Assembly: GCA_009839505.1 (NCBI GenBank)
Contig: VXPO01000153.1
Location: forward strand, 1-41,906
Length of the DNA stretch: 41,906 nucleotides
Source: Gammaproteobacteria bacterium
Lineage (GTDB): Bacteria; Pseudomonadota; Gammaproteobacteria; Pseudomonadales; Azotimanducaceae
Direction of reading: 5' to 3'
Below the pieces are notes generated by a model, which worked only from the letters and a program-made list of their open reading frames with translations, did not search any database and was not told where the DNA came from. Positions 1-41,906 of the stretch are shown piece by piece. Both the position numbers and the translations under genes were made by a program. The stretch's first letter is position 1. Every line of letters starts with the position of its first letter.

Positions 1-52
1 ACCCCGGGGCACAGCGAAGCGAAGCGCCGGGGACGGCTTTGGGGCGCTACGG
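1..52 (-). repeat. Stop-codon-embedded stem-loop repeat, copy 1 (cut by window edge)
   Basis: Read on the minus strand this starts with CCGTAG, the last codon and stop of the S41 peptidase gene, and continues GCGCCCCAAAGCCG, then a GC-rich stem around a loop rich in TTCGCTTCGC. The same sequence occurs at 20333-20411, 29716-29794 and 40273-40349, always in the same relation to a gene end. The window edge removes the distal half. It has no T-run, so it is not a standard intrinsic terminator; a REP-like mRNA 3'-end element is the nearest familiar class, by inference. Confidence 0.85.
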
Positions 53-2362
53 GCGTGTGGGACCGGTCACCACCGCCGTGGCCCGTTCCAGCAACTCATC
101 CCGTCCCGCGGCGATCCCCGCGATTGTTCGCGACACGGGCACCGTCGGTTGAATCCCGACGCCGTGGTGTTGCGAGCCGTCGTGCTTCAGAACGCGCATG
201 CCGGTCCAGGTGACGTGGTAGCCGCCTGGCAGCATGAACGGGTTGACGTTGCCGTTGGTGCCCGCCGTGGGTCCGCCGACGATTTCCGCCAGCCTGTAGT
301 GCTCGATGATGCCGAGAAGCGTCTCCGCTGCGCTGATCGCCCGTCCGTCGGTAACGAACGCGACGTTCTTCGTGAAACGCGGTTTCGAGGGCTGCACCGA
401 CCAGTTGCTGAACTGAAACTGCATGTCGCGACGGTCCGGATGGTGCACCAACGGGACGTGCCACTGAGCGGACGTGACCGTCTCGTCGATCAGATGGGCG
501 ATGACCGGAGTGAACGGGAAGGCGGGGTAGCCACGCAGGTCGAAAACGATGCCGTTGGCTTGGGAAAGCCTCGGCACGAGGGCGTTGAACTCCTGGATAT
601 CCTTGACCCGATCCAGGTCGACGTAGAGAACGCCGTCGATCAGCTCCGCGCCCTGCTCCGGACGCCGTTCGCGAACGACGCCGTCGCTCCAGGGCAGGAT
701 GTTCCTCTGTACCTCGACCATGCGTTCTTGCCCCGAGGGAGCGCGTAGCTTGAGCGCGATCGTCGATCCCGGTGCGCCCATGCCGATCTCGGAAAGGGCG
801 ATATGACGAAGGTACTGGCTTGTCGCCGCCGAGTTCGTCTCTGCGATCGACCCGAGTAGTTCGCCTAGCGGACGTCCATCTATTTCGGCTACCACGTCAC
901 CTGGTTGGAGTTCGTCCATCCCGTCCGCGACGGCAGTGACCACCAGCTCGTTGCCCACCCAGTCGCAGGCCAATGGAGGCAGGTGCATGGGACCACCGCC
1001 CGGGCCGGCGGCCCGGCCGTGTCCGTCGTGAAGATCGGCCACCAGCCGCTTCAAGGTATCGACGAAGTCAGTCTGATCCGCATCGACGGCGGCGGCCGGC
1101 AGTGACCGGCTCAGTGTGGCGCTCCAGTCGGCGTCGACGACGTCGAAATAGGGATAGAAGTGCTGGAACACGTTCCACGCCAGGGCGACGGCGGCGAGCC
1201 GGGTTGAACGGTCGTCTCCCGTCGGCCGCCAGTGGTCCGGAAAGCCGTCGGCGAGCACGGTGGTGGGTGTCCCTTCGAACAATGCCTCCAAGGCGACGGG
1301 TATGGCCGTTGGCACCAGCGCGGACACGCCACCGCCGAGGTCCGCCTCGATCGGCTCCCCGGGACTGACTGGCGCGGTCGTGGACGTGAGCAGCCTGCTC
1401 GAGTACATCGATGGCTGATCGCCCACCTTGACGCCGCGGTGTTCCCAGTAGCGGATCTCGCCCTCCTGTTTCGTGGCTAGATCGGTTGGCAAGGCCAGCG
1501 GATCGCCGGTGGGCGCCACGCGCACGGTGGGCGCAACGTCTTGGAACACGGCTTGAAGCGCTTTCGCGAGCTCCATGGCGCTACCGGCGGCTTCGACTTG
1601 GCGTATGGCGTTGATGGCGAATACGTCCCAGTCCGTGTCGGCGACCGCCTGGGTGGGATGGAAGTAGCGGACGTAGCCCAGTAGCCGCGTCAGTGCGATG
1701 AGATTGGCGAGACCGCGTTCGTCGAGTTCGCGCGGAGCCTGGTTGCCCTCGCCGGCCTCGCCGACGACGTCGACAGCGACGCTATCGAGCCACGCCTTGC
1801 CTCTACCCATGAGCATCATCCCGAAGTTGATTCGCTCGGCGTCGGCGGCGATGTCGCCGACGATCTCGAATCGTTGCCAGTCCTTGGAGCGGATAGGCCG
1901 GTCGTTCATGTTGTCGAAAAACCCGAGGCGCCCTCCTGTCCGGTCCTCCCGAAACCACGGCTGGGCTTGTCCGCTTGGGAATCCGGGCAGGGGCAGCGGA
2001 ACCTCGGTTCTCACCCAGCCGCTGAACCGCACCCGTTTGCCGCGATACGGCGTGCCATCGACGGTTTGCATCACGTTGCCGAATCCGCCGCCCGGCGGAA
2101 ACGTCGTCGTGTCGGTCGCCACCGTCGGGGTCTTGGCGACCACCGCGGAGAGCGTGCCCGTGTTGGCAGTCTCATCGCTCAGTTCGACGGTGTAGCCGCT
2201 TCGCTCGGTGACCAGCGGTGCGAACCAGCCGGTGGGCATTTCGCCGACGACGCCGTCTTCGAAGTCGAGATTCGTCGGCTCGGCGCTGACCGCACCTGTC
2301 GTAAGCGCCGTCACGACGAGTGCTGAACTCCACGCACCGCTGCGAACTGCAGCTGCTTTCAT
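47..2362 (-). CDS. Secreted S41-family peptidase (tricorn/CPBP-like) with PDZ domain
   Basis: A 771-residue exported serine peptidase. The first 27 residues form a signal peptide ending near AVSAEP, so it acts in the envelope or outside. An N-terminal beta-rich module (about 30-210, starting LDFEDG) resembles carbohydrate-binding-like domains of other S41 proteins; then come a helical region (VALAWNVFQHFYPYFD), a PDZ-like domain (LQPGDVVAEIDG) and the C-terminal protease domain. The likely nucleophile is Ser677 in AISAAE, followed by VGGPTAGTNGNV and LPGG, as in S41 enzymes using a Ser-Glu/His arrangement rather than the CtpA Ser-Lys dyad. The ATG at 2362 was chosen because it begins the signal peptide and overlaps the upstream stop codon as ATGA. 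Its own stop codon lies inside a dispersed repeat. Confidence 0.9.
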   Translation of the reverse strand: MKAAAVRSGAWSSALVVTALTTGAVSAEPTNLDFEDGVVGEMPTGWFAPLVTERSGYTVELSDETANTGTLSAVVAKTPTVATDTTTFPPGGGFGNVMQTVDGTPYRGKRVRFSGWVRTEVPLPLPGFPSGQAQPWFREDRTGGRLGFFDNMNDRPIRSKDWQRFEIVGDIAADAERINFGMMLMGRGKAWLDSVAVDVVGEAGEGNQAPRELDERGLANLIALTRLLGYVRYFHPTQAVADTDWDVFAINAIRQVEAAGSAMELAKALQAVFQDVAPTVRVAPTGDPLALPTDLATKQEGEIRYWEHRGVKVGDQPSMYSSRLLTSTTAPVSPGEPIEADLGGGVSALVPTAIPVALEALFEGTPTTVLADGFPDHWRPTGDDRSTRLAAVALAWNVFQHFYPYFDVVDADWSATLSRSLPAAAVDADQTDFVDTLKRLVADLHDGHGRAAGPGGGPMHLPPLACDWVGNELVVTAVADGMDELQPGDVVAEIDGRPLGELLGSIAETNSAATSQYLRHIALSEIGMGAPGSTIALKLRAPSGQERMVEVQRNILPWSDGVVRERRPEQGAELIDGVLYVDLDRVKDIQEFNALVPRLSQANGIVFDLRGYPAFPFTPVIAHLIDETVTSAQWHVPLVHHPDRRDMQFQFSNWSVQPSKPRFTKNVAFVTDGRAISAAETLLGIIEHYRLAEIVGGPTAGTNGNVNPFMLPGGYHVTWTGMRVLKHDGSQHHGVGIQPTVPVSRTIAGIAAGRDELLERATAVVTGPTRP

Positions 2363-3687
2363 TGGTCGTCTCCGTCTGTTGCAATGGCCGCAGTCCGCTC
2401 GACGCAAGACCCGCATATGAAATGGGTCTCGGGCGTCGCGGTGAAGAGGTTCGACTTGCCGCCGCAGTAGCCGCACCCGGTGAACACGTTGCTCTTTCCT
2501 GGACCGGAATGTCGCCGCATGACGCCATTCGACAACTGTCCGTCATTCAGTAGAGCCTTGCAGGCGTCGACGCACTCATCGCAGATGTGGCTGAAGGCAC
2601 TCGGGACGAGGAGCTTCACGTCGAAGCGTGGCTTGCGGCAGAAGCTGCAGAACGCGCAACTGGTGTCTCGCTCGTGCCCGATCTCATCGGCTAGAGCCAC
2701 CCGGGCTTCGGCAATCCCAATGCCGAGTTCCGTCAGCAAGTCGGGGCCGCCGGCGGTGTTGTCCTTCGACAGGATGCCGAGCAGCACGTGGTGGGACCGA
2801 ACCGTGTCGCGTGCATAGCGCGGTATGACCCGGGTCAACAGCGAGAAGGCTGCGGCGGGCACCGGCAATCGGTGGATGTCGAGACCGGCATCGTCATCGC
2901 CATCGCCGAGGGGAGTCGCGAGTCCTAGCCGTTCGGGGGTCGCCCCGAGGGACCGCAGAATGGACGCGGCGATCCCGCTGTCGCCGTAAACCAGCGATCC
3001 GATCAGGTGTCGTCCGGAGAGTGCCTCGTCTTTCTCATGCGCCATGAGCGAGCCGACGAGAACGCATTCCAACGCGGCCGGCGCATAATCCACCAGGGCA
3101 AGCTCTCCGAACACGCACTCGGTCGCGGACTCGCGCAACCGGATCGAAGCAAGTGTTGCCTCGAGTCCCGGTTCGGTGACGGCCCGGTTGGTGGTGATGA
3201 GCCTCAATCGCATCAGATGATTGCTGTGCTCCAAGCAGTAGTGACGCATGTACTCCGGCGCACCGAAGGCCTCGGTGCATTCCAAGCGGATCGCCGGCTT
3301 CCCGTCGAGCGTCGCGTCGGCGTATTCGAACTTGCCGTAGGCCGTGGAGAGTTCGCGCTCGATCGCTTCTGCTGCTGCCCGAGGGGACACGGGAACATCC
3401 CCTTGACGGCTGTAGACAAGCTCGAATTCGGCATGCGATTCGTCGGTACCGCTCGCCTGGTAGTGCATCGCGGGACGGAGCGCGCTCCAAATCGAGTGTG
3501 TGATGCGTTGCCAGCCTGAGGGCATCTCGATGGAGAAACCAAGATCGGCCAATGTGGCCCGTTTGCTACTGGACATGGTTGAAGCCTCCGCTTGGCGGCG
3601 GAAGTGCCAGAGGGCAGCCGTATAGGACTCGCCGCTACGCGCGGCGCGGGCTCGAACGAGCCGCTTGAAATGCTTGTCGACTGTCAC
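2359..3687 (-). CDS. Clp-N-like / ClpX C4-zinc-finger protein without AAA+ motor
   Basis: A 442-residue protein of unusual composition. Residues 4-30 are a basic helix (KHFKRLVRARAARSGESYTAAL). Residues 46-190 resemble a PsbP/DcrB-type fold (GFSIEMPSGWQRI). Residues 203-335 contain two helical segments like the Clp N-terminal repeat (SGRHLIGSLVYG and SHHVLLGIL). A ClpX-type C4 zinc finger follows (C347, C350, C369, C372; ends HICDECVDAC), then a second C4 finger (C405, C408, C425, C428). There is no Walker A/B or other ATPase motif. The start is a GTG with AGGA just upstream. It is translationally coupled (ATGA) to the S41 peptidase, so a substrate-binding or adaptor role beside a protease is inferred, not shown. 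Confidence 0.85.
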   Translation of the reverse strand: MTVDKHFKRLVRARAARSGESYTAALWHFRRQAEASTMSSSKRATLADLGFSIEMPSGWQRITHSIWSALRPAMHYQASGTDESHAEFELVYSRQGDVPVSPRAAAEAIERELSTAYGKFEYADATLDGKPAIRLECTEAFGAPEYMRHYCLEHSNHLMRLRLITTNRAVTEPGLEATLASIRLRESATECVFGELALVDYAPAALECVLVGSLMAHEKDEALSGRHLIGSLVYGDSGIAASILRSLGATPERLGLATPLGDGDDDAGLDIHRLPVPAAAFSLLTRVIPRYARDTVRSHHVLLGILSKDNTAGGPDLLTELGIGIAEARVALADEIGHERDTSCAFCSFCRKPRFDVKLLVPSAFSHICDECVDACKALLNDGQLSNGVMRRHSGPGKSNVFTGCGYCGGKSNLFTATPETHFICGSCVERTAAIATDGDDQ

Positions 3688-3779
3688 CGGTCCTACGCCG
3701 TTCCGGGCATCGATCCCCCAGCGATCACCGCCCGGTTGCTAGACCGTGATCGTCACTTCAAGGAATCGGATCCCCTTCG

Positions 3780-3817
3780 CCTCTTGGATCAACCCTGCTG
3801 GGGCGGGTTGATCGAGG
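3780..3817. promoter_or_regulatory. Inverted repeat in the leader of the Clp-N/zinc-finger gene
   Basis: A perfect 9-bp inverted repeat, GATCAACCC (3787-3795) and GGGTTGATC (3805-3813), is separated by 9 bases. Outside it CCTC (3780-3783) can pair with GAGG (3814-3817) after a 3-base bulge. It lies between the predicted promoter (3844-3873) and the GTG start at 3687 on the minus strand. No T-run follows, so an operator or leader hairpin is more likely than a terminator. Confidence 0.5.
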
Positions 3818-3843
3818 TCTGGCGCGGAAGCTCGCCGAGCTCG

Positions 3844-3873
3844 ATTCTCGACTCGCGCGCAAAACGTTGTCAA
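3844..3873 (-). promoter_or_regulatory. Predicted sigma-70 promoter for the Clp-N/zinc-finger - S41 peptidase operon
   Basis: On the minus strand TTGACA (3873-3868) is an exact -35 consensus, followed after 18 bp by GAGAAT (3849-3844), 4 of 6 matches to the -10 consensus. It would start transcription near 3837, giving a leader of about 150 nt that includes the 3780-3817 inverted repeat. The TTGACA overlaps the stop codon of the toxin stub at 3870-3902. Confidence 0.45.
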
Positions 3874-3902
3874 GCGAGTGAACTGGCGTCAACGGCGCGC
3901 AT
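3870..3902 (-). pseudogene. VapC/PIN toxin stub (10 codons) behind AbrB-type antitoxin
   Basis: An ATG at 3902 overlaps the end of the antitoxin gene by 14 bases, the spacing normal for antitoxin-toxin pairs. It encodes MRAVDASSLA then TGA. PIN-domain toxins commonly begin M-x-A-V-D-T-N/S-x-L, with the Asp a metal ligand, so this is read as the first 10 codons of a vapC whose remainder is gone. The match is too short to be certain; chance is possible. Confidence 0.45.
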
Positions 3903-4149
3903 GCTGGCGTCTGAAGTGCCGCCGAATGCACTTATCCATTTCCTGAACGGTTCGTTGCCTAGGCTTTTTCGCGAACACGGCCTCGTGGATGTCCTTGGAC
4001 GTGTAGGCAGACACGCGACGGATGACGACCTCGTCTCCTCGCTCACACCATTCGATTTTGGAGCCGGGCGCTAGTCCAAGCTTCCGCTGGATCCGGGCCG
4101 GGACCGGAATTTGCCCTTGTGACGTGATCTTGGTCTCGATGGTTTCCAC
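3889..4149 (-). CDS. AbrB/MazE/SpoVT-type antitoxin (VapB-like)
   Basis: An 86-residue protein with an N-terminal swapped-hairpin AbrB domain (KITSQGQIPVPARIQRKLGL, then GSKIEWCERGDEVVIRR) and a C-terminal tail (EMDKCIRRHFRRQHARR) typical of the toxin-neutralising tail in VapB-like antitoxins. A GTG start at 4149 was preferred because the domain begins there and GGGA lies a few bases upstream; an in-frame TTG at 4224 would add 25 residues of non-AbrB character. Its expected partner survives only as a 10-codon stub, so it is probably an orphan antitoxin or DNA-binding repressor. Confidence 0.8.
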   Translation of the reverse strand: METIETKITSQGQIPVPARIQRKLGLAPGSKIEWCERGDEVVIRRVSAYTSKDIHEAVFAKKPRQRTVQEMDKCIRRHFRRQHARR

Positions 4150-4281
4150 TTCCCGTCCCGCGTGCGCTGTTCCGCTACCACTGTGAGGTTTGTTCCCTTG
4201 TCGCGGTAAGTCAATCACAGGCAAGTGCCCGGGAGTCGCGAAGGGCTCGCCGAGGCCTTCCTGGCCTCGGCGAGAACAGCG

Positions 4282-5508
4282 TCAGGCGTTGGCCGTGACG
4301 CTGGAGGGGGAGCTGGGCGAATAGGGAACTTCGATGTCGGGATACGCGATGGGGCTGGCGGTGTACTGCGCCGTCTCGAAGAGTGCCTCGAAACGGTGGG
4401 CGTCCGGTCGGGCGACACCGACGGACTCGGCGACCGCGTCGTGCCAGACCGTGCCGCGGGCGACGTTCAAGCCGTCGGCGAGGTACTTGTCGTCTGCCAC
4501 CGCCGCCTGCCAACCCTTGTTGGCGATCGTCCGGATGTAGGGCAGCGTCACGTTGTTCAAGGCCAGCGTCGACGTGTGCGGGACCACGCCCGGCATATTG
4601 GTCACGCAGTAGTGGACCACGCCGTCGTGGATGAAAGTGGGGTCGTCGTGGCTTGTCGGACGACTGGTCTCGAAGCAGCCGCCCTGATCGATGGAGATGT
4701 CGACAAGCACCGAGCCGTCACGCATCTCGCGGACGTCCTCGGCGCTGACGAGCTTCGGTGCCCGTGCCCCCGGTACGAGCACCGCGCCGACCACGAGGTC
4801 GGCATCGCGCACGTATTCGCTGGTGGTGGAAGCGTTGGCCATGATCGTCTTCGCGCGGCCGTCGAAGCGGTCCGCGAGCCAGCGCAGGCGGGTGACGCTC
4901 TTGTCCAGGATGGCGACCTCGGCACCGAGGCCGAGAGCGATGGTGGCCGCATTGGCGCCGGCCATGCCGCCACCGATGACCACGACCCGCGCCGGCGCGA
5001 CGCCGGGAACTCCGCCGAGGAGTATCCCGCGGCCCCCGGTTGTGCGTTGCAGGGCGCTGATCCGCTGCAGTGTGCCGGCCCCGACCTGGACGGACATCCG
5101 ACCGGCGATTTCGCTCATCGGCGACAGCAGGGGCAGACTGCCGTCCGCTGCGGTGACCGTCTCGTAGGCGATGGCGGTCGCGCCGCTCGCCATGAGCGCG
5201 CTGGTCAACTCCGGGTTGGCAGCCAGGTGCAGATACGTGAACAGGATCTGGGATTCGCCGAGACGGGCGCATTCCGCGAGACTCGGCTCCTTCACCTTGA
5301 TCACCAGGGTCTGTTCGAATGCCTCCTGCGTGGAGGCGACTCGGGCACCCGCCGCCGTGTATTCGGCGTCGCCGAAACCGATGCCGTCCCCGGCGCCCGT
5401 TTCGACCACGACGTCGTGTCCGTCGCGAACCAGTTCGGCGACGGAAGTGGGCGTCAGGCCGACGCGGTATTCATGGACCTTGGTTTCCTTTGGGACGCCG
5501 ATCTGCAT
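4282..5508 (-). CDS. ald: Alanine dehydrogenase
   Basis: 408 residues; NAD-dependent oxidative deamination of L-alanine to pyruvate and ammonium in the cytoplasm. The N-terminus (MQIGVPKETKVHEYRVGLTP) is the family signature, with substrate-binding Arg15 and the conserved Lys73 (KVKEP) and His94 (TYLHLA). The Rossmann loop is GGGMAG (179-184); most homologues have GGGVVG there. An AGGAGG lies 11 bases before the ATG. It is divergent from an Lrp/AsnC gene, the usual genetic partner that activates ald in response to alanine in other bacteria (established for AldR/Lrp-type regulators). Confidence 0.97.
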   Translation of the reverse strand: MQIGVPKETKVHEYRVGLTPTSVAELVRDGHDVVVETGAGDGIGFGDAEYTAAGARVASTQEAFEQTLVIKVKEPSLAECARLGESQILFTYLHLAANPELTSALMASGATAIAYETVTAADGSLPLLSPMSEIAGRMSVQVGAGTLQRISALQRTTGGRGILLGGVPGVAPARVVVIGGGMAGANAATIALGLGAEVAILDKSVTRLRWLADRFDGRAKTIMANASTTSEYVRDADLVVGAVLVPGARAPKLVSAEDVREMRDGSVLVDISIDQGGCFETSRPTSHDDPTFIHDGVVHYCVTNMPGVVPHTSTLALNNVTLPYIRTIANKGWQAAVADDKYLADGLNVARGTVWHDAVAESVGVARPDAHRFEALFETAQYTASPIAYPDIEVPYSPSSPSSVTANA

Positions 5509-5586
5509 GGCCTGGACACCCTCCTCGACAGGGCGATTTGACGATGACGTTCACCCTAGCGGAACGGGCGCGCAACAGGTTTGCGT

Positions 5587-5631
5587 TTTCGACTCTGTTG
5601 ATCCAGGATCAGAACATGATCTATCGAGAAT
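5587..5631. promoter_or_regulatory. Candidate Lrp/AsnC operator in the ald-lrp intergenic region
   Basis: The 130-bp divergent region contains stacked dyads: TGATCC-A-GGATCA (5600-5612), GATCA-GAACA-TGATC (5608-5622), and an outer imperfect pair TTTTCGA (5587-5593) with TCGAGAA (5625-5631). Lrp-family octamers bind such repeated, phased half-sites. The position, just upstream of the regulator gene, suits autoregulation and control of ald. Confidence 0.55.
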
Positions 5632-5644
5632 ACCGTATTGAGTG

Positions 5645-6115
5645 ATGGAAACTGTCAATATAGATCAGAGAGACAGAATGATCCTGCATGAAGTCCAGCA
5701 GGACGGTCGGATCACCAACGCCGAACTCGCAGAGCGGATCAACTTGTCGGAATCGGCAAGCCTGCGACGCCTGAAGCGCCTCGAGGAGGCCGGAATGATC
5801 CGGGGCTACGTTGGCCTCGTCGACCAGTCCTTCGCGGGTTATCCGGACAACGTCTTCGTGCAGATCACGCTCGCCAGCCAGCAGCGCGATGACTTGGCGG
5901 CATTCGAGCGCGCCATCGTCGAACTGCCGGAAGTCATGGAGTGCTACGTCATGTCGGGCGAGGCCGACTACCTAGTGCGTGTCATCGTGCGCGACGCCCG
6001 TGACTACGAGCGCATCCACAGCAACTACCTGACAGCGCTACCGGGCGTGGACCGGGTGCACTCGAGTTTCGCCTTGCGGACGGTGGTCAAGCGTACCGAA
6101 CTACCGATTCGCTGA
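5645..6115 (+). CDS. Lrp/AsnC family transcriptional regulator
   Basis: 156 residues. An N-terminal winged helix-turn-helix (ILHEVQQDGRITNAELAERINLSESASLRRLKRLEEAG, in two parts) is followed by the RAM/AsnC ligand-binding and oligomerisation domain (VFVQITL ... YVMSGEADYLVRV ... LPGVDRVHSSFALR). The second base triplet of a GTG-ATG pair was taken as start; a GTG at 5642 is equally possible. It is divergent from ald, so an alanine- or branched-chain-amino-acid-responsive activator of ald is the likely role. Its 3' end overlaps the convergent phosphoesterase gene by 15 bp. Confidence 0.93.
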   Translation: METVNIDQRDRMILHEVQQDGRITNAELAERINLSESASLRRLKRLEEAGMIRGYVGLVDQSFAGYPDNVFVQITLASQQRDDLAAFERAIVELPEVMECYVMSGEADYLVRVIVRDARDYERIHSNYLTALPGVDRVHSSFALRTVVKRTELPIR

Positions 6116-8014
6116 GTCGCGGACGAACGTGCCGGATGCGGCGACCGGTGCATCACCGAAACGGTTGGGTTGCCAGTGCAGCGCCACGCCGTCCGAACCG
6201 GGCGAGTTCCAGGGTATCTCGTTGACGTCTTCTCCCGCGTCCCAGTCGATTGCGGCGATGGCGAGCCGCACCGTGTCCCAACGACCTCCGGCGTGGCCGT
6301 CCAGGAAAGCACCGTCAACCTTGAACTCCACGTCGTAACCCGACTCCGTGGTCGTGGTCGCGGTCGTAACGGCGTCTCGGGAGCCCCTGAGGAAACGCAG
6401 GTAGTAGCTCTCCTCGACGACCGCGGGGAGGGTGACGATCCCGACCGCCATCTCGGCGAGATCACGACGCGTGGCTTCGTACAGGCGCATGTTGGCGGAT
6501 CGCTTGGGGTCGGGACGCGAATCCACGGTGATCATCACCGAGTCCTGGATCAACAAGCCGCGGGATTCGTCGGCGAACAGGCTGTCGTCGTCGATGCTCA
6601 CCGCGACGTAAAGATCGCCGTCGGCTTCGCGCAGCGCGAACGAGTAGGCTACGTCGCTGGCGGCCGTCGCGGGGGAGACAATGTCGCCCTGACGATCTAC
6701 CCGATACGGCAACACCGGCCATTCGGCCAAGTCACCATCGACTGTCGGCGCGTCGTCCACCGGAATCGGCAGCGGGGCGACGGGCAATAGGGCGGAGACC
6801 GCGTCTACTGCCACCGGGTTCTCCCCGGTGTGCGTGGAGAGCGACCAGAACACTTGCCCCGGTCGGATCGCGTGGTAGGGCACCTCGGCCCGCGCGGTGA
6901 GGTCGAAGGCGAGACGTCGCGTTTCGCCGGAGGGAATCGCGACTGTTCCGGCACTGCCCTGGTAGTCGAGGTCCGGACCGGCGTCGACCTGGAATGCGAC
7001 GGTGAGATCCTCGCCGCCGCCGTTGGTGACCCGGAACGCCACCTCGCCCTCGGAGAAGGTCTCGCCGTCGCCGAGAACCGGCTCGGATTGGATAGCGTTC
7101 ACCAGCCAGCGCATCGTGTCGCGGACATCCTCGGTGACGACGTCCTCGTCGTGGATGCCGTCTATTTCCAGGTTGGCGATCCGCGGTCCGTTCGCCTTCA
7201 TGGTCACGAGCGCCACGTGGTCGAATTGGCCGTAGATGCCGCCGCGCAGATCGCTGCCGCCGCCGGTGGTGGAGAGCGTGATGTAGTTGTTGTCCTGGCG
7301 GACGATCTTGACGTAGTGGTGGAAGTGACCGGCGAACACCGTGTAGTCGCGGCCCTTGAGCATGGCGTCCACTTGGGGCCAGTCGCCCCGCACTTCGGGG
7401 TAGTCCCACAGCGGTTGGTGGACGATCACGATGGTCCAGCGCGGATCGGGTACTTCGGCCAGTGTGCGCTCGACGAACGCGAGCTGCTCGGCCTGCGTCC
7501 ACGGTCCCGGCACGGGTTCATCGGGTTTGCTCACCATGCTGAAGAGTTCCGAATTCAGCACGACGAACAGTACGTCCTTGTAGACGAACCGATAGTAGGA
7601 TGGGCCGAAACGCGCCTGCCAGGTCTCCGCCATGGTGGCGTTGCTCATGTCGTGGTTGCCCGCCGCGTAGAAAAACGGCACTTCCAGCTGCTCGATGAAA
7701 CTCTCGAACTCGTCCCACTCGTAGTCGAGTTGAGCCTGGTCCTCGGTGTAACCCTCGATCAAGTCGCCGACGCTCACCACGAATGCCGGTTCTAGCAAGT
7801 TGATCTTTGGAACGGCGGAAGCGAAGACCCCGGGCCGGGCGCCGCCGGTGCGGTCGCTGACGATCACGAAGTGGAATTCGTCTTCCGCATCGTTGGCTTC
7901 CAGGCCGGTCCACGGAACCGCGCCATCGGTGGGTTCGACCTCGATTCCGGTGGGCGGCGGCGTACAGCCCGAGAACAACAGGGCGATGGCAAGGGCGGCC
8001 ACCCCATGAGACAT
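6101..8014 (-). CDS. Calcineurin-like metallophosphoesterase lipoprotein with C-terminal CBM9/DOMON-like domain
   Basis: 637 residues. The start at 8014 gives a lipoprotein signal (LLFSGC, lipidated Cys17); an upstream in-frame ATG at 8050 would add 12 residues. The phosphoesterase core (45-300) shows SDRTGG (Asp54), GDLIEG (Asp84), GNHD (119-122), VHQPLW and AGHFHHY. In the first motif the usual DxH reads D-R-T, a variant also known in some exported relatives. The last 200 residues (VDGDLAEWPVLPYRVD, DLYVAVSIDDDSLF) look like a family-9-type sugar-binding beta sandwich. The substrate is unknown; a membrane-anchored periplasmic phosphatase or phosphodiesterase is likely. Confidence 0.88.
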   Translation of the reverse strand: MSHGVAALAIALLFSGCTPPPTGIEVEPTDGAVPWTGLEANDAEDEFHFVIVSDRTGGARPGVFASAVPKINLLEPAFVVSVGDLIEGYTEDQAQLDYEWDEFESFIEQLEVPFFYAAGNHDMSNATMAETWQARFGPSYYRFVYKDVLFVVLNSELFSMVSKPDEPVPGPWTQAEQLAFVERTLAEVPDPRWTIVIVHQPLWDYPEVRGDWPQVDAMLKGRDYTVFAGHFHHYVKIVRQDNNYITLSTTGGGSDLRGGIYGQFDHVALVTMKANGPRIANLEIDGIHDEDVVTEDVRDTMRWLVNAIQSEPVLGDGETFSEGEVAFRVTNGGGEDLTVAFQVDAGPDLDYQGSAGTVAIPSGETRRLAFDLTARAEVPYHAIRPGQVFWSLSTHTGENPVAVDAVSALLPVAPLPIPVDDAPTVDGDLAEWPVLPYRVDRQGDIVSPATAASDVAYSFALREADGDLYVAVSIDDDSLFADESRGLLIQDSVMITVDSRPDPKRSANMRLYEATRRDLAEMAVGIVTLPAVVEESYYLRFLRGSRDAVTTATTTTESGYDVEFKVDGAFLDGHAGGRWDTVRLAIAAIDWDAGEDVNEIPWNSPGSDGVALHWQPNRFGDAPVAASGTFVRDSANR

Positions 8015-8107
8015 GTGCCGGATTGGGGGCGCTTTTGATTGGACGTCCATGCGATCCTCGGGGTGGCGAAGGGCGCGCAGTATAGCGGCAGCGCGTGTGT
8101 GTTGCGG

Positions 8108-8575
8108 CTACGTGTCGCTTTTCTCGCTGCGCAGCCGCTGGCGGACGTTTTCCAATACCCGGCCGTAGACGTTCAATCCCCGGGTATCGCGCCCGCAGCC
8201 CCAGTAGTAGTCGTACTGGCTGGTTTCGACGATGGTCTGCTCCCCGGTGGCCAAGAGCGCCTCGGCGACTTGGGCGTGGGTACGGCACTTGGTGTACATG
8301 CCGCGGGTCATGTAGACCTCTTTGACGTCGTCCCAGTCGCGCCGCATATGCCGACGACGACGGCGCGCGAGCTTGGCGGCGCGGTCGGGATGCGGCGCCG
8401 TGCGGATGGTCTCGCGGATGCCGGGATCCTCGAACTTCATTGCGTGGTAGTAGTGCTCGACCGACGGCCAGTCGGCATCGTCGAGGCGGATGCCATGGGG
8501 CGAGTAGCTCGCCAACGGACTGTGGCTGTCCACGCGGGAGACGAGGACGGCGTCGGGATCGTGGTTGCGGAACAC
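8108..8575 (-). CDS. NADAR-family (YbiA-like) N-glycosidase
   Basis: 155 residues matching the NADAR/DUF1768 family: WPSVEHYYHAMKF, AAKLARRR, RRDWDDVKEVYM, KCRTHAQVAEALLATG, IVETSQYDYYWGCG and GLNVYGRVLENVR appear in the family order. E. coli YbiA hydrolyses riboflavin intermediates and other members remove ADP-ribose; which applies here cannot be read from sequence. The usual N-terminal FSNF/FSP element is replaced by PLASYSPHG. The start is a GTG preceded directly by a stop codon in frame. It follows the MDR oxidoreductase gene by 49 bp on the same strand and may share its transcript. Confidence 0.88.
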   Translation of the reverse strand: MFRNHDPDAVLVSRVDSHSPLASYSPHGIRLDDADWPSVEHYYHAMKFEDPGIRETIRTAPHPDRAAKLARRRRRHMRRDWDDVKEVYMTRGMYTKCRTHAQVAEALLATGEQTIVETSQYDYYWGCGRDTRGLNVYGRVLENVRQRLRSEKSDT

Positions 8576-8624
8576 TTAGCTACGGCGACGGACGCGCCGG
8601 TTGTAGGGGATCGTTGGTGGACAT

Positions 8625-9683
8625 CTAGTCCGAGACGCGCACCATCGTCTTGCCGAAGTTCCGCCCGCCGAGCATGCCGATGAATGCGTCCACGGCGGAG
8701 TCGAGACCATCGGTGATGCTCTCCCGGTACTTGAGACGCCCGGACTTGATCCAACCCGAGAGTGTCGCGAGCGCTTCTTCGGCTTCCGGGTGGCGGATGG
8801 CCAGGTTCGAGAAGCCGAAGAACGCATAGCCCTCGGTGCTGCCGTCCTTGCCGAGAACCTTGAGGCCCTCGGACTGGAGCCGCTCGAGCGGGTTCACGCG
8901 GCGGGTCTCGGGGGTTTCGTTGTAGTGGGCGATGAATCCGCAGATAGGCACGCGGGCACCGGGATTGAGGCCGGGGATCACCGCTTCGAGGACGTCGCCG
9001 CCGACATTCTCGAAGTAGATGTCGATCCCGTCCGGAGTTGCCGCCGCGAGGTCGGCGGCGAGGTTGCCCGCCTTGTAGTCGACGCACGCGTCGAAGCCGA
9101 ACTCGTCGACGCAGCAGTCGCATTTCTCTGGGCCTCCGGCAATACCCACCGCGCGGGCACCATGGATCTTGGCCAACTGACCCACGACCTGACCCACGGC
9201 GCCGCTTGCGGCGCTGACCACGACGGTTTCGCCGGCCTGGACCTTGGCGACGTTGAGCAGACCCTCGTAGGCCGTGTAGCCGGTCATGCCGAGGATGCCG
9301 AGAGCCGTCGACGGATCGCCGAGCGAGCTGTCCCATTTCTGGTTCGGTATGTACGGGTTGTTCCACTGCAGGTCCGAGGTGCCGGCGATGGAGTACTCCT
9401 GCCAGCCGTAGTAGCCGACAACTAGGTCGCCCACCTCCCATGCCGGTGCGTTGCTGTGCACGACCTCGGATAGGGTGCCGCCGATCACGGTCTTGCCGAT
9501 GTTGCCTGGCTGCCCCATGAACACGGATCGCATGTACGGGTCGAGGGTCAGCCAACGGGTCTTCAGCACCATCTGGCCGTCCTCGGGTTCGCCGAGGGTC
9601 TCCGGGACAATCTCGAAGTCCGCTGGCGTGGGCATTCCGTTGGGAAGCTGCTTCATCACGACCTTGCGGTTAGTTGTCGGCAT
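8625..9683 (-). CDS. NADP-dependent MDR oxidoreductase (CurA / prostaglandin-reductase-like)
   Basis: 352 residues of the zinc-free medium-chain dehydrogenase/reductase family that reduces enones: LDPYMRSVFMG and VGDLVVGYYGWQEY at the N-terminus, the nucleotide loop AASGAVGQVVGQLAKIHG and a C-terminal ITDGLDSAVDAFIGMLGGRNFGK. No structural-zinc cysteines are apparent in the usual positions. AAGGAGAG lies 6 bases before the ATG. It sits just downstream of a decayed toxin locus. Confidence 0.93.
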   Translation of the reverse strand: MPTTNRKVVMKQLPNGMPTPADFEIVPETLGEPEDGQMVLKTRWLTLDPYMRSVFMGQPGNIGKTVIGGTLSEVVHSNAPAWEVGDLVVGYYGWQEYSIAGTSDLQWNNPYIPNQKWDSSLGDPSTALGILGMTGYTAYEGLLNVAKVQAGETVVVSAASGAVGQVVGQLAKIHGARAVGIAGGPEKCDCCVDEFGFDACVDYKAGNLAADLAAATPDGIDIYFENVGGDVLEAVIPGLNPGARVPICGFIAHYNETPETRRVNPLERLQSEGLKVLGKDGSTEGYAFFGFSNLAIRHPEAEEALATLSGWIKSGRLKYRESITDGLDSAVDAFIGMLGGRNFGKTMVRVSD

Positions 9684-9693
9684 TGGACTCTCC

Positions 9694-9891
9694 TTAAATC
9701 AACCGGCCGGGGGTGTACCGACCTGCATCTCGAACCAATCTACGAGTTCGGCCTTCGACATTGCGCCACCCCGAGAGTCGCCTTCTCCCAGCCAGACGCC
9801 AGGGCGGCGGTAAGGAGTCGCGGCGATGGCGGCGGCGTACCTTTTGTTCGTGCAACCGGTTGATGTGGTCGACGTTGAGGAACCGGATCAT
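9694..9891 (-). pseudogene. Doc-type toxin remnant (first about 17 codons) behind AbrB antitoxin
   Basis: The ATG at 9891 overlaps the antitoxin stop as ATGA. The first 17 residues (MIRFLNVDHINRLHEQK) fit the start of death-on-curing toxins, but the rest of this frame is arginine-rich and unlike Doc, and the Fic core (HPFxxGN) is absent in all three frames. In another frame, 9699-9842, there is a plausible fragment of some other protein (GVWLGEGDSRGGA ... ELVDWFEMQVG) that I do not recognise. The locus looks like a toxin gene replaced after codon 17. Confidence 0.55.
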
Positions 9892-10115
9892 TCAGCCAAG
9901 CGACGCAGCATGTCACCGTACCGTGGTTGAAGCGCTTCGAAGGTTCGGTCCACTCCGTCGCGTCCAATGCCGGTGTGCACCGGGGTGACGATGAGTGACC
10001 CGCCAGAAACCGAGAGTTGCAGCTGGGTGTCCTCGTTGGCCCCCAGCAGTTCGAGAATGGGCTTGTCCAACACGAGCGCCTGACTGTTGCCGTGGCGTTG
10101 CAGGGTTTTGATCAC
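9888..10115 (-). CDS. AbrB/MazE-type antitoxin of a decayed Doc module
   Basis: 75 residues with the AbrB-type hairpin MIKTLQRHGNSQALVLDKPILELLG and a C-terminal RYGDMLRRLAE. This variety of AbrB antitoxin is commonly encoded directly upstream of a death-on-curing (Doc/Fic) toxin (established association). Here the following toxin gene starts with the usual ATGA overlap but degenerates after about 17 codons. The start codon is GTG or ATG-adjacent at 10115. A tandem 11-bp repeat 16 bp upstream may be its operator. Confidence 0.82.
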   Translation of the reverse strand: MIKTLQRHGNSQALVLDKPILELLGANEDTQLQLSVSGGSLIVTPVHTGIGRDGVDRTFEALQPRYGDMLRRLAE

Positions 10116-10130
10116 GTCCGGCCCTTAGGT

Positions 10131-10152
10131 TAGAACGAAGTTATAACGAAGT
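10131..10152. repeat. Tandem 11-bp repeat upstream of the AbrB/Doc locus
   Basis: TAGAACGAAGT (10131-10141) and TATAACGAAGT (10142-10152) are directly adjacent with 10 of 11 bases identical. Located 16 bp before the antitoxin start, they are positioned as an autoregulatory operator. On the minus strand the second half contains TATAAC, a possible -10 element. Confidence 0.6.
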
Positions 10153-10203
10153 ATGGTGCCACTCGGGTTCCGTGTGTTGACGCAGCGCCGCGCGCGAATG
10201 GTC

Positions 10204-11280
10204 TTACCGGCCGCCGGCGATGGCGGCGCGGATCGTCTCGGGGGGCGCGTCGCTGGTCACCGTGACTTGGCCGATTCCGTCGCACACTACGAGCCGGATA
10301 CGACCGTCCACCACTTTCTTGTCCATGCCCATGGCGTCCAGCATGGCGGCGGGGTCGACGGTCATCGCTGTCGGTAGACCCGCGCGTTCGACAAGCCGGC
10401 GAACCCGGTCGGCGGCGTCGGTCGTGCTGCGGCCGAGGCGCTGCGAGAGGTCCATGGCCATGATCATGCCCACGGCCACGGCCTCGCCATGGAGCACCTG
10501 GTCGTAGCCGGTCACCGCCTCGATGGCGTGGCCGAATGTGTGGCCGAAGTTCAGGATCGCCCGGCGCCCCTGCTCGCGCTCGTCGTCGGCAACCACCTCC
10601 GCCTTGATCTCGCAAGACCGGCGAACGGCGTGGACGAGCGGCAACGGCTTCCGTTCCAACAGAACCTCGATGTGCGACTCGAGCCATGCCAAGAACGCCG
10701 CATCGGCGATGACGCCGTACTTGATGACCTCGGCGAGTCCGGCGCGAAACTCGCGTTCCGGCAGCGTGGCGAGCAGGGCCACGTCCGCGATCACCGCGCG
10801 CGGTTGGTGGAAGGCGCCGATCAGGTTCTTGCCGGATGCGTGGTTGACCGCTGTCTTGCCGCCCACGGAGGAGTCCACGAGGGCCAGCAATGTCGTTGGA
10901 ATCTGTACGAGTCCGACGCCCCGCTGGTAGGTGGCCGCGGCGAATCCGGCGACGTCGCCGACGACCCCCCCACCGAACGCCACCACGGTAGTCGTGCGGT
11001 TGTGGCGCTTGGCGATCAGCTCGTCGAGGATCGCCGCGTAGGTGTCGAGGGTCTTGAACGGTTCGCCGTCGCCGATCTCGACGACATCGACCTGCTCGGT
11101 GGAGGACAGGCTGGCGCGCAGCTTGCCGAGATGGAGACGGGCGACCGCCGTGTTGGTGACGACGAGTGCCTGGGTACCGGCGAACGGTTCCAGCAGAGCG
11201 GGGGACCCGAGCAGACCATCACCCAGCAGGATCGGATACGCCCGTCCGTCGGGCAGGGCGACTTCGACTTGCTGGCTCAT
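10204..11280 (-). CDS. aroB: 3-dehydroquinate synthase
   Basis: 358 residues; converts DAHP to 3-dehydroquinate, step 2 of the shikimate pathway, using NAD and a divalent metal. Visible signatures are VAFGGGVVGDVAGFAAATYQ (NAD-binding), VDSSVGGKTAVNH, NLIGAFHQP, and the metal-binding LNFGHTFGHAIEA. The ATG overlaps the aroK stop codon by four bases (ATGA), so the two are translationally coupled. The pilMNOPQ-aroK-aroB order is conserved in gammaproteobacteria. Confidence 0.98.
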   Translation of the reverse strand: MSQQVEVALPDGRAYPILLGDGLLGSPALLEPFAGTQALVVTNTAVARLHLGKLRASLSSTEQVDVVEIGDGEPFKTLDTYAAILDELIAKRHNRTTTVVAFGGGVVGDVAGFAAATYQRGVGLVQIPTTLLALVDSSVGGKTAVNHASGKNLIGAFHQPRAVIADVALLATLPEREFRAGLAEVIKYGVIADAAFLAWLESHIEVLLERKPLPLVHAVRRSCEIKAEVVADDEREQGRRAILNFGHTFGHAIEAVTGYDQVLHGEAVAVGMIMAMDLSQRLGRSTTDAADRVRRLVERAGLPTAMTVDPAAMLDAMGMDKKVVDGRIRLVVCDGIGQVTVTSDAPPETIRAAIAGGR

Positions 11281-11822
11281 GACAGTACCTGTCCCTTGGG
11301 AATCAGCCCCTCGTCGTGTAGCCGGTCGAGGACTTCCGCGGCGATGGCTTTTGGCGGCCGCTGATCGACGTCGATCAGCAGATGCGCTGCAGACTCGTAG
11401 AGGGGCTCCCGTTCGGCGATGAGTGTCTCGATCCGCTGCCGGACATTGTCCACCTTCAGGAGCGGGCGGCGGTGATCGCCTTCGGTGCGGTCGACCAGCA
11501 GATCGACGGAGCCCTTGAGGTACAAGACCGTTCCCCGGTCGCGCAGTCGTGCCCGGTTGTGTTTGCGCAACACCGCGCCACCGCCGGTCGCGAGCACGAC
11601 GCCGTCGCGCGCGCAGAGTTCGTCGATGACTTGCTGCTCGCGGTCGCGGAAGCCTTCTTCGCCCTCCAGCTCGAAGATCCAGGAAATATCCGCCCCGGCC
11701 CGTTGCTCGATGACCTGGTCGGTGTCGTGGAACTTAAGCCCGAGCCGTGATGCGAGATGGCGCCCGATGGTGGTCTTGCCGACAGCCATCATGCCGACGA
11801 GGTATAGGTTCTGGGGCGTCAT
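11277..11822 (-). CDS. aroK: Shikimate kinase
   Basis: 181 residues; phosphorylates shikimate at the 3-hydroxyl with ATP. The P-loop is GMMAVGKT (10-17), where many homologues have GPMGAGKS; the shikimate-binding D-T-D (33-35) and ATGGGAVLR and the lid Arg-rich RRPLL are present. AGAGGA stands 8 bases before the ATG. It lies 24 bases after pilQ and overlaps aroB by four bases. Confidence 0.97.
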   Translation of the reverse strand: MTPQNLYLVGMMAVGKTTIGRHLASRLGLKFHDTDQVIEQRAGADISWIFELEGEEGFRDREQQVIDELCARDGVVLATGGGAVLRKHNRARLRDRGTVLYLKGSVDLLVDRTEGDHRRPLLKVDNVRQRIETLIAEREPLYESAAHLLIDVDQRPPKAIAAEVLDRLHDEGLIPKGQVLS

Positions 11823-11846
11823 GGTCCGTTTCCTCTTGACCGCACC

Positions 11847-13142
11847 TTAACCCGCGTGTCCAGCGTGTGCCACGCGGCTTTCGCTCGTCTCGGCGATGAC
11901 CGACGGTGTGATGAACACGAACAGCTCCTGCTTGTCGTCCCGCGCGAGCCTCCGCTGGAACAGGCGCCCGACCAGCGGCAGGTCGCCGAGCAGCGGTGTC
12001 CGCGTGCTCGTCTGGTGGCGGTCGGTCTGGAAGATCCCACCGAGAACGACGGTCTGGCCGTCGTCCACCAGCACCTGGGTCGAGATGCGCGTGGTGTTGA
12101 TGCTGGGCACGCCGTGGAAGATGCGTCCGATCGTGTCCTGCTTGACGGTGAGGTCCATCACGATGCGGTCGTTCGGCGTGATCCGCGGTGTGACCTCGAG
12201 CTGCAGCACGGCATCCTTGAAGGCGATGGAAGTCGCTCCCGACTTCGTCGCCTGCTGGAACGGAACCTCGACGCCGGACTCTATGGTCGCCGGGCGCTTG
12301 TCCGCGGTGACGACCTTGGGTCGCGCCACAATCTCGGCGCGACCGTCGGCGGCGAGCGCTGAGAGCTCCAGGTCGAGTTGATAGTCGGCCTTGGTGATGT
12401 GGGCACCCCCGAAGCGGAGTCCCAGCTCCTCCGAGAAGTTGCTGTTGGCGTTGACGATGCGTGCCTCGATTTGTACTTGGCGGACGGGAACATCGAGCTC
12501 GGCAACAAGCTGCTTGAATGCCGTGAGATTGTCCGCCGTGTCGGTGAGGATCACGGAATTCGTCCGCGGGTCCACCAGGACTCGGCCGCGTTCCGAGAGC
12601 GTCGCAGCGCCGCCGTCTTCCGTCAGCAGGGCGGAAAGTGCGCCAGCGTCGGCGTAGCGTATGCGGACGAACTCGGTGGTAAGCGGTGCCAGTCCCGCGC
12701 GTTCCTTGAGGCGTTCGAGTTGCAATCTCTCGCGTTCCGCGAGCTCCTCGGCGGGCGCGACCAGAAGCACCGTGCCGGTCAGGCGCTTGTCGAGGCCATT
12801 GATGGCGAGGACGAGATTCAGCACCTCGTGCCACGGGACGTCCTGTAGATGTAGCGTCATGTTCCCCGTGACCCCCTCTCCGGCGACGAGGTTCAACCCG
12901 GCCAAGTCGGCGAGCAGGTGCAGCACCGTGCGTACCTCCACATCCTGGAGATTCAGGCTGACGCGTTCGCCCGCGTGGCCGTCGGCATCCTGGCTGGATG
13001 ACACGTCACCCTCCGAGGCATCGGCGAGTACCGCGAACCCGGCGAGCGCAAGCGGCGCCATCCTGACGCAAAGCGAAGCGATGGCGCGTCGTTGCCGACG
13101 CGGTCGGGGGCGGCTCTGCGGCGCTGCGGAATTCGTCCTCAA
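11847..13142 (-). CDS. pilQ: Type IV pilus secretin PilQ (short form, no AMIN domain)
   Basis: 431 residues; forms the outer-membrane pore for the type IV pilus. A basic N-terminus and hydrophobic stretch (MAPLALAGFAVLADA) act as signal peptide; an STN/N0 domain follows (SLNLQDVEVRTVLHLLADLAGLNLV, in parts), an N1 domain, and the secretin beta domain ending GDLPLVGRLFQRR and ELFVFITPSVI. Typical PilQ is about 700 residues with AMIN repeats, missing here. The TTG start at 13142 has AGGAGG 10 bases upstream (inside the end of pilP); an ATG at 13061 is the alternative. The 27 codons between them overlap a diverged copy of the dispersed repeat. Confidence 0.93.
   Translation of the reverse strand: MRTNSAAPQSRPRPRRQRRAIASLCVRMAPLALAGFAVLADASEGDVSSSQDADGHAGERVSLNLQDVEVRTVLHLLADLAGLNLVAGEGVTGNMTLHLQDVPWHEVLNLVLAINGLDKRLTGTVLLVAPAEELAERERLQLERLKERAGLAPLTTEFVRIRYADAGALSALLTEDGGAATLSERGRVLVDPRTNSVILTDTADNLTAFKQLVAELDVPVRQVQIEARIVNANSNFSEELGLRFGGAHITKADYQLDLELSALAADGRAEIVARPKVVTADKRPATIESGVEVPFQQATKSGATSIAFKDAVLQLEVTPRITPNDRIVMDLTVKQDTIGRIFHGVPSINTTRISTQVLVDDGQTVVLGGIFQTDRHQTSTRTPLLGDLPLVGRLFQRRLARDDKQELFVFITPSVIAETSESRVAHAGHAG
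13050..13135 (-). repeat. Diverged copy of the stop-codon repeat at the start of pilQ
   Basis: On the minus strand the segment GCAGCGCCGCAGAGCCGCCC is alignable to TAGCGCCCCAAAGCCGTCCC of the repeat, and further downstream come GCTTCGCTTTGCGTC and an 8-bp inverted pair GCGCCATC / GATGGCGC. It lies directly after the pilP stop, the position the other copies occupy relative to gene ends. Homology is inferred from about 18 matches in 22 aligned bases. Confidence 0.4.
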
Positions 13143-13145
13143 GGT

Positions 13146-13799
13146 TCAGGATCCTCCTGCGTCGTTTGCAGCCGGGTCGTCGGTCTCCATGGCAAGTGAC
13201 CGCGGCCGACGACGCCATCCGGTACCGTCGGCGACCAGTTCGACGAACTCCACCCGATCATCGTGGACGGTCACGATGCGGCCGTGGTCTCGACCCAGGT
13301 AGTCGCCGGTGGTCGCCGGGTACGTCCGACCGTTCGGGTCGCGGACAAGCGCGTAGAGCGAACCGCGGCCGGCCAGGGTGCCCACCATCTGCAGACGCCC
13401 CACGGGATGCTGTTCGAGTGGCTCGGGGATGCGACTTGGATCTGGACCGTCCGCCTGCGGAGTCCCTGCCGCCGACCGGGACATCCGCTCGAACGGATTG
13501 CGTGCGACAACCATCGTCGCCGCCGGCACGGCGTCGTGAGCGTCTTCCATCGCCACGGTCTCCAGCATCCCGTCCGACGGCGCGAGCTCGACGAACGTGT
13601 GGAGGTCGTCAAGGCTGTCGTCCGCGCAACCGGCCAGGGCTAGGACGAGAGCAAACCCACAAGGGAAACCGCGCGTCCGAGCCCGCGCGCGGTCGTCGCC
13701 TGTGCTGTCCTCGCCCGTGTGCTCGCGGCCGCCCCGTCGGCACGGACGGGCGTGAACACTGCCGTCCCGACGCGCCCATCGCTGTCCTATGGCGATCAT
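13146..13799 (-). CDS. pilP: Type IV pilus inner-membrane lipoprotein PilP
   Basis: 217 residues. A lipobox (LALAGC, Cys58) anchors it in the inner membrane; the C-terminal beta domain (GRLQMVGTLAGRGSLYALVRDPNGRTYPATTGDYLGRDHG in parts) is the HR region that contacts PilQ and PilNO. The ATG overlaps the pilO stop as ATGA, but this leaves 40 arginine-rich residues before the hydrophobic core, far longer than a normal signal peptide n-region; a rare start nearer the lipobox is possible. Confidence 0.9.
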   Translation of the reverse strand: MIAIGQRWARRDGSVHARPCRRGGREHTGEDSTGDDRARARTRGFPCGFALVLALAGCADDSLDDLHTFVELAPSDGMLETVAMEDAHDAVPAATMVVARNPFERMSRSAAGTPQADGPDPSRIPEPLEQHPVGRLQMVGTLAGRGSLYALVRDPNGRTYPATTGDYLGRDHGRIVTVHDDRVEFVELVADGTGWRRRPRSLAMETDDPAANDAGGS

Positions 13800-14410
13800 C
13801 CGGGCAACCCGGAGGATTGATCGGACTCGGTTTCTTCGCTGTTGCGGTATGTCCTCGCCTCGATGGACAGCACGAGATCCCCCGGGCCCGTTCGTGGGAC
13901 CAGGACGAAGTCGTGGAGCGTGACTCGCCGCGTCAGCCCTGCGATGGCGCCCGCGAACGCGGCCAGGTCGGCGTAGTCACCGCCGACGGTTATGGCGATC
14001 GGCAGCTCGAGGTAGAGGTCGGCGCGGCGTTCGTCGCCGAGGTCCATGCCCTCGATCACTAGGCGGTTGGTGATGGCTGCGTAGCTGATGTCGTCAATCA
14101 GGCCCGGGATCTCCGTATCGCGCGGCAACCGCTGCATCACGCCTGCAAGTGCGGCAACCGCGTGGTCGTGTTCGGCACGATGGACGTCGAGACTGGCGGC
14201 GCGGTCTCGCTTGCTGTCGAACTCGTTGCGAAGCGCTTGCTCACGCGACTCCGCCCGCGCAAGTTCGCTGCGTTTGTCGGCGAGCACCAGGAGGTACCCG
14301 AGCCCCAACACGGCGACCGCGACGAGGGCGAAACACAACGCCCTCACGGCAACGGGCCAGGATCCGGGATCGCCGAGGTCGAGGTCGGTCAGGTCCATCG
14401 ACAGGTCCAT
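13796..14410 (-). CDS. pilO: Type IV pilus alignment protein PilO
   Basis: 204 residues with one N-terminal transmembrane segment (VRALCFALVAVAVLGLGYLLVL), a coiled coil (about 50-100) and a ferredoxin-like C-terminal domain. It heterodimerises with PilN in the inner membrane, linking PilM to PilP and the secretin. The start is 3 bases after the pilN stop and the end overlaps pilP by four bases. Confidence 0.95.
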   Translation of the reverse strand: MDLSMDLTDLDLGDPGSWPVAVRALCFALVAVAVLGLGYLLVLADKRSELARAESREQALRNEFDSKRDRAASLDVHRAEHDHAVAALAGVMQRLPRDTEIPGLIDDISYAAITNRLVIEGMDLGDERRADLYLELPIAITVGGDYADLAAFAGAIAGLTRRVTLHDFVLVPRTGPGDLVLSIEARTYRNSEETESDQSSGLPG

Positions 14411-14413
14411 CGG

Positions 14414-14971
14414 CTACGCTCCGCGGTCGTCGGTGGTGAAAGTGAGTTCGAAAGTCACCGCCTGGGTGTCGACCGCATCCGGGTCCGCCTTCTCGATACT
14501 CTTGAGCAGCGGCGTGTCGAAGGCGTCTGAATCTTGGAGATTGCGCATCATTGCCGCGATCTGATCGTTGGACTCGGCCGCGCCTTGGGCGGCGATCAGC
14601 CGTCCACGTCGCGCGACCGACGTGTAGTAGGCGCCCGGGACGGCGGTCCTCGCGAGCTCGTCGAAAATGCGACGCGTGTTCGATCCGCCCCAGAGCTGCT
14701 CCTCGAGGGTGCGCCACCGCTCGACGACCCTGTCCCGGCGAACGAGAAGCTCCTCAAGCTCGGCAATCCGTTCGTCGAGATCACCGATTCTCGAAGCAAG
14801 GAATCGGTTGCGCTGCTCCTGTTGGCCGATGGAAGCGTTCAGGCTCGCACCGGCTAGGGCGACGACAACAACCGTCGCAGCTGCGGCGAGCCCGAGTGCA
14901 CCGAAGAACCTGCGTTTGCGGCGTTCGCGTGCCCACTCGCGCCAGGGCAGCAGGTTGATGCGCACGGTCAT
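14414..14971 (-). CDS. pilN: Type IV pilus assembly protein PilN
   Basis: 185 residues beginning with the cytoplasmic INLLPWRE motif that docks into PilM, then a transmembrane segment (about 22-45), a coiled coil and a PilN ferredoxin-like domain. The ATG overlaps the pilM stop as ATGA. Confidence 0.96.
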   Translation of the reverse strand: MTVRINLLPWREWARERRKRRFFGALGLAAAATVVVVALAGASLNASIGQQEQRNRFLASRIGDLDERIAELEELLVRRDRVVERWRTLEEQLWGGSNTRRIFDELARTAVPGAYYTSVARRGRLIAAQGAAESNDQIAAMMRNLQDSDAFDTPLLKSIEKADPDAVDTQAVTFELTFTTDDRGA

Positions 14972-15942
14972 CGCGTCCCATCCTTTACGAAACCCCGGAG
15001 CGCGAGACCCGTTGCCGTCAGCAGTGCGGGGGCGTGCTCCACCAGGGACTCGGACCCGATGCGCCTGGAAACCGTCATGCGGGCGAACGGATTGACGGTC
15101 GCCACCGGCAGTCGAACGTGGTCCGCTACCAGCGCGGCGAATTCGCGGGACGAAGCCGCTCCGCCGGCAAGCAGCAACTGGTTGATCGTCTCGGTCCGGC
15201 TTGAGAGAGCCACGACGCGCAGCAGCCGTGCGATGAGGCGCAGCAGGTCGGTCTTGTCGGCGCTGCTCGAGCCGAGATCGAATGGTTCCTCCTGGCTGTT
15301 GACCGACCCATCGCCGAAGACCAGCAGCATCGTCGTCGTGGCGCTACCAATGTCGACCACCGCCACCGGCACCTCAGCGGGAGCGATATGCGCCACGGCG
15401 CGAACCACGGCGTAACGCGGCACGTCCGCGACGTGGAGCCTCAGACCGGCGTGCTCGATGGCCTCGCGTTGACGGGCTACGTGTTCGAGGCGACAGGCGG
15501 CGACATGCACTTCGACCTTCGCCGGGTCGTCCAGCGCGAGTTGCAGCGGTTCGAAATCAATGGCCATGTCCTCAGCGGGGAACGGCATCTGGCTTGCGGC
15601 TTCGCGGGCCACGGCCTCGACCAGTGCGCCGTCATCCAGCGAGGCATCCAGGTTCAGTGTCCTGACGCTGACCTCGGAGTTTGCGACCCCTACCGTGGTG
15701 CGCCGTGTTCTTGTTCTGGCCCGCTGGCAGGCCCGCCGGATGGCGGCACCTACCGCTTCGGAGTCGTGGACGCTGCCACGGACCACGCTTCCCGGGGGTA
15801 CGGGCTCGAGGGCGAATGTGTCGAGGCGGTACGAGTCCCGCCGACACGACAGTTCGACGACCTTGACGGCGGCCGAACCGATGTCGATGCCGAGCCTGCT
15901 CCCTGAAGCGGACAGGCTCGCTGCGAACCCGCTGGTGAACAT
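14968..15942 (-). CDS. pilM: Type IV pilus assembly ATPase-like protein PilM
   Basis: 324 residues of the FtsA/actin-like fold, cytoplasmic partner of PilN. Nucleotide-binding motifs are LGIDIGSAAVKVVEL, VAVVDIGSATTTMLLVFGDG and LLLAGGAA near the C-terminus. The ATG at 15942 places the first phosphate-binding strand about 18 residues in, as in homologues; longer in-frame extensions have no pilus-like sequence. It is the first gene of pilMNOPQ-aroKB and is divergent from the PBP1A gene, as in Pseudomonas and Escherichia. Confidence 0.95.
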   Translation of the reverse strand: MFTSGFAASLSASGSRLGIDIGSAAVKVVELSCRRDSYRLDTFALEPVPPGSVVRGSVHDSEAVGAAIRRACQRARTRTRRTTVGVANSEVSVRTLNLDASLDDGALVEAVAREAASQMPFPAEDMAIDFEPLQLALDDPAKVEVHVAACRLEHVARQREAIEHAGLRLHVADVPRYAVVRAVAHIAPAEVPVAVVDIGSATTTMLLVFGDGSVNSQEEPFDLGSSSADKTDLLRLIARLLRVVALSSRTETINQLLLAGGAASSREFAALVADHVRLPVATVNPFARMTVSRRIGSESLVEHAPALLTATGLALRGFVKDGTR

Positions 15943-16108
15943 TGTCACTGGTGGACTCTCGCCTGGGAGGATCGAAGGTGGGCATTGTCGCCTTGGGAGG
16001 GTTGGCAGTCTGTGCGAGATCACTGCCTTTCGTGTCAGTCGTTGACCATGCCGCTGGCCGGTTGGGCGGGTTTGACACGTACTTCCCGTGGGGGCAACGT
16101 TGCCGCCG

Positions 16109-18598
16109 ATGGCAGACAAAGCCCAATCGAGATTCCGGCCACGCTGGACCAGCGGAATTCGGTGGCGTCCGGGCGGATCGTTGGATTCGCGGCGCTCCGG
16201 GCTGCGGCTCTTCGGCCGCTCGCTCGCGCGGGACTTCGCGTGGCTCGCGGTGACAGCTGCGGCGGCGCTGTGCCTCGGCCTGGCGGCCGTCTTTCTCTAC
16301 CTGAATCCACAGATCCCGACGGCGGACACCTACCGGCACTATCGGTTCGAGACACCGCTTCGGATCTACACCTCCGACGGCGCCCTGATCGGGGAGTTCG
16401 GCGAGCGCTTGATCCCCATTGATCTCGCCGACGTCCCGGCGCACTTCATCAACGCGCTGTTGAACACCGAGGACAAGCGCTTCTACCGCCACGGCGGCAT
16501 CGACCTGATCTCGCTCGGCAACGACCTGGTGGGTCTCGTTACCTCGGACATCCGAACCGGGGCGAGCACGATCACCATGCAGCTTGCGAAGACGGTGTCG
16601 TTTAGTCCTGAACAGGTGCTGATCCGCAAGCTCAAGGAGATGCTCCTGGCGCTCAAGATCGAGCGGGAACTCTCCAAGGAGGAGATTCTCGAGCTGTACG
16701 TCAACATCATGGCGTTCGGCAAGCACGCCTACGGGGTGCAGGCGGCGGCGCACACCTACTACGGGCGGCCGGTGGAGGAGCTCACCCTGGCACAACTCGC
16801 CATGCTCGCCGGCATCATCAAGAAACCGGAGGCAGGCAATCCCATCAACGGGCCGGAATGGGCTCTGGCGCGGCGCAACCTGGTGCTGCGGCGCATGTTG
16901 GCGCAGGACTCGATCAGCGACGAGGCGTTCCGAGAAGCGGTCGCCGCGCCGATCACCGCGGGCGTGTTTCAGCGGGGCATCGACCTCGCCTCGCCGTATC
17001 CCGCCGAATGGGTCCGCCAACAGCTCTTCGACCGCTACGGCACCGACATCTACACCGGCTTCGAGGTCTACACGACCTTGGACTCACAACGCCAGGAAGC
17101 CGCCCAGCACGCCGTCCACCGCGGCCTGATCGAGTACGACGTGCGACACGGCTACCGGGGACCGGAGGGCCGCATCCCGTTGGCACCGGATGCCGCTTCG
17201 GGCGAAGCCGTTGCGCCAACGCCGTCGCCGGCCGAGATGCTCGCCTCCTATCCCGTTTCGGGCGGTCTCGAGGCCGCCGTCGTGGTCGACGTGGCAGAGC
17301 AGAGCGCCTCGGCGATGCGTGCCAATGGCGACGTGGTCCGCATCGATTGGGACGGCCTCCGTTGGGCTCCTTACGTGGACACCGACCTGCGCGGACGGAT
17401 GCCCCGGCGCGCCGATGAAATCGTGGCCCCGGGTGACGTCATCCGCGTACTGCAGGACGACCAGGGCGACTGGAGACTGCGCCAGATTCCGGACATCCAG
17501 GCGGCTCTCGTGGCGCTGGACCCGAGGAGCGGGGCGATTCAAGCCCTGGTCGGTGGCTGGGACTTCCGCGTCAAGCAGTTCAACCATGCGCTGCAGGCCG
17601 CCCGCCAGCCCGGTTCGGGTTTCAAACCGTTCGTGTACTCGGCGGCGTTGGAAAACGGCGTCACTCCCGCAAGCGTGTTCCTCGACGCACCGTTGGTGTT
17701 CGACGACGCAAACCTCGAGATGGCGTACCGACCGCGCAACGACAGTGGCGAGTTCACGGGACCGATGCGTCTGCGCGAGGCGCTTGCCCGCTCGGTGAAC
17801 GTCGTGTCGATGCGCGTGATGACGCGCATCGGTGCGCGTTCCGTCGTCGATCACGCGTCCCGCTTCGGGTTCGCCAAGGGCGGATTGCCGGAGAACATCC
17901 AACTCGCCATCGGCGGAGGCACGATGCTGTTCACGCCGATGGACATGGCCGGTGCGTACGCGATTCTGGCCAATGGCGGCTACCGGGTGGAACCCCACAT
18001 CATCGACCGCGTCGAGCGGCTCGACGGCACGCGCGTGTTCACGGCACGGCATCCCCAGGCATGCGAGCCGTGTTCGGTCGTCGAGGAGACGGGTGAAATG
18101 CCGCTTCCCGCGCAGCGTGTCGTCGGCAAGGGCAACGCGTTCATCATGGACACGATGCTCCGCGACGTGATCAAGACCGGTACGGGAACTCCGGCCCTGG
18201 TGCTGGAGCGTCCGGACATCGGTGGCAAGACCGGGACCGCCGACGAAGCCAAGGACACTTGGTTCAACGGCTATCACCCCAACCTCGCGGCCACGGTATG
18301 GGTTGGGTTCTCGGACCACCGACCCACCGGCCGCAGCGAATACGGATCCAAGACCCCGCTCGCGATCTGGATCGAGTTCATGCGCACGGCCCTGGCCGAC
18401 GAGCCCGTGGTGCAGCGTCCGATTCCCGATGGCGTGGTTCGGGTAAAGGTGAACGAGGAGACGGGACGCGTCGCAGCACCGGACGATCCCGACGCGCTGT
18501 TCGAGTACTTCCTCGCCGACAATCTTCCGGAACGCGGTCCGAGCCGGCTGGACCGACCGCGACGCCGGGAGACCGTCCGCCCGGAGGACATTTTCTGA
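16109..18598 (+). CDS. mrcA: Penicillin-binding protein 1A (bifunctional transglycosylase/transpeptidase)
   Basis: 829 residues. After a basic cytoplasmic tail there is a transmembrane segment (FAWLAVTAAAALCLGLAAVFLYL). The GT51 transglycosylase domain has the catalytic Glu121 in EDKRFYRHGG, then GASTITMQLAKT and the ERELSKEEILELYVN motif. The transpeptidase domain has Ser503-x-x-Lys506 (SGFK), Ser562-x-Asn564 (SVN) and Lys707-Thr-Gly (KTG). An OB-like insertion lies between them. The ATG at 16109 was preferred over a GTG at 16088; neither has a good ribosome site. The divergent ponA/pilM pair is a conserved arrangement. Confidence 0.97.
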   Translation: MADKAQSRFRPRWTSGIRWRPGGSLDSRRSGLRLFGRSLARDFAWLAVTAAAALCLGLAAVFLYLNPQIPTADTYRHYRFETPLRIYTSDGALIGEFGERLIPIDLADVPAHFINALLNTEDKRFYRHGGIDLISLGNDLVGLVTSDIRTGASTITMQLAKTVSFSPEQVLIRKLKEMLLALKIERELSKEEILELYVNIMAFGKHAYGVQAAAHTYYGRPVEELTLAQLAMLAGIIKKPEAGNPINGPEWALARRNLVLRRMLAQDSISDEAFREAVAAPITAGVFQRGIDLASPYPAEWVRQQLFDRYGTDIYTGFEVYTTLDSQRQEAAQHAVHRGLIEYDVRHGYRGPEGRIPLAPDAASGEAVAPTPSPAEMLASYPVSGGLEAAVVVDVAEQSASAMRANGDVVRIDWDGLRWAPYVDTDLRGRMPRRADEIVAPGDVIRVLQDDQGDWRLRQIPDIQAALVALDPRSGAIQALVGGWDFRVKQFNHALQAARQPGSGFKPFVYSAALENGVTPASVFLDAPLVFDDANLEMAYRPRNDSGEFTGPMRLREALARSVNVVSMRVMTRIGARSVVDHASRFGFAKGGLPENIQLAIGGGTMLFTPMDMAGAYAILANGGYRVEPHIIDRVERLDGTRVFTARHPQACEPCSVVEETGEMPLPAQRVVGKGNAFIMDTMLRDVIKTGTGTPALVLERPDIGGKTGTADEAKDTWFNGYHPNLAATVWVGFSDHRPTGRSEYGSKTPLAIWIEFMRTALADEPVVQRPIPDGVVRVKVNEETGRVAAPDDPDALFEYFLADNLPERGPSRLDRPRRRETVRPEDIF

Positions 18599-18629
18599 CG
18601 CAGCCGGAGCGTGGACGGTCGGTGTTGCC

Positions 18630-19760
18630 TCAACGGGTGACGGTAGTCGTCGCCAAGCTCTTGCGCATTTCGTCGCTCTGCCGCAGTGACTCACCGGGGG
18701 TCTCGCCGGCGGGATCCCGAAGCCACTCGCCGGTCACGTTGTCGCGCTTGACAGCCAGGCGTTGCCGAACCGGAGGGCAGTCCCGGACTCCTCCCGGCTT
18801 GTCCGCATACCAGTAGGCGACGCTCGACATCTCGTTGGCGAGGTGGTTGCCGTGGCCGTGTTCGATGGTCACCTTGATTTCGCGCCGGAAACGCACCGGG
18901 TTTTCGATGTGATGCACGTAGCTGGTCTGGTAGCCCCGGGTGTTGTGTTCATAGATCGAGGAGCCGTTGCGCAGGAACGCGTTGTCCTGCATGCCCCAGG
19001 CCTGGTTCAGATAGTCCTCCGAGCCGGTGCCGTGGAGGTCCGGCGGCCATCGGTAGCCGTCCACCCAGATCATGTCGTCCCCCTCGCCCCACCAGGTGCC
19101 TTGGAAGTTGGTGACCGACAGGTTGCAGCCGATGTAGTGGCCGCGACCGGTCGTGTCCAGGATCACGTAGTTGTTGTCCCAGGCAAGGCGTTCGGCGTTG
19201 GCGATGTTCGCGGGCGGCGTGTTGACGGCGATGTCGCCACCCCAGCCGGGGAACGGGTTCCGTCGCCGGAACTCGGCGTGCAGGTAGCCGGACTCCGCGG
19301 CCACCTCTCCCTGCTCGTAGTCAACGTAGAAATACTGCCGGTGCATCTCGTCGCTTTCGTTTACGAGTTCAACCAGTGCCCGTTCGCGAAACGGCATGGG
19401 CACGTAGGCGTTGAGGGCGCAACCTCGATTGAAGCGGTTGTTGTCGCGGGTGGAAGCCGAGAACAGGAGCGATTGGTAGGAATTGACGATGCCGTGTCCG
19501 AGTCCGAAGAAGTCGCCGAGTGGACAGACCACGCTCGGGTGTACGGCATCGTCCCAGGTGATGAGCAGCAGGCATTCGCGGTAGTGGTTGCGCTGGGTCA
19601 ACCACAGGTGGGTGATCGTGCCGGGGCCGCGGATGTCGGCGAGTACGCGCCGCTCGCCCGGCTCGATGTTCCACGCGTCGTCGTTGCGTCCGGTCGTGTC
19701 CCACGATGACGCTCGACCCGTCTTGCCGCCGTTGATCGATGCGAGCTTGTGCAGGTCCAT
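18630..19760 (-). CDS. DUF2961 / GH172-family protein
   Basis: 376 residues, no signal peptide. Family hallmarks are GKTGRASSWD near the start, GPGTITHLWLT, PLGDFFG, RGCALNAYVPMPF, VDGYRWPPDLHGTGSEDYLNQAWG and RGYQTSYVHHIENPVRF. DUF2961 contains the GH172 difructose-anhydride and arabinan-active enzymes, which use two glutamates; Glu248 (GSEDY) and Glu271 are the likely equivalents here. The exact sugar cannot be told. It ends close to the convergent PBP1A gene and has no sugar-transport neighbours. Confidence 0.88.
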   Translation of the reverse strand: MDLHKLASINGGKTGRASSWDTTGRNDDAWNIEPGERRVLADIRGPGTITHLWLTQRNHYRECLLLITWDDAVHPSVVCPLGDFFGLGHGIVNSYQSLLFSASTRDNNRFNRGCALNAYVPMPFRERALVELVNESDEMHRQYFYVDYEQGEVAAESGYLHAEFRRRNPFPGWGGDIAVNTPPANIANAERLAWDNNYVILDTTGRGHYIGCNLSVTNFQGTWWGEGDDMIWVDGYRWPPDLHGTGSEDYLNQAWGMQDNAFLRNGSSIYEHNTRGYQTSYVHHIENPVRFRREIKVTIEHGHGNHLANEMSSVAYWYADKPGGVRDCPPVRQRLAVKRDNVTGEWLRDPAGETPGESLRQSDEMRKSLATTTVTR

Positions 19761-19858
19761 GCGGTGTCCTTGAGCATAGTGGGCTGGTGACGATGGTAAC
19801 CGCGCGAAACTCGAGAGACCTCGGTGGGTTGACCTAGGCTCGCCGACCTCCGACCATT

Positions 19859-20338
19859 GTGCCGATGCTCACCGACTGGAACAGAAAGGAGTTCTGGAAC
19901 CTCGCGGCGATCGTCTGGGCGGCGGCACTCGTCGCCGGTGCCCAGATCCTGGAACTCGGATTCGGTCAGGAGCCTTGCGCCCTGTGCGTGAATCAAAGGC
20001 TCTGGGCCATGCTCGCCGGATTGATCTGCGTCGCCGGCTTTGCGCACAACCCGCGCCTTGGAATCTACCCCCTGCTGGCGGCCCTTGCGTCGATCGCCGG
20101 TGCGGCATTCTCCATTCGCCACCTGTATCTGCTGACACTTCCGGCCGACCAGGTTCCGGGATGCGGCGTCGGCTTGGAGTACATGCTCGACGTCTTTCCG
20201 CTCACGGACGTCCTTCGCCAGATGACGATTGGCACAGGAGAGTGCGCCGAACAATCCTTCGTCGTACCCGCGCTCGCGCTTGCAGGTTTCGTTGTCATGA
20301 TCGTGCTTGCGGTCACGTACTGGCGCAGTCGCCCGTAG
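19859..20338 (+). CDS. dsbB: Disulfide bond formation protein B (quinone-linked DsbA oxidase)
   Basis: 159 residues with four predicted transmembrane helices. The first redox pair is CALC in EPCALCVNQR (preceded by Gln/Glu as usual, followed by the quinone-contacting Arg); the second periplasmic pair is Cys in PGCGVGLEYML and Cys in TGECAEQ. It re-oxidises DsbA and passes electrons to quinone. The start is GTG at 19859 or ATG two codons later. The TAG stop lies in a dispersed repeat. Confidence 0.95.
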   Translation: MPMLTDWNRKEFWNLAAIVWAAALVAGAQILELGFGQEPCALCVNQRLWAMLAGLICVAGFAHNPRLGIYPLLAALASIAGAAFSIRHLYLLTLPADQVPGCGVGLEYMLDVFPLTDVLRQMTIGTGECAEQSFVVPALALAGFVVMIVLAVTYWRSRP

Positions 20339-20411
20339 CGCCCCAAAGCCGTCCCCGGCGCTTCGCTTCGCTGTGCCCCGGGGTTCGCCTCCGGCCCAGC
20401 CACGCCGACCT
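20333..20411 (+). repeat. Stop-codon-embedded stem-loop repeat, copy 2
   Basis: Starts with CCGTAG, the final Pro codon and stop of dsbB, then GCGCCCCAAAGCCG; stem CCCCGGCGC (20353-20361) pairs, with one mismatch, to GCCCCGGGG (20375-20383) across a TTCGCTTCGCTGT loop; then GGTTCGCCTCCGGCCCAGCC and ACGCCGACC. A further GC-rich stretch with small hairpins (GGTCGC/GCGACC, CCCGG-TT-CCGGG) runs to about 20460. Confidence 0.88.
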
Positions 20412-20480
20412 TGTGGTCGCCCTGCGACCCTTGCGGTCGCCCGTAGACCCGGTTCCGGGCGCGCCACAACGCTTTGGCGA

Positions 20481-21434
20481 CTATTGCTTCTCGACCTCCA
20501 TCTTGATGACCTTGACGTCCGTGTCGTGGTGCAGGACTTCTCCGCCGATCACCGGCATCGCCACCTTTAGCGTCCTATTCTTGCGACGCACCTCGATTTC
20601 GGCATCCTCGGCCTCGCCGTTCGCTGTGGGACGTCGCCACAGCAGTCCATAGGCTTCCGCGGCCGAGGCGATGTCGGCGCCGTTGATCCGGCGCAGGATG
20701 TCGCCTGGCTTCAACTCGCTTCCGGCGGGGGTGTTGAGCACAAGCACGCCGCCGTCGACGCCGAAGTAGTCGCCCAGGTCGGCGCCGATGTCGACGAGGC
20801 GCAGACCGTCGGGCGCATCGAACAGGAACCGCCCGGGTCGAAGGTTGGGACCGCCGACGCCGATGTGGTCGTCGACGATCACGGGACCAACACGCCCCCA
20901 CCAACTCGGGCCTAGGGCATCGGCGAGGGCTATGCGCCCCTCGATGCCGGTTTGCGCGTCGTAGGAGCTCGTGACGACTTCAAACGATTCGCTGTCCCCG
21001 TCGCGCGAGATTACGACGGTCACCGGATCGCCGGGCGACACCTTCTCCAATTCCCGGTTCAGGGTCACAAGGGGCCAACGACGTCCCGTGAGGCGCTTGC
21101 CGTTGATCTCCACGATCACGTCGTCGGCACGAACGCCCGCGTCTTCCGCACCGCCGGCGGGGGTCACGCCGGCCACCTCGAGACCGTCTTCCGACTGGCT
21201 GCCGACCAGTACGCCCAGGACCGCCCGCTGCCTCGGTGCCCAATCAGTCCACAGCCGATCTATGGCTTCCGCCCAGGCAGCCACCGAACTCTCCATGAGT
21301 TCACGGGCTCGTTCGAGCTCTTCCTCGGCCGCCTCCTGCTCGGCAGTCGCCTCGTTGGCCCCGTCCTTGGCCTCGTCGTCGGCGTGGGCACCTGCGGCAA
21401 GCGCGGCCGCGAGTAGCAATCCTGATAGTTTCAT
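20481..21434 (-). CDS. Exported protein with two PDZ domains
   Basis: 317 residues. The start at 21434 is decided by AAGGAG 6 bases upstream and the signal peptide MKLSGLLLAAALAAGAHA; a weaker ATG seven codons earlier abuts the preceding stop. An acidic coiled coil (about 20-70) precedes PDZ1 (GLEVAGVTPAGGAEDAGV, DDVIVEINGKRL) and PDZ2 (VLVLNTPAGSELKPGDILRRINGADI). No protease domain is present. It is the third gene of an ECF sigma - anti-sigma operon, so periplasmic sensing or delivery of substrates to a site protease is inferred. Confidence 0.88.
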   Translation of the reverse strand: MKLSGLLLAAALAAGAHADDEAKDGANEATAEQEAAEEELERARELMESSVAAWAEAIDRLWTDWAPRQRAVLGVLVGSQSEDGLEVAGVTPAGGAEDAGVRADDVIVEINGKRLTGRRWPLVTLNRELEKVSPGDPVTVVISRDGDSESFEVVTSSYDAQTGIEGRIALADALGPSWWGRVGPVIVDDHIGVGGPNLRPGRFLFDAPDGLRLVDIGADLGDYFGVDGGVLVLNTPAGSELKPGDILRRINGADIASAAEAYGLLWRRPTANGEAEDAEIEVRRKNRTLKVAMPVIGGEVLHHDTDVKVIKMEVEKQ

Positions 21435-21455
21435 GGTCGTCTCCTTCGTTTTCAT

Positions 21456-22043
21456 TCAAAAAGCCACTTGACGAACGAACTCGTGGTGTCGGTATCGCTC
21501 GATGTCGGCTAGGGTGTTCATCAATTCGACTCGATTGCGGAGCAGTGCCTCGCGCTCCAGCAGTTCGACCCGGTCCTCGAGCAGTTGCTCGTTGAGTGCC
21601 GCGTCGATGCCACCGATGCGTGCCCGCAACAGTCGTTCGGGACCCGTTGGCGAGTCCACGACGATGAGCGGTCGCCGTTCCTCGGCGAGGCGCGAGCGCT
21701 CCATCAGGTCTGCCAGCGCGGCAAGGTGCTCCTCGTTCCAGCCCGACTGCGCGACCAGGGAATTGTCCGGCTGTTCGCTGCTCCGCCAGACGAACACCGT
21801 CGCGACCGCCAGGGCCGCGACGCTGGCCGCCATGGCGATGGGCGTCGTCATTCGACGCGAACCGCGTGATTCCGGGACCGGCTCGGTGTCCAGTCGTTGC
21901 CGGATGCGGTCGTAGGTTCCGGCCGGCGCCTCGAGGTCGGCAAGAGCCCGCAACTCGTCGCCGAGCGCTTCAATGTCGTGCGCCGTGGGTTCGGCACGCC
22001 CGTCAGGACGCGCAAGCGGCCGCGGTCGTTGACCGTTGTTCAT
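21456..22043 (-). CDS. Putative membrane anti-sigma factor
   Basis: 195 residues: a cytoplasmic acidic helical N-terminus (DIEALGDELRALADLEAPAGTYDRIRQRL), one transmembrane segment (about 68-88, IAMAASVAALAVATVFVW) and a charged, mostly helical periplasmic part of about 100 residues. There is no HxxxCxxC zinc motif. It overlaps the ECF sigma gene by 41 bp, the arrangement expected of a cognate anti-sigma factor; this is inference from topology and context. Confidence 0.72.
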   Translation of the reverse strand: MNNGQRPRPLARPDGRAEPTAHDIEALGDELRALADLEAPAGTYDRIRQRLDTEPVPESRGSRRMTTPIAMAASVAALAVATVFVWRSSEQPDNSLVAQSGWNEEHLAALADLMERSRLAEERRPLIVVDSPTGPERLLRARIGGIDAALNEQLLEDRVELLEREALLRNRVELMNTLADIERYRHHEFVRQVAF

Positions 22044-22626
22044 GTCTGTTCGCTCCTTCTGGTGCGTGTCGCACGTCGTGTGGAGACTGGTGGCCGGCGA
22101 GAGCGCGCAGGGCGCGCGCTAACTGGGACTTGGAGAAGCTCGCCGTACGCCCGAACGCCCGACCGATCTCCTCGTGGTTGTAGCCTTCGACGCAGTGCAT
22201 CCACACCACCATGCGCGCCTGCGCCGGCAAACGGGCGAGGGCCTGGTCGATGTCCACCGCGCGGTCCGTGGCGTCATGCTGGGTCGCGCCGGACTCGCCT
22301 CTGGGCGCGACCTCGCCGTCGGGCAGCGTCTCGCGACGCTTGTGCCACGGCGAGCGCAGCCGCATCAGGCAATGGTTGACCGCAGAGGTCCTGAGCCAGG
22401 CACCGAACGCCGCCGGACTTTTGAGCTTGTGCGCCGCGCGGAACACGTCGACGAAGGTGTCCTGGAGGACTTCCTCGGCATCGTCGGGATCACGGAGGAT
22501 GCGACGTGCCAAGGTGTAGACCGCATCTGCGTAGGCACCGTACACGACCTCCTGGGCCTTGCGGTTGCCTTCCATGAGCTGTCGCACGACCCCGGGGTCG
22601 ACGGTGACGCTGGTGAACCGGGACAT
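22003..22626 (-). CDS. ECF-type RNA polymerase sigma factor
   Basis: 207 residues. Region 2 contains VYGAYADAVYTLARRILRDPDDAEEVLQDTFVDVFR (in parts) and region 4 LPAQARMVVWMHCVEGYNHEEIGRAFG, followed by SKSQLARALRAL. Region 4 has Phe-rich RTASFS where most members have TxGTVKS. It heads a sigma / anti-sigma / PDZ operon and is preceded at once by an ECF-like promoter, suggesting autoregulation. The C-terminal 35 residues are low complexity and overlap the next gene. Confidence 0.92.
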   Translation of the reverse strand: MSRFTSVTVDPGVVRQLMEGNRKAQEVVYGAYADAVYTLARRILRDPDDAEEVLQDTFVDVFRAAHKLKSPAAFGAWLRTSAVNHCLMRLRSPWHKRRETLPDGEVAPRGESGATQHDATDRAVDIDQALARLPAQARMVVWMHCVEGYNHEEIGRAFGRTASFSKSQLARALRALAGHQSPHDVRHAPEGANRHEQRSTTAAACAS

Positions 22627-22633
22627 GCCTGGT

Positions 22634-22661
22634 TAGATGCGCCAGCAGGTGGAAAGGTTGC
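22634..22661 (-). promoter_or_regulatory. Predicted ECF-sigma promoter (autoregulatory)
   Basis: On the minus strand GCAACC (22661-22656) followed by TTTCC, a 16-bp spacer and CATCTA (22639-22634) resemble ECF promoters with an AAC -35 core and a C-G/A-T-C -10. The -10 ends 7 bases before the sigma factor ATG, so the message would have little or no leader. The -35 half is also one arm of a GGTTGC-AAC-GCAACC hairpin. Confidence 0.42.
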
Positions 22662-22710
22662 AACGCAACCGCGAGCGCTACGCGCTCGTTCGACTTTGCT
22701 GCGCAAAGTC
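22656..22710. repeat. Triple hairpin with three-base loops upstream of the sigma gene
   Basis: Three back-to-back perfect hairpins: GGTTGC-AAC-GCAACC (22656-22670), CGAGCGC-TAC-GCGCTCG (22672-22688) and, after TTC, GACTTTGC-TGC-GCAAAGTC (22692-22710). The last two have the architecture of the elements at 27543-27585 and 40403-40464. They lie between the luciferase-like gene (upstream on the minus strand) and the sigma gene. Confidence 0.75.
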
Positions 22711-22758
22711 GTGTGTGACGTTCGAGGCTGGGTCGCGCTCCGGACTCTCCGCCGGGAG

Positions 22759-24030
22759 TCAGCCGGCGGCGGGGCGTTCGTAGATGGACTCTTCCTGCTT
22801 GGACTCTTCGGAGATCCTGCGTCCTATGGACACGAAAGTGGGTATGTCCTCGTCGGCCAGAGAGGGCATCGAGACTTTGCGCTCCATGGCGGCCTCCAGG
22901 TAGGGGGCGAGTTCCTCCATCTTGCGCCGCTCGCGTTCCTCTGCGCGCTCCTTGAACTCGGGCATCACCTCGGCCGCGAACAGCTCGAGGGCTTCGCAGA
23001 TGTGCTCGTGTCGGTTGCGTCCGGCCTGTTGGATGAAGGTGACCTGGTCCACGTTGCAGGCCTCGAACTTCAGCAGGTGCTCGCGCAGGTCGTCGGGCGT
23101 GCCGATGCCGCCTTGGCTGCCTGAGAGCGCCTGGGTGATGTCGCGGGATTCCTTCTGCGCCTTCTTCATCGCCTCGAACTGTTGCCAGAGGTTGGTTCGG
23201 CCGGGCTTGTGTTCGCCGAAGGCGTACAAGCTTCCGAGTGCGAATCCGAAGAACTCGAAGCCCGCGAGGCCGCGCCGGATGGCCTCTTCCCGATCCTGGT
23301 GGCAGGAGAAGCTCGACACCATGCAGATGTTCGGGTTTATGGCGTGTCCGATGGGCACGCAGGCGTCACTCTTGATGATGCCGTAGTACTCCTCGACCCA
23401 CTCGGTGGCTTCGGCCGGGTCAACGAACGCGAACGTCAGCGCACCGATACCAAGGCGTGCTGCCATGCGTATGGTCTCGCGCTGGGAGCAGGCCACCCAC
23501 AACGGCGGATGCGGTCGCTGCACCGGCTTCGGGACGATGTTGCGGCACGGCATCTCGAAGTACTGGCCCTTGTAGCCGGGATAGGGGTCCATGGCCAGCA
23601 TGTTGCAGATCTGCTCGGTCGACTCCATGAAGATCTTGCGTTTCTGCTCCACCGGAATGCCGAAGCCGCCGAGTTCGAGCTCCGCGGACGACTCTCCGGT
23701 GCCGAACTCGACCCGGCCGTTGGACACGAGGTCCAGGGTGGCGATGACCTCGGCGGTACGCGCCGGGTGGTTGTAGCCGGGTATGACCTGGCGGATGCCG
23801 TGGCCGAGGCGGATGTTCTTCGTCCGTTGCGAGCAGGCGGCGAGGAAAACCTCGGGGGCCGAGGAGTGGGAATACTCCTCCAGGAAGTGATGCTCGACCT
23901 CCCAGGCGAAGTCGACGCCCAGGCGGTCGGCCACCTCCACCTGTTCCAAGGCGTCGTTGAAGAGCTGTTGCTCCTCGCCGTGGGTCCAAGGCCGCGGCAA
24001 CTGGTGCTCGTAGAAGATCCCGAACTTCAT
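22759..24030 (-). CDS. Luciferase-like (LLM class) flavin-dependent oxidoreductase
   Basis: 423 residues. The start at 24030 begins the first strand of the TIM barrel (MKFGIFYEHQLPRPW) and has GGGAGGGA about 10 bases before it. Family features: FAWEVEHHFLEEYS, LGHGIRQVIPGYNHPARTAE, LDLVSNGRVEFGTGES and PLWVACSQRETIRMAARLGIGAL. The C-terminal extension of about 80 charged residues (EFKERAEERERRKMEEL) is longer than in most family members. FMN-dependent oxygenation of an unknown substrate is expected. Confidence 0.93.
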   Translation of the reverse strand: MKFGIFYEHQLPRPWTHGEEQQLFNDALEQVEVADRLGVDFAWEVEHHFLEEYSHSSAPEVFLAACSQRTKNIRLGHGIRQVIPGYNHPARTAEVIATLDLVSNGRVEFGTGESSAELELGGFGIPVEQKRKIFMESTEQICNMLAMDPYPGYKGQYFEMPCRNIVPKPVQRPHPPLWVACSQRETIRMAARLGIGALTFAFVDPAEATEWVEEYYGIIKSDACVPIGHAINPNICMVSSFSCHQDREEAIRRGLAGFEFFGFALGSLYAFGEHKPGRTNLWQQFEAMKKAQKESRDITQALSGSQGGIGTPDDLREHLLKFEACNVDQVTFIQQAGRNRHEHICEALELFAAEVMPEFKERAEERERRKMEELAPYLEAAMERKVSMPSLADEDIPTFVSIGRRISEESKQEESIYERPAAG

Positions 24031-24105
24031 GCTGGAAATGTCCCTCCCGAATCGGACCGTGTAGTCAACCGTCTTGGTTGGGCGATTGCAAGTCACCCGT
24101 ACGGG

Positions 24106-24735
24106 TCAGACGACGCGGTAGACCCACGTGCGATGCACGACCTCCGGTTCACCCTTGGGTAGCGGATGGTAGGGCTCCGAACACTCGACCAGGTTCCACT
24201 TGCCCGTTGCCCCGAGGCTCTCGAGGTGCGCTGCGAATTCAGGTTCCACTTCGAGTTCCGTGCGCAGCGAGAAGACGATGTGGCCGCCGGGTCGGGTGAC
24301 GCGCACCAGTTCATCGAAGGCGTGCGCCGGGGCATGGCCCGTGGTGAACACCCCAACCGCGATGACCGCGTCGAACACATCGGTGTCGAACGCCAGGGGT
24401 TCGCCGAGAGTCATTTGCCGCAGGTCGCTGTAGACCTGTTTGCGCCGGGCCACTTCGAGCATCCTCGGTGAGAGGTCGATGGCGCATGCGCCCCGATAGC
24501 CTGCCGCCACCAGGTGTTCGCCCACAAGGCCCGTTCCGGCGCCCGCGTCCAGGATAGTGGCGTCCAAGGACACGTGCTTGGCGAACAGCCCGACGGCCTC
24601 CCGGGGACTGCTCCACTCGAACTCCACGGCCAGGTCTCGGTCGTAGTCGGACGCCCACTCGTCGTAGCGCGCCTCGAGTTCCCGGTTGTTCTTCGCGGCG
24701 TACACCCACTGCACGCGGTCACGCGGGTTGCGCAT
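24106..24735 (-). CDS. Class I SAM-dependent methyltransferase
   Basis: 209 residues. Motif I is ILDAGAGTGLVGEHL, motif II-like acidic residue in ACAIDLSPRMLEVARR, then DVFDAVIAVGVFTTGHAP and VRVTRPGGHIVFSLR; a YDEWASDYDRDL helix before motif I is typical of small-molecule (UbiE/Williams-Beuren type) methyltransferases. Substrate unknown. It starts 3 bases after the ankyrin gene, suggesting co-transcription. Confidence 0.92.
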   Translation of the reverse strand: MRNPRDRVQWVYAAKNNRELEARYDEWASDYDRDLAVEFEWSSPREAVGLFAKHVSLDATILDAGAGTGLVGEHLVAAGYRGACAIDLSPRMLEVARRKQVYSDLRQMTLGEPLAFDTDVFDAVIAVGVFTTGHAPAHAFDELVRVTRPGGHIVFSLRTELEVEPEFAAHLESLGATGKWNLVECSEPYHPLPKGEPEVVHRTWVYRVV

Positions 24736-24738
24736 GGC

Positions 24739-25935
24739 TCACCAGCTCCCGGAGTCCTCCGGCCGACGACCGCGGGAATCCAGCGCGTCCATGTCTGCGC
24801 CACCTGCGATCAGGGCGACGACGACTTCCGAAGAGGGCAGGTAGCGCGCGAGGGCCCGGTGCAGGGGGGTGCGCCCGCGGTTGTCGCGGGCGTTGATGTC
24901 GGCACCCGCCTTTAGGAGGGCCTTGACCACCTCTCCAGACTCGCCGGCACTGGCGATGGCATGCAGGGGCGTGGCGTCGTGCATGTCGCGACCGTTCGCG
25001 TCCACACCCACCGCCGCGAGTGCTGCAATCACGGCGGCGCTGTCGCTGAAGCAGGCGGCAACATGCAGGGCGTTGAAGTCGTGAACCGTCATCGCATCGA
25101 CGTCGGCACCGCCTTCGGCCAGGGCTTGGACTACCGCGGGGCTGCGGTTGAAACGGGCCGCCACATGCAGGGGCTTAAGGCCTCGCTTGTCGCGTTCCTT
25201 GAGGAAATTCAACAGCTCGGACATCGCGCCGATATCGTTGTTGGCCTGCTCCTCGTGAGACGCGCTCGACCAGGCCACGGCCCGCGACGGAATCCAAGAG
25301 CTCGATTGGGCCGCGAGTTCCACGAGCAGGGAGAAGATCTTGGGGTTCTCGCCATCGACGAGCGCATTGGCGAGAAGGGCTTCCTGGTTGGGCAAGGGCG
25401 CTTGCGCCTCCGTCGGATCCTCGCGGAGCGCCTCGATGCGTTCGAAGTACCAGGGCGTGCCCCACAGTTCGAAGCCGAAGGTTCCGAACGAGCTGACGCC
25501 GACCGGCGGAACGAAGTCGTCCATCGTCGCCGGTACCGAGCCGGAATCCGGATCGGCCCCGGCCCGGAGCAGCGCCGCGACGACCTCCGCACTGGCGGAC
25601 GCCATCGCCGCACTGTGCAGGGGAGTGTGGTCGCGCTCGTCGCGCATGCCCACTTCGGCACCCGCGGCGACAAGCGCCGTGATGACGAACGGACTGTCGT
25701 TGTGCATCGCTGCAACGTGCAAGGGGGTGCGGCCAAGGGCGCCGCGGGCGGCGAGATCCGTGCCCGCACGGACGCACTCGGCGACATCCTCGACGCTGGC
25801 GGTGCGAAAATAGCCGTTCGAGTCCCACTCGGCACAGTCCTCGGCGGCCGTCGAGGCCATGGCCGAGACGGAAACCGCGACCAGCAGAGCAATCCGGTGT
25901 GCCGCTGTGGGTCGCGGCGTGTGGATCCCGAGCAT
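24739..25935 (-). CDS. Exported ankyrin-repeat protein
   Basis: 398 residues. An N-terminal signal peptide (IALLVAVSVSAMASTAAE) is followed by ankyrin repeats in two blocks: two to three repeats at about 65-135 (GRTPLHVAAMHND, DHTPLHSAAMASA) and four to five at about 250-390 (GLKPLHVAARFNR, DFNALHVAACFSD, DATPLHAIASAGE, GRTPLHRALARYL). A non-ankyrin stretch (about 140-240) separates them. Function unknown; periplasmic or secreted protein binding is likely. Confidence 0.9.
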   Translation of the reverse strand: MLGIHTPRPTAAHRIALLVAVSVSAMASTAAEDCAEWDSNGYFRTASVEDVAECVRAGTDLAARGALGRTPLHVAAMHNDSPFVITALVAAGAEVGMRDERDHTPLHSAAMASASAEVVAALLRAGADPDSGSVPATMDDFVPPVGVSSFGTFGFELWGTPWYFERIEALREDPTEAQAPLPNQEALLANALVDGENPKIFSLLVELAAQSSSWIPSRAVAWSSASHEEQANNDIGAMSELLNFLKERDKRGLKPLHVAARFNRSPAVVQALAEGGADVDAMTVHDFNALHVAACFSDSAAVIAALAAVGVDANGRDMHDATPLHAIASAGESGEVVKALLKAGADINARDNRGRTPLHRALARYLPSSEVVVALIAGGADMDALDSRGRRPEDSGSW

Positions 25936-26030
25936 TTCACGGATTCGCGACGGACGATGGCCGAAGCATACCGCTTTGTCGCGCTAGCCGACGTGACAGC
26001 GGTGTTGCCCTTCGGCGACGTTTGGCGTGA

Positions 26031-27065
<1,035 letters not shown>

Positions 27066-27083
27066 AACAGCACGTTTCGACGA

Positions 27084-27113
27084 TTGAAACGATGTTCCGC
27101 GTCCCCATATAAC
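27084..27113 (+). promoter_or_regulatory. Predicted sigma-70 promoter of trxA
   Basis: TTGAAA (27084-27089), 18-bp spacer, TATAAC (27108-27113). It starts 18 bases after the hemB stop and would give trxA a leader of about 93 nt containing a three-fold 12-bp repeat. A nearby GTTGAAAC/GTTTCGAC pair (27061-27080) forms an imperfect dyad. Confidence 0.6.
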
Positions 27114-27163
27114 TGCCCGGGTGGTAGACTTTCCCGATTCGCCGCTCGTCGAATTTCCGCAAG

Positions 27164-27198
27164 AGACAGACGCAAAGACAGACGCAAAGACAGACCAA
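27164..27198 (+). repeat. Three tandem 12-bp repeats in the trxA leader
   Basis: AGACAGACGCAA occurs at 27164-27175 and 27176-27187 without a gap, followed by AGACAGACCAA (27188-27198), the same unit lacking one G. The array ends just before the GGGAG ribosome-binding site of trxA. The purine-rich, unpaired sequence may be a translation-enhancer or simply slipped-strand expansion. Confidence 0.85.
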
Positions 27199-27212
27199 GG
27201 GAGCAAGACTTC

Positions 27213-27539
27213 ATGTCGGACAACATTGAGCACGTCACCGACGCCGACTGGGACGAGAAGGTCCTCGGCGCCGACAAGCCGGTCCTCGTCGACTACTGGG
27301 CCGAGTGGTGTGGACCCTGCAAGATGATCGCGCCGATTCTCGAGGAGATCGCCGACGAGTACGCCGACCGCGTGCAGGTCTGCAAGCTGGACATCGATTC
27401 CAACCAGCAGACGCCGCCGAAGTACGGCATTCGTGGCATCCCAACGCTGATGCTGTTCCGCAACGGCGAAGTCGAAGCCACCAAGGTCGGTGCGCTGTCC
27501 AAGTCTCAACTCGCGGCGTTTCTCGACAGCAATATCTGA
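27213..27539 (+). CDS. trxA: Thioredoxin 1
   Basis: 108 residues with the active site WCGPC (Cys33, Cys36), the cis-Pro region [14 protein letters not shown] and the usual length. It is the general cytoplasmic disulfide reductase. A GGGAG site lies 10 bases upstream; an in-frame extension to 27084 would include the promoter and tandem repeats and was rejected. trxA-rho is a conserved gammaproteobacterial pair. Confidence 0.98.
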
Positions 27540-27981
27540 CACGCGACCGCTTCGCGGTCGCCCCGAGATTCGCTGCGCGAATCTCCAGCCCGCCGCAAGG
27601 TCCGCGGCCGGCCATCCCGGGTCGTCCAATTGGCTGGTCCTGCGGTCCCGGATTGAGGTGCCGCAACGGCGGGCCCCTACCGAAAACCCGCCTATAGACG
27701 CCGCCGAGTTCGCGGTGGTAGAGTCCGCGCCACGACGCGCGTGCATCGGCCGCCGGATGGGGGAAGTCCGCAACGGAGCCGATGGCCAAGCCAAAGCCAC
27801 TTCCGTGAGAGGTGGCGAATCCGGTTAGGAAGTTACTGCTTCATCGAAGGATTGGCGAAGGCCGAAGGTGCCGCCCGCGACACCTTCCATGTGTTCAACC
27901 CTGTGTTCAACAAATCCTCAATTCCACGCACGGATTCATCCGTGACCCTCGCTGCACTCCCAACCACCAACGGGACCCACC
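27540..27981 (+). other. Long trxA-rho intergenic leader
   Basis: 442 bases without a convincing gene. It begins with a double hairpin just after the trxA stop (27543-27585). A 12-bp-period direct repeat TGTGTTCAAC occurs at 27890-27899 and 27902-27911. A TATAGA at 27693-27698 is a possible -10 but lacks a -35. rho leaders are long and autoregulated by Rho-dependent attenuation in E. coli; the same is inferred here. The rho start has GGGACCC shortly upstream. Confidence 0.5.
27543..27585. repeat. Double hairpin element after trxA
   Basis: GCGACCGC-TTC-GCGGTCGC (27543-27561), linker CCC, GAGATTCGC-TGC-GCGAATCTC (27565-27585); both stems are perfect and both loops have three bases. It begins 3 bases after the trxA stop codon. 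The second hairpin and linker match the element at 40403-40464 in opposite orientation. No T-run follows. Confidence 0.8.
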
Positions 27982-29247
27982 ATGAACCTGACTGACCTGA
28001 AACGAAAACCCGTCGGCGAATTGATCGACATGGCCCGGGACATGGGCCTCGACAACCTGGCCCGCTCGCGCAAGCAGGAAGTCGTCGCTGCGATCCTGCG
28101 CAAGCAGGCGACCAACGGCGAAGACATCTACGGCGAGGGGACGCTGGAGATTCTCCCCGACGGGTACGGTTTCCTCCGTTCGGCCGACAGTTCCTACCTC
28201 GCCGGACCTGACGACATCTACGTTTCGCAGAACCAGATCCGGCGGTTCAACCTGCGAACCGGGGACGGCATCGCCGGCAAGATCCGGCCGCCGAAAGGGG
28301 GAGGGGAGCGCTACTTCGCGCTGTTGAAGATCGACGAGATCAACTTCAGCGAGCCCAACGCCAAGAAACAGAAGATCCTTTTCGAGAACCTCACCCCCGA
28401 CTTCCCCGACGAGAAGCTGACCTTGGAACGGGGCAACGGCACCACCCAGGACCTGTCGTCCCGCATCGTCGACCTGATCGCGCCCATCGGCAAGGGCCAG
28501 CGGGCGTTGATCGTCTCGCCGCCCAAGGCCGGCAAAACCCTGATGCTGCAGAACATCGCCGACTCCATCGCGGCAACCAACCCCGATGTGGTGCTCATCG
28601 TCCTGCTCATCGACGAGCGACCCGAGGAAGTCACCGACATGCGTCGCATGGTGCGCGGTGAGGTGGTCGCCAGCACCTTCGACGAACCGCCCTCGCGGCA
28701 CGTCCAAGTGGCCGAGATGGTGATCGAGAAAGCCAAGCGGCTGGTCGAACACCAAAAGGATGTGGTCATCCTCCTGGACTCCATCACCCGTCTGGCCCGG
28801 GCCTACAACACCATCGTGCCTTCGTCGGGCAAGGTGCTCACCGGCGGCGTTGACGCCAACGCCCTGGAACGGCCCAAGCGGTTCTACGGTGCCGCCCGGA
28901 ACTTCATCGAGGGAGGCAGCCTGTCCATCATCGCCACGGCTCTCATCGACACCGGTTCGAGGATGGACGAGGTGATCTACGAGGAATTCAAGGGACGCGG
29001 CAACCTGGAGATCCACCTCGAACGGAAGATCGCGGAGAAACGCGTTTGGCCGGCCATCAACATCCGCCGTTCCGGCACCCGCCGAGAGGAGCGCCTGCTC
29101 TCGGAGGACGAACTCCAGCGTGTTTGGATCCTGCGCAAGTTGCTGCACGACATGGAGGACATCGCCGCCATCGAGTTCATGGTCGACAAGCTCAAGGAAA
29201 CCCGCACCAACGACGAGTTCTTCAACTCCATGCGCGGCGGACGCTGA
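27982..29247 (+). CDS. rho: Transcription termination factor Rho
   Basis: 421 residues, close to the E. coli enzyme throughout. An N-terminal helical domain ([18 protein letters not shown]) and cold-shock RNA-binding domain ([22 protein letters not shown] in parts) precede the hexameric ATPase: Walker A PKAGKT (181-186), the Q-loop, and [39 protein letters not shown] in the core. It terminates untranslated transcripts by 5'-3' RNA translocation. A small hairpin (CCCCT-TAG-AGGGG, 29275-29287) follows 28 bases after the stop. Confidence 0.98.
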
Positions 29248-29347
29248 CCGTACGGCCCCTCGTTTCGTTGCGAACCCCTTAGAGGGGATCCACACAAGCG
29301 CCAACTTGCCGTGCGGGCAGTGTGTCTCGACCCGGCATGACCGGGCG

Positions 29348-29596
29348 TCAAGCCATTTGCCTCCAACCGAGAAAGAGCAACACGACCGCAATCACCATGA
29401 AAACTACTCGAAAGAACCAACACCAGCCCGCGAAGTGGTTTTCCAGCAACCTAGCCCCCCATTCCCAGTGAATCCACCTCAAGAACCGAATCCTGAGCCG
29501 TACCAGTTGCGGGACCCAGGGAATGACGAGCAGGCAAAGAACCGCGAGTAGGAACAGCAGCCAGTCAGCCATGGGGGCCGTGAGCCAATCCAGCAT
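29348..29596 (-). CDS. Small hypothetical membrane protein
   Basis: 82 residues, not recognised. Two strongly hydrophobic stretches (WLLFLLAVLCLLVIPWV, about 12-28, and FFRVVFMVIAVVLLFLGW, about 61-78) flank a basic, tryptophan-rich segment (RLRIRFLRWIHWEWG), consistent with a two-helix inner-membrane protein. No good ribosome-binding site precedes either ATG (29596 or 29572), so expression is uncertain. It lies between rho and the hem operon, downstream of repeat copy 3. Confidence 0.5.
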   Translation of the reverse strand: MLDWLTAPMADWLLFLLAVLCLLVIPWVPQLVRLRIRFLRWIHWEWGARLLENHFAGWCWFFRVVFMVIAVVLLFLGWRQMA

Positions 29597-29715
29597 GGAG
29601 CGAAGGAGCTAGCGTACACGCAGAGGCCACGGGTTGGGACTGCGCTACCGTGTCGCCCAGGTAGACGCCTACGACCAAGTTGTCTGTGTGTCCGCTCGGC
29701 ATGGGCGACCAGGAG

Positions 29716-29794
29716 GGTCGGCGTGGCTGGGCCGGAGGCGAACCCCGGCGCACAGCGATAGCGAAGCGCCGGGGACGGCTTTGGGGCGCTACGG
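29716..29794 (-). repeat. Stop-codon-embedded stem-loop repeat, copy 3
   Basis: On the minus strand it begins CCGTAG, the last Pro codon and stop of hemY, and continues GCGCCCCAAAGCCG. Its stem is perfect over 9 bp: CCCCGGCGC and GCGCCGGGG, where copy 2 has a mismatch; the loop reads TTCGCTATCGCTGT. It ends GGTTCGCCTCCGGCCCAGCC and ACGCCGACC. Downstream (29600-29715) no gene was recognised. Confidence 0.88.
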
Positions 29795-30952
29795 TTTGAG
29801 TTCCAATGCCCGTCGATAGTGACGGTTGGCCGCCGCCGCATCGCTGTTCGCGGTGCTGAGAGCGGCGAGTTCTTCAAGAGTCTCGGTGTTCTCCTCTCGG
29901 ACAAGGCTGGCCTCAAGGTACTCCTTGGCCTTCGCCGAGTCGCCGGTGGCATTCGCCAGCCGCCCAAGGGTGAGCAGCAGCGCAGGATCGTCCGGGTGCC
30001 GCTTCGACCAGGCCACGGCGTGCGCAAGTTGCTTGGCAGGATCGGCGTCGAGGGTGCCGTAGCGCTTCACCCAAGCGTCTCGCCATTGTCCCTTCAGGGC
30101 GTGACGCAGTTCCGCCTCGGCCTCGTCGGGCGCCTCCGTCGACGTTGCATCGACAAAGTCCAGAAGCAATTGCTCGTCGGCGCGTAGCTTCTTTGGAACG
30201 GACTTCCATGCCCTGCGTGCATGATCGGCCGCGTTGGCGCTGTGGCGCGATCGGGAAAGGCGCGACCGCCAGATCTCCCTCTGCACGTCGTCCGCATCGC
30301 CGTCCTTGGGCACCTCGCCTGCAAGGTCCGCCACGGCCTCCCAGTCGTCCAGCGCCTTGTGGGCCTCGAACAGTCGCTTGATCACGACCGGATGGCGGGG
30401 CGCTTTCCGGCGCAACGGCCCCAGGGTGTCGATACTGGCGCGCCATTGTCCGGCAGATTGCTGCAGCTCGGCGTGAACCAAGCCTACGGCGAACGCAGCA
30501 TCGGGTGTGGACTCGCGCGCCTTCTTGAGGATCGCGTCGCGCTCTTCGAAGCGGCCCATTTCGGTCGCTGCGCGTGCTGCGGCAAAGTGGTTGAAAAGTG
30601 GTGTGTCGACCCGCTCGGCGGAGGCTTGGAACGCATCGCTCGCTTCCTGCCAGCGTTCTTCGGCGAGGAGCATGAGTCCGCGTACGGTGCGGTTTCTGGC
30701 GGTGGTGGTTCGGCGCGACCGGACCCAGCCGGAGACAGCCGAGCCGCCGCCCAGCACCCGGCGCGTCACTAGCACAAGGGCGTAGATGACAAGGACTAGG
30801 ACGACAACGGCGGCGATGGCAAACCAGAGACTCGTCTCCAGGGTCGCGCCGCCGTAGGAGATGAGGACATAGCCGGAATCCCGAACCATCAACGTCGCGA
30901 GCACGGCGCCGACGGCGACCGCGAGGATCAGCAGGACGAGGAAGACGATCAC
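29789..30952 (-). CDS. hemY: HemY-like TPR membrane protein
   Basis: 387 residues. Two N-terminal transmembrane helices (VFLVLLILAVAVGAVLATLMV and SLWFAIAAVVVLVLVIYALVLV) match the HemY N-terminal domain; TPR-type helical repeats fill the remainder. This proteobacterial HemY is found in hem operons but is not protoporphyrinogen oxidase; its biochemical role is unclear. It starts with GTG overlapping the hemX stop (GTGA). The stop codon is supplied by the dispersed repeat. Confidence 0.93.
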   Translation of the reverse strand: MIVFLVLLILAVAVGAVLATLMVRDSGYVLISYGGATLETSLWFAIAAVVVLVLVIYALVLVTRRVLGGGSAVSGWVRSRRTTTARNRTVRGLMLLAEERWQEASDAFQASAERVDTPLFNHFAAARAATEMGRFEERDAILKKARESTPDAAFAVGLVHAELQQSAGQWRASIDTLGPLRRKAPRHPVVIKRLFEAHKALDDWEAVADLAGEVPKDGDADDVQREIWRSRLSRSRHSANAADHARRAWKSVPKKLRADEQLLLDFVDATSTEAPDEAEAELRHALKGQWRDAWVKRYGTLDADPAKQLAHAVAWSKRHPDDPALLLTLGRLANATGDSAKAKEYLEASLVREENTETLEELAALSTANSDAAAANRHYRRALELKP

Positions 30953-32124
30953 TCGGGTTCCACCTCGGCGGCCGATCCTTCGCGCAGCCCGCGAAGCACG
31001 GTGAGCGAGCCCGAGATGTCGGGCAACTCCTCGGCGAGGTCCACGGCCAGCAGCGCGTCGAGTTCACGGCTGGCTTCGACCACTACCGCGCGTTCCGGGT
31101 CGACGAATCGGTGCAGCCACTCGCGGGCGGACTGCAGGCTGTTCGTGTAGATCCGTTGGTCGTGCCGCAAGAGCGCGAGTTGGGCGCGTTCCAGCGCCAG
31201 GATCATGTGCTGTTCCAGGTACTCCGCCTGGTCCGGCGGCAGCAACGGCCGGACCGCTTCGCCCTCGTGACGGCGGAACCGCACCAGCCCTTCGAGTCGG
31301 GACAGCAGGCTGGCGACCATGGACTCGTCCCCGTCGACCGCATCCGGTTCCTTCGAGTCCCCGGCAACGTACTCAGGAAGCCGCAACGGCAGGTCTTGTA
31401 GCAAGCCCTTCGTCGCCTCGAGCCGGAGGTACAGACCCTGGATGTCGACGTCCTCGAAGGTGCGCAGCGCCAGGCGTTCGGCGGTGACGAGGGCGCGCAC
31501 GTCGTGGAAGGCGAAGTCGTCGAGATCGGCCAGCAGACCATCGGCTCGCTCCAGCAGCGTATCCGCGCCCTTGGCATCCCGCTGTAGGTTCAGGCGATGG
31601 TTGGCGACCGACAGTAGGTACTCCACCTCGGCGAGCTTCCACTCGCGTGACGAGGGCGGCGCCTCGGCCGGCCTTGTCACCTGTGCTTCGGCCAAGGCAG
31701 TGCGCGTGCTGGCGAGCGCGGCCTGCTGTTCGGCAAGCTCTCCACGTACCGCCTGCAGTTCGTTGGCGAGCGCGGTAAGAGCCTGCTGAATCTCTTCCTC
31801 GCGGCGGTTCGCCTCGTTGCGGACTCCTGAAACCTCGGTTCGAACAAGCTCCGCCATGCGCGCATCCGGATTCTCGGTCCAGTCGAGCCAGAACAGGTAA
31901 CCGGCAAATCCCGCCGCAGCCAGGGCGAAGAGCAGCGCTAACGCGGCCACGGCGCGTCCGGATCTACGGGAGTTCGTGGGCGAGTCCTTGGCCCCCGGTT
32001 GCGGTGCCGCCGATGCCGCGACCATGGGTGGCGTCGAGTCTGGCGGTTTCGTGGCACCGCACTCAGGCACCTTCGCGTCATCCGCCTTTGCAGGCTTCGT
32101 TGCGGATTCTTCGAGATCGGTCAT
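30949..32124 (-). CDS. hemX: HemX family membrane protein
   Basis: 391 residues: an unstructured Pro/Ala/Lys-rich cytoplasmic N-terminus, one transmembrane helix (AVAALALLFALAAAGFAGYLFWL), a coiled coil (EEEIQQALTALANELQAVRGELAEQQAAL in parts) and a helical domain with WKLAEVEYLLSVANHRLNLQRD, the HemX signature. Despite old annotations it lacks the methyltransferase domain. It overlaps both hemD and hemY by four bases. Confidence 0.93.
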   Translation of the reverse strand: MTDLEESATKPAKADDAKVPECGATKPPDSTPPMVAASAAPQPGAKDSPTNSRRSGRAVAALALLFALAAAGFAGYLFWLDWTENPDARMAELVRTEVSGVRNEANRREEEIQQALTALANELQAVRGELAEQQAALASTRTALAEAQVTRPAEAPPSSREWKLAEVEYLLSVANHRLNLQRDAKGADTLLERADGLLADLDDFAFHDVRALVTAERLALRTFEDVDIQGLYLRLEATKGLLQDLPLRLPEYVAGDSKEPDAVDGDESMVASLLSRLEGLVRFRRHEGEAVRPLLPPDQAEYLEQHMILALERAQLALLRHDQRIYTNSLQSAREWLHRFVDPERAVVVEASRELDALLAVDLAEELPDISGSLTVLRGLREGSAAEVEPE

Positions 32125-32801
32125 CGTGTCTTCTTGCCGCGCAGCCTGACCAAGGCGTCCACGACCGCCCTCGAGCCGGCACCCGCCGTGGCGATCACGT
32201 TTTCGAATCCCACGGTCCTGGCAATGTCCGAGACACGCGCGGATGGCACGAGCAGCGGCACGTTCGGATCGCGACCGTCAGCAAACCACAGTTTCCCGAC
32301 GACGCGCAATCCGTCGCCGCTCGCGGCGACAATGACGTCGATGGAACGCATCGCCGGCGCGGGCTCGCAGGGAACACGCCGATAGACGTCCCACTCGGAG
32401 ACGGTACCGCCTTGGGATTCGAGCCACCGTTGCAGCGTGTCGGTCCCACCCTCGCCTTTGACGAGAAGTGTGTGGCGCGGAACCGAATCCTTGAGAGTGT
32501 CCGCCACGCATGAGGCATTGTCCTGGGGAGGCCAGGCCGACGCGTGCCCCCTGCGTTTCAGCAGGACGTGGGCGGGGACACCGATCGCGATGCCCGGGCC
32601 GCCCCCCCAGCCGTTAGCGCAGGCACCCTCGACGGCGTGCTCGGAAACGAATACGGCAAGGTCGAAAGAGCCTTCCGGCTGGGCTTTGGCCAAGTGTTCA
32701 ATGCTGAGCACGGGCGCCTTGACGACCTCGAAGCCGTGACCGGCGAGCACCTCGGCCTGGCGCGTGGCACCGGGCTCGGTTCGGGTCACCCAGACACGCA
32801 T
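32121..32801 (-). CDS. hemD: Uroporphyrinogen-III synthase
   Basis: 226 residues, slightly shorter than the usual 240-260. It cyclises and inverts ring D of hydroxymethylbilane. Family features are weak, as usual: MRVWVTRTEPGA, LAVFVSEHAVEG, LLVKGEGGTDTL, DVYRRVPCEP and VAASGDGLRVV. The start at 32801 fits the first beta strand; it is 28 bases after hemC. The order hemC-hemD-hemX-hemY strongly supports the call. Confidence 0.93.
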   Translation of the reverse strand: MRVWVTRTEPGATRQAEVLAGHGFEVVKAPVLSIEHLAKAQPEGSFDLAVFVSEHAVEGACANGWGGGPGIAIGVPAHVLLKRRGHASAWPPQDNASCVADTLKDSVPRHTLLVKGEGGTDTLQRWLESQGGTVSEWDVYRRVPCEPAPAMRSIDVIVAASGDGLRVVGKLWFADGRDPNVPLLVPSARVSDIARTVGFENVIATAGAGSRAVVDALVRLRGKKTR

Positions 32802-32829
32802 GGAATGGACACGGTCATGCCGGGACGTC

Positions 32830-33756
32830 TCAACCGTCGTTGCCGAGCAGTTCACGAGCACCCAGCCTTTCGAGGCTGTCGGCGGCTTGTCCACCGAGCT
32901 CGATAGGATCGTCGCCCGTCAGTTCGACCCGCAGCAGGCGCGATCCGTCGGGGGCCGCGACGACGGCGATCATGCGCAGCTTCCCGTTTTCGCGGACGCC
33001 GTGCGCACCGAGTGGTACCGCGCAGTCGGCGCCGAGCCGTCGGGTCAGCTCACGCTCGGCGCGAACACAGTCCTCGACGTCGCCGTGGATTCCGCTGCGC
33101 AACCGGTCCTTGAGTTCGTCGTCCCGGGCATTGAACTCCACCGCCAAGGCACCCTGGCCCGGTGCCGGAACGAGCACCTCCGGATCGATCCGTTGGGCGA
33201 TTCGCTCGCCGAGACCAAGGCGGTCGAGGCCAGCCGAGGCCAGCAGCAAGGCATCGCAGACACCCTCGTCGAGACGCCGAAGCCGCGTGTCGACGTTGCC
33301 CCGGAGCGGCATCGTCGCGATGCCATTGACCAGCGTCGCAAGCAGGGCGCGCCGGCGAATGCTCGAGGTGCCCACCACGGTGTCGGGCGGCAGGTCGACG
33401 AGGGATCGGCCCTGCGCGTCTTCGCGGACGACCAGGGCGTCGCGCACGTCCGCCCGCCGTCCGAACGTCTGCAGCGCGAGGGAATCGGGAGCGGTGGCGG
33501 GTACATCCTTCATGCTGTGCACGGCAAGTTCCGCACGACCTTGCGTGATGGCGTCCCGCAGGGCGTCGATGAACACGCCCTTTCCGGAGATGGGGCCGGT
33601 GACAGGCGCCGTCTTGTCGATGTCGCCCTGGGTCTGCACGGGCACCAGTTCGACTTCCAGGGAAGGGTCTTGTTTGCAGAGCGTTTCCGCCACGGACCGG
33701 GTCTGGACCATGGCCAGCGGGCTGCGGCGGGTGGCGATGCGTAAGGTGGTGGGCAT
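32830..33756 (-). CDS. hemC: Hydroxymethylbilane synthase (porphobilinogen deaminase)
   Basis: 308 residues. RIATRRSPLAMVQT, HSMKDVPA, VVGTSSIRRRALL, LRGNVDTRLRRL and VPAPGQGALAVE are the family motifs; the dipyrromethane cofactor is attached at Cys245 (GADCAVPLG). The ATG at 33756 was chosen because the first strand starts there; a longer in-frame extension runs antisense into argH. It is divergent from argH with 118 bp between them. Confidence 0.97.
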   Translation of the reverse strand: MPTTLRIATRRSPLAMVQTRSVAETLCKQDPSLEVELVPVQTQGDIDKTAPVTGPISGKGVFIDALRDAITQGRAELAVHSMKDVPATAPDSLALQTFGRRADVRDALVVREDAQGRSLVDLPPDTVVGTSSIRRRALLATLVNGIATMPLRGNVDTRLRRLDEGVCDALLLASAGLDRLGLGERIAQRIDPEVLVPAPGQGALAVEFNARDDELKDRLRSGIHGDVEDCVRAERELTRRLGADCAVPLGAHGVRENGKLRMIAVVAAPDGSRLLRVELTGDDPIELGGQAADSLERLGARELLGNDG

Positions 33757-33780
33757 GGTTCGTGGCTGCAAGTGGGCCAT

Positions 33781-33789
33781 TGATATAAT
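33781..33789 (+). promoter_or_regulatory. Predicted extended -10 promoter of argH
   Basis: TGATATAAT is a consensus -10 (33784-33789) with the extended TGn motif directly before it, needing no strong -35; none is obvious. It lies 86 bp before the argH ATG in the hemC-argH divergent region. No arginine-repressor box was recognised. Confidence 0.55.
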
Positions 33790-33874
33790 CGCGCGCCGGC
33801 TAAGGCCTTGCACAGGGTAAGCGGCCCTCGTAGAGGCCACCGTTCCCCTTGAGGCCACCGACGACGGATCGACC

Positions 33875-35290
33875 ATGGCCAAAGATGGAAACACGGGCAA
33901 CCCCGCGGCGGACAACCCCGAGACTCGCATGTGGGGCGGTCGCTTCGCCGAGCCCACCGATGCCTTCGTCGCGCGTTTCACAGCCTCCGTGGACGTCGAC
34001 AAGCGGTTATACCACCACGACATACGGTGCTCCATCGTCCACGCCAACGGCTTGCGCGCTGCCGGCGTCCTCGATGCCGACGAGCATCGGACCATCGTCG
34101 AGGGTCTCGAGGCCATAGGGGCTGAGGTCGAACGGGACGATTTCGACTGGGACCCCGCCCTGGAAGACGTCCATATGAACATCGAGGCGCGCCTCACCGA
34201 ACTGGTGGGCGAGGTGGGCAAAAAGCTTCACACCGCACGATCCCGCAACGACCAGGTGGCGACGGACGTGCGCCTGTGGTTGCGCGATGCGATCGGGGCA
34301 ATCGACGCGCAGTTGAAGGAACTGATGGGCGGGATCCTCGACCTCGCCAGCGGCCACACCGAGACGGTGATGCCGGGACTCACCCACCTTCAGACCGCCC
34401 AGCCCGTGACCTTCGCCCACCACCTGATGGCGTGGTTCGAAATGGCGAAACGCGACCGCGCCCGTTTCCGGGACTGCCTGGAACGGGCCAACGTCTCCCC
34501 CTTGGGTAGCGCTGCGCTTGCGGGCACCACCTTCCCCATCGATCGGGTGGCGTCCGCCGCCGAACTGGGTTTCGACGCGCCGGCGGCGAATTCGCTCGAT
34601 GCGGTGAGCGACCGCGACTTCGCCCTGGAGTTCTGCGCGGTGGCGAGCCTCGCCGCGGTACACCTGTCCCGCTGGTGCGAGGAGATCATCCTGTGGGTGT
34701 CGCCGCAGTGGGGTTTCGTCACCCTGCCGGACGCATACTGCACCGGCTCGAGCATCATGCCGCAGAAGAAGAACCCCGACGTGGCGGAACTGGTGCGCGG
34801 CAAGACCGGGCGCGTCATCGGCAATCTGAACGCGCTGCTCGTGCTGATGAAGGGCCAGCCGCTCGCCTACAACCGGGATAACCAGGAGGACAAGCTGCCG
34901 CTGTTCGACACCGCGGACACCCTGGTCGACTGCTTGGACGCGATGACGCGAATCATCGCCGCCTTGGAACCCCATCCCGCCGCGATGCGCGACGCCGCTG
35001 AGAGGGGTTTCGCCGTGGCCACGGACTTTGCGGACTACCTGGTGCGGCGCGACGTGCCATTCAGGGATGCCCATGAGATCGTCGGCCGGGCCGTCGCCAT
35101 GTGCGTGGAGCGTGAGGTTGCCTTGGACCAGATTCCGCTCGACGACCTGCAGGCGTTGTGTCCGCGGGTAGACGAGGATGTCTACGGCGTGCTCACCCTC
35201 GACGGTGCTGTCGCCGCCCGCGACCACGTCGGCGGAACGGCACCGAGAGCAGTAGCAGCGGCGATCGAGGCCGCCCGGAGACACTTGTAA
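33875..35290 (+). CDS. argH: Argininosuccinate lyase
   Basis: 471 residues; cleaves argininosuccinate to arginine and fumarate. The N-terminus has MWGGRF, the substrate-binding [12 protein letters not shown] and [20 protein letters not shown] (in parts), and the superfamily signature [12 protein letters not shown] (291-302) with the catalytic serine loop. It has a 12-residue hydrophilic N-terminal extension relative to E. coli. Its TAA stop overlaps the ATG of the lptM-like gene (TAATG). Confidence 0.98.
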
Positions 35291-35514
35291 TGAGCGTCCT
35301 GATCCGATGCGCGCTATTGCTTGTCCTAGGCACTCTCTGTTCGACCGTCGCGACCTGCGGCCAGAAAGGACCCTTGGAACTCCCTGTGGGAGGCGACCGC
35401 GGGCCCTTCGGCGGCGATGTCGTCGCCCGCGTCGAACCTTGCGCACTGCGCGTTGATCGCGGGCGGGCACACGCCCCGACCGTGCGCCTGGTCGATCATG
35501 CCTTACGCGCGTAG
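35290..35514 (+). CDS. lptM: LptM/YifL-type small lipoprotein
   Basis: 74 residues. A hydrophobic signal (LIRCALLLVLGTLCSTVATC) runs into the family core CGQKGPLELP at Cys23; in other bacteria this motif acts as an LptD-assembly (LPS translocon maturation) chaperone. The residue before the lipidated Cys is Thr, where Gly, Ala or Ser is normal, so lipidation efficiency is uncertain. The stretch after the motif is longer and less conserved. Placement between argH and lysA is the standard one. It overlaps both neighbours. Confidence 0.88.
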   Translation: MSVLIRCALLLVLGTLCSTVATCGQKGPLELPVGGDRGPFGGDVVARVEPCALRVDRGRAHAPTVRLVDHALRA

Positions 35515-36739
35515 CGGCGGGGAACTACAGGTCGACGGTGTTCCGCTCGCGCGTATCGCCGACGCCGTGGGTACCCCCGCCTACGTCTATTCTTGGCCTG
35601 CGGTGCGGGATCGATACGCAGAGCTCGAGTCTGCGCTGGACGGCACCGGTCAACGCATCTGCTACTCGGTCAAAGCCAACGGCAACCTCGCCTTGCTGGC
35701 GCGGCTGGCCAAGCTGGGAGCGGGCTTCGACATCGTCTCCGGGGGCGAGTTGGAGCGAGTCCTGCGCGCTGGTGGCGACCCGGCGCGGGCCGTCTTCTCC
35801 GGCGTGGGCAAGTCGGTCGAGGACATCGACTTCGGGATCAAGTGCGGCATCGACGCGTTCAACGTCGAAAGCGCCTCGGAACTCGACCGGATCGAGTCAC
35901 GCGCCCGGGTGATCGGCCGTCGGGCGCGGGTGTCGATCCGCGTCAATCCCGACGTGGATGCCCACACCCATCCCTACATCGCCACCGGACTCAAGGAGAA
36001 CAAGTTCGGCGTGCCCCCGCAGGTCGCTCTGGCCCTGTACCGCCGGGCCGCGGCGTGCCCGGATTTGCAGGTGGTCGGCATCGCCTGCCACATCGGCTCT
36101 CAGATCAGCCAGGTGGAACCGTTCCAGGAGGCGTTGTCCGGGCTGCTCGGCCTGGTCGATGCCCTCGGCAAGTTCGGCATCGCTATCGAACACCTCGACA
36201 TAGGCGGCGGCTTCGGGATCGTCTACCAGGACGAGGCGCCACTCGATCTCGCTGCGTTGGGCGACGTGTTGCGGGCCACGCTCGGTCGGCGTCCCGTCAA
36301 GCTGTTCGTCGAACCGGGACGCCTTCTGGTCGCCGAGGCGGGAGTCCTCCTCACCCGGGTCGAGTACTTGAAACCCGCCCCGGCGCCCGGCTACCGGAAC
36401 TTTGCCGTGGTGGACGCCGCCATGAACGACCTCATCCGACCGGCCTTGTACAGTGCATGGCACGCCGTGGAAGCGGTCGCCGAGCGCAGAACCCCGACGC
36501 GGCGCTGGGACGTGGTGGGCCCGGTGTGTGAAACCGGCGACTTCCTCGCCCTCGACCGGGAGCTCTCCCTGGCCGAGGGTGATCTGCTCGCCATCCGCGA
36601 AGCGGGCGCGTACGGTTCTTCCCAGAGTTCCAACTACAACACCCGCCCGCGACCCCCGGAAGTGATCGTCGACGAGGGCGGCTTCACGGTCGTGCGCAAG
36701 CGGGAGACGGTCGCCGACCTGCTACGGCTGGAGTCGTAG
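35498..36739 (+). CDS. lysA: Diaminopimelate decarboxylase
   Basis: 413 residues; decarboxylates meso-DAP to L-lysine with PLP. The PLP lysine is Lys59 (CYSVKANGN); HIGSQI, DIGGGFGI, EPGRLL, PVCETGDF and the terminal YGSSQSSNYNTRPRPPEV complete the family pattern. The ATG at 35498 overlaps the end of lptM by 17 bp. It works next to dapF, which supplies meso-DAP. Confidence 0.98.
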   Translation: MPYARSGGELQVDGVPLARIADAVGTPAYVYSWPAVRDRYAELESALDGTGQRICYSVKANGNLALLARLAKLGAGFDIVSGGELERVLRAGGDPARAVFSGVGKSVEDIDFGIKCGIDAFNVESASELDRIESRARVIGRRARVSIRVNPDVDAHTHPYIATGLKENKFGVPPQVALALYRRAAACPDLQVVGIACHIGSQISQVEPFQEALSGLLGLVDALGKFGIAIEHLDIGGGFGIVYQDEAPLDLAALGDVLRATLGRRPVKLFVEPGRLLVAEAGVLLTRVEYLKPAPAPGYRNFAVVDAAMNDLIRPALYSAWHAVEAVAERRTPTRRWDVVGPVCETGDFLALDRELSLAEGDLLAIREAGAYGSSQSSNYNTRPRPPEVIVDEGGFTVVRKRETVADLLRLES

Positions 36740-36763
36740 GGAAAGCCACCGGCACCTCGAGAA

Positions 36764-36848
36764 GGGGACATCCACCCTTCGCGAAAGAGGCGCGAAAGAG
36801 GGGACATCCACCCTTCGAGCGAAAGGAGATCCAAGGGTGGATGTCCCC
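36764..36848. repeat. REP-like element: two direct and one inverted 16-18-bp repeats
   Basis: GGGGACATCCACCCTTCG occurs at 36764-36781 and 36800-36817; its inverse AAGGGTGGATGTCCCC lies at 36833-36848. The outer pair can form a 16-bp stem. Similar ggg(t)ggatgtcccc palindromes are seen near REP-associated transposases in other gammaproteobacteria (from memory). No transposase is present here. It lies 25 bp after lysA and abuts a toxin remnant. Confidence 0.85.
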
Positions 36849-36849
36849 A

Positions 36850-36919
36850 ATGAGTACGCTGGATGCCCCTTGAGCTAGTCGAGGAGAATGTCGGTGTCTA
36901 CGAAGAACCGCTCGGCCAT
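36850..36919 (-). pseudogene. VapC/PIN toxin remnant interrupted by a stop and a REP-like element
   Basis: From the ATG at 36919 the minus strand encodes MAERFFVDTDILLD, then TAG, then LKGHPA and 5 more codons before running into the REP-like element. PIN toxins start V-D-T-x-x-L-[IL]-D-[YL]-L-[RK]-G-x-P, so the stop replaces what would be Tyr/Leu at position 15. The rest of the toxin is absent. The frame before it ends RELRDTWNRN-stop three bases upstream, placed like an antitoxin but not recognised. The remaining bases up to dapF hold only the dapF promoter. Confidence 0.6.
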
Positions 36920-37027
36920 GTTTCAGTTGCGGTTCCAAGTGTCCCGAAGTTCGCGCCGGGCAGGAAGCCACCAGGGTGTGCTTGTCGTCGCCAGTGTCTT
37001 GAGCGAGTCGGTCAGGCCGTGCGCGCC

Positions 37028-37033
37028 TATAAT
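37028..37033 (+). promoter_or_regulatory. Predicted -10 element of dapF
   Basis: A perfect TATAAT stands 32 bp before the dapF ATG; no good -35 at 16-18 bp was seen. It would let dapF-DUF484-xerC-HAD be transcribed independently of lysA, from which they are separated by 326 bp and a hairpin element. Confidence 0.45.
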
Positions 37034-37065
37034 CGACCCGTCCGACGAATGCCGCGTGGGAGTGG

Positions 37066-37872
37066 ATGAAGCTGCGTTTCGCGAAAATGCACGGTCTCGG
37101 CAACGACTTCATGATCGTGGACCTGGTGACCCAACGCGGAAGGCCGAGCGCCGCTCAGATTCGGAGCTGGGGCGATCGACGTACCGGCGTGGGATTCGAT
37201 CAGTTGCTGTTGGCGTTGCCTCCGAGTGATCCAACGGCGGACTTCCAGTTGAGCATCTTCAACGCCGACGGTTCGCAGGCGGAACAGTGCGGCAACGGTT
37301 TGCGATGTTTTGCCCGGTTCCTGGTCGATGAGAAGCTCACGGTGAAACGCGAACTGGCCATTGACACGGCGGGCGGTCGGGTCGAAACCACGTTGCTGGA
37401 CAACACGCACGTCACCGTCAACATGGGCGTGCCGAAGCGCCTCGACGCCGACGGCGAGTCGCTATCGGTGGACCTCGACGGTGAGTCGGTGGTAATCACG
37501 CCGGTGTCTATCGGCAATCCACACGCCGTCGTGTTCGTCGACAATGTCGGGCAGGCCGATGTCGAGGGCATCGGCGGCGCGCTGCAGCAGCACGAGCGAT
37601 TCCCGGAGCGTGTCAACGTCGGTTTCCTGCAGGTTGTCGACCGACAATTCGGACGGCTACGGGTTTACGAACGGGGCGTTGGAGAGACCCCGGCCTGTGG
37701 TAGCGGTGCGTGTGCGGCAATGGTTGCCGCCCGACTCCACGACCGCTTCGACGAACGCGCGAAGATTTCGTTGCCCGGCGGCAAGCTGCGCGTGGAATGG
37801 CAAGGTCCCGGGGCGCCCGCTACACTCTCGGGACCAACGGAACTGGTCTATACCGGGCGTATCGAACTATGA
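37066..37872 (+). CDS. dapF: Diaminopimelate epimerase
   Basis: 268 residues; converts LL-DAP to meso-DAP for lysine and peptidoglycan. The catalytic cysteines are Cys75 (QCGNGLRC) and Cys211 (ACGSGACA); the N-terminal FAKMHGLGNDF and RTGVGFDQ are typical. It overlaps the DUF484 gene as ATGA. Confidence 0.98.
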   Translation: MKLRFAKMHGLGNDFMIVDLVTQRGRPSAAQIRSWGDRRTGVGFDQLLLALPPSDPTADFQLSIFNADGSQAEQCGNGLRCFARFLVDEKLTVKRELAIDTAGGRVETTLLDNTHVTVNMGVPKRLDADGESLSVDLDGESVVITPVSIGNPHAVVFVDNVGQADVEGIGGALQQHERFPERVNVGFLQVVDRQFGRLRVYERGVGETPACGSGACAAMVAARLHDRFDERAKISLPGGKLRVEWQGPGAPATLSGPTELVYTGRIEL

Positions 37873-38564
37873 ATCGAACGGATGAACTGCTCGATGAGCC
37901 GCTCTTGGATGAAGACGCCGTGGCGGAGTTCCTGAGCAGCCGCCCTGACTTTTTCAATCGCCACCCGGACCTCCTCTCCGATCTCGACCTGCGGGCCGAA
38001 GCCGGGGACTCGGTGTCCCTGCTCGAACGCCAGGTTTCCGTGCTGCGTGAACGCAACCGGGATCTGCGGCAGCAGCTCAATACCCTGCTGACCAACGCCA
38101 CGGCCAACGAGCAGGTCTACCGGCGCATGAAGACCCTCACGCTGGCGTTGATGGACGCCCGGAGCGTGGCCGATCTCGACGCCGCGCTCGATCAGCACCT
38201 GATCAGCGGTTTTGATGCGGACCACGCCACCTGCTTCGTACACGGCTGGATGCCGCCAAAGGATCTGGCGCACGTCGTTGGCATCGCCGCGGACGAGAAC
38301 TCGCCGCTCCCGGACCTGTTTGAGCGCTCGGAACCGGTGTGTGCCGTTCACCGGGTGGAGGAATACACGGCAGTGTTTCCCGACGCGTTGCTGTCTGCGC
38401 CGGGTTCGATCGCGCTCGTGCCGATGCGCACAGACGCGTTGAATGCGGTTCTCGTGATCGGCTCCTGGGATCCGCAACGGTTCGCACCGGACATGGGAAA
38501 GGTCTTCCTCATACACATCGGCGACGTGATGTCGCGGACCCTGGAGCGCGTCGGCGTAGGATGA
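37869..38564 (+). CDS. DUF484 family protein (YigA-like)
   Basis: 231 residues: an N-terminal helix (DEDAVAEFLSSRPDFFNRHPDLLSDL in parts), a coiled coil (SLLERQVSVLRERNRDLRQQL) and a C-terminal GAF-like domain. Members always sit between dapF and xerC in gammaproteobacteria; their function is unknown. The gene overlaps dapF and xerC by four bases at either end (ATGA), which fixes the start. Confidence 0.95.
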   Translation: MNRTDELLDEPLLDEDAVAEFLSSRPDFFNRHPDLLSDLDLRAEAGDSVSLLERQVSVLRERNRDLRQQLNTLLTNATANEQVYRRMKTLTLALMDARSVADLDAALDQHLISGFDADHATCFVHGWMPPKDLAHVVGIAADENSPLPDLFERSEPVCAVHRVEEYTAVFPDALLSAPGSIALVPMRTDALNAVLVIGSWDPQRFAPDMGKVFLIHIGDVMSRTLERVGVG

Positions 38565-39592
38565 GCAACGCCAGCGGCAGGGAAGCCCGGCAACAGGGTC
38601 GTCGCGACGACGCGCGCCAAGGTACGCGTTCGGGACTCCCGGCCGACGTCGATCGATTCCTCGCCCACATGGCGGTGGAGCGGCGTGCCTCGCCCCACAC
38701 GGTAGCGGCCTACCGGCGGGACTTGGCGCGATTCACCCGTGAACTGGGCGCGGCTACGGGCGGCGAGTCGGGCGCGCACGAGGCTCAGCCGCGCGATGTC
38801 CGGTCGGGGGATGTGCAGCCGAGGGATGTCCGAGAGTTCGCGGGTCGCCTGCATGCGCGCGGTCTGTCGCCGCGTTCGGTCGCGCGCCACCTGTCGAGCG
38901 TACGCAGCCTCTTCGACTACCTGGTTCGCCGCCGGGAGTTGGGGGCGAATCCGGCGAGCGGCGTTCGAGCTCCGAAACAGCGAGAACGCCTACCCAAAAC
39001 CATGGATCCCGATCAGACCGCGCAGCTGTTCAGCGAACGCGCGGAGTCCGCCATCGACTTGCGCGATCGCGCCATGCTGGAGTTGCTTTACGGCAGTGGG
39101 CTCCGCCTTGCGGAACTCGTCGCCATCGACATCCGCGACCTGGATCTTGCCAACGGCTTCGTACGGGTGACCGGCAAGGGACAGAAAACCCGGGTAGTGC
39201 CGGTGGGCGGCGCGGCGGCCGAGGCGGCCCGAGCCTGGCTCGCCAAACGCCCGGAAGCCCGCGGCGGCGATCCGCTGTTCGTGGGTCGCGGCCAGAAGCG
39301 CATGTCACCGAGGAACGTGCAGTTGCGCCTGAAGAGGGTTGCGGCGCGCACGATGGGCAACGACGGTCTGCATCCCCACCTGTTGCGGCACAGCTTCGCC
39401 AGCCACGTGCTCGAGTCCAGCGGCGACCTGCGCGCGGTCCAGGAGATGCTGGGGCACGCCGACATCTCCACTACGCAGGTCTATACCCACGTCGACTTCC
39501 AGCACCTGGCCAAGGTCTACGACGCCGCCCATCCCCGTGCGCGACGCGTGGCTGAGGCAGGGTCTCCCCCGGAGGAGGAAACGGCGCCGTGA
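38561..39592 (+). CDS. xerC: Tyrosine recombinase XerC
   Basis: 343 residues (about 300 is usual); with XerD it resolves chromosome dimers at dif. The catalytic set is present: Arg in GSGLRLAEL, Lys in GKGQKTR, HLLRHSFASH, LGH and Tyr308 (TTQVYTH). The core-binding domain has about 18 extra residues containing a duplicated QPRDVR, encoded by a 30-bp-period direct repeat (38786 and 38816). There are also a 23-residue N-terminal extension and a longer tail. Confidence 0.96.
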   Translation: MSNASGREARQQGRRDDARQGTRSGLPADVDRFLAHMAVERRASPHTVAAYRRDLARFTRELGAATGGESGAHEAQPRDVRSGDVQPRDVREFAGRLHARGLSPRSVARHLSSVRSLFDYLVRRRELGANPASGVRAPKQRERLPKTMDPDQTAQLFSERAESAIDLRDRAMLELLYGSGLRLAELVAIDIRDLDLANGFVRVTGKGQKTRVVPVGGAAAEAARAWLAKRPEARGGDPLFVGRGQKRMSPRNVQLRLKRVAARTMGNDGLHPHLLRHSFASHVLESSGDLRAVQEMLGHADISTTQVYTHVDFQHLAKVYDAAHPRARRVAEAGSPPEEETAP

Positions 39593-40278
39593 TCCGGCTG
39601 GTCACGTTCGACCTCGACAATACCTTGTGGAGCGTCGACCACGTGATTGGACGGGCGGAGGCCCGCATGCGCCGATGGCTCGAACCCCGGGTTCCCGAGT
39701 ACGCGAAGCTCGCCTCGGCTGAACACGGTGCGATCCGCGACGGCGTGATCGAGGCCAACCCGAGCATCGTCCATGACATCTCGGCGTTGCGGGAAAGGAT
39801 CCTCGCCAAGACCATCGAGCATTGCGGTTACGACTCCGAGACCTCGGTGCGGCTGGCGGCGGCGGCCTTCGCGGAGTTTCTCGACTGGCGGCACCGTATA
39901 GAGTTCTTCGACGGCGCCCTGGACGTGCTGGCTGAGTTGGCTGCGACCTACACCTTGGCTTCCCTGACCAATGGCAATGCCGACTTCCGGCGGCTGGGGT
40001 TGGATCGGTTCTTCGCGTTCGGCTTCTGCGCGGCCGATGTGGGCGCCAACAAGCCTCACACCGCCATGTTCGAGCAAGCGCTCGCCAAGGCCGGAGTGGC
40101 GCCCCACGAAGCGGTACACGTCGGCGACCATCCGGTCGACGACATGCAAGGCGCACAGGCCGCAGGCATGGCGACGGTCTGGGTGAACCTCGTGGCTTCC
40201 GACGAGAGGCCGAACGCCACCGCAACGGTGACGAGCCTCGCGGAAATCCCCGCCGTGATCGAAGCACTCAACCCGTAG
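39589..40278 (+). CDS. HAD-family hydrolase (YigB-like)
   Basis: 229 residues with HAD motifs I (FDLDNTLW), II (SLTNGN), III (Lys in GANKPHTAMFEQAL) and IV (HVGDHPVDDMQGAQ). E. coli YigB, in the same xerC-linked position, dephosphorylates FMN and other small phosphates, so a flavin mononucleotide phosphatase role is likely. It starts with GTG overlapping the xerC stop (GTGA) and ends in a repeat-supplied TAG. Confidence 0.94.
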   Translation: MIRLVTFDLDNTLWSVDHVIGRAEARMRRWLEPRVPEYAKLASAEHGAIRDGVIEANPSIVHDISALRERILAKTIEHCGYDSETSVRLAAAAFAEFLDWRHRIEFFDGALDVLAELAATYTLASLTNGNADFRRLGLDRFFAFGFCAADVGANKPHTAMFEQALAKAGVAPHEAVHVGDHPVDDMQGAQAAGMATVWVNLVASDERPNATATVTSLAEIPAVIEALNP

Positions 40279-40349
40279 CACCCCATAGCCGGCCCGGCAC
40301 TTCGCTTCGCTGTGTGCCGGGTTCGCCTCCGGCCCAGCCACACCGACCT
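40273..40349 (+). repeat. Stop-codon-embedded stem-loop repeat, copy 4
   Basis: Begins CCGTAG (last Pro codon and stop of the HAD gene) then CACCCCATAGCCG. Relative to copy 3 the stem has a paired change: GGCAC/GTGCC replaces GGCGC/GCGCC, keeping 8 bp (CCCGGCAC with GTGCCGGG). The loop TTCGCTTCGCT and the tail GGTTCGCCTCCGGCCCAGCC are conserved. Confidence 0.85.
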
Positions 40350-40402
40350 CCCATGGAACAAATCCCGTTTGTTGCCTGGCGGTCAGCGGCGCTCGCTGCC
40401 GG

Positions 40403-40464
40403 GAGAATTCGCGCAGCGAATTCTCGGGGCGACCGCGCGCCCCTCGGGCGCGATGTGGTCGCCC
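40403..40464. repeat. Double hairpin element between HAD gene and thrC
   Basis: GAGAATTCGC-GCA-GCGAATTCTC (40403-40425) is a perfect 10-bp stem with a three-base loop; after GG it is followed by a nested hairpin, GGGCGACC (40427-40434) with GGTCGCCC (40457-40464) outside and CGCGCCC-CTC-GGGCGCG (40436-40452) inside. It lies between convergent genes, so a bidirectional termination or boundary role is possible. The first half is the 27543-27585 element in the opposite orientation. Confidence 0.82.
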
Positions 40465-40477
40465 ACGTGGCTTCACG

Positions 40478-41851
40478 TCACGGCGTCGAGTTGTCCCTTA
40501 TGTAGTCCATCACCGCCTGCCGATCCGCGGGCAGTTCGGTGCACCTGGCCGTGGCCGGATCGAGACTGTCCAAGACCGGGTGGCGGACTGCGTTGCCGGT
40601 TTCGCTACCCAACGCCTCGGTCACGGCATCAGGAAACTTGGCAGGATGGGCGGCGCCGATGCACACGGGAACCGTGCCGTTGGCCACCTTACGAGCCGCC
40701 GCAACCCCGACCGCGCTATGCGGGTCGAGCACGTAGCCGAGCCGCGAATGCACGTCGCGCATGGTCGCGCGGGTCGCGTTCATGTCGACTGCGACCGGGT
40801 CGATGCCGGGGTCCACTGGCGCGCCGTCGCCGAGCGAAGCCTCGCCGGTGTCCGCGAACTGCGACATGAACCGCTTGACGCGTTCCGGGTCGCGGCCGCA
40901 GCGCAGCCACAGGTAGCGTTCGAGATTGCTCGCGACCTGGATGTCCATGGATGGGCTGATGGTGTGATGCACCGTACCCCGGCGGTATACGCCGGTGCGG
41001 AAGAACCGTGCCAGGATGTCGTTGTCATTGGTCGCGAGCGTGAAGCGTCCCACCGGTACGCCCATCTCACGGACCGCGATGGCGGCGAAGATGTTGCCGA
41101 AGTTTCCCGTCGGGACCGCGAAAGCGGTGGGCTCGGCGGACTTGAGACCGACGTGTGTGTAGTAGGACATCTGTGCGAGCACGCGAGCCCAGTTGATCGA
41201 GTTGACCGCGCCAAGGTCGTAGCGTCGCTTGAACTCGAGATCGGCGAAGGTCGACTTCACGATGTTCTGGCACTCGTCGAAGCTGCCGTCGATGGCGAGA
41301 CAGTGGACGTTGGCATCCGTCACGGTTGTCATCTGCAGTTCCTGCAGATGACTTGTTCGGCCCTTCGGGTAGAGCATGAAGATGCTCAGGCTCTCTCGTC
41401 CGCGGACGCCGTGGATCGCCGCGCTGCCGGTATCGCCGCTGGTGGCGCCGAGGATGTTCAGGCGGCGGCCGGAATCGCCGAGGATGTACTCGAACAAGCG
41501 ACCGAGAATCTGCAGGGCAATGTCCTTGAACGACAGCGTGGGGCCGTGGAAAAGCTCGAGGATGCTGATCTCACCCAAATCGACGAGCGGCGCGATGTCG
41601 GGATGGTCGAAGGCGGTGAAGGCGTCGGCCACGATGGCGTCGAGATCGTTACCGGGAATGTCGTCCGCGTAGAGTCGAAAGATCCGTTGCGCCAGCTCGA
41701 CATAGGGAAGTCCGCGCCAGGCGTCTAGCTGTTCGGCCACCTGCGGGAACCGTTCCGGCACGAGCAGGCCGCCGTCGGGGGCCAGGCCCGTGAGCACGGC
41801 TTGAGTAAACGACAGGGGAGCAGTACCGCCCCGGGTCGACAGGTATCGCAT
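40478..41851 (-). CDS. thrC: Threonine synthase
   Basis: 457 residues; converts O-phosphohomoserine to threonine with PLP. The PLP lysine is Lys109 (HGPTLSFKD); MRYLSTRGG at the start, LGATSGDTGSAAI (phosphate loop) and FAVPTGNFGN are the family hallmarks. A perfect 11-bp inverted repeat with a TTC loop (41328-41352) lies in the coding sequence. On the minus strand a stop codon (41852-41854) directly abuts the ATG, suggesting that another gene of the operon, commonly hom, ends there outside the window. Confidence 0.97.
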   Translation of the reverse strand: MRYLSTRGGTAPLSFTQAVLTGLAPDGGLLVPERFPQVAEQLDAWRGLPYVELAQRIFRLYADDIPGNDLDAIVADAFTAFDHPDIAPLVDLGEISILELFHGPTLSFKDIALQILGRLFEYILGDSGRRLNILGATSGDTGSAAIHGVRGRESLSIFMLYPKGRTSHLQELQMTTVTDANVHCLAIDGSFDECQNIVKSTFADLEFKRRYDLGAVNSINWARVLAQMSYYTHVGLKSAEPTAFAVPTGNFGNIFAAIAVREMGVPVGRFTLATNDNDILARFFRTGVYRRGTVHHTISPSMDIQVASNLERYLWLRCGRDPERVKRFMSQFADTGEASLGDGAPVDPGIDPVAVDMNATRATMRDVHSRLGYVLDPHSAVGVAAARKVANGTVPVCIGAAHPAKFPDAVTEALGSETGNAVRHPVLDSLDPATARCTELPADRQAVMDYIRDNSTP

Positions 41852-41906
41852 CTAGTGGTCGAACACACTTGAAATGACGTATCTGCGCGTCCACAAGCGT
41901 CCAGCC

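Follow-up and report, generated by a model that had tools for sequence, protein, structure and literature searches.

The window, which is the entire 41,906-nucleotide stretch analyzed here, constitutes contig C173 of a 4.70-Mb draft genome in 181 contigs (G000). It harbors four copies of a dispersed repeat that an earlier note had described as supplying the proline codon and the stop of the gene that each copy follows. All four copies are present at the positions given there, and in a chance test GGTTCGCCTCCGGCCCAGCC gave 3 matches against 0.02 expected. At each copy CCG TAG is, in frame, the end of the adjacent gene, and these genes encode an S41 peptidase, DsbB, HemY, and a HAD phosphatase (Table 1). 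Copy 1 is truncated at base 1, where the contig also ends. Each of the three complete copies is followed by a piece of REP sequence.

Table 1. Genes, repeat copies, and REP sequences of the window, with the general form of the element
Feature	Position	Strand	Family match or sequence
S41 peptidase gene	47..2476	-	PF03572, E 4.9e-12
CCGTAG, final codon plus stop of the S41 peptidase gene	47..52	-	
Element body, cut by the contig end	1..46	-	
dsbB	19859..20338	+	PF02600, E 1.9e-26
CCGTAG, final codon plus stop of dsbB; GTAG interpreted as REP foot	20333..20338	+	
Element body, left part only, second hairpin missing	20339..20406	+	
Classic REP remnant, fused to the element	20407..20422	+	GACCTTGTGGTCGCCC
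Second REP-like remnant, GTAG at its end	20424..20446	+	
hemY	29789..30952	-	TIGR00540, E 5.2e-72
CCGTAG, final codon plus stop of hemY; GTAG interpreted as REP foot	29789..29794	-	
Element body, left part	29720..29788	-	
REP remnant	29703..29719	-	GACCCTCCTGGTCGCCC
HAD-family phosphatase gene	39589..40278	+	PF00702, E 3e-21
CCGTAG, final codon plus stop of the HAD phosphatase gene	40273..40278	+	
CATAG-subfamily element; includes an extra module and a portion of the second hairpin (40348-40373)	40279..40425	+	
Classic REP body, directly 3′ of the element	40426..40464	+	GGGGCGACC..GTGGTCGCCC
Element with two subterminal hairpins			CGCCCCAAAGCCGTCCCC...TTCCATGCAAG
Element ends			CGCCCCAAAGCCG ... 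TTCCATGCAAG

Architecture and folding of the element

The repeat of 79 nt that was first recognized represents the left portion of a longer element, about 125–129 nt in length, with two hairpins. Many full-length copies measure 125 nt and extend from CGCCCC to ..TTCCATG and then nnAG; longer forms carry an additional inner hairpin or module. The first stem begins ~14 nt past the GTAG and has the form CCCCGGCGC/GCGCCGGGG in 17 of 45 copies, and the second hairpin is CATGGA..TCCATG. No gene was seen inside the element. Longer copies also contain, or are followed by, another repeated module (GAGAATTCGCGCAGCGAATTCTC-like, with GGCGGTCAGCGGCGCTCGCTGCC) in either orientation, namely in L091, L015, L104, and the window (40374–40425).

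The paired stem change from GCGC to GCAC/GTGC, from which selection for the hairpin had been deduced, is real and is joined by two more double changes (GGGGC/GCCCC and GACGC/GCGTC), yet the case for conservation of the hairpin is weak. A single C–C mismatch is found in 7 of the 45 copies scored for the stem, window copy 2 included, and the window copies fold near the level of shuffled sequences, with z-scores of +0.36, −1.76, and −0.62 as RNA (−3.43 for a classic REP) and +0.25, −1.43, and −1.36 as DNA. The idea of strong selection on the hairpin was accordingly dropped as weak. On the basis of the same z-scores and the distance of the stem, the element also lacks the short palindrome that stands right behind the GTAG in GTAG-tagged REPs.

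Other identities were considered and dropped. No Rfam family reaches its gathering score in the window, which removes a known RNA family as a candidate for the element. An intrinsic terminator was rejected for copy 2, the one copy covered by the terminator scan, where the sole terminator-like site between 20250 and 20550 lies at 20462–20479, outside the element. A link of the flank to one of the internal tetranucleotides AAAG and ATAG proved to be no more than a loose association.

Stop-codon phase across the genome and the genus

The head of the element (CGCCCCAAAGCCGTCCCC without GTAG, at most two mismatches) has 73 matches in G000, compared to 3 for the reversed pattern. Such a number of copies, mainly beside genes, is a feature that the element shares with GTAG-tagged REPs. 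From these matches 72 copies were recovered, with GTAG before 62 and CCGTAG before 50; one lies at a contig end and has no flank, and the more divergent window copy 4 falls outside this set. Of note, contigs C22, C23, C37, C43, C116, and C173 start or stop in or a few bases from a repeat copy, so that the draft may understate the number of copies.

Genes were called by a codon model trained on the genes of the window rather than by annotation. When the 300 nt upstream of each copy are scored by codon usage, the best frame is that of the TAG in 48 of 70 testable copies; the others divide equally between a different sense frame (11) and an antisense frame (11). Among the 59 copies for which a sense frame scores best, 48 thus have that of the TAG (binomial p = 4.6e-14 for an expectation of one third). 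Under stricter gene models, an upstream sense gene stops exactly at the TAG (or TAA) in 42 of 70 copies, a count that leaves out 2 of the 72 at contig edges. The remaining 28 comprise 15 copies at 7–349 nt past a stop (measured up to the first base after GTAG), 2 that are read through, and 11 behind an antisense gene. By the same measure, no sense copy lies 1–6 nt past a stop; the smallest offsets are 7 and 11 nt (element) and 12 nt (classic REPs).

In G011, a second species of the genus, the exact stop coincides with the repeat in 14 of 22 element copies. The stop-codon pattern is real and strong and holds genome-wide, with most copies in frame, though not all, and it thereby passes the genome-wide check set by the earlier note. 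The rule of four copies out of four is valid within the window and weakens to about 60% across the genome; likewise, the terminal proline common to the four window genes is shared genome-wide by 32 of the 46 gene ends with the head.

Classic REPs provide the reference for these values. GGGCGACCCTTGTGGTCGCCC occurs at 189 places in G000 (control 0) and GGGACGGGCTTGTCCCGTCCC at 347 places in G010 (control 1), and 30 loci of each were read. GTAG precedes 29 of 31 testable classic copies in G000 and 26 of 32 in G010. These plain REPs, whose bodies differ from the element, likewise supply stops, with the TAG exactly at the end of the gene in 8 of 31 and 8 of 32 cases, respectively. Among the other gene ends read in G000, just 7 of 204 end in CCGTAG, and a REP then follows in 5 of those 7. 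The exact-stop share of the element, 56/92 in G000 and G011 taken together, exceeds the 16/63 of plain REPs (p = 1.7e-5) and also the 15/50 obtained when the latter are counted per REP cluster (p = 0.0008). Copies that have lost their tail are in frame in 20 of 26 cases versus 18 of 35 for those that retain it (p = 0.06).

REP sequence and old gene ends beside the element

Within 40 nt behind full-length copies, REP arms are found in 10 of 19 that follow GTAG (6/9 in G000 and 4/10 in G011) and in 2 of 17 with other flanks. GGG stands directly behind the element in 12 of the 19 GTAG copies versus 2 of the 17 others (p = 0.002), the latter two having the flanks CCGTAA and CCGCAG. This second result leans on G011 (9/10 GTAG copies, compared to only 3/9 in G000). 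Nine copies of that species have CAAGGGGC in common, so that GGGC may there belong to the end of the element. A stricter test for a hairpin in the right flank gives 7/19 versus 2/17, a difference that is not significant (p = 0.13). The GGG and hairpin tests score L129 and L326 as misses, although a REP body starts one base off in both.

Exact nesting is seen in L004, L121, and L134, where the element directly adjoins GTAG (GTAA in L004) on one side and the classic REP body GGGCGACC on the other; L129 has the same arrangement but for one base. On a wider scale, REP pieces occur within 250 nt downstream of 17 of the 34 in-frame copies with that length of sequence, the other 17 having none, versus 13 of 116 element-free gene ends (p = 4.5e-6); among copies that are not in frame, 9 of 21 have one. 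A sister set of related copies without GTAG also exists; it sits elsewhere, and GAAG, which is among its flanks, is one base from GTAG. No empty site from the same species was encountered. Because of the REP-arm excess behind GTAG copies and these sister copies, the GTAG most likely belongs to a host REP that already supplied the stop, rather than to the repeat.

The comparison of gene ends with repeat-free orthologues, as proposed in the earlier note, was carried out for 40 element-bearing genes, whose C-terminal pieces were searched together in four species of the genus. The search gave 118 orthologue places, with 8 of low identity left out, and 111 aligned ends, of which 109 were kept after leaving out 2 weak ones. 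Most orthologues end within a few residues of the same place as the element-bearing gene. For example, DsbB ends in WRSRP* with the element and in WRQR*, WRSR*, WRSRA*, and WRMR* in four element-free orthologues, the stops of which are TAA, TAG (cgcTAG), TAA, and TGA, respectively. The proline is older than the element in a few genes (L231, L232, L171, L177, and L195), and some REP-less orthologues (L171 and L195) terminate in CCG TAG at the same place.

A perfect hairpin stands right behind the stop in 8 of the 109 orthologue ends, all eight with GTAG and distributed over 8 of 36 genes; in terms of the stop, this corresponds to 8 of 54 TAG ends and 0 of 55 TGA or TAA ends. The hemY orthologue in L141 (Pseudomonadales bacterium, 81% identical) ends in LKP with CCGTAG, followed by a different REP-like repeat. 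These orthologue hairpins and L141 fit the presence of REPs at some of the stops before the element arrived.

At three loci the old gene end is still readable downstream of the insert. In L013, sequence 126 nt past the TAG corresponds to the final codons and TGA of the orthologue L206, and the insert is bounded by GTAG and CTAC, its right end being a classic inverted REP. In L023, the old TAG region is found ~190 nt past the new TAG. In L045, CCGCCC TCA corresponds to the final two codons and the stop of L226, although the stop has decayed. In each case the insertion point is a few codons before the old stop, and the TAG of the insert is the new stop; several inserts have CTAC at the end. The TAG therefore came with the inserted DNA, be it REP or element. 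With regard to the earlier proposal that the repeat targets or captures stop codons, capture is borne out at these three loci for the composite, whereas the TAG itself most likely belongs to the REP. That the TAG is solely a pre-existing target is unlikely in view of the three downstream ends and the DsbB orthologues without GTAG.

The explanation that is considered probable, with moderate confidence, consists of two nested layers in which GTAG-tagged REPs supplied stops and the element was later inserted between the REP foot and the REP hairpin. It builds on the observed exact-stop positions, the full length of the element, the REP-arm excess behind GTAG copies, and the three downstream old ends. 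In the first layer, classic GTAG-tagged REPs, mobile as GTAG...CTAC units (REPINs), would enter gene ends inside or beside the last codons. Where the phase fitted, the TAG of the REP foot would become the new stop, and the old stop, pushed downstream, could decay. In the second and later layer, the non-autonomous element of ~125–129 nt would insert between the GTAG foot and the REP hairpin, and what had first been read as one repeat would be the left part of the element plus the foot of the REP. The origin of the GTAG from a REP in every case, movement of the element in the manner of an IS200/IS605-type miniature, and its better survival where the TAG serves as a stop are steps that we infer. 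The link to stop codons is real, although it was probably inherited for the most part from known REPs.

Nesting alone does not predict the exact-stop excess of the element over plain REPs, and survival bias is a possible source of it. A more specific and rather doubtful suggestion is that stop-codon capture is a survival strategy, in which nesting in repeats that serve as stops protects the element since loss of the composite would cost the gene its stop. If true, this would explain both the 56/92 versus 16/63 and the in-frame excess among tail-less copies.

Alternatively, composites of GTAG, element, REP half, and CTAC may now be copied as one REPIN-like element by a RAYT-type enzyme, which is possible but on balance unlikely. 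One element/REP junction is common to the window copy at 20333, L003, and L023, and the CTAC at the end of several inserts also suits such copying. However, the right flanks derive from different REP bodies, namely GGGCGACC, GGGACGGGC, and GGGCGGGG, which favors separate insertions, and no matching RAYT was found.

Somewhat less plausible still is that the element itself carries the (CC)GTAG, inserts into gene 3′ ends as one unit, and supplies the stop. GTAG before 62 of 72 copies, the old gene ends downstream of the insert in L013, L023, and L045, and the 9 of 19 full-length GTAG copies without a REP arm within 40 nt would agree with a unit of this kind. Against it stand the REP arms behind 10 of 19 GTAG copies versus 2 of 17 others, the sister copies without GTAG, and the insert of L013, which terminates in a classic inverted REP and CTAC.

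It is improbable that the element targets existing GTAG stops of ordinary genes, with GTAG as the target tetranucleotide of an IS200/IS605-like insertion. The REP-less orthologues ending in CCG TAG at the same place (L171 and L195) suggest it, but CCGTAG is found at only 7 of 204 other gene ends, 5 of them with a REP behind, whereas GTAG is common in other places, with 223 sites in the window. In addition, three loci have the old stop on the downstream side of the TAG, and the dsbB orthologues end in TAA, TAA, TGA, and, in one case, cgcTAG. A functional 3′-end module for termination, ribosome rescue, or mRNA stability is highly improbable, for although the three double stem changes and PMC12306157, which reports work linking REPs within 15 nt of a stop to lower translation, speak for it, the element folds near the shuffled level, 28 of 70 copies do not coincide with a stop, and the window has no match to an Rfam family. 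A literature search on ribosome rescue yielded no primary source on REPs.

Relation to known systems and candidate mobilizing enzymes

IS200/IS605-type miniatures are characterized by two subterminal hairpins, no terminal inverted repeats, and a fixed short left flank. The element resembles them in having two subterminal hairpins, no terminal inverted repeats that could be seen, and a fixed short left flank; it differs in that no autonomous parent was met in the loci read.

REPs that supply TAG stops have already been published (PMC3733652). The shared feature is the GTAG foot; what differs from the repeats described there is the element of 125–129 nt behind the GTAG, often with a REP body next, as well as the counting of the exact-stop share (42/70 and 14/22). 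Insertion sequences that target fixed points of REPs are likewise on record, and, according to PMC1525189, ISPa11 inserts between bases 6 and 7 of its REP. The element shares with ISPa11, ISPpu9, and ISPpu10, as presented there, the specific insertion at a fixed REP point and differs in that no coding capacity is seen, the insertion is directly behind the GTAG, and there are tens of copies. REPINs and RAYTs (PMC3116915, PMC2817692) are matched by the paired inverted REPs and the GTAG...CTAC bounds at L013. They differ from the present case, in which the CGCCCC element is not palindromic right behind the GTAG and only a divergent Y1/RAYT-like relative below the family cut-off is found.

No description of the element was found in the one library of papers that was searched, by words and not by sequence. 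What is new is the element, its likely nesting, and the exact-stop share of 56/92 versus 16/63 for plain REPs. A published one-line remark on REPs and TAG stops becomes a counted, phase-resolved case in which three old ends can still be read, and it suggests a second mobile element that exploits the stop-codon position. The case also offers a way to approach the entry of REPs into genes and their persistence at stop codons, and it is a warning for annotation, as the last residues and stops of genes in such genomes can originate from mobile elements.

Concerning the mobilizing enzyme, G000 encodes a 238-aa Y1 protein related to REP-associated transposases, with NF047646 scores of 31–33 bits relative to a cut-off of 80. 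It has 13 matches in G000, many of them (L061 and L062 being examples of the gene) at contig ends, so the transposase breaks the assembly. The gene is multi-copy in G000, G007, G008, and G010, yet G011, with its 22 element copies, has a fragment only; its presence across species does not track the element, and it was rejected as the mobilizer. In L061 and L062, where the upstream sequence is short, classic REPs are absent and any head-like sequence has at least 3 mismatches. No matching RAYT was found, only this divergent relative below the family cut-off, nor was a single-copy RAYT gene flanked by a REP, as is typical of RAYT-served REPs.

A separate short motif, GGGGACATCCACC, has no exact match near the Y1 genes among the loci read. 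Three exact copies are found in the window on the minus strand (36764–36776, 36800–36812, and 36836–36848), two direct and one inverted, behind a TCGTAG stop at 36739. Similar strings lie 3′ of head copies in L065, L077, and L083.
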